In this document: piece by piece, positions 1-64,000 of the stretch | How the letters are laid out: every line of letters begins with the position of its first letter | How positions within the stretch are numbered: the stretch's first letter is position 1 | Assembly (NCBI RefSeq): GCF_007004735.1 | Contig: NZ_SSNL01000004.1 | Span: 372,001 to 436,000 of the forward strand | DNA: 64,000 nt | Source of the DNA: Salinigranum halophilum | GTDB taxonomy: Archaea; Halobacteriota; Halobacteria; Halobacteriales; Haloferacaceae | Reading direction: 5' to 3' | Made by a program: the position numbers and the translations under genes | Notes under the pieces: generated by a model | What the model saw: only the letters and a program-made list of their open reading frames with translations | Told to the model about the DNA's origin: nothing | The model's database searches: none

Positions 1-1
1 G

Positions 2-886
2 AGCGAACACCCGCTCGCCCGGGCGATCGTCGACGGAGCGCGAGCGCGCGGCATCGACGTGCCCGAACCCGACCGCTTCGAGAACGTCCCGGGTCACGGC
101 GTCCGGGCGACCGTCGATGGAGACGAGGTGCTCGTCGGCAACCGGAAGCTACTCCGCGACAACGGCATCGACCCCGACCCCGCGGCGGAGACGATGGAGC
201 GACTCGAAAGGGAGGGGAAGACGGCGATGCTCGTCGGCCGCGTGCCTGCCGACGCGAGCGCGTCCGCTGACGCGAGCGCGGGCGAACTCCTGGGCGTGGT
301 CGCCGACGCCGACACGGTCAAAGAGAGCGCGAAGGAGGCCGTGAGCGCCCTCCGCGAACGCGGCGTGGACGTGATGATGCTCACGGGCGACAACGAGCGG
401 ACCGCCCGCGCCGTCGCCGAACGGGTCGGCATCGACCCCGAGAACGTCCGCGCGGGGGTCCTCCCCGAGGACAAGTCCGACGCCGTCGAGGCCATCCAGG
501 CCGAGGGACGCAAGGCGATGATGGTCGGTGACGGCGTCAACGACGCCCCCGCGCTCGCGGTCGCCTACGTCGGCACGGCCATCGGGAGCGGGACCGACGT
601 CGCCATCGAGGCCGCCGACGTCACGCTGATGCGCGACGACCCGCTCGACGTGGTGAAGGCCATTCGAATCTCGGACGCGACGCTCGCGAAGATCAAACAG
701 AACCTCGTGTGGGCGCTCGGGTACAACACGGCGATGATTCCGCTGGCCTCGCTGGGCCTGCTCCAGCCGGTGCTCGCCGCCGGGGCGATGGCCTTCTCGA
801 GCGTGTCGGTGTTGGCGAACAGCCTGCTCTTTCGGCGGTACAGCCCCGAGGAAGACTACGAACTGTTCGGGAAGCTTCGGCGGTAG
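2..886 (+). CDS. copA: Copper-exporting P1B-type ATPase, C-terminal part (left end cut off)
   Basis: Only the C-terminal ~294 residues are present; the reading frame is open to the window edge. It begins with SEHPLA, the nucleotide-binding-domain signature of heavy-metal (P1B) ATPases, followed by the MLTGDN phosphorylation-domain segment and GDGVNDAPALA hinge motif. The last two membrane helices carry the YN pair (GYNTAMIP) and a MAFSS motif, which in this family form the Cu(I) site, so monovalent copper is the likely substrate and export across the cytoplasmic membrane the likely role. The phosphorylated Asp (DKTGT) and any N-terminal metal-binding domain lie outside the window. It ends in FRRYSPEEDYELFGKLRR. 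Transport family is certain; the copper assignment is inferred from the helix motifs. Confidence 0.93.
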   Translation, partial: SEHPLARAIVDGARARGIDVPEPDRFENVPGHGVRATVDGDEVLVGNRKLLRDNGIDPDPAAETMERLEREGKTAMLVGRVPADASASADASAGELLGVVADADTVKESAKEAVSALRERGVDVMMLTGDNERTARAVAERVGIDPENVRAGVLPEDKSDAVEAIQAEGRKAMMVGDGVNDAPALAVAYVGTAIGSGTDVAIEAADVTLMRDDPLDVVKAIRISDATLAKIKQNLVWALGYNTAMIPLASLGLLQPVLAAGAMAFSSVSVLANSLLFRRYSPEEDYELFGKLRR

Positions 887-998
887 AGTGGCTCCCCACG
901 ATGTCGACTCGTGAGATTCGGGGGCGAATAGATTGAGCTGAGCTAATTACGAGTAGGTGACCAATCAGCTTGGCTTATTTTATCAAACCCAGAAATAG

Positions 999-1008
999 TA
1001 TTTTAAAC
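999..1008 (+). promoter_or_regulatory. TATA-like box for the A+T-rich orphan gene
   Basis: The sequence TATTTTAAAC is centred about 32 nt before the GTG at 1036, inside an A+T-rich stretch. This spacing would put the transcript start only a few nt before the start codon, as is usual in haloarchaea. Confidence 0.5.
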
Positions 1009-1035
1009 AGTTAACGACATTTGAGATAGTAAGTC

Positions 1036-1962
1036 GTGACTCAGCATCGCGTTCGGATTGTCGCAACTGATGGGGACTATACCCGAACAGTCGCGTTCAT
1101 TCGTTGTGACCCTGATAACGAATACGTCTATGGAACCTGTGACACAATCAGTGGAGACCCTTCGACCAAAATCACATATCACAATGATGGGTATGTTCAT
1201 CATAAGCCGTATCGGTCGGGACCTCTGGATGTAAGGCCAATTTGTTATGGGCCGCCAATCAGGGATTTCACCGGGTTCTTCTCCGGGAATATAGTACGCT
1301 CTATTCCGAGAACATTGGACGGTCTCCAAACGCCATCGTTTGAAGACGATGACCGACCTATCGACCATATCACATATATAGACACCAGAGGTAGTGATGT
1401 CTCTCTGTGCTATCAGTGGATTATGTGTGAGCCAGGATTTCCAGTTGGTGATTTAGTTTCCCGCGCAACTGGACGCGTTGATAAGAACGCACAAGTCAGC
1501 TACCATATCTATACGGCGGTCGACCCTTGGGTAGGTGTAATATATGGTCCCGGGTTTCGACCTGAGTTTTTACCTCCGTACTCCAGCGGTTTCCGACCGA
1601 TGGGTGAAGCAGTTCGAATCCGTGCTGAACGCTCACCATATCCGGAGCCATGCGTAAGCGGGTCACGAGGCTGCGATGGTCCAGATGGGACTGGCCCGCT
1701 CTGTGGAGGTTGTAAAAAAAATATACGAGAGGTCGTGACACCTTGTGAGGGTGTGCCCTTCGAAAGATACCTATATATTGCTATTCAGATGTTTTATCGG
1801 TTTGAATATTATATAGATAGTGGCATGGGTGGCGGATTCGGAACCACGCCGAGACGTGCTCGCTCACGCCGTTCGCTGCGCGCGACTCGTCTGGTTCGAA
1901 TCCACCGTCCACCACACAGCCTCGCACGAGTGCGAGAGACACGGAGGTCTCTCGCGGTGTGA
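1036..1962 (+). CDS. Orphan protein in an A+T-rich, probably acquired segment
   Basis: 308-codon frame starting with GTG. I do not recognise the family. The first ~265 residues use many A/T-ending codons (ATA, AAT, TAT, GAT), unlike every neighbour, and contain a YHNDGYVHHK segment and a Cys cluster (CVSGSRGC ... LCGGC) that could bind a metal. From about nt 1830 the composition jumps to G+C-rich, Arg-rich sequence that overlaps a tRNA-like hairpin, so the last ~40 codons may be read-through rather than original protein. No signal peptide is obvious. It sits between copA and tRNA-Val, a common place for integration. Reading frame and TATA box support a real gene; function unknown; transfer is inferred from composition. 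Confidence 0.6.
   Translation: MTQHRVRIVATDGDYTRTVAFIRCDPDNEYVYGTCDTISGDPSTKITYHNDGYVHHKPYRSGPLDVRPICYGPPIRDFTGFFSGNIVRSIPRTLDGLQTPSFEDDDRPIDHITYIDTRGSDVSLCYQWIMCEPGFPVGDLVSRATGRVDKNAQVSYHIYTAVDPWVGVIYGPGFRPEFLPPYSSGFRPMGEAVRIRAERSPYPEPCVSGSRGCDGPDGTGPLCGGCKKNIREVVTPCEGVPFERYLYIAIQMFYRFEYYIDSGMGGGFGTTPRRARSRRSLRATRLVRIHRPPHSLARVRETRRSLAV
1829..1909. repeat. Imperfect inverted repeat with tRNA T-arm-like arms
   Basis: The left arm (GGCGGATTCGGAACCACG, from about 1831) and the right arm (CGTCTGGTTCGAATCCACC, from about 1886) are imperfect reverse complements, and each resembles a tRNA T-arm (GGTTCGAATCC) in opposite orientation. No matching acceptor or anticodon arm was found, so this is not a complete tRNA. 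The intervening ~40 nt is a CGCTCACGCCGTTCGCTGCG-type simple sequence. It could be a tRNA-derived integration scar or a terminator-like hairpin. Confidence 0.4.
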
Positions 1963-1975
1963 TGCTCGGCAGAAG

Positions 1976-2050
1976 TGGGTTGGGGCGGATTCGAACCGCC
2001 GGCCTGCTCCGTGTGAAGGAGCCGTCATAACCGGGCTAGACCACCAACCC
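1976..2050 (-). tRNA. tRNA-Val (anticodon CAC)
   Basis: On the minus strand the acceptor halves GGGTTGG (2050-2044) and CCAACCC (1983-1977) pair perfectly, with A as discriminator at 1976. The anticodon stem GCTCC/GGAGC encloses loop TTCACAC, giving anticodon CAC. The T-arm is GGCGG-TTCGAAT-CCGCC. No intron; CCA is not encoded. An upstream CTTAAG about 30 nt before the 5' end may be the promoter element. Confidence 0.95.
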
Positions 2051-2090
2051 GTACAGGAGTCGGTATCCGGCCGCGGGACTTAAGGGTTAC

Positions 2091-2351
2091 TTACTCCGCC
2101 GGTGGGCGACCGCGATACTGGCCGATGCGCTCGCGCGCCTTTCGCACGGGTTCGGTGTCGACGCGCCGGAACTCGGTCTTCACGCGGTCGAGTCGCGTGC
2201 GGGGTTCGTCGCTCTCGTCGTCGGTCTCCTCCCACCCGAACCGTTCGCGCGCGGCCGCCTCGACGGGGGCGAGTTCCTCCGCGAGTCCGATGCGGAGGTG
2301 GTCAGTGGCTCGACCCAGGTAGTACCAGGCGTCTCGGAAGTGTTTGTTCAT
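2091..2351 (-). CDS. Small conserved haloarchaeal protein (DUF7553-like)
   Basis: 86 residues from the ATG at 2351 (MNKHFRDAWYYLGRA). The frame extends 11 codons further upstream, but the MNKHF start matches what I recall of this haloarchaeal family, which has a conserved start, a helical middle and a C-terminal charged helix (RVKTEFRRVDTEP ... ARERIGQYR). Soluble, strongly charged, mostly helical, no membrane segment or metal motif. Function unknown. It lies just downstream of the tRNA-Val promoter region on the same strand. The family number is from memory and should be checked. Confidence 0.75.
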   Translation of the reverse strand: MNKHFRDAWYYLGRATDHLRIGLAEELAPVEAAARERFGWEETDDESDEPRTRLDRVKTEFRRVDTEPVRKARERIGQYRGRPPAE

Positions 2352-2483
2352 ATCTGACCTGACGGGAGCAACAGATATGAACATTGTGGGACGTTCACCG
2401 GTGAGTGACTATCCGCACCCCGCGTATCCGGCTGATATCACGGTTCACTGTCGGTTTATGCGCTGAGAACGCGTCCTCTCCCC

Positions 2484-3362
2484 ATGGCACAGAAGAAGGT
2501 GCTCGTCACCGGTGCGACGGGTCAACAGGGTGGTGCAGTCGTCGACGCGCTTCGCTCGGACGCAACGGCCGAGTACGAGCTGTACGGGATGACGCGCGAT
2601 GCCGACAGTGACGCCGCCGCGGCGCTCGCCAAGCGGGGCGTCCAGGTGGTCGAGGCGAACATGAACGACCGCGCGTCGCTCGACGCGGCCGTCGAGGGGA
2701 TGGACTACGTCTTCCTCGTCACGACGTTCTTCGAGGAGGGCCCCGAGATGGAGACCCGACAGGGCACGCGGATGGTCGACGCCTGTGTCGCCGCCGACGT
2801 CGAGTACCTCGTCTACTCGTCGGTCGCGGGGGCGGACCGCGCCCCGCTCGCACACTTCGAGTCCAAGCGAGCGGTCGAGGAGTACATCACCGCCTCGGGG
2901 CTCGAGTGGACGTTCGTCCGGCCGGTGTTCTTCATGCAGAACTTCGAGTGGCAGGCGGACGACATCGAGAGGGGAACCCTCGCCATGCCGCTGGCCGAGG
3001 ACGTCTCACTCGCCGTCGTCGACGTCGCGGACATCGGACGGCTGGTCGCGACGGCGTTCGACGACCCGATCCGGTGGGCGGGCGAGACAGTCGAACTCGC
3101 GGGGGACGAACTGACCCTGGAGGGGTTCGCCGCCGCGTTCGCCGACGCACTCGGCCACGACGTCGCCGCGGTTCACCTCGACGTTGACGACTACCGCGCC
3201 GACGCCGGTGACGAACTAGCCGACATGTACCAGTGGTTCAACGACCAAGGGTACGACGTCGACGTGCCGGCGCTCTCGGCGCGGACTGGCATCGACTACA
3301 CCACCTTCGCGGCGTACGTCGACGCCCACTGGGCGTCGCGGCCAGCGCCCGCCTCGGCCTGA
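2484..3362 (+). CDS. NmrA-like NAD(P)-binding protein
   Basis: 292 residues. It begins with a Rossmann fold: VLVTGATGQQGG (residues ~7-17) is the glycine-rich dinucleotide-binding loop typical of NmrA/HSCARG proteins, followed by 'VEANMNDRASLDAA' and 'YLVYSSVAGADRAPLAHFESK' segments characteristic of atypical short-chain dehydrogenases. The catalytic Tyr-x3-Lys of classical SDRs is replaced, so it may be a redox sensor or a reductase of unknown substrate. The C-terminal half (VELAGDELTLEGFAAAFADALG) matches the substrate-side domain of the family. Single gene, ATG at 2484. Family confident, substrate unknown. Confidence 0.88.
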   Translation: MAQKKVLVTGATGQQGGAVVDALRSDATAEYELYGMTRDADSDAAAALAKRGVQVVEANMNDRASLDAAVEGMDYVFLVTTFFEEGPEMETRQGTRMVDACVAADVEYLVYSSVAGADRAPLAHFESKRAVEEYITASGLEWTFVRPVFFMQNFEWQADDIERGTLAMPLAEDVSLAVVDVADIGRLVATAFDDPIRWAGETVELAGDELTLEGFAAAFADALGHDVAAVHLDVDDYRADAGDELADMYQWFNDQGYDVDVPALSARTGIDYTTFAAYVDAHWASRPAPASA

Positions 3363-3365
3363 GAC

Positions 3366-3605
3366 TCAGGCGAGCGTCCGGTCGACGTACTGGAGTATCT
3401 TCTCGCTCTCGGCCATCGTCACGCCGTGGTCGTCGTCGACGAGGACGGGGACGCCGCGCTGTCCGCTCACGCGCTTTACCTCGTTGCGCTCGGAGTGCAT
3501 CGCCTCGACCCACTCGGTCTCGTAGTCGATGCCTGCCTCGGTGAGCGCGTCGTGGACCGTCTCGCAGAACGGACAGCCGTCGAGTGCGTACAGGGTGAGC
3601 GTCAT
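3366..3605 (-). CDS. Glutaredoxin-like / GST N-terminal domain protein
   Basis: 79 residues from the ATG at 3605, chosen because MTLTLYALDGCPFC starts the thioredoxin fold directly; the longer frame upstream has no homologous character. The CPFC redox motif is at residues 11-14, and the cis-Pro segment GVPVLVDDDHGVTMAES follows, as in haloarchaeal glutaredoxin/glutathione S-transferase N-terminal proteins. It is expected to carry out thiol-disulfide exchange in the cytoplasm. Haloarchaea use gamma-glutamylcysteine rather than glutathione, so the physiological thiol is uncertain. It converges on the NmrA-like gene (3 bp apart). Confidence 0.88.
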   Translation of the reverse strand: MTLTLYALDGCPFCETVHDALTEAGIDYETEWVEAMHSERNEVKRVSGQRGVPVLVDDDHGVTMAESEKILQYVDRTLA

Positions 3606-3693
3606 ACGAGCCCGTAGCGGCGGGGTGGGCAAGTATGTTAGCCTCGCCGGCGCGTACGGCGGCGTCTCACGCCCGGTAATCGGAACCAACATG

Positions 3694-3699
3694 TTAAAT
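3694..3699 (+). promoter_or_regulatory. TATA-like box for the zinc-ribbon gene
   Basis: TTAAAT centred about 26 nt upstream of the ATG at 3723 predicts a leaderless transcript. Confidence 0.5.
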
Positions 3700-3722
3700 T
3701 ACGGCCGCCGATATCTCGACGT

Positions 3723-3890
3723 ATGAGCCTGGAGATGGAACACCACTGTCCGGACTGCGGTGAGGAGCGCACCTTCTGGCGGTCGGCGAGTACCCTGGTG
3801 CACCTCGGCGAGAAGGTCAAGTGGCGCTGCTCGGAGTGCGAGTACGGCCTCGTCCGCATCGGCGACATCGACACCTCCGCCGAAGCCTGA
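3723..3890 (+). CDS. Small zinc-ribbon protein (DUF7838-like)
   Basis: 55-residue protein MSLEMEHHCPDCGEERTF... with two CxxC pairs (CPDC near residue 9 and CSEC near residue 38), the four ligands of a zinc beta-ribbon. Both ATG and stop are clear, codon use is normal for the genome, and a TATA-like box sits at leaderless spacing. Very similar short proteins are widespread in haloarchaea and have no established function; nucleic-acid or protein binding is only a guess. The family number is from memory. Confidence 0.85.
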   Translation: MSLEMEHHCPDCGEERTFWRSASTLVHLGEKVKWRCSECEYGLVRIGDIDTSAEA

Positions 3891-3995
3891 GACCGACGCG
3901 TCTGACCGACCGAGAGCCCGCCTCCCGAGTCGTACAGGAGAGTAGAGCTCGGACCGTTCGTGAGACGCGCCTGCCGCGCGAGCGGTTCGCGCGGC

Positions 3996-5414
3996 TCAGT
4001 TCTCGTCTTCTTCGAGCGCGTGCCACGACAGCCGTGGGTTCCGCGCGGCACCGACCTGGTCGATACGCCGCGCGCTCGTCCGCGTCGGCGCGTTCGCGAG
4101 CGTCTCGTCGTCCTCTTCGATGGCCGCGTTGAACGCCGCGGCGAGGTCGTCCAGCGACGACCGGTTCTCCACCTCCGTGGGTTCGGTGAGCATCGCCTCG
4201 GAGACGAGTTCGGGCCACTTCGTCGTCGGCGGGTGGACCCCGTAGTCGAGCATCCGTTTGGCCACCTCGGCGGCGTCGCGGTCTCCGGCGGTCGCCGCGA
4301 ACTCGTGGTGGAACGGGCCGTAGGGGATGTCGTACGCCAGTTGCGAGGCGAGGTAGTTGGCGTTCAGTACCGCCTTCGCGGAGGCGTCTCTGAGCCCACC
4401 ATCGCCGAGTCGCGAGATGTACGCGTACGCCTTGACGAGGACGAGCCAGTTGCCCATCGTCCCGTGGACCTTGCCGATGGAGCGTTCGGGGTCGTACAGC
4501 TCGAAGCCGCCGTCGGACCTTCGAACGCGGGGCTTCGGGAGGAACTCGGCGAGGTCGGCGACCACGCCCACCGGCCCGGCACCGGGGCCGCCCCCGCCGT
4601 GTGGGGTCGCGAACGTCTTGTGGACGTTGTAGTGCATGATGTCGAAGCCCATGTCGCCGGGGCGGGCCCGCCCGAGCAGGGCGTTGAGGTTAGCGCCGTC
4701 GTAGTAGAGCAGGCCGCCGGCGTCGTGGACCAGCTCGGCGATGTCGACGATGTCACGTTCGAACAGCCCCAGCGTGTTGGGGTTCGTCAGCATGAGCGCC
4801 GCGGTCTCCTCGCTCACGGCCGCCTCCAGGGCGTCGAGGTCGACACGGCCGTCTTCACCCGAGGGGAGTTCGACCACCTCGTAGCCGGCCATCGCGGCCG
4901 ACGCGAAGTTCGTCCCGTGGGCCGAGGCAGGGATGATGACTTCCGAGCGGTCGTCGTCGTTCGCCTCGTGGTACGCCTTCGCGACGAGGATGCCCGTGAA
5001 CTCGCCGGCGGCCCCGGCGGGCGGCTGGAGCGTCACGGCGTCCATCCCGCCGATGTCAGCCAGATACTCCTGCAGCCCGTGGAGGACGGCGAGGGTCCCC
5101 TGCACCGATTCACCCGAGCGGTCCGGGTGGACCGCCCCGGCGGGCAGCGCCGCGACGTCCTCGGTGAACGAGGGGTTGTACTTCATCGTGCACGACCCGA
5201 GCGGATAGGGGCCGGTCTCGACGCCGTAGTTCATCTGCGACAGTCGGGTGTAGTGGCGGGCCAGTTCGGGTTCGGAGAGAGAGGGAAGCGACACCGAATC
5301 GCGGGTGAGGTCGTCCGGCAGCGACGACTCCACCGCAGTCTCGGTCTCGTCTTTCTCCGACAGCAAGGGCTCGTACACACCGTCCCGACTGAAGCGCGCC
5401 TGGTCGTAGTTCAT
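3996..5414 (-). CDS. gcvPB: Glycine dehydrogenase (decarboxylating) subunit 2
   Basis: 472 residues. Catalytic half of the heterodimeric P-protein of the glycine cleavage system, which decarboxylates glycine and passes the aminomethyl group to lipoyl-GcvH. The PLP Lys is K266 in HYNVHKTFATPHGGGG, and the N-terminal substrate-binding segment (YPLGSCTMKYNP, residues ~70-81) and SAHGTNFASA are family signatures. Last gene of the operon, 60 bp after gcvPA. C-terminal EEDDETLANAP... is a typical acidic haloarchaeal tail. Very confident. Confidence 0.97.
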   Translation of the reverse strand: MNYDQARFSRDGVYEPLLSEKDETETAVESSLPDDLTRDSVSLPSLSEPELARHYTRLSQMNYGVETGPYPLGSCTMKYNPSFTEDVAALPAGAVHPDRSGESVQGTLAVLHGLQEYLADIGGMDAVTLQPPAGAAGEFTGILVAKAYHEANDDDRSEVIIPASAHGTNFASAAMAGYEVVELPSGEDGRVDLDALEAAVSEETAALMLTNPNTLGLFERDIVDIAELVHDAGGLLYYDGANLNALLGRARPGDMGFDIMHYNVHKTFATPHGGGGPGAGPVGVVADLAEFLPKPRVRRSDGGFELYDPERSIGKVHGTMGNWLVLVKAYAYISRLGDGGLRDASAKAVLNANYLASQLAYDIPYGPFHHEFAATAGDRDAAEVAKRMLDYGVHPPTTKWPELVSEAMLTEPTEVENRSSLDDLAAAFNAAIEEDDETLANAPTRTSARRIDQVGAARNPRLSWHALEEDEN

Positions 5415-5451
5415 GCGAGTCCTCCCGTCTCGAGCGTGAACGAGAACGCGG

Positions 5452-5465
5452 TCGGACGCGTCCGA
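5452..5465. repeat. Perfect 14-bp palindrome between gcvPA and gcvPB
   Basis: TCGGACGCGTCCGA is its own reverse complement and lies in the 63-bp gap between the two P-protein genes. It may be chance in G+C-rich DNA, or a processing/regulatory hairpin within the operon transcript. Confidence 0.35.
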
Positions 5466-5477
5466 ACGTCGCTCATC

Positions 5478-6797
5478 TCAGGCGGCCTCCTCGAACGCCG
5501 CGACGAGGGCGTCCGCGTGCACGTCGTTCGTCTCCGTGATACAGACCTGAACCTGGTGTTCGCCGACGACGTGGACCGCGAACCCCTTGGCTTCGAGTGT
5601 CGAAGCGACCGCCTCGGCGGGCTGGTCGGTGTGGGCGACGAACTCGCGGAAGTGGTGTCGGTCGTAGACGGGTGCCTGGACGCCGACGACCTCGTCGAGT
5701 TTCGCGGCGAGGCCGCGGGCGTTCGTCACGCACTGCTCGGCGAGGTCGACCATCCCCTCGGCCCCGAGGGAGGCGACGTGCATCGCCGTCCTGAGCGCGA
5801 CCCAGGCCTGGTTCGTGCAGATGTTCGACGTGGCGCGCTCCTTGCGGATGTGCTGTTCGCGCGTCTGGAGCGTGAGGGTGAAGGCGCGGTTGTCGGCGGC
5901 GTCCTCGCTCGCGCCGACCAGTCGCCCGGGCACCTGTCTGAGGAAGTCGTCTCGGGTGGCGAAGAGGCCGAGTCCCATGCCGTAACTCGTCGGCATCCCG
6001 AGGACGTCGGCCGCCCCGACGACGACGTCGGCACCGACCGACGCGGGTTCTTCGAGGAGCGCCAGCGCGAGCAGGTCGGAGCCGAGACAGAACAGCGCGT
6101 CGTTGTCGTCGGCGAGGTCACCGATGGTGCCGAGCGACGGCTCGACGACGCCGTGGAGCGTCGGTGACTCCGCGTACACCATGACGGTGTCGTCGTCGAC
6201 GAGGCTCGCGAGGGCGTCGACGTCGGCCGCCCCGTCGTCCATCGGGTACGTTTCCACCCGGAGCCCGGCACCCTCGACGTAGTTGTCGAGGACGCCAGCC
6301 TTCCCTTCGTGGAGGTGGTCGGGGACGAGGACGGTAGACCCGCTCGTCTGCCGGACGCGGCCGGCGAGTCTGGCGGCCTCCGCGAGTGCTGTCGCGGCGT
6401 CGTACATCGAGCAGTTCGCGATGGGGAGCCCCGTCAACTCGACGATGAACGACTGGTACTCGAACAGTACCTGCAGGAAGCCCTGGGTGATCTCGGGCTG
6501 GTACTGCGTGTACGAGGTGAGAAACTCCGAGCGTCGCGAGAGGTCCGAGACGAGCGAGGGCACGTAGTGGTCGTAGTGGCCTCGCCCGAGGAACTCGACG
6601 AGGTCGTCGTTGCGCGACAGCGTGGCGTCGATTTCCGCTCGGACCTCTGCTTCGGATTTCGAACTGATACCGAAGTCACCCTCGAACGCGACGTCGTCGG
6701 GGATGTCGAACAGTTCGTCCTCGCTCGCGACGCCGACGACGTCCAGCATGGCCTCGGTCTCGGCGGTCGTGTGTGGTGCGTACGGGCTTCGGCTCAT
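5478..6797 (-). CDS. gcvPA: Glycine dehydrogenase (decarboxylating) subunit 1
   Basis: 439 residues, the non-PLP-lysine partner of GcvPB; together they form the P-protein of glycine cleavage. Signatures include the start '[20 protein letters not shown]', '[11 protein letters not shown]', '[20 protein letters not shown]' and '[13 protein letters not shown]', all characteristic of the N-terminal half of P-protein. The ATG overlaps the gcvH stop by 4 bp, indicating translational coupling. Length is normal for archaeal and Gram-positive type split subunits. Confidence 0.97.
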
Positions 6798-7171
6798 TCG
6801 ATCTGCTCGCGGTACTCTTCGGGAGAGAGGAGGTCGTCGAACACCGTTTCGTCGTCGACGTCGAGTTCGAGCATCCAGCCGTCACCGAAGGGGTCCTCGT
6901 TGACGAGCTCCGGCCGGTCGAACAGCTCCTCGTTGACCGAGACGACCTCGCCCGAGACGGGGGCGTAGAGGTCGGAGACGGCTTTGATGGATTCGATGAC
7001 GCCGAACGACTCGCCGGCGGTCACCGCGTCGCCCGCTTCGGGGAGCTCGACGAACACCACGTCGCCGAGTTCGTCCTGTGCGAACTCCGTGATGCCGACT
7101 CTCACCGGGGCGTCTGTCGTAATCCACTCGTGCGATTCTAGATACCGTTTGTCGTCGGGAACTTCGAACAT
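6794..7171 (-). CDS. gcvH: Glycine cleavage system H protein
   Basis: 125 residues. Lipoyl carrier that shuttles the aminomethyl group between P-, T- and L-proteins. The lipoylated lysine is K63 in [15 protein letters not shown], preceded by the conserved [13 protein letters not shown] strand. It starts 7 bp after gcvT and overlaps gcvPA by 4 bp, so the order T-H-PA-PB is one transcription unit. The L-protein and lipoate enzymes are not in this window. Confidence 0.97.
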
Positions 7172-7178
7172 GATTGTC

Positions 7179-8285
7179 TTAGCGGTCGATGAAGGGCAGC
7201 GAGACGACCCGTGCCCGCTTTCTGTCTCCGCGGACGACGACGTCGACCCGCTGGCCGGGCTCGGCGTGGTCGACGGGGACGTAGCCGAGGGCGATGGCCT
7301 TCGAGAGCGTCGGGCTCATCGTCCCGCTGGTGACGTGGCCGACGGTGTCGCCGTCCTCGTTCGTGAGGTCGTAGCCGTGCCGAGCGATGCCGCGGTCGAC
7401 GAGCTCGATACCGACGAACCGCTCGTCGACGCCCTCCCGGTCGACGCGCTCGAGCGCGTCGCGACCCACGAACTCGGTGTCGAGTTTGACCGTGAAGCCG
7501 ATGCCGGCCTCGTACGGATTGCGTGGCTCGTCATCAGGGTGGAAGTCCTGCCCGGAGAGCAGAAACCCCATCTCGATACGGAGCGTGTCGCGCGCGCCGA
7601 GCCCGCAGGGCGGGCAGGCGTCGTCGTCGACGAAGGCGTCCCACACCGACTCGGCCTCGTCCCAGGGACAGAGCACCTCGAAGCCGGCCTCACCGGTGTA
7701 GCCTGTGCGTGCGAGCAGACACGAGACGCCTGCGAGGTCGGCCTCGCGGGCTTCGAACCTGGCCAGCCCGGGTGCGGAACCGAGCACTTCGGTGACGAGG
7801 TCGGGCGCGTCGGGGCCCTGGACCGCGAACATGGCCCACTCGTCGGTCACGTTCGTCACCTCGGCGTCGAGGCTCCACTCGTCGCGGTGGTCGACCCAGC
7901 GGTCGGACATCTGCGCGTCGTGGCCGGCGTTCGGGATGAAGAGGTACGCGGCGTTCCCCCCTTCGTCCTCGGGAAGCCGGTAGACGACGGTGTCGTCGAT
8001 GATGGTCCCTTCGGCGGTCGTGATCGTCGAGTACTGCGAGTCACCGGGTTCGAGGGCGGTCACGTCGTTCGACGTGAGTCGCTGCATCAGCGTCGTCGCG
8101 TCCGGGCCGGTGACCTCGAGCTCGCTCATGTGCGAGACGTCGAAGATGCCGGCCCGTTCGCGAACGGCGGTGTGCTCGGCTCGAATGGAGTCGAACTCCA
8201 CGGGCATGTCCCACCCGCCGAACTCGGTGAACGTCGCGTCCCGCTCGGCGTGAACCTCCCGTAGCGGCGGCTTCCGAAGGGCCAT
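7179..8285 (-). CDS. gcvT: Aminomethyltransferase (glycine cleavage T protein)
   Basis: 368 residues from the ATG at 8285 ([14 protein letters not shown]), preferred over the 44-codon upstream extension because family members begin at this point. It transfers the methylene group from aminomethyl-GcvH to tetrahydrofolate, releasing ammonia. Signatures: [10 protein letters not shown], '[13 protein letters not shown]' and the folate-site '[18 protein letters not shown]'. First gene of the minus-strand gcv operon. I saw no glycine-riboswitch-like structure in the 200 bp upstream. Confidence 0.96.
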
Positions 8286-8458
8286 ACTCGCGCATAGTCG
8301 GCAGTCAAGTAATGCTTTGGTATCGCGGTGAGTCACCGACGTGACCGCGTCGGCGTCGCCGGGGAACGACGGGCGGGTGGCGGTCCAACGGGCCTCGAAC
8401 GTCCCGCTTCGAACCACGGAGCGAAGGGTCGTGCGTCCGCTCGTGTGCGAGGAGATAG

Positions 8459-8466
8459 ATTTATAT
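8459..8466 (+). promoter_or_regulatory. TATA-like box at leaderless distance from a small ORF
   Basis: ATTTATAT is centred ~28 nt before the ATG at 8491, the classical haloarchaeal spacing for a transcript starting at the start codon. The A+T-rich patch around it (to about 8510) contrasts with its surroundings. Confidence 0.6.
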
Positions 8467-8490
8467 CAGCACCCGGGGTAAAAACTTACT

Positions 8491-8598
8491 ATGGATATAG
8501 TAACTATTTCTGAAAGCGCGGTGGAGGCGGAGACGTGGGCGGAGAGTCGGCGAACGGCAACGTTCGCGGATATGGCGGGCGTCATGCGTCGCGTCTGA
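8491..8598 (+). CDS. Leaderless 35-residue small ORF, function unknown
   Basis: ATG GAT ATA GTA ... ends with TGA at 8598, encoding MDIVTISESAVEAETWAESR... with a net acidic N-terminal half and an Arg-rich end. Its only support is a well-placed TATA-like box and an AUG at the predicted transcript 5' end. It could be a real small protein, a truncated remnant of a longer gene, or the start of a non-coding RNA. No homologue recognised. Confidence 0.4.
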   Translation: MDIVTISESAVEAETWAESRRTATFADMAGVMRRV

Positions 8599-8739
8599 AG
8601 TCCGGTTTCGCCGCGTGGGTCCGACGAGGGGGTGGACCGAGCAGGTCGGATACGACTGTCTCTCAGCGTCTGCGACGGGACGGAGGATACGATGGGAGGG
8701 GCGGCGACCGTTCGTGAACGCGGGGGGAGGCGAGGTCGT

Positions 8740-9012
8740 TCAGGCGCGGATCGCGGTGGGCTCGGCGGAGCCGGCGACGACGTTCCTTGCCGTCCAGACG
8801 TTCGCTCTGACGCCGGCACGCGAGACGGACATCCGTACCTGTGCACCTTCAGTGAGCGAGGCGAGCCGTTCACGCGCCTCGGTGTCGGCGTAGTCGACGA
8901 CGTGGTACGTCGCGTGGCCGTCCGTCGACTGGACGGTGACCGCACCGTGGTCGTTCATCTGGTCTATCACAATAAACGATTGGGGACTTTCGTCCGCCTC
9001 CATCGTACTCAT
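8740..9012 (-). CDS. Conserved small haloarchaeal protein (DUF7999-like)
   Basis: 90 residues beginning MSTMEADESPQSFIV. The NDHGAVTVQSTDGHATYHVVDYA core followed by 'ARERLASLTEGAQVRMSVSRAGVRANVW' resembles a family of small beta-rich haloarchaeal proteins; I recall it as DUF7999 but am not certain of the number. Soluble, single domain, possibly OB-like. A TATA-like box (CATAAAGC on the plus strand, 9037-9044) lies ~28 nt upstream, so the transcript is probably leaderless. Function unknown. Confidence 0.78.
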   Translation of the reverse strand: MSTMEADESPQSFIVIDQMNDHGAVTVQSTDGHATYHVVDYADTEARERLASLTEGAQVRMSVSRAGVRANVWTARNVVAGSAEPTAIRA

Positions 9013-9036
9013 ATCAACTTATCTTCGCTCGAACAA

Positions 9037-9044
9037 CATAAAGC
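9037..9044 (-). promoter_or_regulatory. TATA-like box for the 90-residue small gene
   Basis: Minus-strand GCTTTATG within an A+T-rich block, ~28 nt before the start codon at 9012. Confidence 0.5.
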
Positions 9045-9206
9045 TAAAGATATATGTGTCCAAATCACTGCAAAGTGTATTAGGAATACTAGTGTCGGAG
9101 GCTCTCACAGTAAGAGGGGGTCGACACTCGGTCGACTTCGGAGGCGCACACCGCGTCGAGACGCTGGAATCAGCACGCCTTTGTTCACGACCGGGGTATC
9201 GAGCGC

Positions 9207-9662
9207 ATGAACCTCCTCCAGCGGCTGTTCGCCGAGGACTCCTCTGCCGAGCCGCGAGTCGCGCTGTTCGTCGACGGGCCGAACGTCCTCCGCGACGAGT
9301 TCGACGTCGACCTCGACGACGTCCGAGCGGCCGCACGCGAACACGGTCGACTCACCACGACTCGGCTGTACGTCGACGAACACGCGACGCCGGGGCTGAT
9401 TCAGGCGGCCGAAGCACGCGGGTTCAACGTCGTCGTCACGAGCGGGGACGTCGACGTCAAACTGGCCGTCGACCTCACACGACAGGTCGTCGAGTCGCGG
9501 GTGGACGTCGTCGCCATCGTCTCCCGTGATACGGATTTCAAACCGGCGCTCGAGGTGGCGAACGAGTACGGCCTCCGGACCGTCGCGATTGCCCCGGGGA
9601 CGCACGGACGGTCCGACGCACTCCCGAACGCTGCGACCGAGAGCGTGACCCTCGACGAGTGA
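9207..9662 (+). CDS. NYN-domain (PIN-like) putative ribonuclease, LabA/DUF88 type
   Basis: 151 residues. The core 'RVALFVDGPNVLRDEF' (residues ~17-32) carries the first acidic residue of the NYN fold, 'VVVTSGDVDVKLAVDLTRQV' the second, and 'VVAIVSRDTDFKPALEVANEYG' (SRDTDF) the third pair, which together form the metal-dependent nuclease centre of this family. Archaeal members are single-domain cytoplasmic proteins of about this length; a role in RNA processing or decay is inferred, not shown. ATG at 9207, monocistronic; 57 bp before a membrane-protein gene. Confidence 0.88.
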   Translation: MNLLQRLFAEDSSAEPRVALFVDGPNVLRDEFDVDLDDVRAAAREHGRLTTTRLYVDEHATPGLIQAAEARGFNVVVTSGDVDVKLAVDLTRQVVESRVDVVAIVSRDTDFKPALEVANEYGLRTVAIAPGTHGRSDALPNAATESVTLDE

Positions 9663-9719
9663 CCCGACGCTCCCCAGTCGGGGAGAACGGTTATTCGGTT
9701 CCGCGTCGCTGAGTCGTGT

Positions 9720-10079
9720 ATGGGACTCGTCGACTCGGTCATCGGTTTCGTGGTGAGCCTGCTCGTCGGGGGATTCGGCATCTACGTCGGCGCACGCTTC
9801 GTCGTCGACGAGGCCGACTACGGACACGCCGTCGTCACGGCGCTCATCGGCGCGGTCGTCTGGGCCGTCGTCGGACTCTTCCTCGGATGGATTCCGCTGC
9901 TCGGCGTCGTGTTCACGCTCGTCGCCTACGTCGCCGTCGTGAACTGGCGCTATCCCGGCGGGTGGGTCGAGGCTGCGGGTATCGCCCTCGTCGCGTGGGC
10001 CGCGTCGCTCGTCACCCTCGCCGTCCTCTCGTTCCTCGGCGTCGGCTCGCTGTCGGCGTTCGGCATCCCGGGCGTCTGA
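9720..10079 (+). CDS. Small multi-spanning membrane protein
   Basis: 119 residues, almost entirely hydrophobic: segments near residues 5-27, 37-58, 60-76 and 84-112 would span the membrane. There is an N-in charge pattern (RFVVDEADYGH between helices 1 and 2). It resembles small haloarchaeal membrane proteins of unknown function. Same strand as the NYN gene and the TatD-like gene, with short gaps, so co-transcription is possible. Confidence 0.75.
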   Translation: MGLVDSVIGFVVSLLVGGFGIYVGARFVVDEADYGHAVVTALIGAVVWAVVGLFLGWIPLLGVVFTLVAYVAVVNWRYPGGWVEAAGIALVAWAASLVTLAVLSFLGVGSLSAFGIPGV

Positions 10080-10144
10080 ACCAGCCCGACGCCGCGGTCG
10101 ACGCGGAAGAACGTGCCTTTTGACCCGGCCGTCGAACACCCGGT

Positions 10145-10990
10145 ATGGACCTCGACACGCCGGTGTTGGACAACCACCTCCATCTGGACCCCGAACACGG
10201 ACAGGGAATCGACGCCGTCGAAGACTTCGCCCGCGTCGGCGGGACGCACCTCCTCGTCGTCAACAAGCCCTCCTGGCACCTCGGCGTGGAGGCCGAGGTC
10301 GGTGAGGATTTCCGCGCCGTGTTCGAGACGACGTTGGCGGTCGTCGAGCGGGCGACCGAGGTACTCCCGGGGCGAGCCTGGCCCGTCCTCGGCGTGCACC
10401 CTGGGCTCGTCTCTCGGCTGGTCGACGAGCGGGGGTTCGAGCCGGCCGAGGCGCGCGACCTGATGTGCGACGGGCTCGACGTCGCGGCGGAGTACGTGCG
10501 AACGGGACGGGCACTGGCGGTGAAGTCGGGACGTCCCCACTACGACGTCTCCGACCCGGTGTGGGAGGCGTCGAACGACGTGCTCCGCCACGCGCTCTCG
10601 CTCGGTGCCGACTGCGATTGTGCGGTCCAGCTTCACACCGAATCGACCGAGGACCTGACCGACGTGGCGACGTGGGCCGACGAGTGCGGCCTGCCGCCGG
10701 GACAGGTGGTCAAACACTACGCCGGGCCCCGGTTGGTGGGTGTCACGCCGAGCGTCATGAGCGAACCCGATTGGCTCCGGGAGGCGGCCGAGTCGGGAGG
10801 GCGGTTCCTCATGGAGACCGACTTCATCGACGACCCCGACCGCCCGGGGGCCGTCCTGGGCCCGAAGACGGTCCCGCGCCGGGTGCGGACGCTCCTCGAC
10901 GAAGGCTACGACGACGCCGTTCGACGCGCGCACGTGGAGACGCCACGACGGGTGTACGGCATCGACACCGAGGCGACGCTTTCGGACTGA
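10145..10990 (+). CDS. TatD-like metal-dependent hydrolase (archaeal COG1099 type)
   Basis: 281 residues. TIM-barrel hydrolase: the HxH motif is LDNHLHL (H11, H13), and further ligand candidates are in 'AWPVLGVHPGLV' and 'DCAVQLHTES' with the terminal acidic residue in 'FLMETDFIDDPDRPG'. This arrangement matches an archaeal branch of TatD-related hydrolases rather than bacterial TatD. Nuclease or other phosphoesterase activity is plausible but the substrate of this branch is not established. ATG at 10145. Confidence 0.86.
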   Translation: MDLDTPVLDNHLHLDPEHGQGIDAVEDFARVGGTHLLVVNKPSWHLGVEAEVGEDFRAVFETTLAVVERATEVLPGRAWPVLGVHPGLVSRLVDERGFEPAEARDLMCDGLDVAAEYVRTGRALAVKSGRPHYDVSDPVWEASNDVLRHALSLGADCDCAVQLHTESTEDLTDVATWADECGLPPGQVVKHYAGPRLVGVTPSVMSEPDWLREAAESGGRFLMETDFIDDPDRPGAVLGPKTVPRRVRTLLDEGYDDAVRRAHVETPRRVYGIDTEATLSD

Positions 10991-11210
10991 TGACAGGGGG
11001 CGAACGGACGACACGCGAGACCGCTCCGACGGGCGACGTGTCGTCACGTCGCGGCCCGCCCGCCGGCGCTGTTTTCCACGCCACGGCAGGATGGCCACGG
11101 TATCGGATTTGAACCCTCGCCTCACCGCTCGTCGGGCGGGACGAATGAGAGCGTGTCGCACCGAACCGGGGAGAGGAAAGGCCTTTGACTACAGGCAGAG
11201 ACTGTCTGGT

Positions 11211-11798
11211 ATGACCGAGGTTGAGGAGACCTACTACACCGACGAACGGTGGCAGAACTGGCTATCACGGGTCGCCGAGGAGGACCTAGACCCCGAAAGC
11301 GAGGAGTCCGCACGGCTCCTGTTCAACATGCAGGACGACGCGGCCATCGCCGTCGCGAAGGTCCTCTCCGCGTACAAGGACGAGACCATCGACCAGGAGA
11401 CGGCCCTCGAAGAGCTCCGCGACATCGGCGAAATTGTCCTCTCGGAGGTCGACTTCGAGAGCGAGGAGAAGCTCATGCTCGTCGACGGCGTCCAGATGAG
11501 CCTTCGCTGCGTCTTCGCCGCGGGTGAGGAGTACGTCGCCGGCGGCCCCGCTCCCGAGGGGGCCATCCCCGAGCACATCGAAGCGGCCGTCGCCGCCGAG
11601 GCGGACGAGGACCTCGACACCGCCTTCGCTCACGTCGTCCAGGCGGGTACGCTCGTCATCGAGGACGACGAGGAACTCGACGTCTCCGTGTTAGAGGACA
11701 TCGAGTACGGCCTCGTCTCCGACTGGGTCTCCGGACTGGACTCACTGCAGTCGGCGCTCGCTGACCCCGAAGTCATCGAGGAAGAAGACGACGAGTAG
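11211..11798 (+). CDS. DUF2150 family protein
   Basis: 195 residues from the ATG at 11211 (MTEVEETYYTDERWQNWL); the frame is open 40 codons upstream but that part is Arg-rich and non-homologous. The sequence is acidic and helical ('ARLLFNMQDDAAIAVAKVL', 'ALEELRDIGEIVL', 'VQMSLRCVFAAGEEYV'), matching an archaeal family of unknown function. Cytoplasmic. It converges with the pilin-like gene, 2 bp between the stop codons. Confidence 0.88.
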   Translation: MTEVEETYYTDERWQNWLSRVAEEDLDPESEESARLLFNMQDDAAIAVAKVLSAYKDETIDQETALEELRDIGEIVLSEVDFESEEKLMLVDGVQMSLRCVFAAGEEYVAGGPAPEGAIPEHIEAAVAAEADEDLDTAFAHVVQAGTLVIEDDEELDVSVLEDIEYGLVSDWVSGLDSLQSALADPEVIEEEDDE

Positions 11799-11800
11799 GC

Positions 11801-13459
11801 TCACCGCGGTGCGATGAAGTAGGTCGCCGTCGTGTCGCCCGCCCCGTCCCCGTCGAGGTCGATGAAGACGCTGAGAACGTAGAAGTCCCCTCGCTGTGGC
11901 TCGAACGCCGAGCCGCCACCGTTCTGGTTCTCGTAGAACGTCATGACGACGGCTCGGGTCTGTCCCGGACCGAACACGACGCTGGAGTTCTCGAAGTCGC
12001 TCCCGGTGTTGAGCGTCAACGCGGGACCCGAGCCGACCGGATCGAACGTGGCGCTTTCGGGGGCGGCGTCTCTGCTGCCGCTCTGTGCGTCGACGCTGTA
12101 GAAGCTGAGCTTGACCTTGGTGAGGTTCTTCGACGCGCTCGTGTCGAAGTTCTCGAACTCGACGCGAACCGTGTCGGCCTTCTTGTTGTTGTTGATCGGA
12201 CTCCCGGCCGCGTCGGCCAGTTCGGCCGACTGTAGCGCGAGGTCGTTCCCGCCCGCGGGATTGATTCCGCCGCCGTCACCGCCCGACCCCTGCCGGACGA
12301 GGCGAACGGTCGTCGAGTTGTACGGACTGACGCCCGCGCCGTCGATTGCGGCGGTGACCGTGGCGGTGTCGGTGGCGTCCGCGATGTCGAACGCGACTGT
12401 CGCGGTGCCGTCGGCAGCCGTCGTCACCGTCGCGCTGTCGACACTCCCACCGGTGGCGGTGAACGCGACGTCGGCCCCGCCGACGGGGTTGTTGTACCGG
12501 TCACGCACCTCGACGGAGAGTTCTCTCGCCCCGACCGTCGGCACCTCGGTCCCGTTCGCGTTCAGCGGGACGAGATACTGCGGCTCGGTGTCGGTGTCGA
12601 CGCCGGAGTCGCCGGCGTCGTGGACGGCGACTCGCGCGAGCCGGAGTTCGAACGTGTTCGACCCGTCGAGCGTGACGTCGACGCGCGAGCCGTTGACGGC
12701 CGTCGCCTCGACGGCGGGGGTCTCCCGGAGCGACGCCGCGGCGCTCGACCGATTCCACGCCACGGCAGCCGCTTCGGTACCGTTTCCGGGCACCGGGACA
12801 GTGACGGTCAACGCCGCACCGGCCCGTTCGCGGAGCGTCACCGACCGCGTGGCGACGCTCACCGGTGTGGCCGCGACGGAGGTCGACAGCGACGAGGTGC
12901 TGAGGTCCCCCTCGACGGTCACGATGGTGAGGCGGGTCCCGGAGATGAACGTCCCGCTGGAGAGCGCCAGGGGGCCGTTGTCGGTGAGCCGATACGTCCC
13001 GGTTCCCGTCACCTCGATGGGTGGGACGTCGACGTTGTTGTACGCGGGCGAAAAGCGGACGCCGCGCGTGCTGTAGTTGTGACCGGTCGCACTCCAGAAC
13101 CCACGCGCGTTGGTCGGCGCGCCGGAGACGACCTCCGCGCCGGAGACAGTGACGTTCTGTGGCGGTGTCGTCTCGAGTCTGCCCACCGGTGGGCCGGGAT
13201 TGACGAGAACGGCCCGAGATGGGTAGCGGACGCCCGTCTTGACCGCCTCGGCCTGTTCGTCGCCCCGTGTGCCGGCGGCGAGCACGTCGTTCTGGAGGGT
13301 GACGAGGTCCTCCGTGGTCTCGACGTAGCCGTTGAACTCCACGCCCTCGTTCTCCGCGGGCACCACGACCGTCTGGGCGACCGCGAGGCCGAGGACGAGG
13401 ATTCCGAACAACAGAATCGCGCCGATCTGTATCGACTGTCCACGGTCGTCGCCGAGCAT
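11801..13459 (-). CDS. Pilin-like exported protein with Ig-like (Big_1-type) domain
   Basis: 552 residues. The N-terminus MLGDDRGQSIQIGAILLFGI-LVLGLAVAQ is a charged stretch followed by one hydrophobic helix, as in archaeal type IV pilin-like and 'vWA/Ig' surface proteins. Residues ~310-385 ('LSVEVRDRYNNPVGGADVAF ... TAADGTATVAFDIADATDTATV') form a bacterial-Ig-like fold. The C-terminal part resembles haloarchaeal surface proteins (FENFDTSASKNLTKVKL, ADTVRVEF). It is probably anchored by the N-terminal helix with the body outside the cell. Divergent from the solenoid protein gene (210 bp apart), which has a comparable N-terminal helix. Confidence 0.78.
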   Translation of the reverse strand: MLGDDRGQSIQIGAILLFGILVLGLAVAQTVVVPAENEGVEFNGYVETTEDLVTLQNDVLAAGTRGDEQAEAVKTGVRYPSRAVLVNPGPPVGRLETTPPQNVTVSGAEVVSGAPTNARGFWSATGHNYSTRGVRFSPAYNNVDVPPIEVTGTGTYRLTDNGPLALSSGTFISGTRLTIVTVEGDLSTSSLSTSVAATPVSVATRSVTLRERAGAALTVTVPVPGNGTEAAAVAWNRSSAAASLRETPAVEATAVNGSRVDVTLDGSNTFELRLARVAVHDAGDSGVDTDTEPQYLVPLNANGTEVPTVGARELSVEVRDRYNNPVGGADVAFTATGGSVDSATVTTAADGTATVAFDIADATDTATVTAAIDGAGVSPYNSTTVRLVRQGSGGDGGGINPAGGNDLALQSAELADAAGSPINNNKKADTVRVEFENFDTSASKNLTKVKLSFYSVDAQSGSRDAAPESATFDPVGSGPALTLNTGSDFENSSVVFGPGQTRAVVMTFYENQNGGGSAFEPQRGDFYVLSVFIDLDGDGAGDTTATYFIAPR

Positions 13460-13669
13460 CGGTTGAACAAGAGAGACGCCCCATATAGATGTGCCGCCGC
13501 CGATATCAATCGCGAGAGGAGACGGAGGTCGGCTGCGTCACCGGAGGTATGGACCAGATGGGCCACTGATCGGGGGTTGTCCGTGGATTGGTCTGTGATG
13601 CGAGCGTTCCGTACCAGTCGTGATAACAGAGAGCCGGAACATAAGTACGAGTTCCGCGTACCGGAGGTG

Positions 13670-15238
13670 ATGAGCGATACCGGAGGCCGCAGAGGGCAAA
13701 TCGAGGGGGTCGGCGTGGTACTCCTGACCGCCATCGTCATCCTCGGCGTCGGGACGTTCGGCGCGTTCTACCTCGGTACCCTCGACCCGGGCGACAACGC
13801 GAGCGCGGACCTCCGCGTGGTGGCGACCAACGACACCACTGACGCGACCGGCGAGGTGACGGTAACGGTGAAACATATGGGGGGTGAACCGGTCGACGAC
13901 GGGATGGTGCTCCTCCGAGACCGGGACGAGTCGTACCCGTTACCGGACCACTTCGAGGAGGGGACGGAGTGGGAGACGTCGGTCACCGTCGCGCCCGTCG
14001 GGAGTCGACTGCACGTCGTCGTCGTCGAGAACGCCACCGAGTCCGTCGTGTTCAACAGCCCTGTGACGGTGCGCGATGGGACGCCGCCAGCGACGCCCGC
14101 TTCAACGGCGACGCCCGTGTCGACAACGACGCCCGCATCGACGGCGACGCCGACTGTCGGCGACGGTGGGGACGACAGCGGGGTTCGTGACCCCGGATTC
14201 GCCTACCTCGACTACGACGGCGACCGCAGGTACGACAGCGGGACGGAAGACGCGCGAGTCGACCTCGCCGACAACGACAACGGCGACGTCGTCTACACCG
14301 CCCCGTCGGACTCCCGAGAGCCGACGCTCGTCGTGCCAGATAGCGTCAGTGGGGGCGAGCTCCGGGCCCGGAACGGGAAGGTCCGGTTGGTGGCCGACAG
14401 CGTTGACTTGGACGTGAGTCTGACGTCGACGACGGGTTCGGTCGAGGTCGTCTCTCGGAGCGGAACGACCTACCTCGGCTCGGGCGACTCGCTGTACGGG
14501 CGGAACGGTCAGGTGTTGCTCGCCTCCGCCGGCGACGTCCTCGCGGACGGTGTGACGTTCCGGTCCGACACGAGCGAGGTGTCGCTCACGGGGAGCACCG
14601 TGTCCCTCAGCGCTGGGACAGTCGACGCCCGGAACGGGCCCGTCACCATCGACGCGAGCGGGGACGTAGACGCGAGCGGCGCGAGCATCGCGTCCGCCAC
14701 GAGTGCCGTCTCCGTCACCGGAGGTACCGTCGACCTCTCGGGAGCGACCGTGACAGCGGGCAACAACGCGATAACGGTCGCCGGTGACGATGACGTCAAC
14801 GCCGACGGGGCGACCATCCACTCGGGGACCAGCACGGTCCGAGTCACCGGAACCACTGTACGGTTGAGCGGGGCGACAGTGACGTCGGACAACAGGGACG
14901 TGACGATAGACGCGACCGGTGTCGTCGACGCCGACGGAGACACGGTCTTCCGATCGTCCAACACCCTTTCGGTGAGTGGGTCGTCTGTCGACGTGAGCGG
15001 GGCGACGCTCGAGAGCACGAACCGGGGAATCACGCTCACGGCGGACGCCGCGGACGTCGACATCCGGAACGCAGAACTCACCACGGCGTCACGGTGGCAA
15101 GACGCGATCGCCGACGTTACCGGCGGCGGGACCGTCCTGCTCGACGGATTCAAACTCGACGGAGACAAGCGACTCGACGTCCGCCCCGACAGCGCGTACG
15201 AACCCCAGTCGAAGAGGTACAAGAACAAGGTCGAGTGA
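13670..15238 (+). CDS. Pilin-type N-terminus fused to a 43-residue-repeat solenoid
   Basis: 522 residues, starting at the ATG at 13670 because GGAGGTG lies directly upstream and the pilin-like N-terminus (RRGQIEGVGVVLLTAIVI, residues ~7-35) begins there; a frame open much further upstream is antisense to the divergent gene. Order of parts: hydrophobic helix; a compact beta domain like archaeal pilin N-terminal domains (DUF1628-like, residues 40-130); a Thr/Pro linker with repeated TPASTATP units (~133-165); a DYDGDRRYDSG segment resembling a Ca-binding loop (~180); then five to six tandem repeats of 43 residues (231 to ~472) built of short beta strands, probably a beta-helix. Surface location is inferred from the N-terminus. 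Function unknown. Confidence 0.8.
   Translation: MSDTGGRRGQIEGVGVVLLTAIVILGVGTFGAFYLGTLDPGDNASADLRVVATNDTTDATGEVTVTVKHMGGEPVDDGMVLLRDRDESYPLPDHFEEGTEWETSVTVAPVGSRLHVVVVENATESVVFNSPVTVRDGTPPATPASTATPVSTTTPASTATPTVGDGGDDSGVRDPGFAYLDYDGDRRYDSGTEDARVDLADNDNGDVVYTAPSDSREPTLVVPDSVSGGELRARNGKVRLVADSVDLDVSLTSTTGSVEVVSRSGTTYLGSGDSLYGRNGQVLLASAGDVLADGVTFRSDTSEVSLTGSTVSLSAGTVDARNGPVTIDASGDVDASGASIASATSAVSVTGGTVDLSGATVTAGNNAITVAGDDDVNADGATIHSGTSTVRVTGTTVRLSGATVTSDNRDVTIDATGVVDADGDTVFRSSNTLSVSGSSVDVSGATLESTNRGITLTADAADVDIRNAELTTASRWQDAIADVTGGGTVLLDGFKLDGDKRLDVRPDSAYEPQSKRYKNKVE
14360..15085 (+). repeat. In-gene tandem repeats encoding 43-residue units
   Basis: Units start at 14360 (44 codons), 14492, 14621, 14750 and 14879 (each 43 codons) and a partial unit starts at 15008. 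Shared positions include an N-[GNR] turn near residue 5, D-x-D/A-D-G near 15-20, V-x-V near 30, and a closing LSGAT or LSAGT. Nucleotide sequences have diverged, so the array is old rather than a recent slippage product. Confidence 0.8.
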
Positions 15239-15277
15239 GCTGATTTCGACACACGACGTAATCGGCATCGACAAACC

Positions 15278-15285
15278 CATATGCC
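15278..15285 (+). promoter_or_regulatory. TATA-like box for HMG-CoA synthase gene
   Basis: CCATATGC centred ~26 nt upstream of the ATG at 15307. Confidence 0.5.
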
Positions 15286-15306
15286 TCTCCGCAGTAACAC
15301 GCAGCC

Positions 15307-16644
15307 ATGACACCCGTGGGGATAGACGCCATCGAAATCTGGACTGGCAAACTCCGACTCGACCTGCCGAACACGTTCGCCCCGGTGAAAGGGGACGACC
15401 CCGAGAAGTACACGAAGGGCCTCGGCCTGCAGAACTCCTCGATGCCCGACGTCTACGAGGACATCGTGACGATGGGTGCCAACGCCGCGAAACGGCTGAT
15501 GGAGCGGAAGGGACTCGTCCCGCAGGACATCGGCCGCATCGACGTCGCCACCGAGTCGGCGTTCGACAACTCCAAACCCGTGTCGACGTACATCGCGGGC
15601 TGTCTCGAACAGGTGTTCGAGGGCGACTTCCACCACGCCAACAAGGGCGAGCGGAAGTTCGCCTGCGTGGCTGGCACCCAGAGCATCGACGACGCCTACA
15701 ACTGGATCAAGGCCGGTCGCAACCGCGGTCGGGCGGCGCTCGTCATCGCGACCGACACCGCCCTGTACGCCCGCGGCGACCCCGGTGAGGCGACCCAGGG
15801 TGCCGGCGCGGTGGCGATGCTCATCTCCGAGGACCCGAGCGTCGTCGAACTGTCGACCGAACAGGGCTACGGGAGCGCGGACGAGACGGACTTCCTCAAG
15901 CCGAACCAGCAGTTCCCCTCGGTCGACGGCAAGCGCTCGATGAAAGTGTATCTCGCGCGCATGCGCGAGGCGCTCGAGGATTACGAGTCGGTGGCCGGAC
16001 GCACCTACACCGAGGACTTCGCCTACATCCCCTTCCACACGCCGTTCCCCGGGATGGTCCGGAAGGCTGCGCTTCTCGGATACCGCCACATGACGCGCGG
16101 GACCGAGATCGAAGACGAACTCGCCGGGGAACTCGGCCGCCAGCCCCGCGAGGAGGACTTCGACTCGTGGGACGACTACGAGGAGGCCATCCGGGGCTAC
16201 ATGGACGGTCTCAAGAGCACCGAACAGTACCGCGACTGGTACGCCCGGACCATCGAGCCGACGCTCACGCTGTCGGGCCAACTCGGCAACTGGTACACCG
16301 GCTCGGTCCACCTCGCGCGGACCTCGGCGCTGAAGACGGCCGCCGAGACCGGTCGCGGACTGACGGGCGAGAAGCTCCTCGTCGGGTCGTACGGCTCGGG
16401 TGCGCAGGCCGAGATCCACGCCGAAACCGTCCAGGAAGGCTGGAAGGAGGAGGTCGAGGCGCTCACCATCGACGAGCAGATGGCCCGCCGGTACGACCTC
16501 TCGTTCGAGGAGTACGAACAAATCCACGACGTCCACAACCACGACAAGGATATCGAAGTCGAGGAGTTCACTCCGCCCGTCGGCGAGTTCGTCTTCGCCG
16601 GCTGGGGCCGCATGAACGAGCGAAAGTACGAGTACGTCGAGTAA
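15307..16644 (+). CDS. hmgB: Hydroxymethylglutaryl-CoA synthase
   Basis: 445 residues. Condenses acetyl-CoA with acetoacetyl-CoA to HMG-CoA, the second step of the mevalonate route to archaeal isoprenoid lipids. The acyl-accepting cysteine is C120 in KGERKFACVAGTQSIDDAY; 'IDVATESAFDNSKPVSTYI' and 'FIPFHTPFPGM'-like 'AYIPFHTPFPGMVRKAA' are also conserved. It is of the eukaryote/bacterial MvaS-like long type found in haloarchaea rather than the thiolase-fused type. Gene symbols hmgB and mvaS are both in use. Monocistronic with its own promoter. Confidence 0.95.
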   Translation: MTPVGIDAIEIWTGKLRLDLPNTFAPVKGDDPEKYTKGLGLQNSSMPDVYEDIVTMGANAAKRLMERKGLVPQDIGRIDVATESAFDNSKPVSTYIAGCLEQVFEGDFHHANKGERKFACVAGTQSIDDAYNWIKAGRNRGRAALVIATDTALYARGDPGEATQGAGAVAMLISEDPSVVELSTEQGYGSADETDFLKPNQQFPSVDGKRSMKVYLARMREALEDYESVAGRTYTEDFAYIPFHTPFPGMVRKAALLGYRHMTRGTEIEDELAGELGRQPREEDFDSWDDYEEAIRGYMDGLKSTEQYRDWYARTIEPTLTLSGQLGNWYTGSVHLARTSALKTAAETGRGLTGEKLLVGSYGSGAQAEIHAETVQEGWKEEVEALTIDEQMARRYDLSFEEYEQIHDVHNHDKDIEVEEFTPPVGEFVFAGWGRMNERKYEYVE

Positions 16645-16765
16645 CTCGGAGAAAGGGGAGAACACCAATCCATTCAAATAGGATTTATGTGCGGTTCATA
16701 TACTCGTTCTCATATTCGATAGTCCGAGGAATGGATTTTTGGGCGGTCACGGGAGAGCACCAGCA

Positions 16766-17848
16766 GTGCAGCCTCTCACCGGGAGCGTCGTGTCGGCCCC
16801 GCTGAAACTCACGAGTGAGAGCCAGCCTCTCGTCTCGGAGCCGACGTGGTGGCCGGCGGCGATGCCCGCGCCGGAGGTCACAGTGGCCATCCTCCTCGGC
16901 ATGCTCGTCCTCGCAACCGTCGCCGTGGTCCTTATCGTCCGGGTCGTCGTTCCCGGGGGCGTCCGGGTCGTCCGGGTCGTCCGACGGACCTGGGAGCGGG
17001 TCACCCCGAAGAGCACGTTCGGGAAGGTGATGACGCTCTTCGCCGTGCTGTTGCTCGTCGCGACCGCGCCAACGCTGGTGACACTCGTCGACGCCAAGGG
17101 CGCGCTGGGAGGCGTCGCCGCCGGGACCGGCACCATCGCCGAGATGGACGGCGACACCGTCGAGTTCACCGAAGCGACCACGATGGCGCGCCCTACCCCC
17201 GACAGGGACGGTGACCGCCTCCTCGACGGGTGGGAGCGGGCCGGCCGGACGCCCGACGGCGTGCCACTGCCGGATGCGGACCCCGACCGGAAAGACCTCT
17301 ACGTGCAGGTGTTGTACGGGAGCGGCATCGAGGCGCTGAGCGAGTCCGAACGGACGACGCTTCGGACCATCTGGGCGCGGATGCCCGTCTCGAACCCCGA
17401 CGGGTCGACCGGTATCACCCTCCACGTCGTCGACGAGCGCCGACTCGACCGAGAGATACGAACGTACGAACCCGACGCCGAACTGGTCCGCGAGCGGTAC
17501 GACCGCGAGCACCTCAAGCGCGCGACGTGCGTCTACTATCAGACGACGTTCGTCGACCTCACCCACCCACGGCTGAAGGGCCGCGGCGCGCTCGGGGGGT
17601 ACGTCTCGGTCGTCGACGGGACCGACACCGCTGTCCGCGAGGGCCGGTCGAACCGGGTCGCGTTCCTCACCCACGAACTCCTCCACAACACCGCCGGCCG
17701 TGTCGAGGGACGGCCACACACCGAGTCCGGGTGGCTCTCGCCGAACTACGACGGGACGGACGCGACTCTCTCGGCGGCGACCACCGCCGCCCTCGACGAC
17801 GGCTTCGCACTCGGTGTGTACGAGGAACGTCACCTCTGTGGCGCGTGA
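16766..17848 (+). CDS. Membrane-anchored HELLH metalloprotease-like protein
   Basis: About 360 residues if the GTG at 16766 is used; TTG at 16739 or GTG at 16793 are alternatives. Two membrane helices ('VTVAILLGMLVLATVAVVLI' and 'FGKVMTLFAVLLLVATAPTL') precede an exported domain that opens with a calcium-loop-like DRDGDRLLDGWE, as in thrombospondin type 3 units. The HExxH zinc motif is H303-E-L-L-H307 in FLTHELLHNTAG, with a third ligand not obvious (HTESGWLSPN is a candidate). A zinc-dependent peptidase acting outside the membrane is the simplest reading. Family not recognised precisely. Confidence 0.72.
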   Translation: MQPLTGSVVSAPLKLTSESQPLVSEPTWWPAAMPAPEVTVAILLGMLVLATVAVVLIVRVVVPGGVRVVRVVRRTWERVTPKSTFGKVMTLFAVLLLVATAPTLVTLVDAKGALGGVAAGTGTIAEMDGDTVEFTEATTMARPTPDRDGDRLLDGWERAGRTPDGVPLPDADPDRKDLYVQVLYGSGIEALSESERTTLRTIWARMPVSNPDGSTGITLHVVDERRLDREIRTYEPDAELVRERYDREHLKRATCVYYQTTFVDLTHPRLKGRGALGGYVSVVDGTDTAVREGRSNRVAFLTHELLHNTAGRVEGRPHTESGWLSPNYDGTDATLSAATTAALDDGFALGVYEERHLCGA

Positions 17849-17935
17849 GGCCAGGACGACACCGCGCGTGCGTCTTCAAACGACGAAGCGCTGCAGTGGT
17901 TTTAGTCGCCGTCGCCCCCAACGTGTCGATGGACG

Positions 17936-18241
17936 ATGTCCGTTCCAACTGGTTCGGACGCGTCGACCGGCGCAGGCGAATCGGAGCACGAACCACCCAC
18001 CGAGGACCGAGGAGTGGGTGACTCGTCGGGGTCGATCCACGAGCGGGTCGCCGACTGGGCCCGTCACTGGCAGGCGTGGAGCGTCGCGGGCTTCTCGCTC
18101 CTCGTCGTCGGCTGGGCGGCGTTCCTCCAGCCACAGACCTCGCCGAAGGGGTACATTCCCATCTTCCTCGGGTTCGCCGCGCTCGCCGTCGGCTACGTCT
18201 ACCTCGACGAGGAGAGTCAGGTTCGGCTCGCGTCCGGCTGA
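17936..18241 (+). CDS. Small membrane protein, function unknown
   Basis: 101 residues: a hydrophilic, Ser/Glu-rich N-terminal 50 residues followed by two hydrophobic helices ('WSVAGFSLLVVGWAAFL' and 'YIPIFLGFAALAVGYVYL') and a short acidic tail. The ATG at 17936 is used; ATG at 17930 is out of frame. No catalytic motif. Similar two-helix proteins are common in haloarchaea. Confidence 0.7.
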   Translation: MSVPTGSDASTGAGESEHEPPTEDRGVGDSSGSIHERVADWARHWQAWSVAGFSLLVVGWAAFLQPQTSPKGYIPIFLGFAALAVGYVYLDEESQVRLASG

Positions 18242-18382
18242 CGACATCCGTCGGGCAGACGGCGCCCTCCGTATCGTCGCGGCGGTCGGGGGTGACTGGG
18301 GGCGCGTCGGCAAGACGTTCGTTCCCCGCTCCCCTGTCTTTCCCCAGCGCCGACGCGCCCCCCACTTCACCCGGCCGACGAT

Positions 18383-18718
18383 TCAGCCCTCCGGAACGTC
18401 CACGTCGTCCACCGGGTCACGCCGGAGCGTGATGTCGACGGTGAACCCGCCCTCTTCGACGTCGATGTGGGCCGCTTCGAGCCGACACTCGTAGCTCTGG
18501 TAGTGGTTCCCCTCCTCGTCGTACTCCGTGTGGACCGCCACGAGGTCGTACGCTTCGAGCGAGTCGAGCCGGCGGTAGACCGTCGGCCGGGAGGCCGAAC
18601 ACCGCTCGGCGAGCTCGTCCGCCGAGAGGCGTTCGACGCTCGTCAGCGCCAGGAGCTCCCGGACGAGTTCGTTTCCGAGCAGGTCGAACACCGTCTCGGC
18701 TTCCCAGGCTCTGCTCAC
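18383..18718 (-). CDS. Winged-helix transcriptional regulator (ArsR/TrmB-like)
   Basis: 111 residues. 'VFDLLGNELVRELLALTSVERLSADELAERCSASRPTVYRRLDSLEAYDLV' is a complete winged helix with recognition helix SRPTVYRRLDSL, followed by a short beta wing and an acidic tail. No metal-binding Cys. DNA-binding cytoplasmic regulator of unknown target; haloarchaea have many such single-domain proteins. A minus-strand TATA-like TTCTTATG at 18742-18749, ~28 nt upstream, predicts a leaderless transcript. Confidence 0.85.
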   Translation of the reverse strand: MSRAWEAETVFDLLGNELVRELLALTSVERLSADELAERCSASRPTVYRRLDSLEAYDLVAVHTEYDEEGNHYQSYECRLEAAHIDVEEGGFTVDITLRRDPVDDVDVPEG

Positions 18719-18741
18719 GGTCGATACTGACGGCGAGGATA

Positions 18742-18749
18742 CATAAGAA
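18742..18749 (-). promoter_or_regulatory. TATA-like box for the winged-helix regulator
   Basis: Minus-strand TTCTTATG, centred ~28 nt before the start codon at 18718. Confidence 0.45.
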
Positions 18750-18870
18750 TCCGGGCGGGACGTTCACCCGTACGGCGTGCTGTGCGTCGAAGTCCGTGTC
18801 GCCGCCTCCGCCGTCCCGCGCTCTGTCTGCGGGGAATCTTCACGGTCTGAAGCGGCCCACAGGGGTTAGG

Positions 18871-19578
18871 TCAGCCCAGCGCCCGCAGTTCGGCCAGCAT
18901 CTCGTCGATGTCACGCGTGGAGACGGCGAGTGAGAAACCGTCGATGGTCGCCAACGTCGCCGCGTGTTCCCACAGGCTCTCCTCGCCCAGTCCGTGCAAC
19001 ACCACGGCGTTCGGCGTCGGGTTCACGACACGGAGGGCGACCAGCGGCGACTCCCCGCGGGTGACGTTCGTGAAGACGAGGACCCGGTTGGTGGACTCAC
19101 CGTACAGTCGGTAGAACTCCTCCGAGGAGAGGCGGGTGATGGCTTCGATGCTGTCGATGACGGTGTGTCCGCTCACCCGGTCGGTCTCGCCGCGGACCAC
19201 CTCGGTCGCGCCCATCGCGTCGTACACCCGCGAGAGACGGATGGCCGTGGGATACTCTCTGAGGTCCTGGACGATGTCGCTCTCGAACCCCGCGCCGACG
19301 ACGCGGGCGTACTGTCGGATTCGGGAGCCGCCACGGGCCTCGTCGATGTCGAGGAGGGCGTTCACCATCCGGCTGACGACGCCGATTCCCGGACTCTCTC
19401 GCCGGCCGGACTCGTAGTCCGACACGACCGACGAGGAGACGTCGAGCTGGTCGGCGAGCGCCGTCTGGGAGACGTCGAAGTCGGTTCGCCACTTGCGGAG
19501 GGTGGCCCCGGGGTCGTCGCTGAGCGTGACCTCGCCGGCGATCCGTCGGGCGAGGTCCGCACGCGGGCCGTCCGTCAC
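18871..19578 (-). CDS. Cro/C1-type HTH regulator with C-terminal sensor-like domain (COG1709-like)
   Basis: 235 residues. Residues ~25-75 form an XRE-type helix-turn-helix ('LRKWRTDFDVSQTALADQLDVSSSVVSDYESGRR'). The remainder ('FESDIVQDLREYPTAIRLSRVYDAMGATEV ... VDSIEAITRLSSEEFYRLYG ... VLVFTNVTRGESPLVALRVVNPTPNAVVLHG') is a conserved archaeal C-terminal domain of unknown ligand. Members are predicted archaeal transcriptional regulators. It is divergent from the YdjM-type gene, whose promoter may overlap its own. Confidence 0.88.
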   Translation of the reverse strand: MTDGPRADLARRIAGEVTLSDDPGATLRKWRTDFDVSQTALADQLDVSSSVVSDYESGRRESPGIGVVSRMVNALLDIDEARGGSRIRQYARVVGAGFESDIVQDLREYPTAIRLSRVYDAMGATEVVRGETDRVSGHTVIDSIEAITRLSSEEFYRLYGESTNRVLVFTNVTRGESPLVALRVVNPTPNAVVLHGLGEESLWEHAATLATIDGFSLAVSTRDIDEMLAELRALG

Positions 19579-19724
19579 GGGCCCTCACCGCCGTCGAGGT
19601 CGTGGGCGACTGCGTTCACGTCCGTTCGTCGGCCGACTGCGCACAAAACCGTACCGAAACCTCCCTTCGACGAACGTCGATTCCGCGCCCGAACGCTCAA
19701 GCCGTCGCCTCTCTCACTCCCGGT

Positions 19725-20357
19725 ATGCCCTCGACACTCGTCCACGTGGCACTCGGCGGGCTCGTCGGCGCCGCCTTGCTCACCAGTGAGTTCGACGTCC
19801 GCGCGGTCGTCGTCGTCGTCGCGGTGACGGCGTTCCCCGACGTCGACGCGCTGGCCGGACTGGTCCTCCCCGGGGCGCACCGTTCGCTGTTTCACAGCTT
19901 CCTCTTTCCCGCGGTCGTCTGTGGACTCCTCCTCGCCGACACGCTGCGGGCGAACTCGCTCCTCCGGACGAGATACGGGACGCGAGGGGTGCGGCTCGCC
20001 TGGGTGTCGCTCGCCGCGATGGTGTTCGGCGGCATCCTCCCCGACCTCTTCACCAACGGGGTGAACGCCTTCTACCCCGCCGTGGACGCCTTCTACACCG
20101 TCGACGGCAAGCTTCTTCTCTCGGACCAGCGCGGCCTCGTCCAGACGTTCGTCGAGGTTCAGCCGCCGGCGCAGGCGGAACCCAGGCCCACGACGCGGAC
20201 GCTCCACTACAGTACTCCCGTGGACCCGAACCCGGGGAGCGAACCCGAGAACGTCGAGCGGGTCGCCCCCGTGTTCCAGGCCGGCTGGGAACTGATGCTC
20301 GTGCTCGTGAGCGGTCTCGTCGTCCCGTTCCGGCTCTGGGACGCGGGACGTCGCTGA
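19725..20357 (+). CDS. YdjM/DUF457-type membrane-bound metal-dependent hydrolase
   Basis: 210 residues from the ATG at 19725 (MPSTLVHVALGG). Hydrophobic helices contain histidine/aspartate motifs typical of the family: HVALGGLVGA at the N-terminus, 'FPDVDALAGLVLPGAHRSLFHSF' (PD-D and H-x4-H), and 'GGILPDLFTNG'. Family members are annotated as inner-membrane metal-dependent hydrolases (LexA-regulated YdjM in bacteria), with no proven substrate. Length is normal. Confidence 0.85.
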   Translation: MPSTLVHVALGGLVGAALLTSEFDVRAVVVVVAVTAFPDVDALAGLVLPGAHRSLFHSFLFPAVVCGLLLADTLRANSLLRTRYGTRGVRLAWVSLAAMVFGGILPDLFTNGVNAFYPAVDAFYTVDGKLLLSDQRGLVQTFVEVQPPAQAEPRPTTRTLHYSTPVDPNPGSEPENVERVAPVFQAGWELMLVLVSGLVVPFRLWDAGRR

Positions 20358-20512
20358 CCGGGCGAGGCGTCGGGCACTCGGACGGTACGTGACCAGTGAG
20401 CGTCGGGACGCTCACCGCAGTGATAAACCGAATACAGCGATAGCAAACCACCGTGACGGGGCGAACGGTGGCAGACAGGAGCCGTCGTCGAGCGCGTCGA
20501 ACCGTCCGGCGG

Positions 20513-21523
20513 TCAGTCCGACCGCGCGCCCTCGCCCGTGTCGATGCTCCCGAGTTCGGGTGCCGCGTCTTCGGCCGTGGCGGCTTTGAGCTTCCCGGCG
20601 ACGACGGTGACGATGTAGATGCCGACCGCGATGAGGACGATGACGCCCCCGGCGGTCGCCTCCGCGTAGTAGGAGACGCCGATGCCGAGGAGGACGGCCA
20701 GCTCCGCGAGCACCACGCTCACGAGAATCGACTCGGAGAAGCTCCGCGACACCTGTGCCGCGCCGGCGACCGGAATCACGAGCATCGCGGCGACGAGGAT
20801 GACGCCCATGATCTGCATCGCGCCGACTACGACCAGGGCGGTCAGCATCACCATGACCCGGTTGTACCAGGTCACGGAGAGCCCCGACACCGCGGCCGCG
20901 GTCTCGTCGAACGTGACGTACAGCAGCTGGTTTCGCGTCAGGCCGACCGTCGCGACGATGACGGTGAACAGCACCAGCAAGATGGCGGCGTTCTCCGCCG
21001 ACACCGTCGAGAGGTTACCGAAGAGGTACTGGTTGATGCCGACGGCCAGCCCGCCCGCGTTGATGCTGATGAGGACCGTCCCGAGCGCGAACCCCGTCGA
21101 GAGGACGATGGCCATCGAGACGTCGTTGTACGCGTCGGTCACCTCCGAGATGACCTCGATGAGAAGGGCGGCGAGCATCGCCACGACGACCGCAGACAGG
21201 TAGGGAGAGACGCCGAGGTCGAGGACGGCGTTGAGGAACAGGCCGACGGCGACGCCTGCGAAGGCGGTGTGTGCCAGCGCGTCGCCGATGAGCGCGAGCT
21301 GTCGGTGGACCAGGAAGGTCCCGATCAGCGGCGCCATCACTCCGATACAGAGCCCGACGAGGACGGCCCGGTGCATGAACTGGTACTGGAGCAGTTCCAG
21401 CCCGGTCGCGCCGGCGAGAAAGAACAGTAGCTCCGACCAGAGCGACAGGAGCCAGTACACCGGGGCGAGGACCGGGTCGATGACGCTCCCGCCTTGGAGC
21501 GGCACGGCGACAGTCGCGGTCAT
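20513..21523 (-). CDS. znuB: Zinc/manganese ABC transporter, permease
   Basis: 336 residues, eight to nine membrane helices of the ABC-3 permease family: 'FMHRAVLVGLCIGVMAPLIG', 'VHRQLALIGDALAHTAFAG' and 'YYAEATAGGVIVLIAVGIY' are family hallmarks. It forms the membrane channel for the ATPase encoded upstream, overlapping it by 4 bp. Whether the metal is Zn or Mn cannot be decided from the permease. C-terminus carries an acidic cytoplasmic tail. Last gene of the operon. Confidence 0.94.
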   Translation of the reverse strand: MTATVAVPLQGGSVIDPVLAPVYWLLSLWSELLFFLAGATGLELLQYQFMHRAVLVGLCIGVMAPLIGTFLVHRQLALIGDALAHTAFAGVAVGLFLNAVLDLGVSPYLSAVVVAMLAALLIEVISEVTDAYNDVSMAIVLSTGFALGTVLISINAGGLAVGINQYLFGNLSTVSAENAAILLVLFTVIVATVGLTRNQLLYVTFDETAAAVSGLSVTWYNRVMVMLTALVVVGAMQIMGVILVAAMLVIPVAGAAQVSRSFSESILVSVVLAELAVLLGIGVSYYAEATAGGVIVLIAVGIYIVTVVAGKLKAATAEDAAPELGSIDTGEGARSD

Positions 21524-22263
21524 CGCCCACCCGCCGCGACCGCGGCTGCCGTCCCGAAGGCCCGGGCGAGTGCGTCACTCTCGACGAACGCCTCGGTCGG
21601 GCCGTCGAAGAGTATCTCACGGTTGAGACAGACGACTCGGTCGGCGTGGGCGGTCACGGCCCCGAGGTCGTGCTCGATGAGGAGGATGGTGATTCCCTCC
21701 GCGTTGAGCGCCGCCAGCAACTCGTAGAACGCCTCGACGGACTCGACGTCCACCCCCACCGTCGGCTCGTCGAGGACGAGCAGGTCGGCTTCACCCGCGA
21801 GCGCGCGGGCGATGAACGCCCGCTGACGCTGCCCGCCCGACAGCTGCGTCACCCGACGGTTCGCGAAGGCGCTCATGCCGACCGTCTCGAGCGCGCGGTC
21901 GACGATGGCGACGTCCTCGGCCGAGAGGCGGCCGAAGCCGACGTGGGGGAACCGGCCCATCTTCACCACCTCGCGGACGGTGATCGGCATCTCCTTCGAG
22001 GCGCTGGCGTGCTGGGCGACGTAGCCGATGCGCGCGCCGTCGTCGAACCGGTGCGACGGCTCGCCGAACAGTCGCGCCGTCCCCTCGTCGGGGGTGAGGA
22101 GGCCGAGCAGCAGTTTCATCAGCGTCGACTTCCCCGAGCCGTTCGGGCCTACGATAGCCAGATACTCGCCGGACTCGACACTGAGTGAGACGTCCCGGAC
22201 GACGGGCGTCGCGGTGTAGCCGAAGCTGACGTCGGCGAGTTCGACGATGGGTCCGGTGCTCAC
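21520..22263 (-). CDS. znuC: Zinc/manganese ABC transporter, ATP-binding protein
   Basis: About 247 residues using the GTG at 22263 (VSTGPIVELADVSFGY), which gives a 4-bp GTGA overlap with the stop of the binding-protein gene; an upstream ATG at 22278 would overlap by 19 bp. Walker A is GPNGSGKST, the ABC signature LSGGQRQR, Walker B LLVLDEP, and the switch His is in LLIEHD. It energises uptake through the ZnuB-like permease. Very confident on function, moderately on the start. Confidence 0.93.
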   Translation of the reverse strand: MSTGPIVELADVSFGYTATPVVRDVSLSVESGEYLAIVGPNGSGKSTLMKLLLGLLTPDEGTARLFGEPSHRFDDGARIGYVAQHASASKEMPITVREVVKMGRFPHVGFGRLSAEDVAIVDRALETVGMSAFANRRVTQLSGGQRQRAFIARALAGEADLLVLDEPTVGVDVESVEAFYELLAALNAEGITILLIEHDLGAVTAHADRVVCLNREILFDGPTEAFVESDALARAFGTAAAVAAGGR

Positions 22264-23351
22264 TCGAAGTTCCTCCACTCGCTGTGCCAGCCGTCGGGCC
22301 CGACCTCCTCGGGGGACTTGTTCCCGAGGACGACCTCGAACGTCGGCATGTTGATGTTGTACGCGATCTCCTCGTACCCCCAGCCGCGTTCGACCCAGTC
22401 CTCGCGGACGCCCGCGTAGGGGGTCACCGGGAAGTACGCCTCCACGGCGGTCTCCGACAGGAGTTGCTTCGCCGGCTTCCGGGTCTCGAAGACGCCCGCA
22501 CCGATGTACCTGATGTCGTTCTCGTCGATGACGCGCTTTGCCTCGGTGATGTCCGAGGGCGTGACGTCGCCGCTGGCGGCGAGGTTCACCACGAGCGGAC
22601 GCATCTCGACGCCGTAGCGGACGCCGATGTACTGGAACGCGTTGTGTGCCGCCAACTGGACGACCTTCCGGTCCGCGCGGTCGAAGATGTCCCGATAGTC
22701 ACTATCGATGCGGTCGAGGACGTCCGTCTTGTACGCCGTGGCGTTCTCGCGGAACGTGGCCTCGTACTCGGGGGCGAGGTCGACGAACCCCTCGGTGATG
22801 TTGTCGACCGCCTGTTTCGACCGCTGCGGGTCGAGCCAGAAGTGGGGGTCCTGCCCTCTCCCTGCCCCGACGCCCTCCTCGTCGGGGTCGAGACTGGCCG
22901 CGAGGTCGACGAGTTCGACGCCCTCGCGGACGTTGATGAGCTGGGTGTCGATACCGTCGTCCTTCAGCGTCTGGATGGCACGGTCGGCCCACGGCTGGAA
23001 GTCCTCGCCGACGTGGACGAACGCGTCCGCCTCGATGATGTCTCGCGTGATGCTGGCGTTCGGCTCCCAGCCGTGACCGTGGAGCCCGGTCGGGACGAGG
23101 TTGCGGACCCGGACGGGCGTGTCGGCCGCGACCTTCTGCGCGAAGTCGTAGAAGCTGAAGAAGGACGCGACGACTACCGGGCCGCCCGCGGAGTCACCGG
23201 AGCCACCGGAAGCGGTGCTGCCGCCAGAACCCGCGGTCGCGCTCCCACCGAGACAGCCGGCGAGCCCCGTCGTGACGAGTGCCCCGCCCGCCGCGAGGGC
23301 CGCTCTGCGTGACCACCGTCGGCTCCTGCACGGTTCCTGCGTGTCGTTCAT
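22260..23351 (-). CDS. znuA: Zinc/manganese ABC transporter, substrate-binding lipoprotein
   Basis: 363 residues. Tat-type lipoprotein signal: RRWSRRAALAAGG followed by lipobox GLAGC with C33 as the lipidated residue, then a Ser/Gly linker. The metal ligands of cluster-A1 binding proteins are visible: His in TGLHGHGWEPN, His in DPHFWLDP, His in QLAAHNAFQY and an acidic residue in the C-terminal lobe. The His-rich loop of classical ZnuA is replaced by DEEGVGAGRGQ, so manganese is as possible as zinc. First gene of the operon, with a palindromic operator-like site upstream. Confidence 0.93.
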   Translation of the reverse strand: MNDTQEPCRSRRWSRRAALAAGGALVTTGLAGCLGGSATAGSGGSTASGGSGDSAGGPVVVASFFSFYDFAQKVAADTPVRVRNLVPTGLHGHGWEPNASITRDIIEADAFVHVGEDFQPWADRAIQTLKDDGIDTQLINVREGVELVDLAASLDPDEEGVGAGRGQDPHFWLDPQRSKQAVDNITEGFVDLAPEYEATFRENATAYKTDVLDRIDSDYRDIFDRADRKVVQLAAHNAFQYIGVRYGVEMRPLVVNLAASGDVTPSDITEAKRVIDENDIRYIGAGVFETRKPAKQLLSETAVEAYFPVTPYAGVREDWVERGWGYEEIAYNINMPTFEVVLGNKSPEEVGPDGWHSEWRNFE

Positions 23352-23375
23352 ACCTGCCTTAGACTACTGCCACCC

Positions 23376-23383
23376 ATATAATT
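23376..23383 (-). promoter_or_regulatory. TATA-like box of the metal importer operon
   Basis: Minus-strand AATTATAT, centred ~28-29 nt before the ATG at 23351, so the operon transcript is probably leaderless. Confidence 0.6.
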
Positions 23384-23403
23384 TTGTATCCCACACTAGA
23401 ATT

Positions 23404-23417
23404 TTAGATAAGTCTAA
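23404..23417. promoter_or_regulatory. Operator-like palindrome TTAGATAAGTCTAA (DtxR/MntR/SirR type)
   Basis: TTAGA-TAAG-TCTAA has 5-bp inverted arms and closely resembles the TTAGG-type operators of DtxR-family metalloregulators. It lies ~21 bp upstream of the importer TATA box. A further half-like TTAGACT sits at 23359-23365 between the TATA box and the start codon. Control of a Zn/Mn importer by a SirR/MntR-like repressor is the natural inference. Confidence 0.55.
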
Positions 23418-23469
23418 TTCTCTCGCGGAGAGAGGAGCGTTGACGTACCCCCGCCGCGGTACGTCGAGT

Positions 23470-23964
23470 ATGACGGACATCACGGTGCGGCCCTACGACG
23501 AGTCGGACGCCGACGACCTCTGGTCGCTGAAGCGCGGCTTCGAACTCGGAATCGGGAGCGAGACCGGCGGCCAGGACAAGGCCGCGACGTACGCGGCGAA
23601 GCTCACCGAGGAGTACAGGAAGCGGTGGCTCGCGTGGGTCGAGCGATGTGTCGACGAGGACCCCGACTGCGTCCAACTCGCCGTCCACGAGGACGGGCCG
23701 GTCGGCTACGTCTTCGTCCTGCCCGGCTCACTGGCGTTCATCTGGGACGCCGCCGTGCTGAACGAGGTGTACCTCGACCCGCCCGCGCGCGGGACGGGCG
23801 TCGCCGACGACCTGATGGACGCAGCGCTCGACTGTGCCCGTTCGCAACCGCTCCCGCTCGACCGGCTGGTGCTCGACGTCGACCGCGAGAACGACCGTGC
23901 CCGCGCCTTCTACGACCGCTGGGGCTTCGAGCACTGGGGCGAGATGGTCGCCCGCGAGCTATGA
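23470..23964 (+). CDS. GNAT-family N-acetyltransferase
   Basis: 164 residues from the ATG at 23470. Acetyl-CoA-binding motif A is 'AVLNEVYLDPPARGTGVADDLMDAALDCA' (R/Q-x-x-G-x-G/A replaced by ARGTGVAD), and motif B is 'LVLDVDRENDRARAFYDRWGFEHWG' (N-x-x-A-x-x-F-Y). These define a single-domain GNAT fold. The acceptor substrate cannot be told. It overlaps the convergent small membrane gene by 6 bp at their 3' ends. Confidence 0.9.
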   Translation: MTDITVRPYDESDADDLWSLKRGFELGIGSETGGQDKAATYAAKLTEEYRKRWLAWVERCVDEDPDCVQLAVHEDGPVGYVFVLPGSLAFIWDAAVLNEVYLDPPARGTGVADDLMDAALDCARSQPLPLDRLVLDVDRENDRARAFYDRWGFEHWGEMVAREL

Positions 23965-24159
23965 GCTGACCTGCCGACCAGCCACGAGACCGAGGCCGCC
24001 GAAGACGAGCGGATAGCAGCCGCCCGCGAGCGCGAGCGCCGGGAGCGACGCCGGCCCGACCGTGGTCTCACCGACTGGGACCGACACAGCCACTGCCGCC
24101 GCCGCGACGAACACGAGGTAACCGACGCCGACGGCGAGTTCGCGGCTTCGTTCGAACAT
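23959..24159 (-). CDS. Small two-helix membrane protein
   Basis: 66 residues from the ATG at 24159 (MFERSRELAVGVGYLVF); the upstream extension of the frame is not credible. Two hydrophobic segments (residues ~11-27 and ~36-60) span the membrane. Function unknown. Its 3' end overlaps the convergent acetyltransferase gene by 6 bp. Confidence 0.65.
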   Translation of the reverse strand: MFERSRELAVGVGYLVFVAAAAVAVSVPVGETTVGPASLPALALAGGCYPLVFGGLGLVAGRQVSS

Positions 24160-24271
24160 CGTGGGCCGCTCGCGGGGGAGACGGTACGTCTCTTGTGGGT
24201 GGGCCGGACGCGACGGCGACCGCCGAGTCGATGAGACAGGTTCAAGCGACCCCATCCCCGACGGGCGGACG

Positions 24272-25438
24272 ATGCTGTTGCGAGACGCCCGCCTCCTGTC
24301 GAGTACCTACGACCGCACGGGCGACCTTCGAGTCGTCGACGGACGCATCGACGCGGTCGGTGACCTCACTCCACGCGCCGACGAGCGCTGTGTCGACCTC
24401 GACGGGCGGACGCTCATGCCTGGACTCGTCGACGCCCACGTCCACTTCTCCCTCTCGGCGGAGACGACGATCGAGTCCGTGCTCGGGATGTCGGAGGCCG
24501 AACTGGCGCTCGTCGAGGCGCGGAACGCGCGGAAGACGCTCGAATCGGGCGTCACCGCCGTCCGGGCGATGGGTGCGAGCGGCGTCGACCTCCACCTCAA
24601 GCGGGCGGTCGAGCGCGGCGACGTTCCCGGGCCGCGGATGGTCGCGAACAGTCGCTCGATCACCATCACGGGCGGCCACGGCCACCACCTGGGGAGAGAG
24701 ATCGACGGCCCCGTCGACGCTCGAACGGCGGTGCGCGAGCAGGTCAAAGCCGGCGCGGACTTCATCAAGTTCATGACCACTGGCGGGGTGACCACACCCG
24801 GAACCGACCCCGACACGGTCGCGCTCACCGACGACGAACTCGACGCGCTCGTCGACGAGACCCATCGCCACGGCCTCCACGCCGCGACGCACGTCCACGG
24901 GGCCGAGGGAGCGAAGGCGGCCGCGCTGGCGGGCGTCGACACCATCGAACACGGGACGTTCCTCGACGAGGAGGCCATCGAACTGCTCGTCTCCCGGGAG
25001 GTCACGCTGGTCCCGACGCTCTCGGCACCGTACTACATCGTCCGCAACGTCGAGTGGGCGACACCCGACACCGCCCGGAAGACCGAACACATCTACGAGC
25101 GACACATCGAGTCGTTCGCCCGGGCCGTCGAGGCCGGCGTAACCATCGCCGGCGGGACGGACGCCGGGACCCCGTTCAACGACCACGGTGCCAACGCGGC
25201 GGAGGTGACGTTCATGCTCGAACACGGGCTGTCGCCTCGTGGGGCGATCACGGCCATGACCGAGACCGCGGCGCGAACGGTCGGCCTCGACGACTGCGGC
25301 ACGCTGCGAGAAGGGGCCCACGCGGACCTGCTCGTCGTCAACGGCGACCCGCTCGAGGACTCGACCCGGCTGAACGACCCGGAGGCGGTGCTCCGCGGCG
25401 GTGAACTGGTCTCTGGGTTCCTGCCGGGTGCGGACTGA
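24272..25438 (+). CDS. Amidohydrolase (imidazolonepropionase / Xaa-Pro dipeptidase-like)
   Basis: 388 residues from the ATG at 24272. Binuclear amidohydrolase: H56-x-H58 in LVDAHVHFS, the probable carboxylated lysine in GADFIKFMTTGG, His in 'GLHAATHVHGAEGA' and 'VDTIEHGTFLDEE', and the terminal Asp in GGTDAGTPFN. The arrangement matches the imidazolonepropionase-like/arginine carboxypeptidase group (COG1228), which hydrolyses cyclic amides or dipeptides. The actual substrate is unknown; no histidine-degradation genes are nearby. Cytoplasmic, no signal peptide. Single gene. Confidence 0.9.
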   Translation: MLLRDARLLSSTYDRTGDLRVVDGRIDAVGDLTPRADERCVDLDGRTLMPGLVDAHVHFSLSAETTIESVLGMSEAELALVEARNARKTLESGVTAVRAMGASGVDLHLKRAVERGDVPGPRMVANSRSITITGGHGHHLGREIDGPVDARTAVREQVKAGADFIKFMTTGGVTTPGTDPDTVALTDDELDALVDETHRHGLHAATHVHGAEGAKAAALAGVDTIEHGTFLDEEAIELLVSREVTLVPTLSAPYYIVRNVEWATPDTARKTEHIYERHIESFARAVEAGVTIAGGTDAGTPFNDHGANAAEVTFMLEHGLSPRGAITAMTETAARTVGLDDCGTLREGAHADLLVVNGDPLEDSTRLNDPEAVLRGGELVSGFLPGAD

Positions 25439-25497
25439 CCCGTGTCACGAGGTGGGGCACCGCGGGGTCACGCTGTCCGGGTCGGTTCTGCGCAGTC

Positions 25498-25950
25498 TCA
25501 GACGCTCGTTGCTTCCTTGCGTCCGGACACCTCTGTCGTCACCAACCGGAAGAAGCGGAAGGTCAGTTCACGGGGGTGACGCTCGAACACGTCGACGAGC
25601 GGGATGTGGATACGCCGCATCGCCTGCACCACGTCCGAGTCGATGGCCGCCTCGGTGACCTCCTCGAGTCGACCGGCCGCGACGACGCTCTGCCACCCTG
25701 CGTCGGTCTGGTCGTAGACGACCAGCGAGACGGGGCGATTCTCGGAGACGACACCGTCTTTCTCGCTGTCCGTGTCGAACGCGAGTCGAAGGTAGAACCC
25801 GTCGTCCTCGGCGTCGTACCCGTACGACACCGGGAGCGAGTACGGCGGTTCGCCCTCGTCCGTCGCGAACGAGACGACACCGGTCCCGCCGGTACCGAGG
25901 AACTCCATCCGTTCGTCGTCGTTCATCTGCACCGACCGAGTGCTATCCAT
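25498..25950 (-). CDS. Pyridoxamine 5'-phosphate oxidase-family (FMN-binding) protein
   Basis: 150 residues from the ATG at 25950. Split-barrel fold with 'GTGVVSFATDEGEPPYSLPVSYGYDAEDDGFYLRLAF' and 'PVSLVVYDQTDAGWQSVVAAGRLEEV', characteristic of haloarchaeal PPOX-family flavin proteins that are usually oxidoreductases or F420/FMN binders rather than true PdxH. It is followed downstream by nothing co-directional; its paralogue lies 60 bp upstream. Confidence 0.85.
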   Translation of the reverse strand: MDSTRSVQMNDDERMEFLGTGGTGVVSFATDEGEPPYSLPVSYGYDAEDDGFYLRLAFDTDSEKDGVVSENRPVSLVVYDQTDAGWQSVVAAGRLEEVTEAAIDSDVVQAMRRIHIPLVDVFERHPRELTFRFFRLVTTEVSGRKEATSV

Positions 25951-26009
25951 ACGACAGGTAGGAGGCCGGCGGTGAAAAGCGATACGCCGACACACCGACG
26001 GCGGCGCGG

Positions 26010-26441
26010 CTACGTCTGTTTGTGTCCCGTGAGGTCTTCGGGCGCGAGCCGGAACAGCTCGAAGTCGAGTTCGCGGGCGGGCCGGTCGAACACGGTGAAG
26101 AACGGGATGTTGATCCGGCGGATAGCCTCGACGATGCTCGAGTCGATGGCCGCCTCGCCGGTCTCACGGAGCCGTCCCCGCGCGATGACGCTCCGCCACC
26201 CCTCGTCGGTCTCCTCGCTCACGACGAGCGAGACCGTTCGGCTCGGTCCGATATACTCGCGCTTTCGACTCTCGTCGTGGAACGCGAGCCGCAGGTAGAA
26301 CGTTCCGTCCTCCCGGTCGTAGCCGTACGACACCGGAATCGCGTACGATTCGTCGTCCTTCGCGAGCGCGAGTACCCCCGTTCCCTCGTCGCCGAGGAAC
26401 GTGTTCACCTCTCTCGCGTCCATTGGTTCTGCGTTGGACAT
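26010..26441 (-). CDS. Pyridoxamine 5'-phosphate oxidase-family protein, tandem paralogue
   Basis: 143 residues. Aligns along its whole length with the neighbouring protein (SYAIPVSYGYDREDGTFYLRLAF versus SLPVSYGYDAEDDGFYLRLAF; VSLVVSEETDEGWRSVIARGRL versus VSLVVYDQTDAGWQSVVAAGRL; both end in a FFxLF/FFRLV strand and similar IRRINIPF / MRRIHIPL). Tandem duplication is clear. Predicted FMN-binding split barrel; substrate unknown. ATG at 26441. The two genes probably form one transcript. Confidence 0.85.
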   Translation of the reverse strand: MSNAEPMDAREVNTFLGDEGTGVLALAKDDESYAIPVSYGYDREDGTFYLRLAFHDESRKREYIGPSRTVSLVVSEETDEGWRSVIARGRLRETGEAAIDSSIVEAIRRINIPFFTVFDRPARELDFELFRLAPEDLTGHKQT

Positions 26442-26735
26442 ACCATCCGAACGACACCACGTGGTATAAGTTCACGCCTCTCGGTGGCTCGCGTCCGCCC
26501 GACCGATTCGAAACAGACGGTGCCCCCGACGCGCCGACTCAGCGCGAGTCACCGTTTCGTATCGCGGCATGAGATATATCGGTCGCCGACCGCGGCCGGC
26601 CGAACGGACGGGTTCGCGCTCTCGACGGGCGCTGGCGTGTATAAACGTGAGTTCGTGCGCGCGAGTACGGTACGCGTTCCGACGGACGGCCAGAGACGCC
26701 GCTCGCGACTGACGGCGACGCCCGTCCGGGCAGCG
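26442..26735. other. 294-bp intergenic stretch
   Basis: Between the PPOX paralogue and the histidine kinase. I see two A+T-rich patches, GAGATATATCGG near 26571 and GTATAAACG near 26638, either of which could be a core promoter, but no gene follows either at the right spacing. No convincing frame. Confidence 0.5.
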
Positions 26736-28943
26736 TTACGTTTCGGCGAGTTCGACGCCGCGAATCTCGAACCGTGCGCCACCGTCGTGTCCTTCGGTCG
26801 CACGAACGTCCCACCGGTGTGCGTCGGCGACCTGCTCGACGATGGCGAGACCGAAGCCGGTCCCCTCGCGGCTCGTCGAGTAGCCGACGTCGAACACCGC
26901 CTCGCGGTCGTCCGCCGGAATCCCGGGACCGTCGTCCTCGACGTAGAACCCGTCGTCGAGCGCGCCGACCGTGACCGACACGGACGAGCCACCGTGTTCA
27001 ACGCCGTCAGCGGCCTCTGGCCGGTTGCTCGTCGAGCCGTGGTCGACCGCGTTCCGAAAGAGGTTCTCCAGTAGCTGCTGCAGTCGACTCCGGTCGGCCC
27101 GGATCACACCGTCGGTCGCAGTCCGAACCGTCGCGTTCCCCGTCTCGACGTTCGCCCAGCCGCGCTCGCTCACCGTCGACAGCGTGACCGGTTCGAGCTC
27201 ACCCACCTCGGCGCCGTCGTGTGCCAGCGTCAGCAGGTCCTCGATGAGGACGCGCATCCGGTCGTGCGCGCGAGCGACGCTCGCGAGGTGCTCGCTGTCG
27301 TCCGTCTCACGGGCGAGTTCGAGTCGTCCCTCGGCGACGTTCAGCGGGTTGCGGAGGTCGTGTGAGACCACCGAGGCGAACTCCTCCAGCCGCTCGTTGG
27401 TCCGCCTGAGGCTCTGTTCACGCGTCTTGCGCGCGGTAGCGTCGTGATACACCCACAGGTGGCCCGCGCCGTCGGAGAGTTCGATCGGTTCGTAGCTCCG
27501 TGCGAAGGTCCGTCCGTCGCGGAGTTCGAACTCGTCGTCGCGTTGCGACTCCTGTGCGCTCACCAGTCGGTTGGTCCGCTCGACGAACCCCGCCGGGTCG
27601 ACGAACATCTCGCTGACCTGCTCGGCCATGCGTTCGCAGTCGGCCCCGATGACCTCCGCTGGCGTCCCGAGCAGGTCGAACAGCTCGAACATCCGGTCGT
27701 TGACGGCCAGGACGTTGCGCGCGGCGTCCTCGGCGAGCACGCCGACGGGGAGCGTCTCGAACAGCGTCGACAGCAGGACGCTCGTCTGTTCGAGTTCCCG
27801 TTTCCGCTCCTCGCGGTCGGTGATATCCGTGATGAAGCCCTCCAGGACCCGTTCCCCGTCCGCGGCTGTCACCGCACGTCCTCGCTCCCACATCCACCTG
27901 ACGCTCCCGTCTCTCGCGATGGCCCGGTAGGTGACCTCGAAGGGCTCACCCGTGTCGAGGGCCTCCTGGACGGCCTCCCACATCACGTCCTCGTCGTCGG
28001 GGTGGAGGACGTCTACCCCCCAGACCACGTCGCCGTCTGCCAGTTCGGACGCGGAGTACCCGACGAGTTCCGCACACTCCCCACGGACGTACTCCATCGG
28101 CCAACCCGGTTCGTTGCGGCATCGGTAGACGATGCCCGGGAGGTTGCTGATGAGCGTCTGCAACTGCCGGCTGGATTCACGCTTCTCGGAGACGTCACGC
28201 AGGACGCCGATGAACCGACGCGCGTCGTTCCGCTCGAACTCGCTGAACGAGACCGAGAGGGGAATCTCGTGGCCGTCGCGGTGTCGGCCCGCGCGCTCGA
28301 GAGCCTTCCAGTCGGCCGTCCTCTCGTCCGTCTCCAGCGGCCGGACTGGCCTGTCGTGGCGGCTGGACGGCAGCAGCGTCGTCAGTGACTGCCCGACGAG
28401 GGCTGTGGGGGCGTAACCGAAGACGTCCTCGGCGGCGGCGTTCGCGAACCGGATAGTGCCTGCGCTGTCGACGGTGACGATGACGTCGGACGAGTTCGAC
28501 GTGATCGCTTCGAGCCGAGCACGGGTGCGTTCGGCCTCCTGTTCCGCCCACCAGCGCTCGACGACGTTCCCGATTCGGTTCGCCAGCACGGTGTACTGGT
28601 CCGTGCCGGTCCCCTTCTGCAGGTAGTCGGTCACCCCGGCGGAGATGGCCTCGCTCGCGATTTCCTCGCTCCCCTTGCCGGTGAAGAGGATGAACGGGAG
28701 GTCGGGGGACTCCGCACGGACGGCGTCGAGAAACGCGAGTCCGTCCTGCTCGGGCATCTCGTAGTCGGAGACGACGCAGTCGAAATCGCTCGCGGCGAGC
28801 GAGTCCAGCCCGGCGCTGACGCTCGTGGCCGTGTCGACCGCGAACCGGTCGTCTGCACGCTCGAGGAACGCGGCAGCCATCGCGGCGAACTCCGGGTCGT
28901 CGTCGACGTGGAGGACGCGCACGGTGTCACGCGACGGCGACAT
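26736..28943 (-). CDS. Sensor histidine kinase with N-terminal receiver and PAS domains
   Basis: 735 residues. Order: receiver domain (residues ~8-125) with phosphoacceptor D60 in CVVSDYEMPEQDGL; PAS domain (~145-250, 'EDVFGYAPTALVGQSLTTLL'); a second PAS/PAC (~265-375, ending 'ERVLEGFITDITDREE'); a third PAS (~390-500); HisKA with H528 in VVSHDLRNPLN; HATPase with 'LFRNAVDHG', 'YVEDDGPGIP' and 'GTGFGLAIVEQ'. It autophosphorylates at H528 and may transfer to its own receiver or to a separate regulator. No membrane helix, so cytosolic sensing is likely. A second kinase of the same plan is at 32385. Confidence 0.93.
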   Translation of the reverse strand: MSPSRDTVRVLHVDDDPEFAAMAAAFLERADDRFAVDTATSVSAGLDSLAASDFDCVVSDYEMPEQDGLAFLDAVRAESPDLPFILFTGKGSEEIASEAISAGVTDYLQKGTGTDQYTVLANRIGNVVERWWAEQEAERTRARLEAITSNSSDVIVTVDSAGTIRFANAAAEDVFGYAPTALVGQSLTTLLPSSRHDRPVRPLETDERTADWKALERAGRHRDGHEIPLSVSFSEFERNDARRFIGVLRDVSEKRESSRQLQTLISNLPGIVYRCRNEPGWPMEYVRGECAELVGYSASELADGDVVWGVDVLHPDDEDVMWEAVQEALDTGEPFEVTYRAIARDGSVRWMWERGRAVTAADGERVLEGFITDITDREERKRELEQTSVLLSTLFETLPVGVLAEDAARNVLAVNDRMFELFDLLGTPAEVIGADCERMAEQVSEMFVDPAGFVERTNRLVSAQESQRDDEFELRDGRTFARSYEPIELSDGAGHLWVYHDATARKTREQSLRRTNERLEEFASVVSHDLRNPLNVAEGRLELARETDDSEHLASVARAHDRMRVLIEDLLTLAHDGAEVGELEPVTLSTVSERGWANVETGNATVRTATDGVIRADRSRLQQLLENLFRNAVDHGSTSNRPEAADGVEHGGSSVSVTVGALDDGFYVEDDGPGIPADDREAVFDVGYSTSREGTGFGLAIVEQVADAHRWDVRATEGHDGGARFEIRGVELAET

Positions 28944-29106
28944 GGCCGTCTTCTCCGTCGCTCGGTGTTCGACACGACCGTACGACCGAGGAACGGGGAC
29001 GACGCGACGTGCTCATCCTCGTCGCCTCCGCTTCCAGGTTCGGTTACGTTCCATACGACTTCTACTGCGACCCGACGAAGCAACATCTGAAAAACATATC
29101 CATAGA

Positions 29107-29122
29107 GTATCACCTGTGATAC
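29107..29122. promoter_or_regulatory. Perfect 7+7 bp palindrome GTATCACCTGTGATAC
   Basis: GTATCAC-CT-GTGATAC lies ~165 bp upstream of the histidine kinase start and next to an A+T-rich TATA-like patch. Shape and position suit a dimeric regulator binding site; the regulator is unknown. Confidence 0.5.
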
Positions 29123-29435
29123 CAGAGCCGTGCGCCGAGACGAGGAGGTCCGAGTCGAGCCGTGCGGCGGAACGCCGACAGCGGCGAGCAGGGATGTCTC
29201 GGTCGACGCCGAACGTCGTCTATCACCTCCGAGACTGCCGGAGCGCTGATTTCGAGATGGAGCGCGCCCCGGTCCCGAGACCGGGTAGTCCGCCCCCTCC
29301 CGGTTAATTCCCCGCCGTCGGGGGCCCGACGCACCCGGAACCTCAGTCCTGAAACTCTCCGGCCGGGTCGACCCCCGCAAGTGCGTCGCCGAGTGGGCAG
29401 GGTCGTCGACGCCGGGGTCGGAGCCGACGTGTCCT

Positions 29436-29510
29436 GCAGATGTACGGTCTGCGCGATGGGCAGGAGGACCCGGATTCAATGTCGGGGACATGGTAGACTG
29501 GACGGAGCAG
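29436..29510 (+). repeat. Direct repeat copy A: duplicate of the rfcL start region
   Basis: 75 bp matching 30713-30787 at all but six positions, including CGATGGGCAGGAGGACCCGG, the ATG and the first codons of rfcL (MVDWTE). After GGAGCAG the match stops and the frame runs to a stop after about 20 codons. This copy has no rfcL body, so it is a duplicated fragment. Confidence 0.85.
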
Positions 29511-29601
29511 TCAGTACCTGTATGCCCATATCGTAGGCATCTCAGGAGCCAGTAGCCCAAAGAGTGAGGCGGCTTCGGTCCGAGGAGCCAACGAGGAGAG
29601 A

Positions 29602-30003
29602 ATGAGGCGAAGGGAGTGCCTCTCAGGAGCGACGACCGCTCTCACTCTCGGACTGGCAGGCTGCACCGAAACTGGGGAACAGTGTCACTCGGGACATCAC
29701 GGCCCGCCGAAAGGGGTTGAGGTGACCAGTCACGCGACGGGGGAGCGAACGGTTTCGATAGCGTCCGACGACGTCGAGAGCGAGTCCTCGGAGCCCGTCT
29801 TCTCTCGGCGCACGACGATACGCCCGGGTGAGGAACAGAGGTTTCCGAACGTGGCAACCGACCCGGGAAGATATCGCGTCGTCGTCGAAACAGACTCACT
29901 CTCCGGCGAGTGGACCGAGACGACCGAGCGGTGTGGTATCTGGTTACTGCTTGTGGACCTCTACGACGAGCGAATAGAGGTGAGACAGCCGGGTTCGATG
30001 TGA
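29602..30003 (+). CDS. Small secreted lipoprotein, function unknown
   Basis: 133 residues. The N-terminus MRRRECLSGATTALTLGLAGC has an Arg pair and lipobox GLAGC (C21), so Tat export and lipid anchoring are likely. The mature part is a short beta-rich domain ('TIRPGEEQRFPNVATDPGRYRVVVETDS') with three further Cys (CHSGHH near the anchor and CGIW) and resembles small haloarchaeal lipoproteins. A GAGGAGAG ribosome site lies just before the ATG at 29602. It sits between the two rfcL-start repeats. Confidence 0.78.
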   Translation: MRRRECLSGATTALTLGLAGCTETGEQCHSGHHGPPKGVEVTSHATGERTVSIASDDVESESSEPVFSRRTTIRPGEEQRFPNVATDPGRYRVVVETDSLSGEWTETTERCGIWLLLVDLYDERIEVRQPGSM

Positions 30004-30020
30004 GTGTGGACGAGTGACGG

Positions 30021-30347
30021 CTACAGGTACTCGATAGAGTCGTCGTCGGAGAACCGCTCCTGCAGGTGCGCATCGACGGCTTTCACCACATCGCCGATTT
30101 GACGTCCCTGCTGCCGAACGAAGACGATTCCGGCGTGGTCGAGTCCTTCCCCTTCGACGAGTGAGAGGAAGTCGTCGTCGAACGTCAGGCGAACCCAGTC
30201 GCGTTCGACGGCGTACGTCAGTTGGTCCCGGTCGGGGTCGCCCAGCGTCCCCTCCTCTCTGGCCGTGTGAACCGTCCACCCGCGGCGACGGAGTCCATCC
30301 GCGACTGGAATTCAGATACTCTCGTCACAGTAGACCGGTCTCGTCAT
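30021..30347 (-). pseudogene. DUF5615/PIN-like toxin with in-frame stop
   Basis: The frame from the ATG at 30347 reads MTRPVYCDESI then TGA (30312-30314), and continues without shift as IPVADGLRRRGWTVHTAREEG ... LTFDDDFLSLVEGEGLDHAGIVFVRQQGRQIGDVVKAV ... to TAG at 30021. Members of the DUF5615 (PIN-like) family start with D-E-S/N-x-(W)-xPVAD, so the stop most simply replaces a Trp (TGG to TGA). Acidic residues of the PIN-like centre (D8/E9 and FDDDF) are retained. It overlaps the antitoxin stop by 3 bp. A sequencing error or a very recent mutation is likely, because the rest is intact. Confidence 0.85.
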
Positions 30348-30574
30348 GCGGATGCGGGTTCAGAAGAACTGGACCGGAAGTCGTCGATGTGGTCGTAGTA
30401 GTACGCGAGTGCTCTGTGGACGTCCGCGAGCGTGAGGTCCGGATAGAGCTGTGTGATTTCGTCCGGTTCGTAGCCGCTGTGCTCGTACGCGACGGCGATG
30501 TCTTTCACACGGATACCCGTTCCCTCGACAGTCGGCGCACCGTTACTGTGTGCGCTGTCCCGGACGATTCCCAT
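30344..30574 (-). CDS. DUF433-family antitoxin
   Basis: 76 residues. 'SNGAPTVEGTGIRVKDIAVAYEHSGYEPDEITQLYPDLTLADVHRALAYYYDH' is the DUF433 (VapB45-like) winged-helix motif, in which G-T-x-x-R-V and a D-x-H-x-A-L-x-Y-Y segment are characteristic. Such proteins are usually encoded just before a DUF5615 toxin, as here with overlapping stop and start. It neutralises the toxin and probably represses its own operon. The toxin is interrupted, so this may be an orphan antitoxin. Confidence 0.88.
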   Translation of the reverse strand: MGIVRDSAHSNGAPTVEGTGIRVKDIAVAYEHSGYEPDEITQLYPDLTLADVHRALAYYYDHIDDFRSSSSEPASA

Positions 30575-30712
30575 ACGAGAGGGATAGTATCGATGGCGAC
30601 TTGAAACGTGAGGGTGAGAGAGCCCAGACTCGTGAAACCGACGGCCTACTGTCCCTCGACGGCGGTCACGTCAGCACCGTTAATACCGTCGCCCGACAAC
30701 GCCGGAACAGAC

Positions 30713-30787
30713 GCAGATGCACGGTCTGAGCGATGGGCAGGAGGACCCGGATTCAATGGCAGGAACATGGTAGACTGGACGGAGAAG
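30713..30787 (+). repeat. Direct repeat copy B: authentic rfcL start region
   Basis: 75 bp matching 29436-29510 at all but six positions, spanning 54 bp of leader plus the first seven codons of rfcL. A TTAATA promoter-like element lies ~30 bp before this copy (30680s) and has no counterpart before copy A. Confidence 0.85.
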
Positions 30788-32254
30788 TATCGCCCGACGA
30801 CGCTGTCGGAGGTGCGCGGCAACGACAGCGCTCGCGACGAGTTCGAGAAGTGGGCCGACACGTGGGACGACCATCGGGAGGCGGTCGTGTTACACGGGAG
30901 TCCGGGCGTCGGAAAGACGAGCGCCGCGCACGCGCTGGCCGCCGACAAGGGCTGGGAGACGATGGAGTTGAACGCGTCGGACCAGCGGACGGCGGACGTC
31001 ATCGAACGGTTCGCCGGCCGCGCGGCGATGAACACGACCCTCGCGGGCGCGGTCGACGCCGAGTCACGCGGACAGCGTGACCGCGGCCGCCAACTCGTCA
31101 TCCTCGACGAGGCGGACAACATCCACTATCAGAAGGATTACGGCGGGAAGCAGGCGGTCACGAAGCTCCTGAAGGAGGCGAACCAGCCTATCGTCCTCAT
31201 CGCCAACGAGTACTACGATATGTCCCGCGGGATGCGGAACGCCTGCCAGGAGGTCGAGTTCCGCGACGTCTCCGCGCGGTCCATCGTGCCGGTCCTCCGC
31301 GACATCTGCCGGCGTGAGGGTGTCGAGTTCGAAGCCGAGGCGCTCAAGCGCATCGCCGAGGCGAACGACGGCGACCTCCGCTCGGCCGTGAGAGACCTCC
31401 AGAGCTCCGTCGGCGGGAAATCGTCGCTCTCGGTCGACGACGTGACCTCCGGGGGGAGAGACCGCACCGTCGGAATCTTCGGCTTTCTCGACAGCGTCCT
31501 CAAAGAGGAGGCGTCGGCGGAGGCGGCGCTGCGAACGGCGTACGACACCGACGAGACACCCGACGACCTCACAGCGTGGGTCGAGGACAAGGTGTCGCTG
31601 GTGTACGAGGACGGAGAACTCGCCCGCGCGTACGAGCATCTCGCGAACGCCGACCGGTGGCTGGGACGCACCTACGCGACGCAGAACTACCGCTACTGGC
31701 GGTACGTGACCGACAACGTCGCCGCGGGGGTGGCCGCCTCGCGCGACAGGACTCGCGGCGGCTGGACCCGGTACGGCGGGGCACCGTGGCGGTCGACGAA
31801 GAACGCGACCCGCGACGCGGTCACGTCGCGCATCGCCGAGTCGTCCGGCGCGAGCATCGCCACGGCGCGCCGGGAGATTCTCCCCTTCTTGCAGGCGATG
31901 ACCCACCACTGCAAGCCCCGTGAGCTGACGGTCGCGATGACGGCGTGGTACGACTTCGACACCGAACACGTCGCGTACGTGACGGGGAGCGGCGAGTCGA
32001 CGAACAAGGTCCAGTCCATCGTCGAGGACGCGAGAGAACGCCGCGAGGAACTGGTCGAGGCGCACGCGGACGAGGCGTTCGCGCCCGAGACGCTCGACGG
32101 AGACGACGCGGCCCAGGCCGACGCGGACGAGGGCGACGAGCGCGCCGCCGAATCGACGACCGCTCTCGACGACCTCGACGACGAGGGCGAAGACGACACC
32201 GGCGACGACGGTGAGCGTGATGACGGCCAGTCGGGCCTCTTCGACTTCACGTAG
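30767..32254 (+). CDS. rfcL: Replication factor C large subunit (clamp loader)
   Basis: 495 residues from the ATG at 30767; the open frame upstream of it is the duplicated leader. Loads the PCNA sliding clamp at primer-template junctions together with RfcS. RFC boxes: WTEKYRPTTLSEVRG (box II), GSPGVGKT Walker A (residues 44-51), LVILDEAD Walker B, and the 'NEYYDMS' sensor region. The acidic C-terminal tail ends in a PIP-box-like GQSGLFDFT that binds PCNA. RfcS is not in this window. Confidence 0.96.
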   Translation: MVDWTEKYRPTTLSEVRGNDSARDEFEKWADTWDDHREAVVLHGSPGVGKTSAAHALAADKGWETMELNASDQRTADVIERFAGRAAMNTTLAGAVDAESRGQRDRGRQLVILDEADNIHYQKDYGGKQAVTKLLKEANQPIVLIANEYYDMSRGMRNACQEVEFRDVSARSIVPVLRDICRREGVEFEAEALKRIAEANDGDLRSAVRDLQSSVGGKSSLSVDDVTSGGRDRTVGIFGFLDSVLKEEASAEAALRTAYDTDETPDDLTAWVEDKVSLVYEDGELARAYEHLANADRWLGRTYATQNYRYWRYVTDNVAAGVAASRDRTRGGWTRYGGAPWRSTKNATRDAVTSRIAESSGASIATARREILPFLQAMTHHCKPRELTVAMTAWYDFDTEHVAYVTGSGESTNKVQSIVEDARERREELVEAHADEAFAPETLDGDDAAQADADEGDERAAESTTALDDLDDEGEDDTGDDGERDDGQSGLFDFT

Positions 32255-32348
32255 GCCGAGACAGCCAGGACCGCGTGAGCGGCACGCTTGAGGCGTTTCC
32301 CGCGTTCTCGCTCTCCGGACGTGGCCGTTCAGCGAACCGGACGGACCA

Positions 32349-32356
32349 TTTATTTA
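32349..32356 (+). promoter_or_regulatory. TATA-like box for the second kinase gene
   Basis: TTTATTTA, centred ~33 nt before the ATG at 32385, giving a leader of about 6 nt. Confidence 0.5.
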
Positions 32357-32384
32357 CGCTGGTCGTTTACAACGAACAAGATTC

Positions 32385-33941
32385 ATGAACGAGGGGGGCT
32401 TCCTCTGGGGGACCGCGACGGAGCGGGCGGAGCCGCAGGTCAACGTACTCGTCGCCGACGACGACGACGCGATGCGACAGACGACGGTCAAACTGCTCGA
32501 GGCCACGCTCACGAACGCCGCGGTCCGCGGCTTCCCCTCCGCGCAGGGCGTGCTCGACGCCCTGACCGACGAGACGCCCGTCGACTGTATCGTCTCGGAC
32601 TACGAGATGCCCGAGATGAGTGGGCTGGAGCTGCTCGAAGCGGTCCGCGAGTCCGAACCCGACGTGCCGTTCATCATCTACACGGGCCACGGGAACGAGG
32701 ACGTCGCGAGCGACGCGATTTCGGCGGGCGTCACCGACTACGTCCGCAAGTCGGTGACCGGCGGCCATCAGATACTCGCCAACCGCATCGAGTCGGCCGT
32801 CGCACGACGCCGCGCGGAGGTCGAGCGGGAACTCCAGGCGCTGGCGATGTCGACGGTCGAAGAGGGCATCGCCGTCATCGACAGCGAGGGACGGTTCGTC
32901 GAGGTGAACCGCGCGTACGCGGAGACGTACGGCTACGACAGGGACGAACTCGTCGGGGAGTCCTGGGAGCGGGTCAACCCGCCCGAGGAGAACGAACGGA
33001 TGCACCTCCAGATCCTCCCTGCGCTCGAAGAGGAAGGGACCTGGCACGGCGAGTCCGTCGGCCTCCGAAAGGACGGGTCGACGTTCGTGAAGTCGAAGTC
33101 GCTGACGAAGCTCCAGACCGACGGATTCGTCTGTGCGGTGCGGGACGTGACCGAACAGCGCAACGCCGAGAACGCGCTCCGCGAGCAGAACGAACGCCTC
33201 AGAGAGTTCGCTCGACTCGTCTCACACGACCTCCGCAACCCGCTGAACGTCGCGGAGGGATATCTCTCCATCGTCGAGGAGTCCGTCGGCGAGGGACTCG
33301 AAGACGACGTCGAGCGGATTCGGAACGCCCACGACCGGATGCGTCGGCTCATCGACGACATGCTCCGACTCGCCCGCGAGGGACGGCTCGTCGACAACCC
33401 ACAGCCGGTGGCGCTCACGGCGGTGGTCGAGACTGCGGCGCTCACCGTCGGCCTCGGGAACGAAGGGTCGTACGTCGTCGAAGCGGACCTCCCGGCGGTG
33501 TTAGCCGACGAAGAACGGCTGAACGCGCTGTTCGAGAACCTCTTCGGCAACGCAATCGAACACGCCGGGCCCGACCCGACGGTCCGTATCGGCTCGCTGA
33601 CCGACGACTACGGCGACTGTGGGTTCTACGTCGAGGACGACGGTCCGGGCGTCCCACAGAGCCGGCACGTCAAGGTGTTCGAGTCGGGGTTCACCACGAA
33701 CCGCTCGGGGACCGGCTTCGGCCTCGCCATCGTCAAGCGCATCGCGAACGCGCACGGCTGGACCGTCTCCATCCGGGACGGCCACGACGGAGGCGCACGG
33801 TTCGAGTTCCGCGGGGTCGACGTCGTCGACGACGCGTGTGAGACGGACGAGACCGAGACGGACGAGACCGAGACGGAAGAGACCGAGGCGGACACGGACG
33901 CCGTCGCCGACGGCGGCGACGGCACGGACGAGAGCGCGTGA
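32385..33941 (+). CDS. Receiver-PAS-histidine kinase, paralogue of the 26736 kinase
   Basis: 518 residues. Receiver domain (~20-135) with phosphoacceptor D72 in DCIVSDYEMPEMSGL; one PAS domain (~150-262, 'IDSEGRFVEVNRAYAETYGY'); HisKA with H281 in RLVSHDLRNPLNVAEGY; HATPase ('LFGNAIEHA', 'YVEDDGPGVP', 'GTGFGLAIVKR'). The last ~35 residues are a low-complexity TDETETEE tail. The receiver and kinase cores are close to those of the 735-residue kinase, with two PAS domains fewer. Cytosolic. Signal and partner unknown. Confidence 0.92.
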   Translation: MNEGGFLWGTATERAEPQVNVLVADDDDAMRQTTVKLLEATLTNAAVRGFPSAQGVLDALTDETPVDCIVSDYEMPEMSGLELLEAVRESEPDVPFIIYTGHGNEDVASDAISAGVTDYVRKSVTGGHQILANRIESAVARRRAEVERELQALAMSTVEEGIAVIDSEGRFVEVNRAYAETYGYDRDELVGESWERVNPPEENERMHLQILPALEEEGTWHGESVGLRKDGSTFVKSKSLTKLQTDGFVCAVRDVTEQRNAENALREQNERLREFARLVSHDLRNPLNVAEGYLSIVEESVGEGLEDDVERIRNAHDRMRRLIDDMLRLAREGRLVDNPQPVALTAVVETAALTVGLGNEGSYVVEADLPAVLADEERLNALFENLFGNAIEHAGPDPTVRIGSLTDDYGDCGFYVEDDGPGVPQSRHVKVFESGFTTNRSGTGFGLAIVKRIANAHGWTVSIRDGHDGGARFEFRGVDVVDDACETDETETDETETEETEADTDAVADGGDGTDESA

Positions 33942-33994
33942 GCGGCCTGCGGCCTCGCCCCCGGTGATTTTACCCCCGGCCGCGAACGGCCGGT

Positions 33995-35053
33995 ATGCGC
34001 GCCGCTGTCCTCACCGAGTACGGAGAGCCGTTGTCGATTCGCTCCCTCGACGCCCCGAGTCCGACGCCGGAGGGCGTCGTCGTCAGGGTCGAGGCGTGCG
34101 GCATCTGTCGGAGCGACTGGCACGCCTGGCAGGGCCACGGTGAGTGGGCCGACGACCGGGTCCCGCGGGGGCAGGTCCTCGGACACGAACCCGCAGGGAC
34201 GGTCGTCGAGGTGGGCGACCAAGTCCGCCGTTACGAGGTGGGTGACCGGGTCGCGGTCCCGTTCAACCTCGGCGACGGTTCCTGCTCGCGCTGTCTCTCC
34301 GGCCACGGGAATCGCTGTGCCGACGGGCACGCACTCGGGTTCGAGTCGGCGGCCCCCGGCGCGTTCGCCGAGCGAGTCCACGTTCCCCGCGCCGACTACA
34401 ACCTGCTCGCGCTCCCCGACGGAGTCGACCCGGTCGACGTCGCGGCGCTCGGCTGTCGGTTCATGACTGCGTATCACGCGCTGGCTCACCGGGTGTCGCT
34501 CCCGCCGGGGTCGTGGGTCGCGGTCCACGGCTGTGGGGGCGTCGGCCTCTCCGCGCTCTCGGTCGCCAGCGCGGCCGGCCACCGGACGGTCGCCGTCGAC
34601 GTCCGAGACGAGGCGCTCGCGCTCGCGGCCGAAGTGGGTGCCACCGTCACCGTCGACGCCTCCAGGGCCGACGCTGTCGACGAGATACGGGCGGTGACAG
34701 ACGGCGGAGCGGACGTCTCACTCGACGCGCTCGGTCGCGCAGAGACCTGTCGGAACTCCGTCCGTTCGGTTCGGCCCGGCGGCACACACGTCCAGGTCGG
34801 CCTCACCACGGACGCGGAACGAGGCGAGGTGTCGCTACCGACGGACTGGATGACCCGCTGGGAGGTGTCGTTCGTCGGGTCGCGCGGGATGCCGCCGACG
34901 CGGTACGACGAACTGTTCGGCCTCGTCGAGAGCGGTGCCGTCACCCCCGAGGCGCTCGTCACCCGCGAAGTCTCGCTCGGCGAGGTCTCTGAGCGGTTGG
35001 CAGCCATGACCGACTACGGGACAGTCGGCGTCGAGGTCGTCACCGAGTTCTAA
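33995..35053 (+). CDS. Zinc-dependent medium-chain alcohol dehydrogenase
   Basis: 352 residues. Catalytic zinc site: C38 with EACGICRSDWHAW, 'GHEPAGTVVEVG' and the later Cys of the coenzyme domain. Structural-zinc loop is LGDGSCSRCLSGHGNRC, where the usual first Cys is Asp, so that site may be altered. Rossmann motif 'VHGCGGVGLSALSVASAAG' binds NAD(P). It oxidises or reduces an alcohol/aldehyde of unknown identity. ATG at 33995, 54 bp after the kinase gene. Confidence 0.9.
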   Translation: MRAAVLTEYGEPLSIRSLDAPSPTPEGVVVRVEACGICRSDWHAWQGHGEWADDRVPRGQVLGHEPAGTVVEVGDQVRRYEVGDRVAVPFNLGDGSCSRCLSGHGNRCADGHALGFESAAPGAFAERVHVPRADYNLLALPDGVDPVDVAALGCRFMTAYHALAHRVSLPPGSWVAVHGCGGVGLSALSVASAAGHRTVAVDVRDEALALAAEVGATVTVDASRADAVDEIRAVTDGGADVSLDALGRAETCRNSVRSVRPGGTHVQVGLTTDAERGEVSLPTDWMTRWEVSFVGSRGMPPTRYDELFGLVESGAVTPEALVTREVSLGEVSERLAAMTDYGTVGVEVVTEF

Positions 35054-35140
35054 GCTGTGCGACGGATGATGTCGAACGCAGCAGAGTCAGTGGAAAAACC
35101 GAGTCGGCGGGTCGCCGAGTGAGCGACCACGTCTCGCGCT

Positions 35141-35257
35141 CTATCCGGCGCCGGCACCGTGTGCGAGGGCGGCCGCGGTCCACCAGTTCATGAAGCCGTT
35201 GCGGCGGGTGGTCGTCGAGTCGGTACGGGTCTGGGTCTGGGACTTGATCTGGTTCAT
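35141..35257 (-). CDS. Putative 38-residue peptide ORF
   Basis: ATG at 35257 to TAG at 35141, encoding MNQIKSQTQTRTDSTTTRRN followed by a hydrophobic GFMNWWTAAALAHGAGAG end. The hydrophilic, Thr/Gln-rich N-terminal half and small-residue-rich C-terminal half recall a precursor peptide (leader plus core), but no modification enzyme is encoded nearby. A TTTTATC element ~48 nt upstream could be its promoter. It is not recognised as a family member and may be chance. Confidence 0.4.
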   Translation of the reverse strand: MNQIKSQTQTRTDSTTTRRNGFMNWWTAAALAHGAGAG

Positions 35258-35348
35258 CGTAATCCTCGTCTGAACGGATGCCGCTGGAGGAGATAAAACT
35301 TATCAATTTTCTTAACAATAGCTGTTGTAACAGACGTCTCATCCAGTC

Positions 35349-35430
35349 ATAGTGTTTGTTGTGACTGTTTGCCGCTGGTTCGTCGTCCCGTTCCGGCGAA
35401 CCAGCGGCATTGACTCACAACAAACACTAT
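35349..35430. repeat. Nested 82-nt inverted repeat (MITE-like or structured RNA)
   Basis: Outer arms ATAGTGTTTGTTGTGA (35349-35364) and TCACAACAAACACTAT (35415-35430) are perfect 16-bp inverted copies. Inner arms GCCGCTGGTTCG (35371-35382) and CGAACCAGCGGC (35397-35408) are perfect 12-bp copies. The two 6-nt gaps are symmetric in position, and a 14-nt loop remains. It begins 7 bp after the trmB stop codon. No clear target-site duplication flanks it. Interpretation: tiny non-autonomous transposon (terminal inverted repeats), or a strong terminator/structured RNA. Confidence 0.85.
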
Positions 35431-35437
35431 CAGCACG

Positions 35438-36517
35438 TCAATCCCGTTCGATGCGTTCGACGACGACCCAGTCCGCGCTCACGTCCTCGGCGAGTGCGTT
35501 CTCGCCACCGACGGTCACCGTGCCGTGTTCGGTGTCGAGGATGAGCGTCGCCTGTGCGGCCAGTTGGACGAGAGAAGGGGCGTCGGTTCCGTCGCCATCG
35601 CCGTCGTGACCGACGTAATCGACGTCGACGACGGTGCCGGAGACGCTTCGGTGTCGTCCGGTCTGGACGCTGTACCCCTCGACGCGGACGTGGACCGTAG
35701 CGCCGTCGTGGACGAGTGTTTCGAGGTAGCGGACGGCGTCGGTTATCGTGACGAACGGAATCGGCGGGGTATCCTGTGGGTCGGCGTGGACCGGTTCGTA
35801 CACCTCCCAGCAACTGGTGAGGAAGAACCAGTGGAAGACGAACGCCGTCGCGCGGTCGTCGACGAGGACGCCGTACTCGTCTATCGACCGGCCCTTCGGG
35901 GAGAAACTCACGCGCTGGCGGTCGGTGAGGACGAGAAACGGTTTCGGGAAACTGAGCCGACGCACCTCGGTACAGACGCCCTCGAACGCCTCGGCGGCGG
36001 GGACGGTTTCGTCAGCGGGAGCGTACAACGACACCTGGACGTAGACGCCGCGGTCGTACGCCGATTCGAGCACGTCACGCATCTCTCGGTACTGGTCGAC
36101 CGAGACCACGGCCTGGACGTGTCGCTCGGCCCGCTCGATGTCGCGCACTGCCTGTCCGAAGACCGTGTCGAACTGCGTGACGAGCGTGACGTCGCTCTCG
36201 CGGGCCGCGGGCGTTCGATACCGGTCTTCGATTTCGTCGAGCGCGGATTCGAGTCGGGTGAGTCGCTCGCGGAGCGGTCGGAGTTCGCTTGGCTCGACCG
36301 CCTCCGCGTAGAGGCGGTCCTGTTCGTACGTCGTGACGTAGCCTGCCGCTTCGAGGTCGCGGAGGACGTCGTAGATGCGTGGACGAGGGACGCCACTCGT
36401 CTCGGCGAGGTCGCCGGCCGACACTGACCCGGCCGAGAGCAGCGTGACGTACGCCTCCGCCTGGTACGGTGAGAGCCCCGCCTCTTCGAGTATCGCGGTG
36501 AGTTCGTCGCGCTCCAT
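35438..36517 (-). CDS. TrmB-family transcriptional regulator
   Basis: 359 residues. N-terminal winged helix 'LSPYQAEAYVTLLSAGSVSAGDLAETSGVPRPRIYDVLRDLEAAGYV', a coiled-coil-like 'LRERLTRLESALDEIEDRY', and the C-terminal TrmB effector domain ('FPKPFLVLTDRQRVSFSPKGRS', 'PFVTITDAVRYLETLVHDGATVHVRVEGY'), which in relatives binds sugars. It controls transcription, with target and ligand unknown; the alcohol dehydrogenase nearby is a candidate but is not co-oriented. Confidence 0.93.
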   Translation of the reverse strand: MERDELTAILEEAGLSPYQAEAYVTLLSAGSVSAGDLAETSGVPRPRIYDVLRDLEAAGYVTTYEQDRLYAEAVEPSELRPLRERLTRLESALDEIEDRYRTPAARESDVTLVTQFDTVFGQAVRDIERAERHVQAVVSVDQYREMRDVLESAYDRGVYVQVSLYAPADETVPAAEAFEGVCTEVRRLSFPKPFLVLTDRQRVSFSPKGRSIDEYGVLVDDRATAFVFHWFFLTSCWEVYEPVHADPQDTPPIPFVTITDAVRYLETLVHDGATVHVRVEGYSVQTGRHRSVSGTVVDVDYVGHDGDGDGTDAPSLVQLAAQATLILDTEHGTVTVGGENALAEDVSADWVVVERIERD

Positions 36518-36580
36518 ACGGAGTGGTCACTGCAAGAGCACGTATGCGTACCGCCGGTCGAACGTGTCGAAAACGGAGAC

Positions 36581-36799
36581 TCAGCGGACGGTGAGCGTCT
36601 CGCCGCAGTCGGGACAGACGAGTCGACGGTGGCCGTCGCCGTGCTCGACGTGCCACTCGTCGGTGGATGCCTCACGGCCACAGGGACAGAACAGGACCGT
36701 CTTCGGTCGGTCGGCTGCGGACGCGGAGGTGGAGGGCGAACGGCGACAGTGACTGGTCCGAGTGGGGGGACGTTCGAGGGTCGGTGCTGATGTCATCAT
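36581..36799 (-). CDS. Small zinc-ribbon protein (DUF8106-like)
   Basis: 72 residues from the ATG at 36799, or 71 from the adjacent ATG at 36796. The last ~45 residues 'PKTVLFCPCGREASTDEWHVEHGDGHRRLVCPDCGETL' hold two Cys pairs (CPC and CPDC) spaced as in small haloarchaeal zinc-ribbon proteins; the number DUF8106 is from memory. The Ser/Arg-rich N-terminal part is weakly conserved in character. Function unknown. The amino-acid transporter operon ends ~70 bp away on the same strand. Confidence 0.75.
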   Translation of the reverse strand: MMTSAPTLERPPTRTSHCRRSPSTSASAADRPKTVLFCPCGREASTDEWHVEHGDGHRRLVCPDCGETLTVR

Positions 36800-36871
36800 C
36801 GGAGGGGAGCGGAGCCGCCGGTATAAGCCTTCTTGCTCGGCTCTCAAACCTGAATACAAGTTCGGGACAGA

Positions 36872-37612
36872 CTACAGCATCCGCGAGAGGAACTGCTTCG
36901 CCCGCTCGGTCTCGGGGTCCTCGAAGAACTTCTCGGGCGGCGCGGTCTCGACGATTTTCCCGTCGGCCATCAGGACGATACGGTCGCCCACTTCGCGGGC
37001 GAAGCCCATCTCGTGGGTGACGACCATCATCGTCATCCCCTCCGCTGCGAGGTCGCGCATGACACCGAGCACCTCGCCGACGAGTTCGGGGTCGAGCGCG
37101 CTCGTCACCTCGTCGAACAGCATCACCCGCGGGTCCATCGCGAGCGCACGGGCGATGGCGACGCGCTGTTGCTGGCCGCCGGAGAGCTGGTTCGGGTACG
37201 ACGCCTTCTGGTTGCCGAGGCCGACCCGGTCGAGAAGTCGGTCGGCCCGCTCACGGGCGGTGGTTTTGTCGACCCCGCGGACCTTCCTTGGCGCGAGCGT
37301 GACGTTCTCGAGCGCCGTCTTGTGCGGGAAGAGGTTGAACGACTGGAACACCATGCCGATGCGCTGCCGGAGGCGGTCGATGTCGGCGTCGGGTGCGGAG
37401 ATGGACTGTCCCTCCAGCCGAATCTCTCCGCCCTGTATCTCCTCTAATCGGTTCGCACACCGGAGCAAGGTGGACTTGCCCGACCCCGAAGGGCCGATGA
37501 CGACGGTGACGTCGCCCTCGTCGATGTCGAGCGAGACGTCTTTGAGGACGTGCGTCTCGCCGAAGTACTTGTCCACCGAGTCGAACTCCAAGAGCACGCC
37601 GGGAGAGCTCAT
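36872..37612 (-). CDS. glnQ: Amino-acid ABC transporter, ATP-binding protein
   Basis: 246 residues. Polar amino-acid family ATPase: GPSGSGKST Walker A, LSGGQQQR signature, [19 protein letters not shown] Walker B with D-loop, and switch His in [10 protein letters not shown]. It overlaps the permease gene by 4 bp and is the last gene of the operon. It couples ATP hydrolysis to amino-acid import; which amino acid is not determinable. Confidence 0.94.
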
Positions 37613-38439
37613 CGGCCGTCACCTCCCCAGTCAGAGCGGTCTTCGAGGGAGCTGACGACGTACCCCAGCGGGAGGGTGATGCCGAGATACGCGACCGCCG
37701 TCAGCACGATGGGCGTCCACGGGTCGAACGTGGCGCTGTTGACACTCCGAAAGACGCTGATTATCTCCGGGACGGCGATGACCGTGAGGAGTGAGGTGTC
37801 CTTCACCAGGATGACCTGGTCGTTGCCGATGGCGGCCAGCGCGTTGCGCCACGCCTGCGGCAGGACGACCTCACGCATCCCCTGGGTGTACGACATCCCG
37901 AGCGAGCGGGCCGCCTCCAGTTGGCCGTCGGGGACGGCACCGATGCCGCCCCGGATGGCCTCACCGGTGTACGCGGCGTGGTTGAGTGTCAACGCGATGA
38001 TCGCCGCCGGGAGCTCCCAGTTCTGGATGGGGAACGTCCCCGTCCACAGCGCCGGGATGCCGAAGTAGACGATGATGATCTGGAAGAGCAGCGGCGTCCC
38101 CCGGAAGAACTGGACGTACCCCTTCGCGACTGTGCCGGTCGGGAAGGTGTCCGAAACGCGCATGAAGCCGACGAACACGCCCGCGAACACCGACAGGACG
38201 CTCCCCGCGACGAATATCTGGAGCACGAGGAGGTACGCGTCGACGAACCGGGGGAAGATGGTCACCAGCAGGTCGAAGCTCACCTTCGCGTAGACGATGT
38301 ACCCGATGAGCCCGACCACGACGAGCGTGAAGACGCTCGACACCGCGATTCCGGCGTACTTCAGCGTGCGGTCGTTGATCGCCGACTCGTCGACCCGGTC
38401 TTCGGCCGGGCGCGAGTCGGTCGGGTATGATTCAGCCAT
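37609..38439 (-). CDS. Amino-acid ABC transporter, permease
   Basis: 276 residues. Residues ~25-60 form an N-terminal hydrophobic segment; the rest has the HEQ-type permease fold ('[21 protein letters not shown]', '[19 protein letters not shown]', '[43 protein letters not shown]' with the EAA loop '[13 protein letters not shown]'). It forms the membrane channel with the neighbouring ATPase. Acidic N- and C-termini. Confidence 0.93.
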
Positions 38440-38486
38440 TGATACTGTGTGATAGTATGACGTGAAAAAGTGCAGTGCTTCCGATG

Positions 38487-39428
38487 TCAGCCGGCGAAGT
38501 AGCTGGAGTAGATCTCCTCGTACGTGCCGTTCTCGCGGATGGCTGCGAGCGCCTCGTTGACCCGCTCGCGGAAGGCTTCGTCGTCCTCACGGAAGGCGAT
38601 GCCGTAGTTCTCCACGGTGAGGGTGAGGTACGGCGGCGCGTTTTCGCCCTGGTCGGCCGCGGCACCCTCGCCCTCGACGAAGCGGACGCCGTCTTGGTTC
38701 TGGACGAACTCGCCGTTGACGGTGTTGTCGTTGATGACGGCGTCGACCTGTCCGTTCATGAGCGCGTCGAACGCGCCCGTGATCTGGTCGTACTCCTTCA
38801 GCTGGAGGTCGCCGTCGAACTCCGTCTGCAGTTGCTCGGCCGCGCCGAGGCCGGTCGTCCCCTTCTGGACGCCGACGGCGATTCCGCGCAGGTCCTCTCG
38901 CGACGTGATGTCGGAGTCCTCGCGGACGATGATGGTCTGGTACGCCGTGAAGTACGGGTCCGAGAAGTCGACCTCCTGGTCGCGCTCCTCGTTGATGGTC
39001 ATCGCCGACATGATGACGCGGAAGTTCCCGTTGTTCAGCGAGGGGATGATGGTGTCGAAGGAGGTCTTCTTGAACTCGTAGCTGACGCCGAGTTGCTCCT
39101 CGAAGATGGCCTGGGCGATCTCGACGTCGAACCCCTTCAGCTCGCCCGCAGCCGTCTCGTACTCGAACGGCCGGTAGGGGATGTCCGAGCCGATGACGAC
39201 GTTCGAGGGGACGACCGACTCCGCCGTCTCCGCGGCGGTCTCCTCGCCGCCGTCACTTCCACCGGACTCGGTCCCGCTGGCTGCGGCGTCGCCGCTCTCG
39301 CCGCTGCTGTCTCCACCGCTACTCTCGGAGCCACTGCCGTTGCCACTGCCACTGCCGCCGGTACAGCCGGCGAGGCCGACGCCGGCGACCGCAGCGGAAC
39401 TGATTTTCAGATACTCACGTCGATCCAT
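38487..39428 (-). CDS. Amino-acid ABC transporter, substrate-binding lipoprotein
   Basis: 313 residues from the ATG at 39428. Tat-like lipoprotein signal 'MDRREYLKISSAAVAGVGLAGC' (C22 lipidated), a Gly/Ser/Glu linker of ~50 residues, then a bacterial extracellular solute-binding family 3 domain ('VIGSDIPYRPFEYETAAGELKGFDVEIAQAIFEEQLG', 'DPYFTAYQTIIVREDSDI', 'VGVQKGTTGLGAAEQLQTE'). It captures a polar amino acid outside the cell for the permease encoded next. First gene of the operon; TATA-like box on the minus strand near 39456. Confidence 0.93.
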   Translation of the reverse strand: MDRREYLKISSAAVAGVGLAGCTGGSGSGNGSGSESSGGDSSGESGDAAASGTESGGSDGGEETAAETAESVVPSNVVIGSDIPYRPFEYETAAGELKGFDVEIAQAIFEEQLGVSYEFKKTSFDTIIPSLNNGNFRVIMSAMTINEERDQEVDFSDPYFTAYQTIIVREDSDITSREDLRGIAVGVQKGTTGLGAAEQLQTEFDGDLQLKEYDQITGAFDALMNGQVDAVINDNTVNGEFVQNQDGVRFVEGEGAAADQGENAPPYLTLTVENYGIAFREDDEAFRERVNEALAAIRENGTYEEIYSSYFAG

Positions 39429-39451
39429 GTTCAACCGCAAGCGACGGCACA

Positions 39452-39460
39452 CATTTAACA
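39452..39460 (-). promoter_or_regulatory. TATA-like box of the amino-acid importer operon
   Basis: Minus-strand TGTTAAATG centred ~28 nt upstream of the ATG at 39428, predicting a leaderless transcript. Confidence 0.5.
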
Positions 39461-39548
39461 CTTATTAGACGCGGTTGGATGCCTCTCACGGGAGTAATCC
39501 GCGGTCGGACTGTACAATCGACTAGTTATCCGGCGAAAAGCGGGGCCT

Positions 39549-40421
39549 TCAGTCGCCCGAGACGCCCCGGGACTCCTGTCGGACGGGGGTGTCCTGACGG
39601 CGGAGTGCCCAGACGACGGCACCGACGAGGAGGCTGACGAGGACGAACAACACGGTGTTGGTCGCCCGCCACGCGGGCGTGTAGAAGACGAGGTCACGTC
39701 CGAGCAAGAGCGCGCCGAACGTCGCCCCGAGCGCGGCGACGATGGGAACTCGAAGCCGAGACGCGGGTGTCTCGCCGAGCCACACGGTCGCCGCGACCAG
39801 CGCCGCGAAGAGCGCGAGCGACACGCCGTAGAACCCGGCCTGTGCGGCGGGCGAGTACGACACCGCGGTGAAGACCCGCGAGAGGACGACGGAGACCGGG
39901 ACGAGTCCCAGGGCGACGATGCTCGCGAGGCGGGCCCGGTCGAGCGCCGGTCGGGTCCACGTCGTCGAGTAGGCCCGGAGCGTCGTCAGCACCAGCGCCG
40001 TGAAGATGGTGAGCGCGACGACCAGGTGTGCACCCTGCGTCGACGGCGCGTAGCCGCCGGGGATGAGGCCGTTCAGCGTGACGGTGACAGCGCCGATCGA
40101 CACCTGCAGGGGGAGGAGGACGACGGCCAGGATGGCGGTCGTCTTCGTCTTCAGGTCGTCACCCGAGAACGCCCAGAGGGCGGTCCCGAGGATGAAGAAG
40201 CCGGCGACCATCGCGACGAGGCGGTGGAACCACTCGATGAACGAGGGAATCGTCTGTGGGAGGAGGCCGTTGTCACACAGCGGCCACTGCGCGGAACAGG
40301 CCAGTCCCGAACCTGTCGCGGCGGTGTAGACGCCGAGCATCATGAGCGACAACACGAGGCCCGTGGTGAACGCCGCAAACCGCCGGAACGACAGCCACGA
40401 GGGGCGATACTGGCTCATCAT
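39549..40421 (-). CDS. ctaA: Heme A synthase (CtaA/COX15 family)
   Basis: 290 residues (ATG at 40421; a second ATG is at 40418). Converts heme O to heme A for haem-copper oxidases. Eight hydrophobic segments; the catalytic N-terminal half has EWFHRLVAMVAG and GAHLVVALTIF, giving the heme-ligand histidines, and the ACSAQWPLC cysteine pair in the external loop. The C-terminal half has the same fold but contains no histidine, so it lacks the second heme-ligand pair seen in full-length bacterial CtaA. Whether haloarchaeal enzymes generally have this is not established here. Confidence 0.88.
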   Translation of the reverse strand: MMSQYRPSWLSFRRFAAFTTGLVLSLMMLGVYTAATGSGLACSAQWPLCDNGLLPQTIPSFIEWFHRLVAMVAGFFILGTALWAFSGDDLKTKTTAILAVVLLPLQVSIGAVTVTLNGLIPGGYAPSTQGAHLVVALTIFTALVLTTLRAYSTTWTRPALDRARLASIVALGLVPVSVVLSRVFTAVSYSPAAQAGFYGVSLALFAALVAATVWLGETPASRLRVPIVAALGATFGALLLGRDLVFYTPAWRATNTVLFVLVSLLVGAVVWALRRQDTPVRQESRGVSGD

Positions 40422-40536
40422 ACGAGGGTCGGGACCGTTCGTACTTATGCCTGACTCTGTGTCTCGCCGGGGGAGAACGCACCCTGACCTGCAGCGGACC
40501 GCCCGATTCATTACACGCGGGTCACGACCCGTGGCC

Positions 40537-41640
40537 ATGACGACCGAGGCCGACCGCGACACCAAACTCCGACGACTCGACGAGTACCTGCGGGCGAACG
40601 ACTGCGAAGCCGTCTGGTTCGCACAGCCGGCCTCGTTCGCCTGGCTCACCGGTGGCGGCGACAACGTCGTCGACCGGGCGGCCTCCCAGGGCGTCGGGGC
40701 CGTCGGCTACGACGGCGGCGACCTGCGCGTCGTGACCGACGACATCGAGGCGGCTCGGCTCGCCGAGGAGGAACTCCCCGACGACGTCGAGGTGGAGTCG
40801 TACGAGTGGTTCTCGGGGTCGCTCGCGGACGCCCTGGCGGCGCGGTCGCCGACGCCCGCGGCCGCCGACGTCCCGGTCGCCGGCTTCGAGACGGTCGACC
40901 CCACGCCGCTGCGACAGCCACTGACCGACGCCGATATCGACACCTATCGAGCGCTCGGTCACGAGGCCGCCACGGCGGTCGAGCGCGTCTGCCGCGAACT
41001 CGAACCCGACGACACCGAGCGGGAGGTCGCGACGGCGCTCCGCGTCGCCCTCGGTGCGAGGGGAATCGAATCGCCCGTCGCCCTCGTCGGCGGGGCCGAG
41101 CGCGCGACGCAGTACCGCCACTACACCCCGACCGAGGCGCGGCTGGGCGACTACGCGCTTGTCTCGGTCACCGCCGAGCGCGACGGCCTCCACGCGAGTT
41201 TTACCCGGACCGTCGCGTTCGACCCGCCCGAGTGGATGATGGACCGTCACACCGCCGCGGCTCGCGTGGAGACGTCCGCGCTCAAGGCGACGCAGGTCGC
41301 CGCCACGAGCAACGGCCGCGCCGGGAACGTCTTCGCCGACGTCCAGGACGCCTACGCCGAGGTCGGCTGGGACGGCGAGTGGCGCAACCACCACCAGGGC
41401 GGCGCGGCGGGCTTCGCGGGTCGTGAGTGGATTGCCGCGCCCAACCACGAGGCACGAGTGTACGCACCGATGGCGTACGCGTGGAACCCGACGGTGCAGG
41501 GCGCAAAGAGCGAGGACACGGTCCTCGTCACCGAGGACGGGTTCGAGACGCTGACGGAGACGGGCGAGTGGCCGACGCTTGAAGTCGACTCGGCCTGGGG
41601 CACCACGAGTCTCGAACGACACGACGTCCTCTGGGAGTGA
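40537..41640 (+). CDS. M24 (Xaa-Pro peptidase-like) protein with degenerate metal site
   Basis: 367 residues from the ATG at 40537. N-terminal half 'DTKLRRLDEYLRANDCEAVWFAQPASFAWLTGG' is the creatinase/prolidase N domain; the C-terminal 'pita-bread' half has 'RHYTPTEARLGDYALVSVTAERDGLHASFTRTVAF' and 'EDTVLVTEDGFETLT'. In catalytic M24 enzymes the first two metal ligands are Asp (V-D-x-G and S-D-x-T-R); here those positions are LVSVT and ASFTRT, with Ser in both. The protein is therefore likely non-catalytic or has changed chemistry. Fold is confident, activity is not. Confidence 0.85.
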   Translation: MTTEADRDTKLRRLDEYLRANDCEAVWFAQPASFAWLTGGGDNVVDRAASQGVGAVGYDGGDLRVVTDDIEAARLAEEELPDDVEVESYEWFSGSLADALAARSPTPAAADVPVAGFETVDPTPLRQPLTDADIDTYRALGHEAATAVERVCRELEPDDTEREVATALRVALGARGIESPVALVGGAERATQYRHYTPTEARLGDYALVSVTAERDGLHASFTRTVAFDPPEWMMDRHTAAARVETSALKATQVAATSNGRAGNVFADVQDAYAEVGWDGEWRNHHQGGAAGFAGREWIAAPNHEARVYAPMAYAWNPTVQGAKSEDTVLVTEDGFETLTETGEWPTLEVDSAWGTTSLERHDVLWE

Positions 41641-41683
41641 GCGTTCGACGGTCGTCGAAGTGCAAAATCGACAGACAGGAGTA

Positions 41684-41693
41684 TCTATTTACG
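41684..41693 (+). promoter_or_regulatory. TATA-like box for malic enzyme gene
   Basis: TCTATTTACG, centred ~28 nt upstream of the ATG at 41716. Confidence 0.5.
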
Positions 41694-41715
41694 TATCGGG
41701 GTTAACGTCCGCGTC

Positions 41716-43965
41716 ATGGGATTAGACGACGATTCACGGGAGTATCACCGGCAAGAACCACCGGGGAAAATCGAGATTGCGACGACCAAACCGACCAACA
41801 CGCAGCGTGACCTCTCGCTCGCGTACTCGCCGGGTGTCGCGGCTCCGTGTCTCGACATCGACGCCGACGCGAACCGAGCGTACGAGTACACGGCGAAGGG
41901 GAACCTCGTCGGCGTCATCTCGAACGGCTCGGCCGTGCTCGGGCTGGGCGACATCGGTGCACAGGCGTCGAAACCCGTCATGGAGGGGAAGGGCGTCCTG
42001 TTCAAGCGCTTCGCCGACATCGACGTGTTCGACGTCGAACTGGACCTGTCGGACCCCGAGGATATGGTCAACGCGGTGTCGGCGATGGAGCCGACGTTCG
42101 GCGGCATCAACCTCGAGGACATCAAGGCCCCCGAGTGTTTCGAGATCGAGCGCCGCCTCAGAGAGGAGATGTCCATTCCCGTGTTCCACGACGACCAGCA
42201 CGGCACCGCAATCATCTCGGGTGCCGCGCTGGTGAACGCGGCGGAACTCGTCGACAAGGAGCTCTCGGACCTCGACATCGTCTTCTCCGGTGCGGGAGCG
42301 TCGGCCATCGCGACCGCCCGGTTCTACGAGTCGCTCGGGGCGAGCCACGAGAACATCCTGATGTGCGACTCGACGGGTATCATCACCACCGCGCGGGCGG
42401 ACGACGTCAACGAGTTCAAGCGCGAGTACGCACAGGACGTCCCCGACGGTGACCTCGCGGACGCCCTGGAGGGTGCGGACGTCTTCGTCGGGCTCTCCGT
42501 GGGCGGCATCGTCTCCCAGGAGATGGTCCAGTCGATGGCGGACAACCCCGTCGTGTTCGCGATGGCGAACCCCGACCCCGAGATCACCTACGAGGACGCC
42601 AAGGACGCGAGGGACGACACCGTCATCATGGCGACCGGTCGCTCGGACTACCCCAACCAGGTGAACAACGTGCTCGGGTTCCCGTTCATCTTCCGTGGCG
42701 CACTCGACGTGAGAGCGACGGAGATCAACGAGGAGATGAAGCTCGCGGCCGCCCGCGCGCTGGCAGAGCTTGCTCGCCAAGACGTGCCCGACGCGGTCGT
42801 CAAGGCGTACGGCGACGAGCCGCTGCAGTTCGGCCCCGAGTACGTCATCCCCAAGCCGCTGGACCCGCGGGTGCTGTTCGAGGTCGCACCGGCGGTCGCC
42901 GAGGCGGCCATCGAATCCGGCGCGGCGCGGACCGAACTGGACAAACAGCAGTACGTCGAACGGCTGGAGGCGCGCCTCGGCAAGTCCCGCGAGATGATGC
43001 GCGTCGTCCTCAACAAGGCGAAGTCCGACCCGAAGGTCGTCGCCCTCGCGGAGGGGACCGACGAGAAGATGATCCGGGCGGCTTACCAGCTGGAAGAGCA
43101 GGGCATCGCCCGGCCGGTTCTCATCGGCCGCGAGGAGCGTATCCAGCGGACGGCACAGCGGCTCGGTCTGGAGTTCGAGCCGGCCGTCGCCGACCCGCGG
43201 AGCGGTGACTGGGAGCACTACGCGGACCGGCTGTACGACCTCCGCCAGCGCAAGGGACTCACGCGGTCGGAGGCGGGCGAGCTCATCCGCCGTGACAGCA
43301 ACTACTTCGCGAGCGTGATGGTCGAAGAAGGCGACGCCGACGCGATGCTGACCGGTCTGACCCACCACTACCCCTCGGCGCTCCGCCCACCGCTGCAGGT
43401 CATCGGGACCGCCGAGGACGCCGACTACGCCGCCGGGGTGTACATGCTCACCTTCCGCAACCGGGTCATCTTCGCCGCCGACACGACGGTGAACCTCGAC
43501 CCGACGGCGGAGGTCCTCGCGGAGATCACGAAGCACACCGCCGAGTTGGCCCGACGGTTCAACGTCGAACCGAGCGCCGCGTTGCTGTCGTACTCGAACT
43601 TCGGCTCCGTCGACAACGAGGGGACCCGCAAGCCGCGTGACGCCGTGCAGATGCTCCACGACGACCCCGAGGTCGACTTCCCGGTCGACGGGGAGATGCA
43701 GGCCGACACCGCCGTCGTCGAAGACATCCTGGAGGCGACGTACGACTTCGCCGAACTCGACGACCCGGCGAACGTCCTCGTCTTCCCCAACCTGGAGGCG
43801 GGCAACATCGGCTACAAGCTCCTCCAGCGCCTCGGCGGCGCGGAGGCCATCGGCCCGATGCTCGTCGGCATGGCGAAGCCGGTCCACGTCCTCCAGCGCG
43901 GCGACGAGGTGAAAGACATCGTCAACCTCGCGGGTGTGGCCGTCGTCGACGCACAGGGCGAGTAG
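41716..43965 (+). CDS. maeB: NADP-dependent malic enzyme, with phosphotransacetylase-like C-terminal domain
   Basis: 749 residues. Oxidatively decarboxylates malate to pyruvate. The N-terminal ~420 residues are malic enzyme ('[18 protein letters not shown]', 'FNDIE'-equivalent '[20 protein letters not shown]', '[20 protein letters not shown]'); the C-terminal ~320 ('[24 protein letters not shown]', '[19 protein letters not shown]', '[27 protein letters not shown]') are phosphate acetyltransferase-like and usually non-catalytic, acting in regulation. Normal MaeB length. Single gene. Confidence 0.95.
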
Positions 43966-44092
43966 TCGCGCGTCGGTCCCGGTTCTGCCGGGCGAAACCG
44001 AGCGCTGCGCGGAGAGGGCGCGACGACCCAGTCGCCTGCCCCGCCGCGTAAATATCGTTGTTTTGAAACGTTTTTGGAGAGAACAGCCGCGC

Positions 44093-45256
44093 ATGACCGA
44101 CGGGCTTCTCGAGCGGTTCGACCGGACTCGTGTGGCGTGGTGGGGCGTCGTCGCCGTCCTCGGCGTCGTGTTGGCGGTGTTCGTCCTCTCGTTCGTCGGT
44201 ACGGTCGTCCTCGGCGTGTTCGTCTACTACGGCGTCCGCCCGCTTCACCGCCGCGTTCACGCCCGTATCGGGCATCGTGGCGGGGCGGCCACGCTAACGA
44301 TGCTGTTCGTAGTCCTCCCCGCGGTTGCGCTGGTCGGCTACACGGGCGTCGTCGCCGTCCGCGAGTTCGTCCTCGTCGCGGGGCCGGGGGTGACCGACGC
44401 CGTGCTCACCCGGCTCCCCGGCGACCCACAGCGCATCGGTGTCGTGCTCCGGTCGCCGGCCGGGGTGCTGGCGGAACTCGAGCAACCCGCACGGCTCCGC
44501 GCCCAGGTACGACCCGTCGTCTCGGCGCTGGAGGCCGCGGGCACCGGCCTGCTCCACCTGACACTCGCGCTCGCGCTGGCGTTCTTCCTCCTGCGCGACG
44601 GACCGCAGTTGACCGCCTGGTTCCGCAGCGAACTGGTCACGGCCGGCGGCGTCGCCGACGCCTACGCCACGGCCGTCGACGCCGACCTGGAGACGGTCTA
44701 CGTCGGGAACGTCATCACGGTGCTCGCGGTGACCGTCGCGGCCGTCGTCGTCTACAACGGGTTCGGACTGGTCGCACCCGCACCGCTCCGACTGCCGGTC
44801 CCGACGCTGCTTGCGTTGTTGACCGGGCTGGCGACGTTCGTGCCGCTCGTCGTCGGGAAACTCGTCTACGTCCCCGTAACCGGGTATCTGCTCTGGCTCG
44901 CAACGCGGGCGACGGGTGGGGTGGAACTGCTCCCGTGGGTCGGCGGCTTCCTCGGCTGTTGTTTCGTCGTCCTCGACGTCGTCCCGCAGACGTTCGTCCG
45001 TCCGTACGTCTCGGGACAGACGCTCCACTCGGGGCTCGTGCTCTTCGCGTACGTCTTCGGCGCGGCGCTGTTCGGCTGGTACGGGCTGTTCCTCGGGCCG
45101 CTCGTCGCCGTGTTCGTCGTCCAGGCGGCGGCCATCGTGCTCCCCGAACTCGTCCGCGGGAACGCCCTGACGACGGCGGCGACGACCTCGGTCGGTACCG
45201 ACCCGGAGGCCGCCCAGCCCGACGACGTGGCGTGTCAGACGTGTGAAGACGAGTGA
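44093..45256 (+). CDS. AI-2E family transporter
   Basis: 387 residues from the ATG at 44093. Multi-spanning membrane protein with 'VFVYYGVRPLHRRVHARIGHRG', 'LALALAFFLLRDGPQL' and the C-terminal 'FVRPYVSGQTLHSGLVLFAYVFGAALFGWYGLFLGPLVAVF', features of the AI-2E (TqsA/YdiK-like) permease fold. In bacteria some members export autoinducer-2 or other small solutes or exchange Na+/H+; haloarchaeal substrates are unknown. An extra acidic tail with CQTC follows the last helix. TATA-like GTAAATATC near 44049. Confidence 0.88.
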   Translation: MTDGLLERFDRTRVAWWGVVAVLGVVLAVFVLSFVGTVVLGVFVYYGVRPLHRRVHARIGHRGGAATLTMLFVVLPAVALVGYTGVVAVREFVLVAGPGVTDAVLTRLPGDPQRIGVVLRSPAGVLAELEQPARLRAQVRPVVSALEAAGTGLLHLTLALALAFFLLRDGPQLTAWFRSELVTAGGVADAYATAVDADLETVYVGNVITVLAVTVAAVVVYNGFGLVAPAPLRLPVPTLLALLTGLATFVPLVVGKLVYVPVTGYLLWLATRATGGVELLPWVGGFLGCCFVVLDVVPQTFVRPYVSGQTLHSGLVLFAYVFGAALFGWYGLFLGPLVAVFVVQAAAIVLPELVRGNALTTAATTSVGTDPEAAQPDDVACQTCEDE

Positions 45257-45326
45257 ACCGGAGAGCCGGGGTGAACCGAAGAGACGACGACACGGTCCGC
45301 GGAGGGCGGCGAGGGGCCGCCGAGTG

Positions 45327-46271
45327 TCACCGCGACACGTCGACCACCTGCAGGTCGTCGCCGACCGTGAGCGAGAGCGTGTCGTCGCCGGCCGAGAAGG
45401 TAAAACACGCCTCGAACGGTGCTGTCGAGCGGACCTCCTCCTCGTAGGTCATGTGGACGCGGTCGACGGCCGCGATGGACGCGCGAGCGGGCGCAACCGG
45501 GTCGAGGCCGCGTTCGGTGAGGAACGCCAGAAGGGCCGTATTCGCGACGAGTTTCAGGACGAACGGCCCGTGGAGGTCGTTGATACAGTTCGGACAGTCC
45601 GCGTGGAACTGGACGGCGTGGCGGTTCCCACACGCCGCACAGACGTCCGCTGCGGCGTGGTCCTCGCAGACGGTCACCGACTCGTCGAGCGCGGCCGAAC
45701 ACCGCGAACAGACCCCGCTGGCCTCCGAGAGGAACTCGAGGTTGGCCCAGGTCCACGCGGCCTCGTACACCTCCGCGGCCGTCCGCCCGTGGACGCCTGC
45801 GGGGGGCAGCGGCAGGCTTCCGAGGTACCCTTCGGCGGGCGCGTCGGAGACACTGGTCGGCGGGTGGTCTCGACCGGGACAGTCGGTACAGTACTTCAGG
45901 ACCCGGTCCTGACGGTAGCTCACCTCGATAGGCGCGCCGCAGTAGTGACACCGCTGGTCGATTCGCGTGCGTTCGACCACAGGTGCGTCGGTCACGGCTC
46001 CTGAGAGGACGGCCTCCACCACCCGCCGGCCCGCCTGCCGGAGCTCGTAGCCGGCGTCCGTCTTGCCGACGAAGTGGCCCACCAGTTCCCCGAGATGGTA
46101 GTTGAACCGCCCCGAGTCGTCGACGTCGACCCGGTCGAACAGCGCCGAGAACGCGAGTGGGCCGTCGGCCGCGCCGAGCGCCTGGAGGATGTTCAGCCGC
46201 GTCTCGTTCCCGAGCGTGGCGAACGCCTCGTCGGGTGAGGGTGTCGACCGCTCCCGGTCCGCTGCCGTCAT
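45327..46271 (-). CDS. ArsR-type winged-helix protein with zinc-ribbon domains (DUF7351-like)
   Basis: 314 residues. An N-terminal ArsR-like winged helix ('FATLGNETRLNILQALGAADGPLAFSALFDRVDVDDSGRFNYHLGELVGHFV') is followed by cysteine clusters: CHYCG ... CTDC around residues 120-150, and CSRC ... C ... CAAC near 190-220, then CPNC. This matches haloarchaeal ArsR proteins with an added multi-zinc region. DNA-binding regulator with likely zinc structural sites; ligand unknown. Confidence 0.88.
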   Translation of the reverse strand: MTAADRERSTPSPDEAFATLGNETRLNILQALGAADGPLAFSALFDRVDVDDSGRFNYHLGELVGHFVGKTDAGYELRQAGRRVVEAVLSGAVTDAPVVERTRIDQRCHYCGAPIEVSYRQDRVLKYCTDCPGRDHPPTSVSDAPAEGYLGSLPLPPAGVHGRTAAEVYEAAWTWANLEFLSEASGVCSRCSAALDESVTVCEDHAAADVCAACGNRHAVQFHADCPNCINDLHGPFVLKLVANTALLAFLTERGLDPVAPARASIAAVDRVHMTYEEEVRSTAPFEACFTFSAGDDTLSLTVGDDLQVVDVSR

Positions 46272-46498
46272 GGGGCGACAGTGTCGGCCCCAACGGTTTC
46301 AAGATTCCCCCCGCGCCGAGGACGCGCCGAACCCTGCCGACGTCGACGGGCCGGACTCGGCCGGCCACGTTACGCGCCCCCGGGGTCGACTCCGCAGGGT
46401 GGCGAGTGGGAGCCGTCGTCAGCGCGCTCCCGACGGCAGGGCGCGACCGACACACTGCAGGGATGTCTTGATGTCTCTCATCGCCGTCGGCGTAGCTG

Positions 46499-47281
46499 AT
46501 GCTCGCGCTCTCGCTCTCGCTGACGGTCGTCTTCGTCGTCTTCGGTATCGTCGTCCTCGGTGGGTTCGTCACCGGGGTCAACGGCTTCGGCTACTCCGTC
46601 ATCGGGACGGGACTGCTCGCACTCGTCGTCGAACCGCGGGTGGCCGTCGTCGTGATGATTCTCCCGATTCTCGCAGCGAACGTCTCGCTCGTCCGCGAAC
46701 TCGACCGGGCGGGGCTGAAGCGCTGTGCGAAGCGCTTCTGGCCGTTCGTCGCGGCGGCGCTCGTCGGAACCATCGTCGGCATGAGCGTCCTGTCGCGCGT
46801 GCCGAGAGGGCCGCTGACGCTCGCACTCGGCCTCTTCGTCTTCGGATATCTCGCGTTGACCCAAGACCGCGTCCCACTGCCCGGCGAGGGGTGGGTCCGA
46901 ACCCGCGTCTCCGACACCGTCGGGGTGAAACTCCTCCTCGGCCTCGTCTCGGGGCTGGTCTTCGGCGCGTCGAACGTCGGCGTGCAGGTCGTCGCCTATC
47001 TGAAGAGCCTCGACCTCGACCACGCGACGTTCGTGGGCGTCGTCGCGATGGTCTTCCTCGGCATCTCGTCCGTCAGGGTCGTCGCCGCCGGCGTGCTGGG
47101 GCTGTACGAAGGTGGCGGACTGCTGGCGCTCTCGGCCGTCGCTGCCGTGCCGGGGCTCGCCGGCGTCTCACTGGGCAAGCGTGTCCGCCCGCGACTCGCC
47201 CGGCGGACGCGGCGGACCGGGATGTTCCTCCTGCTCGCGGTCATCGGCGTCCGCCTCGTGACGAACGGTCTCGGACTCTGA
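46499..47281 (+). CDS. TauE/SafE-family sulfite exporter-like permease
   Basis: 260 residues. Eight or so hydrophobic segments with the family repeat features: 'FVTGVNGFGYSVIGTGLLALVVEPRVAVVVMILPILAAN' and, in the second half, 'GLVSGLVFGASNVGVQVVAYLKSLDLDHATFVGVVAMVFLGISSVRVV'. Family members are proposed to export sulfite, sulfoacetate or related anions; the substrate here is not determinable. ATG at 46499, single gene. Confidence 0.9.
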   Translation: MLALSLSLTVVFVVFGIVVLGGFVTGVNGFGYSVIGTGLLALVVEPRVAVVVMILPILAANVSLVRELDRAGLKRCAKRFWPFVAAALVGTIVGMSVLSRVPRGPLTLALGLFVFGYLALTQDRVPLPGEGWVRTRVSDTVGVKLLLGLVSGLVFGASNVGVQVVAYLKSLDLDHATFVGVVAMVFLGISSVRVVAAGVLGLYEGGGLLALSAVAAVPGLAGVSLGKRVRPRLARRTRRTGMFLLLAVIGVRLVTNGLGL

Positions 47282-47285
47282 GGGG

Positions 47286-47930
47286 TCAGTCGCTCCCGAC
47301 ACCACCAGTCCGGTCGAACCGCGACGGCGGGGGATACTGTGGGTCGGCCGCGTCTGCCGTCCGACCCGGTGCGTTCGGGAGCACACACCGGTCGGGCTGG
47401 CGGTTGACGTGTGCGTACTCCGCAGGCGCGTTCGCGAGCGGGTGTGCGGGGTTGTCGCGGGAGTCGATGCGGGCGGCGCGGAGTTCGCCGAAGCCGGCGA
47501 TGCGCGCTTGAATCCCGCGCCAGTGGTGTTCGCTCCCGACGGGAATCGACGGCTTCCGACCGGGCTGCCAGCCGGGCTGTCGCGTCTCGAGCACGGTGTT
47601 GTTGACGTTGCCCGCGAGGTCGTCGTGGTCGACGAGGACGCCGACGAGGGCGTCCGGCGGGGCGCGAGCGGCGAGGACGTCGAGTCCCAGGTGGAGTGCA
47701 CGGTACTCGGCGACGTTGTTGTCGGGAGGCGTATCGGGGAGCGCGATTCGAGCGACGCGTGTCCCGTCACGGGTCTCGATGACGGCGCCGAGACCGCCGC
47801 CGTCCGGTCGATAAGAGCCGTCGGTGGCGACGTAGAAGTGGCGGTGGTGTGTGCGCGGCGGATGCGCGATGTGCGGCGTCGGGGAGTCGTCGAACAGGTC
47901 CCGGAGCGTTTGACGGCCGTGAACGGCCAT
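47286..47930 (-). CDS. rnhA: Ribonuclease HI-like protein (haloarchaeal)
   Basis: 214 residues from the ATG at 47930 (MAVHGRQTLRDLF); an ATG at 47945 adds five codons. The RNase H core has the first Asp in VATDGSYRPDGGG, the Glu in DNNVAEYRALHLGL, and Asp in LVDHDDLAGNVNN. The usual fourth carboxylate in the A-D-x-L-A motif appears as NPAHPLANAP, with His in the Asp position. It cleaves RNA in RNA-DNA hybrids if active. An N-terminal extension (~35 residues) and a Pro-rich C-terminal extension (~40) are additions to the core. Confidence 0.85.
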   Translation of the reverse strand: MAVHGRQTLRDLFDDSPTPHIAHPPRTHHRHFYVATDGSYRPDGGGLGAVIETRDGTRVARIALPDTPPDNNVAEYRALHLGLDVLAARAPPDALVGVLVDHDDLAGNVNNTVLETRQPGWQPGRKPSIPVGSEHHWRGIQARIAGFGELRAARIDSRDNPAHPLANAPAEYAHVNRQPDRCVLPNAPGRTADAADPQYPPPSRFDRTGGVGSD

Positions 47931-48044
47931 ACCACGACTTGGCAAGCGGACTACTTAAACGTACGCCAGCGAACGGGCGTCCACAGCGCACCGCCGTCTC
48001 GCCGTTCGGACGTGCGTACAGGGGAACGGCACGCCTACCCATAG

Positions 48045-48052
48045 CATATATA
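48045..48052 (+). promoter_or_regulatory. TATA-like box of the oligopeptide importer operon
   Basis: CATATATA centred ~28 nt before the ATG at 48077, predicting a leaderless transcript that begins at the binding-protein start codon. Confidence 0.6.
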
Positions 48053-48076
48053 CCGGGCCTGCGCAAAAGGACGGGC

Positions 48077-49723
48077 ATGACTGGAGACGACCGAGTGGAC
48101 AGGCGAGCGTTTCTGAAACTCACCGGGGGCGCGGCGGCGACGGCGGCGCTCGCCGGGTGCAGCGGGACCGGTGGCTCCGAGGGCGACGGTGAGTCCACCG
48201 AGGAACCGACCGAGAGCGGTGGTGAATCCACCGAGATGTCGACCGAGGCTCCCGAAGAGGGTGGGAGCGAGTCGATGGGTGACTTCCCGGTCACCATCGT
48301 CCAGGGGACCATGCCGTCCGGGCTGGACCCCCACGACCACCGCGAGACCCCGACGGACGTCGTGATGCTCCACGCGTACGAGGGCGTCCTCACCCGCACC
48401 GCCGACGGGACCATCACCGAGTCGCTCGCGACGGGGTACGAACGGGTCGACGGTGAGAACACGGTCACGTTCGAGATTCGCGAGGACGTGTCGTTCCACA
48501 ACGGCGACGCACTCACGCCCGAGGACGTCGCGTACAGTATCAACCGAATCGTGCAGGAGGACGTCGGGTTCGCCAGCCCCCAGCGCGACCAACTCGCGGG
48601 AGTCACGGGCGCAGAGGCCACCGGCGAGACGACTGTCACCGTCTCGAACGACGGGCTCAACCCGATCGTCTTCTCCGAGTTCGCCACCTACTGCGACGTC
48701 GTACAGCAGCGCTGGGTCGAAGAGCGCTCGAAGGCCGAGGTCGGCCAAGACATGAACGGCACCGGCCCGTTCCAGCTCGCCTCGTACACCGAAGACGAGG
48801 AGGTCGTCTTCGAACCGTTCGACGGCTACTGGGGCGACGCGGTCGAGGTGACTGAGCTGACCTTCCGCGCCGCGAGCGAGGCCGGGACCCGCGTGAACCA
48901 GCTCCTCCAGGGCGAAGCCGACGTCGTCGTGAACGTCCCGCCCCAGGAGGTCCAGCGGGTCAACGACAACGCCGACACGCGAATCGCCGCGGCACCGAGC
49001 ACGCGCATCATCTACAACGCGATGCGTTACGACGTCGAGCCGTTCTCATCGCAGGCGTTCCGCCAGGCGATGAACTACGCCGTTGACCTGGACAGCATCG
49101 TCGAGAACGTCCTCGGCGGGTTCGGCTCGCCCACCGGACAGCCCACCCTCGAAGGGTTCGTCGGACACAACCCCGACGTCGACCCCTACGCGTACGACCC
49201 CGACGAGGCCGAGCGCCTCGTCGAAGAGAGCGGCTTCGCCGGCGCGGAGATCGAACTCAACACGCCCGTCGGCCGCTACCTGAAGGACCTCGAAATCGCC
49301 CAGGCCGTCGCGGGCTTCATCGACGAGCTCCCGAACGTCTCGGCCACCGTGCGCCAGCGCGACTTCGGGTCGCTCGTCGACGAACTGCTCACGGGGAACA
49401 TCGAGGACAAGCCGCCGTGGTACCTCATCGGCTGGGGCGAGGCAACCTTCGACGGCGGCCTCGTCATGACGGCGCTCCTCACGAGCGACGGCGCGCTCAG
49501 TTCGTGGAGCAACGAGGAGTTCGACACCCTGCTTTCGGACGCCGGCAACCAGGCCGGAGACACCCGCGAGGCCACACTCCAGGAGGCGAACGCCCTCGCA
49601 CACGACCAGGCACCGTGGATCTTCTTGAACCGCCAGTTCAGCGTCTACGGCGTCTCCGAACGCGTCGCGTGGGAGCCCCGCAGCGACGAGCGTATCGACG
49701 CGTCGGCGATGAGCCCGAACTGA
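48077..49723 (+). CDS. Oligopeptide/dipeptide ABC transporter, substrate-binding lipoprotein
   Basis: 548 residues from the ATG at 48077. Tat-type lipoprotein signal VDRRAFLKLTGGAAATAALAGC (C28 lipidated), followed by a Glu/Ser/Thr-rich linker (~30-75), then a family-5 solute-binding fold ('LDPHDHRETPTDVVMLHAYEGVLTR', 'VTFEIREDVSFHNGDALTPEDVAYSINRI', 'NGTGPFQLASYTEDEEVVFEPF', 'FRQAMNYAVDLDSIVENVLGG'). It delivers peptides or related solutes to the downstream permeases. First of five co-directional genes (48077-54385) that form one operon. Confidence 0.93.
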   Translation: MTGDDRVDRRAFLKLTGGAAATAALAGCSGTGGSEGDGESTEEPTESGGESTEMSTEAPEEGGSESMGDFPVTIVQGTMPSGLDPHDHRETPTDVVMLHAYEGVLTRTADGTITESLATGYERVDGENTVTFEIREDVSFHNGDALTPEDVAYSINRIVQEDVGFASPQRDQLAGVTGAEATGETTVTVSNDGLNPIVFSEFATYCDVVQQRWVEERSKAEVGQDMNGTGPFQLASYTEDEEVVFEPFDGYWGDAVEVTELTFRAASEAGTRVNQLLQGEADVVVNVPPQEVQRVNDNADTRIAAAPSTRIIYNAMRYDVEPFSSQAFRQAMNYAVDLDSIVENVLGGFGSPTGQPTLEGFVGHNPDVDPYAYDPDEAERLVEESGFAGAEIELNTPVGRYLKDLEIAQAVAGFIDELPNVSATVRQRDFGSLVDELLTGNIEDKPPWYLIGWGEATFDGGLVMTALLTSDGALSSWSNEEFDTLLSDAGNQAGDTREATLQEANALAHDQAPWIFLNRQFSVYGVSERVAWEPRSDERIDASAMSPN

Positions 49724-49736
49724 GCTAGGGGAAGCG

Positions 49737-50735
49737 ATGTCGCTGGCCAGATTCCTCGTCAAGCGTGCTCTCCAGGGCGTCCTCGTCGTCTGGGGCGTGG
49801 TGACCGTCGTGTTCGGCCTCCGGTTCATCTCGCCGGGCGACCCCGCGAACGTCCTCCTCCCGCCGGACGTCGACCCCGAGGTGCGGAGACAGGTCGTCGC
49901 CGAACTCGGGCTCAACAAGCCCCTGTACGTGCAGTATTTCGACTTCGTCGCCGGCGTCCCCGTGGGAGACCTGGGGCTCTCGCTCGTGACGCGGACGCCC
50001 GTGACCGGGCGGGTCCTCTCGAAGGTGCCGGCGACGCTCGAACTGGCCGTCGCCGCGACGGTCGTCGCCATCGTCATCGCCATCCCCCTCGGCGTGGTGA
50101 GCGCGACGCGACGGCACGAACCCGCCGACTACGGCGCGACGCTCTTCTCGCTGCTCGGCATCTCGACGCCGAACTTCTGGCTCGGCGTGATGCTCATCAT
50201 CGTCCTCGCCGTACAGTTCGACCTCTTCCCGACGAGTCAACGACCCATCGGACTCGACGGGGTCGTCGGCCTCCTCGTCGCCGGACAGGTCGCGGCGGCC
50301 GTCGACGGCCTGCTGACGTGGCTCTGGCACATCACGCTCCCAGCCATCACCCTCGGCACGTACTTCACGGCGCTCATCACGCGCCTGACGAGGAGCGGTA
50401 TGCTCGACGAACTCGGGAAGACGTACGTCCGGGCCGCCCGGGCGAAGGGGCTGCCCGAGACGCTCACGCGCTACCGACACGCGCTCCGGAACACGCTCAT
50501 CCCCGTCGTCACCGTCGTCGGCCTCCAGTTGGGGACGCTCATCGGCGGGGCGGTCATCACCGAGGCCGTCTTCGCGTGGCCCGGGTTGGGGACGCTCATC
50601 ATCAACGCCATCAACGCCCGCGACTGGCCCGTCCTGCAGGGCTCGCTCATCATCGTCGCCGTCGGGTTCGTCCTCGTGAACATCCTCGTCGACACGCTCT
50701 ACGCGTACGTCAACCCACAGGTGGCGTTCGACTGA
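49737..50735 (+). CDS. dppB: Oligopeptide ABC transporter permease (DppB-like)
   Basis: 332 residues. Six-helix inner-membrane permease of the Dpp/Opp B family: N-terminal 'FLVKRALQGVLVVWGVVTVVF', 'PGDPANVLLPPD', and the EAA loop 'YVRAARAKGLPETLTRYRHALRNTLIPVVT'. Pairs with DppC. It starts 13 bp after the binding protein and shares the TGATG stop/start overlap with dppC. Confidence 0.94.
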   Translation: MSLARFLVKRALQGVLVVWGVVTVVFGLRFISPGDPANVLLPPDVDPEVRRQVVAELGLNKPLYVQYFDFVAGVPVGDLGLSLVTRTPVTGRVLSKVPATLELAVAATVVAIVIAIPLGVVSATRRHEPADYGATLFSLLGISTPNFWLGVMLIIVLAVQFDLFPTSQRPIGLDGVVGLLVAGQVAAAVDGLLTWLWHITLPAITLGTYFTALITRLTRSGMLDELGKTYVRAARAKGLPETLTRYRHALRNTLIPVVTVVGLQLGTLIGGAVITEAVFAWPGLGTLIINAINARDWPVLQGSLIIVAVGFVLVNILVDTLYAYVNPQVAFD

Positions 50736-51850
50736 TGCTCGCTGATATCCTCTCGCGACTCCGCGGAGCGCTCTCGGCCGCGCTGTCGCCTCGCACGGTC
50801 AGAAGCCTCAAGCGGGGACTCCGGCGGAACACGCTGGCGAAGGTCGGTATCGTCGTCGTCGTCGTCGTCCTCGCGGTGGCGACGCTGGCACCGCTCATCG
50901 CCCCCTACAACCCCGGGTCGCAGAACCTCGAGGAGGCGCGCAACCCGCCGCTCGGCTTCTCGACGACGACGACCCAGGAGGTGACCGTCACCGAGAACGG
51001 CAGCGTCGTCATCGAGAACGGTCAGGTCGTCACCGAGACGCGGACCGTGTCGAACAACGCGACGCTCGCCCACCCGCTCGGGACTGATGGGAACGGCCGC
51101 GACATCCTCTCGCGGCTCGTCTACGGCGCGCGGACGTCGATGCTCGTCGGCGTCTTCGGGACCACCCTCGCCGCCCTCGTCGGGGTCACCGTCGGCCTGA
51201 CGGCCGGCTACGCGCGTGGCCGGGTCGACGACGCGCTGATGCGCGCGGCGGACGTCATGCTCGCGTTCCCCTCGCTGGTGCTGGCCATCGCCCTCGTCGG
51301 CGTCTGGGGGCAGGCACAGGTGCGGTTCCCCGACCCACTGGTGGTGTCCGGCGTCGAGGAGGCGTGGCGGAGCGCCGTCGGTCTCCCCTCGGCGGGGTCG
51401 ATGCCGACGACGGTCGTCCTCCCCGGAACCGTCGTCGTCGTCGTCGCCCTCGTCAACTGGGTCTGGTTCGCCCGGGTCGCCCGCGGGGAGGCGCTCGCGC
51501 TCAGAGAAGAGGCGTACGTCAAGGCCGCCCGGGCGGTCGGTGCGTCCGACGCCAGAATCGTGTTCAAGCACGTGCTGCCGAACGCCATCACGCCCATCCT
51601 CGTCCTCGCGACCATCCAGGTGGCGGCCATCATCCTCTTAGAGAGCGCGCTCTCCTTCCTGGGCTTCTCGGGCGCGAACGTCTCGTGGGGCTTCGACATC
51701 GCGCTCGGTCGGCAGTACCAGTCGACGGCGTGGTGGATCTCGACGATGCCCGGTCTCGCCATCGTCGTCACCGTCATCGGCCTCAACCTCGTGGGTGACT
51801 GGCTCCGCGACGCACTCGACCCCGGTATCGAAGGGGAGGGTGGCGTATGA
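50735..51850 (+). CDS. dppC: Oligopeptide ABC transporter permease (DppC-like)
   Basis: 371 residues. The ATG at 50735 overlaps the dppB stop as TGATG. N-terminal helix 'LAKVGIVVVVVVLAVATLAPLI'; the HPLGTDGNGRDILSRLVYGAR entry and EAA loop 'YVKAARAVGASDARIVFKHVLPNAITP' are family signatures. Between the first helix and HPLGTDG is an extra external loop of ~55 residues rich in Thr/Val (VTVTENGSVVIENG). Overlaps the next gene by 4 bp. Confidence 0.94.
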   Translation: MLADILSRLRGALSAALSPRTVRSLKRGLRRNTLAKVGIVVVVVVLAVATLAPLIAPYNPGSQNLEEARNPPLGFSTTTTQEVTVTENGSVVIENGQVVTETRTVSNNATLAHPLGTDGNGRDILSRLVYGARTSMLVGVFGTTLAALVGVTVGLTAGYARGRVDDALMRAADVMLAFPSLVLAIALVGVWGQAQVRFPDPLVVSGVEEAWRSAVGLPSAGSMPTTVVLPGTVVVVVALVNWVWFARVARGEALALREEAYVKAARAVGASDARIVFKHVLPNAITPILVLATIQVAAIILLESALSFLGFSGANVSWGFDIALGRQYQSTAWWISTMPGLAIVVTVIGLNLVGDWLRDALDPGIEGEGGV

Positions 51851-53052
51851 GCCGACGAGATATCCTCCGGGTCCGCGACCTCCGGACCCGATTCTTCACC
51901 GAGGAGGGGCAGGTCAACGCCGTCGAAGGCGTGAGCTTCGACGTCCGCGACGGCGAGGTGTTCGGCATCGTCGGCGAGTCCGGGTCGGGGAAGTCGGTCA
52001 CGGCGCTCTCCGTCCTGGACCTCATCGAGTCGCCCGGTCGAATCACGGGGGGCGAGGTGTGGTATCGAAACGAGGAACTGGCCGAGGAGTTCCGCGACTC
52101 GACGCCCGACGCCGTCGACGGCGACTTCGTCGACCTGCGTCGGCTCCCGGAGGGCGTCCGCCGGTCGCTCCGCGGCCCCGCGTTCTCGATGGTGTTCCAG
52201 GACCCGATGTCGTCGTTCAACCCCTCCATCACGGTGGGGACACAGATCGCCGAGGCGGTCGAGGTCCAGCGCCGCGCCCGCGCCAACCCCCGACGGACCC
52301 GGTCGCGCACGCAGGGGTATGGGCTCGGGAGCTACATCCGCGACACGCTCTTGCCCTCTCGGGACTACGTCTCCGAGGCGAGTCGGGCGCGGGCGGCCGA
52401 GTTGCTCGAACAGGTCGGCATCCCCGACCCCGAAGAGCGCGCCGAGGAGTACCCACACCAGTTCTCGGGCGGGATGCTCCAGCGAGCGATGGTCGCTCAG
52501 GCGCTCGCCGGCGAACCGGACGTCCTCGTCGCGGACGAACCGACGACGGCGCTCGACGTGACCATCCAGGCGCAGATTCTGAACCTGCTCAGAGACCTCC
52601 AAGAAGAGCGCGGGATGAGCGTCGTGATGATCACCCACGACCTCGGCGTCATCGCGCGGATGTGCGACCGGGTCGGCGTGATGTACGCCGGGGAAATCGT
52701 CGAGCGGGGCACCCTCGAGGACGTCTTCGAACGACCGGTCCACCCGTACACGCAGGGCCTGTTGGGGTCGATTCCGGACCTCCAGAACCCGTCGTCTCGC
52801 CTCCAGCCCATCGAGGGGAACGTTCCCTCCCTGCTCGACGCCGAGATGGGAGACCGCTGTTACTTCGCCGACCGGTGTCCGAAGGCGATGGACGCGTGTC
52901 TCCACCGCGTCGAGGAGCGCCCGGTCGACGGCGAACACGCGGTCCGCTGTGTGCTCGCCGACCGGGAGTTCGACCGGACGACGGCGCTCGCCGACGACCA
53001 CTTCGACGAGACGGAGCGCGAACCGGAGGAGGGGGTGCGCGCAGATGACTGA
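51847..53052 (+). CDS. dppD: Oligopeptide ABC transporter, ATP-binding protein (DppD-like)
   Basis: 401 residues, overlapping dppC by 4 bp. Walker [12 protein letters not shown] signature FSGGMLQR, Walker [19 protein letters not shown], switch His in MITHDLGVI. An internal insert of ~40 residues ([18 protein letters not shown]...) lies between the Q-loop ([18 protein letters not shown]) and the signature. The C-terminal oligopeptide/HPY domain has a four-Cys set ([20 protein letters not shown] ... RCVLA), which binds an Fe-S cluster in some relatives. Couples with DppF. Confidence 0.93.
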
Positions 53053-54385
53053 CGAAGGCGATGGCGGCGACGCACGACCGCTCGTCGAGGTGCGGGAGCT
53101 GAAGAAGTACTACTTCGAGGGTGACACGCTCCTCGACCGCCTGCTGGGGAACGAGACACGGAGCGTCAAGGCCGTCGACGGGGTGAGCTTCGACATCCGC
53201 GAGGGGGAGACGCTCGGCCTCGTCGGCGAGTCGGGCTGTGGGAAGTCCACGACCGGCGAGACGGTGCTCAGGCTCAGAGACGCCACCGACGGCGACGTCC
53301 GCTTCGACGGCGAGTCGGTGTACGGGCTCGCGGGGGACGCGCTCGCGGCGTTCCGTCGCCGGGCACAGATCGTCTTCCAGGACCCCTTCTCGAGCCTCGA
53401 CCCGCGGATGACTGTCGGCGAAATCATCGCCGAACCCCTCGTCGTCCACGACCTGCCCGAAGACCCCGGTGAGCAGAGCAGACGGGCGTGGCGGCGCGAG
53501 CGCGCCAGCGACCTGCTCGAACGCGTGGGGCTCTCCGCCGCGCAACTCGACCGATATCCACACGAGTTCTCCGGCGGACAGCGTCAGCGGATCGGTATCG
53601 CCCGTGCGCTGGCGCTCGACCCCGACTTCATCGTCCTCGACGAACCCGTCTCGGCGCTCGACGTGAGCGTGCAGGCACAGGTGTTGAACCTCCTCTCGGA
53701 CCTGCAGGACGAGTTCGGCCTCACGTATCTGTTCATCGCCCACGACCTGAGCGTGGTCCGGCACCTGTGTGACCGCGTGGCCGTCATGTACCTCGGGAAC
53801 GTGGTCGAACTCGGTCCCACGGACGAGATATTCGAGTCACCGGCCCACCCGTACACGCAGGCGCTGCTCGAGAGCGTCCCGCGCGCGAGCGTCGAAGAGC
53901 AGGGACGATACGTCGACGCGCTCCCCGGCGACGTCCCCTCCCCCCGGAACCCGCCGTCCGGCTGTCGGTTCCGAACGCGGTGTCCGGCGGTGATTCCCCC
54001 CTCAGACGTCGACATCGATCAAGAGGCGTACCGCGCCGTGATGGACCTCCGCGACGCACTCGAACGGGGCGACCTCGTCGCCGAGTCGGTGTGGGAGCGC
54101 ATCGACGCCGACCGCGACGACGAAGGCGCGTTCGTCGACGCGGTCTGGGAGACGTTCCTCAACGGACAGCGCCTCTCGGGAGCGAACAGACGCGTCGTCG
54201 AGGACGCGCTGACGGCACTCGCCGGCGCGGAGCGGGCGGCAGCGACAGAGACCCTCCGCGAGCGGTTCGGGAGTGTCTGTGAGGTGGACCAGCCCGAACG
54301 GGGGCCCGGCGAACACGCCACTGCGTGCCATCTCGTCGTCGATGCGGGGGTGCCAGGCTCCGAGGGGGAACGGGACGCGAACTGA
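53045..54385 (+). CDS. dppF: Oligopeptide ABC transporter, ATP-binding protein (DppF-like)
   Basis: 446 residues, overlapping dppD by 8 bp. Walker [10 protein letters not shown], signature FSGGQRQR, Walker [19 protein letters not shown], switch His in FIAHDLSVV. The C-terminal Cys domain starts normally ([15 protein letters not shown]) but about 115 residues of acidic, helical sequence (to [20 protein letters not shown]) are inserted before the second Cys pair, which are about 20-30 residues apart in typical DppF. Last gene of the operon. Confidence 0.92.
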
Positions 54386-54418
54386 AAGACACTTCTACCG
54401 CCGACGAGTGCAGTCTGT

Positions 54419-55360
54419 GTGACCCGCTATCGGAACCTCGCGCTGTTCTTGTTCCTCGCTGCCGTCTGGGGGTCCGCGTTCATGGCCATCAAGGCCGGTC
54501 TCGCGTACTTTCCGCCCGTGTTGTTCGCCGCCGTCCGGTACGACATCGCTGGCGTCATCATGCTGGCGTACGCGTTCTACGCGGTCGACGACCCGTTCCC
54601 ACGAGGGCGGACGCAGTGGGCCGTCGTCGCCGTCGGCTCGCTGTTGCTCATCGCGGGCTACCACGCGCTCCTGTTCGTCGGTGAGACCGACCCGGCCGTC
54701 ACGTCGGCGGCCGCGGCCGTCATCGTCTCGCTGAGCCCCGTCTTGACGACCGGGTTCGCCCGCCTCTTTCTCCCCGGGGAGCGGCTGACGACGGTCGGCG
54801 TCGCCGGACTCGTGCTCGGCCTCGTCGGCGTCGTCGTCCTCACGCAACCCGACCCGAGCGACCTCCTCGGTGACGGCGCGGTGGCGAAACTGCTCGTGTT
54901 CGCGGCAGCGGCGGCGTTCGCGCTCGGGTCGGTCCTCACCCGCCGGCTGGACAGTGACATCAGTATCGAGACGATGGAGGCGTGGTCGATGGTCGGCGGC
55001 GCGCTCGTCCTCCACCTCGTCAGCGTCGGCCTCGGCGAATCGTTCGCCTCGGTCGTCTGGACGACGGAGTCGATTGCGGCGCTCGTGTATCTCTCCGTCG
55101 CGGCCTCCGCGGTCGGCTTCCTCGTGTACTTCGACCTGCTCGACCGGCTCGGCCCCATCGAAATCAACCTCGTCTCCTACGTCGCCCCGGTGTTCGCGGC
55201 GCTCTCCGGGTGGGTGTTCCTCGCGGAGCTCCCGACAGTCTACACCGTCGTCGGATTCGCGCTCATCTTCGCCGGGTTCGTCCTGGTCAAACACCGCACC
55301 ATCCGCGACGAACTGCCCCGGCTGCGACGGCGCGGACGCACCCTCCTGAGTGACGACTGA
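54419..55360 (+). CDS. EamA/DMT-family transporter
   Basis: 313 residues, starting at the GTG at 54419 (VTRYRNLALFLFLAAVWGSAF). Ten hydrophobic helices in two EamA repeats; 'AVWGSAFMAIKAGLAYFPPVLFAAVRY' and 'YFDLLDRLGPIEINLVSYVAPVFAALSGWVFLAE' are the family's conserved helix ends. Probable exporter of metabolites such as amino acids; substrate unknown. 33 bp after dppF; it has no visible promoter and could be read through from the peptide operon. Confidence 0.9.
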   Translation: MTRYRNLALFLFLAAVWGSAFMAIKAGLAYFPPVLFAAVRYDIAGVIMLAYAFYAVDDPFPRGRTQWAVVAVGSLLLIAGYHALLFVGETDPAVTSAAAAVIVSLSPVLTTGFARLFLPGERLTTVGVAGLVLGLVGVVVLTQPDPSDLLGDGAVAKLLVFAAAAAFALGSVLTRRLDSDISIETMEAWSMVGGALVLHLVSVGLGESFASVVWTTESIAALVYLSVAASAVGFLVYFDLLDRLGPIEINLVSYVAPVFAALSGWVFLAELPTVYTVVGFALIFAGFVLVKHRTIRDELPRLRRRGRTLLSDD

Positions 55361-55391
55361 GGCCCGTCTCGTCGCCGTTCAGTCGGTGTCG

Positions 55392-55670
55392 TCACCGACC
55401 GTGGCCCGCCTCGGCCTCGGCGACCCGCCCAACGAGCGTCCAGCCGTCGTCGGTCAGCCGTCCCGCGAGGACGGCCGTGTTGTCCTCGTTCGTCGTGAAC
55501 CGGTACTGTCCGTCGTCGTCGACGCGTCGCCCTTCTGCCTGGAACTCCTGTTGAAAGAATTCGGCGCTCGAGAGCTCGAACACGCCCGCCGTGTCGTCGT
55601 CGAACACGAGTCGGAGTGGGTCCGGCGTGACGTTGTACATCCGCTTTGCGACCCGGCTGAGCTCGGCCAT
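55392..55670 (-). CDS. Conserved small haloarchaeal protein, function unknown
   Basis: 92 residues, MAELSRVAKRMYNVTPDPLRLVFDDDTAGVFELSSAEFFQQEF... A single alpha/beta domain without Cys or membrane segment; similar short proteins occur in other haloarchaea as far as I recall, but I cannot name the family. Convergent with the DMT transporter gene (31 bp). It precedes a strikingly A+T-rich spacer (55735-55820). Confidence 0.7.
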   Translation of the reverse strand: MAELSRVAKRMYNVTPDPLRLVFDDDTAGVFELSSAEFFQQEFQAEGRRVDDDGQYRFTTNEDNTAVLAGRLTDDGWTLVGRVAEAEAGHGR

Positions 55671-55937
55671 GCTCTGCGCTCACGCGGCCGGGGCACAAAA
55701 GCGACACGAGTTGGCCGACTGCACCGGTACCAGAACATGTTGCCGACACCTTTCGATATAATAAATCCTGTACTTCTGGTACGAATAAAAAAGTTAGAAG
55801 TATCGATAAAACGTTAAACCGGTGTAGCATAGACGCTGAACAGTCTGTCATCCAGCGACGGACGCGCTGAAACGAACTGAAGCCTCGGGCGGTTATATGT
55901 GGGCGTCCCTCCAGTGGGTAAACGAGGTCGCACCCCA
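55671..55937. other. 267-bp A+T-rich divergent spacer
   Basis: Between divergent genes. The stretch 55750-55820 (TATAATAAATCC ... AATAAAAAAGTTAG) is among the most A+T-rich in the window and contains a GTACTTCTGGTAC near-palindrome. GTTATATG at ~55888-55895 is a likely TATA box for the plus-strand gene at 55938. No ORF. Confidence 0.5.
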
Positions 55938-56198
55938 ATGTCTAACTCGTCGCCCTCGGTCCCCCACGAACGTGCCTCCCGCATCCGGGAGGTGGTACAG
56001 TCAGAGTCCCTCCAACACGGCGCCCGACTGGTCGCTGCTCCCCTCCGGTTCGTCGGCTTCTGGGCTGCCGTCGCCCTGCCGTTCCTCTACGTCCCGCTGC
56101 TCTTCGGTGGACTCGAAGGGTCGGAGACGCTCGCGTTCGGGGTCTTACTGGCCGCGAACGCGCTCGCGCTCGTCGTCGGTCACGGCCACGCGCAGTAA
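55938..56198 (+). CDS. Small membrane protein
   Basis: 86 residues from the ATG at 55938 (MSNSSPSVPHERASRIREVV). Hydrophilic N-terminus, then two membrane helices ('APLRFVGFWAAVALPFLYVPLLF' and 'LAFGVLLAANALALVVGHG'). It resembles small haloarchaeal membrane proteins. Function unknown. Confidence 0.7.
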   Translation: MSNSSPSVPHERASRIREVVQSESLQHGARLVAAPLRFVGFWAAVALPFLYVPLLFGGLEGSETLAFGVLLAANALALVVGHGHAQ

Positions 56199-56251
56199 CC
56201 GCAGCCGATCGAAAGCGGAACTTCCATTACGACCCCTTCCCGAGAGTGGAT

Positions 56252-56440
56252 ATGGCACTGAATCTCAGCAAGCAGGGACTCGTCGGCGTCGTCCTCATGC
56301 TGGTCGGTGCGCTCGCGTTCTTACCTGGCCTGGCACCGAGCTCGGGGCAGGTCGCGACGATCGCACTGCTGCCGGCGGCGCTCCTCTTGACATACGGCAC
56401 CTACCTCGTCGGCACCGACGGCGGCGGCCGCCCGGTCTGA
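56252..56440 (+). CDS. Small membrane protein (DUF7470-like)
   Basis: 62 residues from the ATG at 56252 (MALNLSKQGLVGVVLMLVG); two helices ('VGVVLMLVGALAFLPGLA' and 'VATIALLPAALLLTYGTYLV'). The MALNLSxQG-L/IxGVVLMLVG start is shared by a haloarchaeal family that I remember as DUF7470, though the number is uncertain. 53 bp after the previous small membrane gene, so the two are probably co-transcribed. Confidence 0.7.
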   Translation: MALNLSKQGLVGVVLMLVGALAFLPGLAPSSGQVATIALLPAALLLTYGTYLVGTDGGGRPV

Positions 56441-56650
56441 GCTGTCGACACCGCGCGTCGGCTCGTTCTCCGACATCATCCACCCGGCGAGCGATACGCT
56501 CGGCCCGTTCCGTCCTGACCGACGACGCGAGTCGAAGGCCCGAGGCTGTGTGAGACGATGCCGATGCGAGAAAGGGCGCCGACCGAAGACGGGTCGGCGC
56601 ATCGGGGCGTCGGTGGGCCCCGTGAACTGGGTTGCGTGCCTGTTGGATTC

Positions 56651-56693
56651 AATCGAGACACCAGTAATAAGTACTACTCCTCGTGTCTCGATT
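56651..56693. repeat. 11-bp inverted repeat (AATCGAGACAC / GTGTCTCGATT)
   Basis: Perfect 11-bp arms at 56651-56661 and 56683-56693 around a 21-nt A+T-rich loop. It lies between two convergent genes, 30 bp from the 3' end of the minus-strand zinc-finger gene, so a terminator or RNA-stability hairpin is the simplest reading. Confidence 0.65.
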
Positions 56694-56723
56694 CCGATAA
56701 TGCGAGCGGGGGTGTGATGGCCG

Positions 56724-57485
56724 TCACCGGCGGTGAAGCTCGCCGTCGCGTTCTTCGAGCACCCCACGGTCGACCGTGCGCTGGATGACCTGCGACGCCT
56801 CCGCCGTGCTGAGGTCGTACGCGCTCTGTGCGATCGCCTCGGCCTCGCCGCGCGGGATGGGGAACTCACGGTTGCGGAGAAACCGGAGCAGCTTGTGGTA
56901 CACCCTGTCGAGGTTCGCCGCCGCCGGCTCGTTCTCGTCGTCTCCGTTCGAGTCTGCGGCCGTGTGATCGGTGCCAGACGCGGCCGTCTGCTCGTGAGCC
57001 GGGGTCGTCTCGTCGACCGACATCTCTCCTTCGTCCGCCGCCGTCTGCCCGTCCGATTCCGTTCCGTCGGCCGGCACTGTCCCGTCACCGGGTGCGTCGG
57101 CGTCAGCGTCGCCGTCCGTCGTGTCGGCAACGGCAGTCGGGGTGGAGCGGTCGTCCGACCCGTCGTCGGCCGCCGGCGTCGCGGGCTGGGAGAACGTGAC
57201 CTCGGGCTGGTTCGTCGGTTCCTCGTGCGCGGGCGACTGCTCGTCCGGCGCGTCGACCGCTCGCCCCCGCTCGCGCTCGTGAGCCGTCCCGGGGTCGCGG
57301 ACGGCCGCAGGCTCGGCACCGTCGACGAGCGGCGCGAGCACGGTCTCGAGTTTGGTGTGACACCGGTCGCAGAGAATCACCTGTCGGGGCGCGTCCCCGT
57401 CGCCGCGCAGGGCCGAGGGGAGCGCGTCGTACGCCGAGAGCGCACCCGTCGTCCCGCAGAAGTAACACGACCGCAGTTGGACCAT
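56724..57485 (-). CDS. Zinc-finger / acidic linker / winged-helix-like protein
   Basis: 253 residues. N-terminal Cys4 finger (CYFCG at residue ~7 and CDRCH at ~39), then ~120 residues of low-complexity Asp/Thr/Ala/Gly sequence, then a C-terminal ~70-residue helical domain ('LDRVYHKLLRFLRNREFPIPRGEAEAIAQSAYDLSTAEASQVIQRTVDRGVLEE') resembling a winged-helix. The end domains are strongly conserved in character, the linker is not. A nucleic-acid-binding regulator is plausible. Not assigned to a known family. Confidence 0.72.
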   Translation of the reverse strand: MVQLRSCYFCGTTGALSAYDALPSALRGDGDAPRQVILCDRCHTKLETVLAPLVDGAEPAAVRDPGTAHERERGRAVDAPDEQSPAHEEPTNQPEVTFSQPATPAADDGSDDRSTPTAVADTTDGDADADAPGDGTVPADGTESDGQTAADEGEMSVDETTPAHEQTAASGTDHTAADSNGDDENEPAAANLDRVYHKLLRFLRNREFPIPRGEAEAIAQSAYDLSTAEASQVIQRTVDRGVLEERDGELHRR

Positions 57486-57642
57486 ACGCCGGCAACGGCC
57501 ACCAGCGTGCTAAACGTTTCGCCCGACGGTATCGTTTCTGATATTCTCACACCAATAGCTTTACTCCGGGACTCCGAGGTCAGACACAGTACTGTCCGGC
57601 AGCCACTGTGGCCTCCGAAGAAGCCCCGAGCCACCCACACAG

Positions 57643-58365
57643 ATGAGCGAGACACCCGCGGCCGGCGACGACACGGACGGGGAGCAGCCCCAGTCAGCGG
57701 ACGCGTCGCTCCGCCAGCTGTTGTCGACGGCGGACACGACGCTCCTCGCGGCCGTCGTCGAGCGTTTCTGGGATGACCGTGGCTACCGGACGACACGGAC
57801 AACGCGTGGCAGCCACCGGTTCGTGCTGGTGCGCGACCCCGCAGGGGAGCCGGTCCACGTCGTGTGGCTCGACCCGACGGCGGCAGCGACGCCAGCGCAC
57901 GTCGCCCGACTCGACAGCATGGCCGCCTCGTTCGGCGACGCCGAGGCGACGCTCGCGACTGGACGGGGCTACGACGAGGCGGTCTACGCGGCCGCCGACG
58001 AACACGGCATCGAGTGTCTCGCCGACGAACAGCTGGTGACGCTCGTCACCCGGGCGGAGCTCCGTGAGGTGGTCCAGGCTCATACGGCGTCGATGCGGCA
58101 GAACGCCGTCGCCGACGGCGGTGCCACGGGCTCGTCCGCGTTCGAGCTCGAACCGCCGGCGGACCACCCGCTGGCGGTCAGAGCGGGTCTCGTCCTCGGG
58201 GGGACGGTGCTGAGCCTCATGGCGGTGTGGGGCGGCGCCGCGGAGATAACGGCCCGCTTACAGGCGTGTACCGGGGGTTGTACGCTCCTCTGGGGAGCGA
58301 GTTTCCTGCCGCTCCTCGTGATGCTGGCAGGGAGCTTCGCCGTCGCCGTCGGCGTGTTCGACTGA
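57643..58365 (+). CDS. Restriction-endonuclease-like (Mrr-type fold) protein with membrane tail
   Basis: 240 residues. Residues ~30-150 look like a degenerate Mrr/REase fold ('LLAAVVERFWDDRGYRTTRTTRGSHRFVLVRDPAGEPVHVVWLDP'), in which the usual D-x(n)-Q-x-K catalytic triad is not intact (VVWLD in place of the QxK strand). The C-terminal ~60 residues have two hydrophobic helices ('VRAGLVLGGTVLSLMAVWGG' and 'FLPLLVMLAGSFAVAVGVF'). It is therefore likely a membrane-anchored, probably non-nucleolytic member. Function unknown. Confidence 0.7.
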   Translation: MSETPAAGDDTDGEQPQSADASLRQLLSTADTTLLAAVVERFWDDRGYRTTRTTRGSHRFVLVRDPAGEPVHVVWLDPTAAATPAHVARLDSMAASFGDAEATLATGRGYDEAVYAAADEHGIECLADEQLVTLVTRAELREVVQAHTASMRQNAVADGGATGSSAFELEPPADHPLAVRAGLVLGGTVLSLMAVWGGAAEITARLQACTGGCTLLWGASFLPLLVMLAGSFAVAVGVFD

Positions 58366-58387
58366 GACCACGCCGACGCGTCCCGGT

Positions 58388-58615
58388 TCAGGGTTTGTGC
58401 GTGAACAGGAGGACCTGGTCGTCGTGGGCCGTCGTACAGAGGTCGAGCGGCATGCTGAGTTCGAGACTGTTGAACTCGTCCTCGCAGACGACGAGGTCGT
58501 CGAAGGGCTCCCCACAGGCGGGACAGGTGATACTGACTGTGTTCCGGTAGCGCCGGATGCCGCCGGCGGTCTCTTGGACCGTCAGCGACGAGAGCATCTC
58601 GTCGAAGTCTTCCAT
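58388..58615 (-). CDS. Small zinc-binding haloarchaeal protein (DUF7385/'flagella cluster'-like)
   Basis: 75 residues: 'YRNTVSITCPACGEPFDDLVVCEDEF' has a CPAC pair and a following Cys, and the ends 'MEDFDEMLSSLTVQETAGG' and 'LCTTAHDDQVLLFTHKP' match a haloarchaeal family often labelled flagella cluster protein (DUF7385, from memory). No flagella genes are nearby, so that label is not meaningful here. Soluble; function unknown. Confidence 0.72.
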   Translation of the reverse strand: MEDFDEMLSSLTVQETAGGIRRYRNTVSITCPACGEPFDDLVVCEDEFNSLELSMPLDLCTTAHDDQVLLFTHKP

Positions 58616-58684
58616 ACTCGGGGACAGACCCGGGATGACATAAACCTCCGGGGCGAGACGCGCCGCCTCGGACGCAACCTCGGC

Positions 58685-58867
58685 TCAGGGCTCGCCAGTC
58701 ACCCACGACTCGTCGCCGAACGCCGGCGGGAGCGGCTTGCGGTTCGTCGTCGAGAACTGCATGGGAGCGCCGGCGCTGGCGCGGGAGGTGCTGTCGTCGG
58801 TGCGGTGGGCGAGGTCGGTGCGGTCTGTCGTCGAGGTGGCGTCGGTCGCGTAGGGTGTCGTGCTCAT
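58685..58867 (-). CDS. Putative 60-residue Ser/Thr-rich small protein
   Basis: ATG at 58867 to TGA at 58685. Low-complexity N-terminal half (Thr/Asp/Ser-rich) and a distinct end PPAFGDESWVTGEP. The start is preceded by A+T-rich TTTTATGA on the minus strand ~115 nt upstream, implying a leader if it is transcribed. Plausible but unproven. Confidence 0.45.
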   Translation of the reverse strand: MSTTPYATDATSTTDRTDLAHRTDDSTSRASAGAPMQFSTTNRKPLPPAFGDESWVTGEP

Positions 58868-59334
58868 TCGTTGGGGGGGTCGAAACGGGACGGTCGGATG
58901 ACGATGCTCTGACGGGGGAAGAATCAGGCGCGTACGCGTACTTCGAGCATCGTCGTTCGCTCAGACAACTTTCACGAACTATCATAAAAGTTGTGTGGGC
59001 TGTGGTGTCACGGGACTAGTCGTTGACGATGGGGCACGTCCCCGGGAGACGACACAGACACGAGTGCAACAACGTAGCACAACCGCCGACACGTTTTTAT
59101 CCGCGACTCGTCCACCTTGGAACTGCCTCCCCACACACTGTGTCTTGATGGGTCGCGTATCGCGTGGGAGGTCACGAGAACCGCCGGTGGGCCGTCGAGA
59201 GGCGGCCATCGGTGCGTCACGTGTCGACTGCGACGACGGAGCCGACAGTCGCCGAGGCTCACCGCCACGTCGAGTCCGCTTCGTTCGGGAGGTAACAGAT
59301 AAGTCGGTCCCGGGAGTGCTCCAAATGACCCCTG
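58868..59334. other. 467-bp intergenic stretch with two promoter-like patches
   Basis: Divergent region. Patch one (ATAAAAGTT, ~58983) could drive the minus-strand small ORF. Patch two (TTTTTATCC, 59093-59101) and a weaker AGATAAGTC (~59298) could drive the plus-strand surface-protein gene; the second lies at leaderless spacing to the ATG at 59335. No coding frame in between. Confidence 0.5.
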
Positions 59335-60807
59335 ATGTCCCCGAGAACCAGTTCCAGCGCGGTAGCGGCGGCCCTGACGGCGCTCGTGTTGCTGTCCGGC
59401 CTCGCTGTGGTCGCCCCGACGACCGCCGCCCAGTCTACCTCCGTCGTCGTGACGAACGCGACGCACACGCCCACCACACCGGCCGTCGGCGACACCTTCG
59501 AGGTCCGTGCGACCATCCGGAACCAGGCGGGGGCCGCGGGGCCGTTCACCGTCAACGAGGTCGCCGTGGAGGTCCCCGGCCGCGGTCCGTCGGGATGGAC
59601 GAGAGCGACTGACCTCGGCGTCTTGTCGCCCGACACGTCGATGGAAGTCGGCCTGCCCGCGACCGTCGACGAGCCCGGCTGGCACCAGCTCCGCGTGTAC
59701 GTCTACGGCCAGACTGCGACCGGCCGTGCCGTCCGCGTGACCTACCCCGTCACCGTGCAGGTCGTCGAACAGCAGCGACCGCAGCTCGACGCCGACTTCG
59801 ACGACGGCGTCGTCGGTACCGATTCGACGGTCGCGCTCACGGTGGCGAACGGCCTCGCGACCTCCATCCGCAACGTCCAGGTGGAGCTGTTGGGCGAACA
59901 CGTACGAATCGACCGCCAGCGGCGCGTCCAGTCGGCGCTCGAGAGCGAGGCGGAGGCGAACTACACGTTCGAGGTGACACCCACGCGAGCCGGTACCCAG
60001 ACGCTCACCGCGCGGCTCACGTACACCGACGGGAGCGGGGAGCGCCGAACCACGGCGCAGACGTTCCGCTACACCGTCGAGCGCATGGACCGGAACGTCC
60101 GACTCGACGTGGCGTCGGTCAGGGGCGAGGAGCCCGGCGTCGAGGTCACCGTCGTCAACCTCGGCAACGCCCGCGTGGAGGACGTCGCGGTCACCGGCGA
60201 GAGCGGGGACGCGGCGCTCTCGACGGCGCTCGTCGACGAGGTGCCACCGCGCGCCACCGAGACCGTCCGGCTGAACGTGACAAACCTCGCCGGAGTGGCC
60301 CCCGAACTCACCGTCCGCGCGGAGTACGAGGTTGCCGGCGAGCAGTACGAAGCGATGCGGACCGTCAGCGGCGTGTTCGTCCCTGGGCAGGTCGACCTCA
60401 CCGGCATCGAGGTCACGGAGACGGACGGCGGGACGGTGCGAATCGCCGGGACGGCGAGCAACGTCGGGACGACCCGCGTCCAGGCCGTCACTGTGCGCGT
60501 CCGCGCGGGGGACGCGGTGAGCCCGGCCAGCCCCGGCGCGGAGTACTTCGTCGGTGCCATCGACGCCAGCGACTTCGCGTCGTTCACGGTGAACGCTCAG
60601 GTCGACGGGGAGAACGAGACGACGATTCCGCTCGAAGTGACGTACCTCGTCGACGGCGAGGAGCGGACGCGGACCGTCGAGGCGGCGTACGACCCGCCAG
60701 AGACGCCCGACCGACGCGGTACCGGGTTCCCGTTGGTCGGCGTGGGTGTCGTTCTCGCCGTCGCCGTCGCGGGTGTGTTCCTGTGGAGGCGTCGCCGTGC
60801 TGCTTGA
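59335..60807 (+). CDS. Exported CARDB-like surface protein, C-terminally anchored
   Basis: 490 residues. Signal peptide 'SSAVAAALTALVLLSGLAVV' followed by PTTAAQS; then ~430 residues of beta-rich domains of the CARDB/COG1361 (S-layer-like) type ('VVVTNATHTPTTPAVGDTFEVRATIRNQAGAAG', 'LDVASVRGEEPGVEVTVVNLGNARVEDVAV', 'IEVTETDGGTVRIAGTASNVG'); a C-terminal helix 'FPLVGVGVVLAVAVAGVFLW' and RRRRAA stop-transfer. Its last 11 nt overlap the ABC ATPase gene, so it is translated with the transporter pair. Such proteins often accompany MacB-like exporters in archaea. Confidence 0.85.
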   Translation: MSPRTSSSAVAAALTALVLLSGLAVVAPTTAAQSTSVVVTNATHTPTTPAVGDTFEVRATIRNQAGAAGPFTVNEVAVEVPGRGPSGWTRATDLGVLSPDTSMEVGLPATVDEPGWHQLRVYVYGQTATGRAVRVTYPVTVQVVEQQRPQLDADFDDGVVGTDSTVALTVANGLATSIRNVQVELLGEHVRIDRQRRVQSALESEAEANYTFEVTPTRAGTQTLTARLTYTDGSGERRTTAQTFRYTVERMDRNVRLDVASVRGEEPGVEVTVVNLGNARVEDVAVTGESGDAALSTALVDEVPPRATETVRLNVTNLAGVAPELTVRAEYEVAGEQYEAMRTVSGVFVPGQVDLTGIEVTETDGGTVRIAGTASNVGTTRVQAVTVRVRAGDAVSPASPGAEYFVGAIDASDFASFTVNAQVDGENETTIPLEVTYLVDGEERTRTVEAAYDPPETPDRRGTGFPLVGVGVVLAVAVAGVFLWRRRRAA

Positions 60808-61486
60808 AGCCCGTGACGTCACCCGGCGGTACGACGTCGGAGCCGAGGTCGTGACCGCGCTCGCTCACGTGGACTTCGTCGTCGAGTCCGGTGAGTTCGT
60901 CGCGGTCGTCGGACCGTCGGGGTCCGGCAAGTCCACGCTGTTGAACGTCCTCGGCCTCCTCGACACGCCCAGCGAGGGCACCGTCCTCGTCGACGCGGTC
61001 GACACCAGCACGCTCACCGACACCGAGCGCACCGGCCTCAGACGTGAGACGATCGGCTTCATCTTCCAGAGCTTCTACCTCATCCCGACGCTGACCGCCC
61101 GCGAGAACGTCGCCCTGCCGCGGCTGTTCGTCGGCTCGGCTGCCGAACGCAACCGTCGTGCGGTCGACCTGCTCTCCCGCTTCGGCCTCGGCGAGCGGAC
61201 GGAGCACCGACCGCCACAGCTGAGCGGCGGACAGCAACAGCGCGTCGCCATCGCCCGCGCGCTCATCAACGACCCCGGTGTCCTCCTGGCCGACGAACCG
61301 ACGGGCAACCTCGACCAGGCGACGGGGAGACAGATTCTTCGAGAGTTCCAGGCGATCACCGACGAGGGCGTCAGCGTCGTCGCCGTCACCCACGACAGGC
61401 TCGTGACCGACCACGCCGACCGCGTCGTCGAACTCGTCGACGGACGGCTCGGGGAGTCCTCGCGGGAGACCCAGCATGTCTCGTGA
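60797..61486 (+). CDS. MacB/LolD-type ABC transporter, ATP-binding protein
   Basis: 229 residues from the GTG at 60797 (VLLEARDVTRRYDVG), overlapping the preceding gene by 11 nt. Walker [10 protein letters not shown], signature LSGGQQQR, Walker B VLLADEPTGNLD, switch His in AVTHD. The 'GFIFQSFYLIPTLTARENV' Q-loop is typical of MacB/LolD ATPases, which act with FtsX-type permeases in mechanotransmission or export rather than import. Overlaps the permease gene by 11 bp. Confidence 0.93.
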   Translation: MLLEARDVTRRYDVGAEVVTALAHVDFVVESGEFVAVVGPSGSGKSTLLNVLGLLDTPSEGTVLVDAVDTSTLTDTERTGLRRETIGFIFQSFYLIPTLTARENVALPRLFVGSAAERNRRAVDLLSRFGLGERTEHRPPQLSGGQQQRVAIARALINDPGVLLADEPTGNLDQATGRQILREFQAITDEGVSVVAVTHDRLVTDHADRVVELVDGRLGESSRETQHVS

Positions 61487-62648
61487 GGCGTCCAGCGAGG
61501 ACGCGCCGCCGGGGGCGACGTTCGCCGACCGCTTCCCCGTCCTCTCGCTGGCGGGGCGCAACCTCACGCGGACGAAAACCCGTTCGCTGCTCGCCGCGCT
61601 CGGCATCGCCATCGGCGTCATCGCCATCGCCTCGCTCGGGATGTTCGGCTCGGCGTTCCAGCGGTCACAGATGGAGAACATCGGGACCATCGGGAACGAC
61701 CTCGCGGTCGTCCCGGGTGAGGACCTCGACCGGCTCAACTTCACCGAGACGCAGTTGCGCGAGATACAGCGGGCGGCGCAACCGGCCGAGACCATCGCCG
61801 TCAAACGCGACAGCAGGGAGGTGGTCTATCGTGGGGAAGCCCAGAACCGAACGGTGTACGGCTTCGCCGACCCGGCGTCGCTGTACGACGTCCGGCAGGG
61901 GTACATCCCCCGCGAATGGCGAAGCGGCGCAGTCGTCGGGAACCAGCTCGCGGCCGACGAGGGCATCCGTGCCGGCGAGGCGCTGACCGTCGACGGCCAG
62001 ACGTACCGCGTGGTCGCCGTCCTCGACGAGACAGGGCAGGCGGCCATCATCGACGCGGACAACGCCGTCCTCCTCCCGCCCGAACGCTTCGACGAGGACA
62101 CGTACTCGCAGGTGGTGGTGCTGGCGGCGTCCACGGCCGAGGCGAACCAGACCGCGATGAACATCCGTGCCAGCATGAACGACCGGCAAGAGCGGGTTCG
62201 GATCTTCGAGTTCGGCCAGCTCGCCGAGCAGATCGACCAGCTGTTCGTCCAGTTGAACCTCTTTCTCGTCGGCATCGGCGCGGTGTCGCTCGTGGTCGCC
62301 GGGACGAGCATCCTCAACGTGATGCTCATGTCGACCGTCGAGCGCCGCGAGGAGATTGGCGTCCTCCGGGCGGTGGGCTTCGAGAAGCGCGCGGTGTTAC
62401 GCATCCTCCTGACCGAGGCGGGCATGCTCGGTCTCATCGGCGGCACCATCGGAGTCGTCGTGAGCCTCCTCGTGGGGATGGGCGTCAACAACCTGTTCCT
62501 CGGCGACCCGTTGGCGTTCGACGCGCTCGGCCTGTTCTACCTCACGGCCGCCTTCGCCTTCGGCGTCGGGTCGAGCCTGGTCAGCGGCGCGTATCCGGCG
62601 TGGAAAGCGGCGACGCTCGACCCCGTGCAGGCGCTTCGCGGGAACTGA
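61476..62648 (+). CDS. MacB/FtsX-type ABC permease
   Basis: 390 residues. N-terminal helix ('TRTKTRSLLAALGIAIGVIAIASLG') followed by a ~190-residue extracytoplasmic MacB-PCD domain ('LGMFGSAFQRSQMENIGTIG' ... 'VVAVLDETGQAAIIDADNAVLLP'), and three more helices ('LVGIGAVSLVVAGTSILNVMLMSTVERREEIGVLRAVGFEKRAVL' and 'LLVGMGVN'), the classical MacB/FtsX topology. The conserved NVMLMSTVERREEIGVLRA segment marks the family. It forms a complex with the ATPase and probably with the CARDB protein. Substrate unknown. Confidence 0.92.
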   Translation: MSREASSEDAPPGATFADRFPVLSLAGRNLTRTKTRSLLAALGIAIGVIAIASLGMFGSAFQRSQMENIGTIGNDLAVVPGEDLDRLNFTETQLREIQRAAQPAETIAVKRDSREVVYRGEAQNRTVYGFADPASLYDVRQGYIPREWRSGAVVGNQLAADEGIRAGEALTVDGQTYRVVAVLDETGQAAIIDADNAVLLPPERFDEDTYSQVVVLAASTAEANQTAMNIRASMNDRQERVRIFEFGQLAEQIDQLFVQLNLFLVGIGAVSLVVAGTSILNVMLMSTVERREEIGVLRAVGFEKRAVLRILLTEAGMLGLIGGTIGVVVSLLVGMGVNNLFLGDPLAFDALGLFYLTAAFAFGVGSSLVSGAYPAWKAATLDPVQALRGN

Positions 62649-62725
62649 CGTCTCGGGTCCGTCGCCCGCTCACGGCAATTCCGTGTAGACTCGTCACTCA
62701 CGACCGTTCGGTCTCGTCTGAGAAG

Positions 62726-62877
62726 TGGCCGGGGCGGGCTCCGAACCCGCGATCTCCGCATGGCCCAGGTCCGAGGCTCGGCAGGCCCCGTAGGCTGACG
62801 GAGGCTTCCAAGGCGGTACCGCACCGAATCTCAGAACCCTATGAGTGCGGCGCTATGTCCAGCTAAGCCACCCGGCC
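62726..62877 (-). tRNA. Elongator tRNA-Met (CAT) with ~78-nt intron
   Basis: On the minus strand the acceptor halves GGCCGGG (62877-62871) and CCCGGCC (62733-62727) pair, with discriminator A at 62726. The anticodon stem CCGCA / TGCGG encloses CTCAT(A), anticodon CAT. The T-arm is GCGGG-TTCGGAG-CCCGC. The ~78 nt between the anticodon loop and the TGCGG strand is an intron at the standard 37/38 position, processed at a bulge-helix-bulge. In haloarchaea the elongator tRNA-Met is known to have an intron of this size. Confidence 0.93.
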
Positions 62878-63420
62878 TCACTCTGCCGTAATGCGGTCCT
62901 GCCCTTCAACCTTCCTATCCGTCACGGGTGAGACGTTCGACACCACGGCCCGTGGCCGCCCGTTCGGGCGGCCGCACGCGGGTGAACGGTGAACGAGGAT
63001 CGACGAAGAGACGTATCTTCCCGGTCGCCGAAGCGTCCGCCGACCGAGCGATGGTGAGCACCGAACGACGCACGACCCCCAGCGGGGGATGTGACCTCTG
63101 AGGCTCCGTCGGCGTCTCTCTCGGCCGGGCCTGGCTCTGGTGGTCCCCGTCGTCCTCTCGGGAGAGAGCGTCGGGACGGTTCCGAACGTCGTCGGCTTCT
63201 CCGTCGGCGCGGTGAGTCCCGCGCTCGGAGACGTGGTCATGATACGACAGACGCGTGGGAGGCGCGGACTCGTGGAACTGTGGGACCGTCTCGGGAACCC
63301 CGTCGTGTCGCCCACCGTGGTACGCAGTGGTCCGCTTACTGTCCCATACACACTCACAAACGTATCACATCTGAGACGTTCATCCGCGGATTTATGCTGG
63401 ACGCCCGGGACGTGAGAGCC
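62878..63420. other. 543-bp stretch with no assigned gene
   Basis: A plus-strand frame from 63140 to 63415 (91 codons from GTG, VVPVVLSGESVGTVPNVVGF...) has coding-like third positions for its first half, but it has no recognisable family and lacks a promoter or ribosome site. A TATA-like GATTTATG at 63389-63396 belongs to the downstream gene. The remainder shows nothing. Confidence 0.5.
63389..63396 (+). promoter_or_regulatory. TATA-like box of the right-end gene
   Basis: GATTTATG centred ~28 nt upstream of the ATG at 63421; leaderless spacing. Confidence 0.55.
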
Positions 63421-64000
63421 ATGACCTACCCGGACGTCGTCCAGTCGGCGCTCGGCGACGAGTCGGTCGCCGCGCGCGTCCCGCTCGGCGACGATGCCCT
63501 GTTCGTCACGCCGACGCGGACGCTCGTCTACCGCGCCGACTCGCTCCTCTCGGACGAGTCGGTCGAGGAGTTCCCCCACGGTGCCGAACGCATCGGCGTC
63601 TCCACGAAGCGTCGAAAGACGACCGTCTCGCTCGACTACGGACTCGACGGCGAGCGCTCGTTCACCGTTCCGGCGAAGCTACTCGACCGGGCCTTACACC
63701 CGGTGCTGGCGGGCACGCTCAACGCCTCCGGCGTCACCGACCCCGGCGAGACCGTCACGGAGACGTTCCGCTTCTCCGAACTCACGCTGGTCGTCACGAG
63801 CGACCGAATCGTGAAACACGTCGGCAGCGCGGTGTGGGACGAGGACTTCGAGGAGTTCCACTTCGCGGACGTCACCGACCTCGTCGTCGAAGCGGGCAAC
63901 GTCGCGACGACGCTCGTCCTCACCCACGACGGGCGACAGCAGCGGCTCAAAGCGCCGAACGAGCGGGCGCGAGAGGTCCGTGAGCGACTCACCGACGCCC
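63421..64000 (+). CDS. Conserved haloarchaeal protein (DUF7115-like), right end cut off
   Basis: The first 193 codons of a gene that runs off the window. MTYPDVVQSALGDESVAARVPLGDDALFVTPTRTLVYRADSLLSDESVEEFPHGAERI... and the 'LDRALHPVLAGTLNASGVTDPGETV' and 'ADVTDLVVEAGNVATTLVLTHDGRQQRLKAPNERAREVRERL' segments match a haloarchaeal family I recall as DUF7115. The visible part looks like two related beta-rich (PH-like) modules, and a longer C-terminal part is expected. Function unknown. Confidence 0.82.
   Translation, partial: MTYPDVVQSALGDESVAARVPLGDDALFVTPTRTLVYRADSLLSDESVEEFPHGAERIGVSTKRRKTTVSLDYGLDGERSFTVPAKLLDRALHPVLAGTLNASGVTDPGETVTETFRFSELTLVVTSDRIVKHVGSAVWDEDFEEFHFADVTDLVVEAGNVATTLVLTHDGRQQRLKAPNERAREVRERLTDA

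Follow-up and report, generated by a model that had tools for sequence, protein, structure and literature searches.

An 80-bp palindrome behind a trmB-type gene of Salinigranum halophilum is very probably a MITE-like element of a family widespread in haloarchaea and often inserted at stop codons

The described elements closest to the one reported here are those of Haloquadratum walsbyi. Its HqIRS MITEs are short (mostly <500 bp, up to ~520 bp) and multi-copy, are bounded by terminal inverted repeats and a target duplication, and sometimes occur in a genome without an intact parent transposase (PMC3119063). The SMRs are small (SMR-A ~110 bp), reach 54 copies per genome and have terminal inverted repeats unrelated to known transposons, but make no target duplication, and SMR-A enters the palindromes of PATEs and IS605-type elements (PMC3119063). 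IS200/IS605-type transposons and their derivatives have neither terminal inverted repeats nor a target duplication (PMC3119063). The present element shares with the HqIRS MITEs the small size, the repeats, the duplication, the copy number and a parent transposase that was not found in the families and stretches searched, but it is a near-complete palindrome of 80 bp whose ends match no transposon found, it duplicates a 3-bp TSA and it occurs order-wide. It resembles the SMRs in size and in its unrelated ends, but it duplicates 3 bp and targets a GACTSAGTC-like site, often a stop codon. By the Haloquadratum scheme, in which MITEs have a duplication and transposon-shared ends and SMRs have unrelated ends and no duplication (PMC3119063), it is between the two classes. 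A bacterial element is also alike as a dispersed short hairpin with a terminator-like structure (PMC10969869); the likeness concerns the described structure, and no mention of stop-codon restoration was found in that account.

We analysed a 64,000-nucleotide stretch of the S. halophilum genome (the window; contig NZ_SSNL01000004.1, positions 372,001 to 436,000). A sequence-only reading had described a doubly nested palindrome of 82 nt at 35349-35430, with perfect arms of 16 bp outside and 12 bp inside and gaps of 6 nt, whose edge lies 7 nt from the stop codon of a trmB gene. Both descriptions were confirmed: the gaps are symmetric, the centre comprises 14 nt (35383-35396), and the gene product belongs to the TrmB family by PF11495 and PF01978. 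The folding energy was -52.5 kcal/mol compared to -19.9 ± 3.1 kcal/mol for shuffled sequences (0 of 200 shuffles as stable; z = -10.4). The palindrome stood as drawn, while the edge of the element had been placed one base off, its true core being the 80 bp at 35350-35429. Because of this offset, the target duplication had been missed: a direct TCA repeat is present at 35347-35349 and 35430-35432. Including the duplication, the element is separated from the stop codon of the TrmB-type regulator by 5 nt and does not lie in that stop. The features of the locus are as follows.

35141-35257, minus strand: conserved small open reading frame of 38 aa downstream of the element; the frame is visible in L021 and L022, and its upstream region anchors the empty-site comparison.
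35347-35349, no strand: target-site duplication TCA, left copy (sequence; same layout at 96 of 138 sites; empty/filled comparison).
35350-35429, no strand: core of the mobile palindromic element, 80 bp (sequence; occupied versus empty orthologous site; model R3).
35349-35364, plus strand: left outer arm, a perfect 16-bp terminal inverted repeat whose base 1 belongs to the duplication (sequence; arm covariation).
35365-35370, plus strand: asymmetric internal loop, left half CTGTTT (conserved mismatches in 39 non-redundant copies).
35371-35382, plus strand: left inner arm, perfect, 12 bp (sequence; pairing across copies).
35397-35408, minus strand: right inner arm, perfect, 12 bp (sequence; pairing across copies).
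35409-35414, plus strand: asymmetric internal loop, right half ATTGAC (conserved mismatches in the same 39 copies).
35415-35430, minus strand: right outer arm, a perfect 16-bp terminal inverted repeat whose final base belongs to the duplication (sequence; arm covariation).
35430-35432, no strand: target-site duplication TCA, right copy (sequence; empty/filled comparison; 138-site set).
35438-36517, minus strand: TrmB-family transcriptional regulator whose 3' end adjoins the element (PF11495, E 6e-41; PF01978; orthologues in G002 at 85% and in G003 at 79% identity).

The results indicate, with a probability of about 0.93, that the palindrome is a non-autonomous MITE-like transposable element of 80 bp, built of two ~40-bp inverted ends placed head to head. 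The trmB orthologues of two same-genus genomes, G002 and G003, carry no palindrome at their 3' ends, and the site is thus empty in both. The spacing from AGACGTCTC to the trmB stop is 14 nt in these genomes, and the window, once the core and one TCA are subtracted, also gives 14 nt. This places the core at 35350-35429 and identifies the TCA triplets on either side as its target duplication. A second and closer empty site was found in G076, which is contiguous at the position of a G079 insertion (GGGGTCAGAG versus GGGCTCA-[80]-TCAGAG, the flanks sharing exactly 3 bases). The 38-aa frame of the window (MNQIKSQTQTRTDSTTTRRNGFMNWWTAAALAHGAGAG) has no Pfam match, and versions of it, together with a conserved AT-rich upstream stretch, come after trmB in two same-genus relatives (L021, L022).

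The palindrome might instead be a transcription terminator or mRNA 3'-end stabiliser of trmB, kept in place for that function. Its hairpin is very stable, and the wider family is concentrated at gene 3' ends and, in G269, densest between convergent genes (23 sites in 31.6 kb of convergent intergenic sequence versus 10 sites in 45.1 kb of divergent). In living Haloferax volcanii cells, 59% of transcripts were terminated by a hairpin (PMC7237163). However, a terminator specific to this locus should be conserved in place, and G002 and G003 lack the element at the 3' ends of their trmB orthologues; family members stand at unrelated genes, and neither strand has a T tract, which is the main termination signal of haloarchaea, directly after the palindrome. 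We consider this explanation very unlikely, although the mobile element may also act as a terminator or a stable RNA as a secondary effect.

We then assessed the copy number and spread of the MITE-like element. The exact arm has no further perfect copy in its own genome, and this search alone suggested uniqueness, which was corrected because a structural model found a diverged second member at G000:C3:502219-502300, where the preceding gene has the duplicated TGA as its stop codon. The sequence-only reading had named uniqueness in the genome together with conservation in place as a sign of a terminator; the arm is indeed unique, but the element is not, and its position is empty in the two relatives. 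A DNA search of the genus revealed palindromes of ~80 bp and ~75% identity at other, unrelated loci in G001 and G002. A covariance model built from 4 copies (R1) matched 43 of 170 genomes of the family, and the improved model (R3), run across the order, had matches in 190 of 392 genomes, which belong to 56 of 96 genera; R3 scores the window copy, one of its own training sequences, at 100.6 bits. Against Rfam, nothing exceeded the gathering score (MIR862, 27.9 versus 100 bits; P18, 23 versus 60 bits; both sub-threshold).

The copies reach high numbers in some genomes. G269 contains ~208 copies (416 terminal-repeat matches; reversed-pattern controls 0 and 1) and G079 ~65 copies (131 matches; control 0). 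Carriers among plasmids include Haloplanus, Halomicrobium, Natronomonas, Natrinema, Natrialba, Natronorubrum and Natronococcus. Identical copies occupy differing sites, several in G079 and seven in G269, and movement has therefore been recent. The copies are short and lack a transposase gene (104 of 138 are exactly 82 nt, counting one duplication base per end), and terminal inverted repeats, a target-site duplication and dispersed copies with polymorphic occupancy are all present. The earlier idea of a smallest-class MITE thus held, given 80-bp relatives at unrelated loci, a trmB site empty in two relatives and a target duplication. In G079, the copy of L079 is near-identical to those of L080-L087 except that the centre is exactly inverted between them (CGCCGAGACGGTCCGGCG versus CGCCGGACCGTCTCGGCG) with the ends unflipped, which suggests arm-mediated flipping of the hairpin centre.

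The duplication recurs across the family. An exact 3-bp duplication was present at 96 of the 138 sites of the first set (92 TSA, 4 TAA). Its middle base was identical at 124 of these 138 sites and complementary at 3, indicating that the triplet is directly repeated and does not belong to the palindrome. Loci fetched later gave the exact duplication in 19 of 20 cases, as did most loci of another batch. The net gain of 83 bp per insertion is certain; the duplication could formally be 1-3 bp long, because the T and A flanking the variable base are nearly constant. The consensus target is near the palindrome GACTSAGTC. A target profile was trained on non-stop insertions from other genomes and applied to G269, where 0 of 1698 low-scoring and 19 of 202 high-scoring non-coding TSA sites were occupied.

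To quantify insertion at stop codons, we located the duplicated triplet relative to the genes. In the first set, it lay exactly on an in-frame stop codon at 67 of 138 sites, nearly always TGA (TAA at 2) and often preceded by GAC. Since the excess in that set had an element-centred background, the count was redone on an unbiased 800-kb stretch of G269, and the estimate fell: among 67 independent sites, 22 were on a stop codon, 43 elsewhere in intergenic sequence and 2 within genes. Gene calls for these counts came from a codon-usage heuristic, except in two cases with published annotation, the archease of Natrinema thermotolerans and the FAD-dependent oxidoreductase of Natrialba magadii, both of which end on the duplicated triplet. 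With the target score in the model, the odds ratio for stop codons was 3.2 (95% 1.7-6.0) versus other non-coding sites and 2.06 (1.02-5.3) versus other 3'-side sites. When the test in the G269 stretch was limited to CTSAG sites no more than 60 nt downstream of a stop, the excess was not significant (p = 0.15). The stop-codon habit is thus explained mostly by the target sequence and by the fact that insertions of this kind do no harm, leaving at most a modest residual.

This residual bears on a further proposal, which adds to the mobile origin: stop-codon copies may have been retained by selection as terminators or 3' stabilisers. A hairpin directly after a stop codon could, as a hypothesis, terminate transcription or protect the 3' end, stop codons are over-represented beyond the target score by the odds ratios above, and base pairing is kept through compensatory change. 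However, the residual preference is modest and could reflect safe-harbour selection, through harm to genes or promoters elsewhere, or sites missed by the gene caller. The element lies in either orientation to the gene (39 to 28), and pairing of the arms could also be maintained by template switching or because a transposase recognises both ends. We therefore regard retention by selection as doubtful.

Both helices covary, with two-sided changes in 25 of 30 pairs and a score of 0.427 compared to 0.164 ± 0.011 in shuffles, and the signal was lost when the pairing partners were slid. In the inner helix, 91.7% of cells were paired and the sequence varied among lineages. Such covariation may arise from recognition of both ends or from template-switch repair, and is by itself no proof of RNA function. 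The mismatches C17-C66, G19-G64 and T20-T63 of the asymmetric loop were conserved across 39 non-redundant copies, so that the two ends of the element can be told apart. The persistence of this loop speaks against simple palindrome correction as the full explanation.

A conserved asymmetric loop in a hairpin recalls structure-recognised ends, and would fit a REP-like element whose single-stranded hairpins are moved by an HUH (Y1) transposase. REP elements and the IS200/IS605-derived PATEs have neither terminal inverted repeats nor a duplication, whereas the present family has both at many loci, which makes this origin highly improbable.

Tandem arrays of 2 or 3 elements were found at 8 of the 67 sites of G269, with a spacing of mostly exactly 83 bp (80 + 3), which is what a renewed hit on the regenerated triplet would give. 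Examples with mostly this spacing lie at L300 2407-2649, L285 11275-11439, L298 14233-14395 and L310 18221-18384, and some element ends in G269 are located inside other elements. Neighbouring copies at L288 14696-14860 differ strongly in G+C (0.52 versus 0.70), and the arrays therefore seem to be assembled from copies of unlike age or lineage.

We searched for a transposase that could move the MITE-like element. It had been suggested to check whether copies flank transposase genes, and this was not borne out: the families and stretches searched yielded no transposase whose ends match. In six genomes, the PF01609 loci had ends different from those of the 80-bp element, and the multi-copy elements of this family that were compared were rejected as its source, their ends being of the kind GAGGGTGTCA, GGCTCTGTTGAA or CATYCGTC. 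PF13359 was not detected in the MITE-rich genus of 12 genomes, which is probably Haloplanus, going by a plasmid match. All terminal-repeat matches examined in G079 belonged to 80-bp-class elements, and no convincing element of greater length emerged when 800 kb of G269 were scanned with an end profile. In G269, a 274-aa IS-type transposase gene (L287 19064-19888; identical protein in L318) lies between two copies ~1.3 kb apart; it was rejected as a source, as it is close to other PF01609 transposases and its ends seem to be its own, judged from no more than a weak 12-bp inverted match. On plasmids of Salinibaculum and Halostella, a half-match considered as an autonomous end was a short, divergent element that occupies a stop codon. 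Pattern matches on viral contigs look like chance, because no second end was found at the right spacing, and a phage collection gave no match to the element.

The IS1031 group of the IS5 family makes a 3-bp TNA target duplication. By analogy, this likeness may serve as a lead for the transposase; no end similarity with the group was shown, and no such transposase was found in the genomes searched.

We propose that a transposase acting in trans would recognise the two slightly different ends and place the element in a palindrome-like target close to GACTSAGTC; the resulting 3-bp TSA duplication, with a net gain of 83 bp, is observed. The duplicated triplet is often TGA after a codon ending in C (mostly GAC), so that many insertions fall exactly on a stop codon. 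As the duplication restores the TGA, the gene remains intact and now ends in a strong hairpin. Re-insertion at the regenerated triplet would give the tandem arrays spaced by 83 bp. In the window, the element entered a TCA located 5 nt after the stop of the TrmB-type regulator, between this gene and the conserved 38-aa frame.

A bolder and rather unlikely extension is that these are pan-haloarchaeal "stop-codon MITEs", moved by an unrecognised kind of transposase, which seed mobile terminators or mRNA 3'-end signals genome-wide while the stop codon is rebuilt. A search of full-text literature, with few subscription papers covered, returned no account of a stop-codon-restoring MITE or of the present family, and no description of a haloarchaeal short mobile element that is so widespread. 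About half of the order's sampled genomes carry the family, one of them with ~208 copies. The target choice of the element offers a transposable element a simple route for entering genes harmlessly, by landing on the stop codon and duplicating it. For annotation, the family would account for many unexplained palindromes at gene ends.
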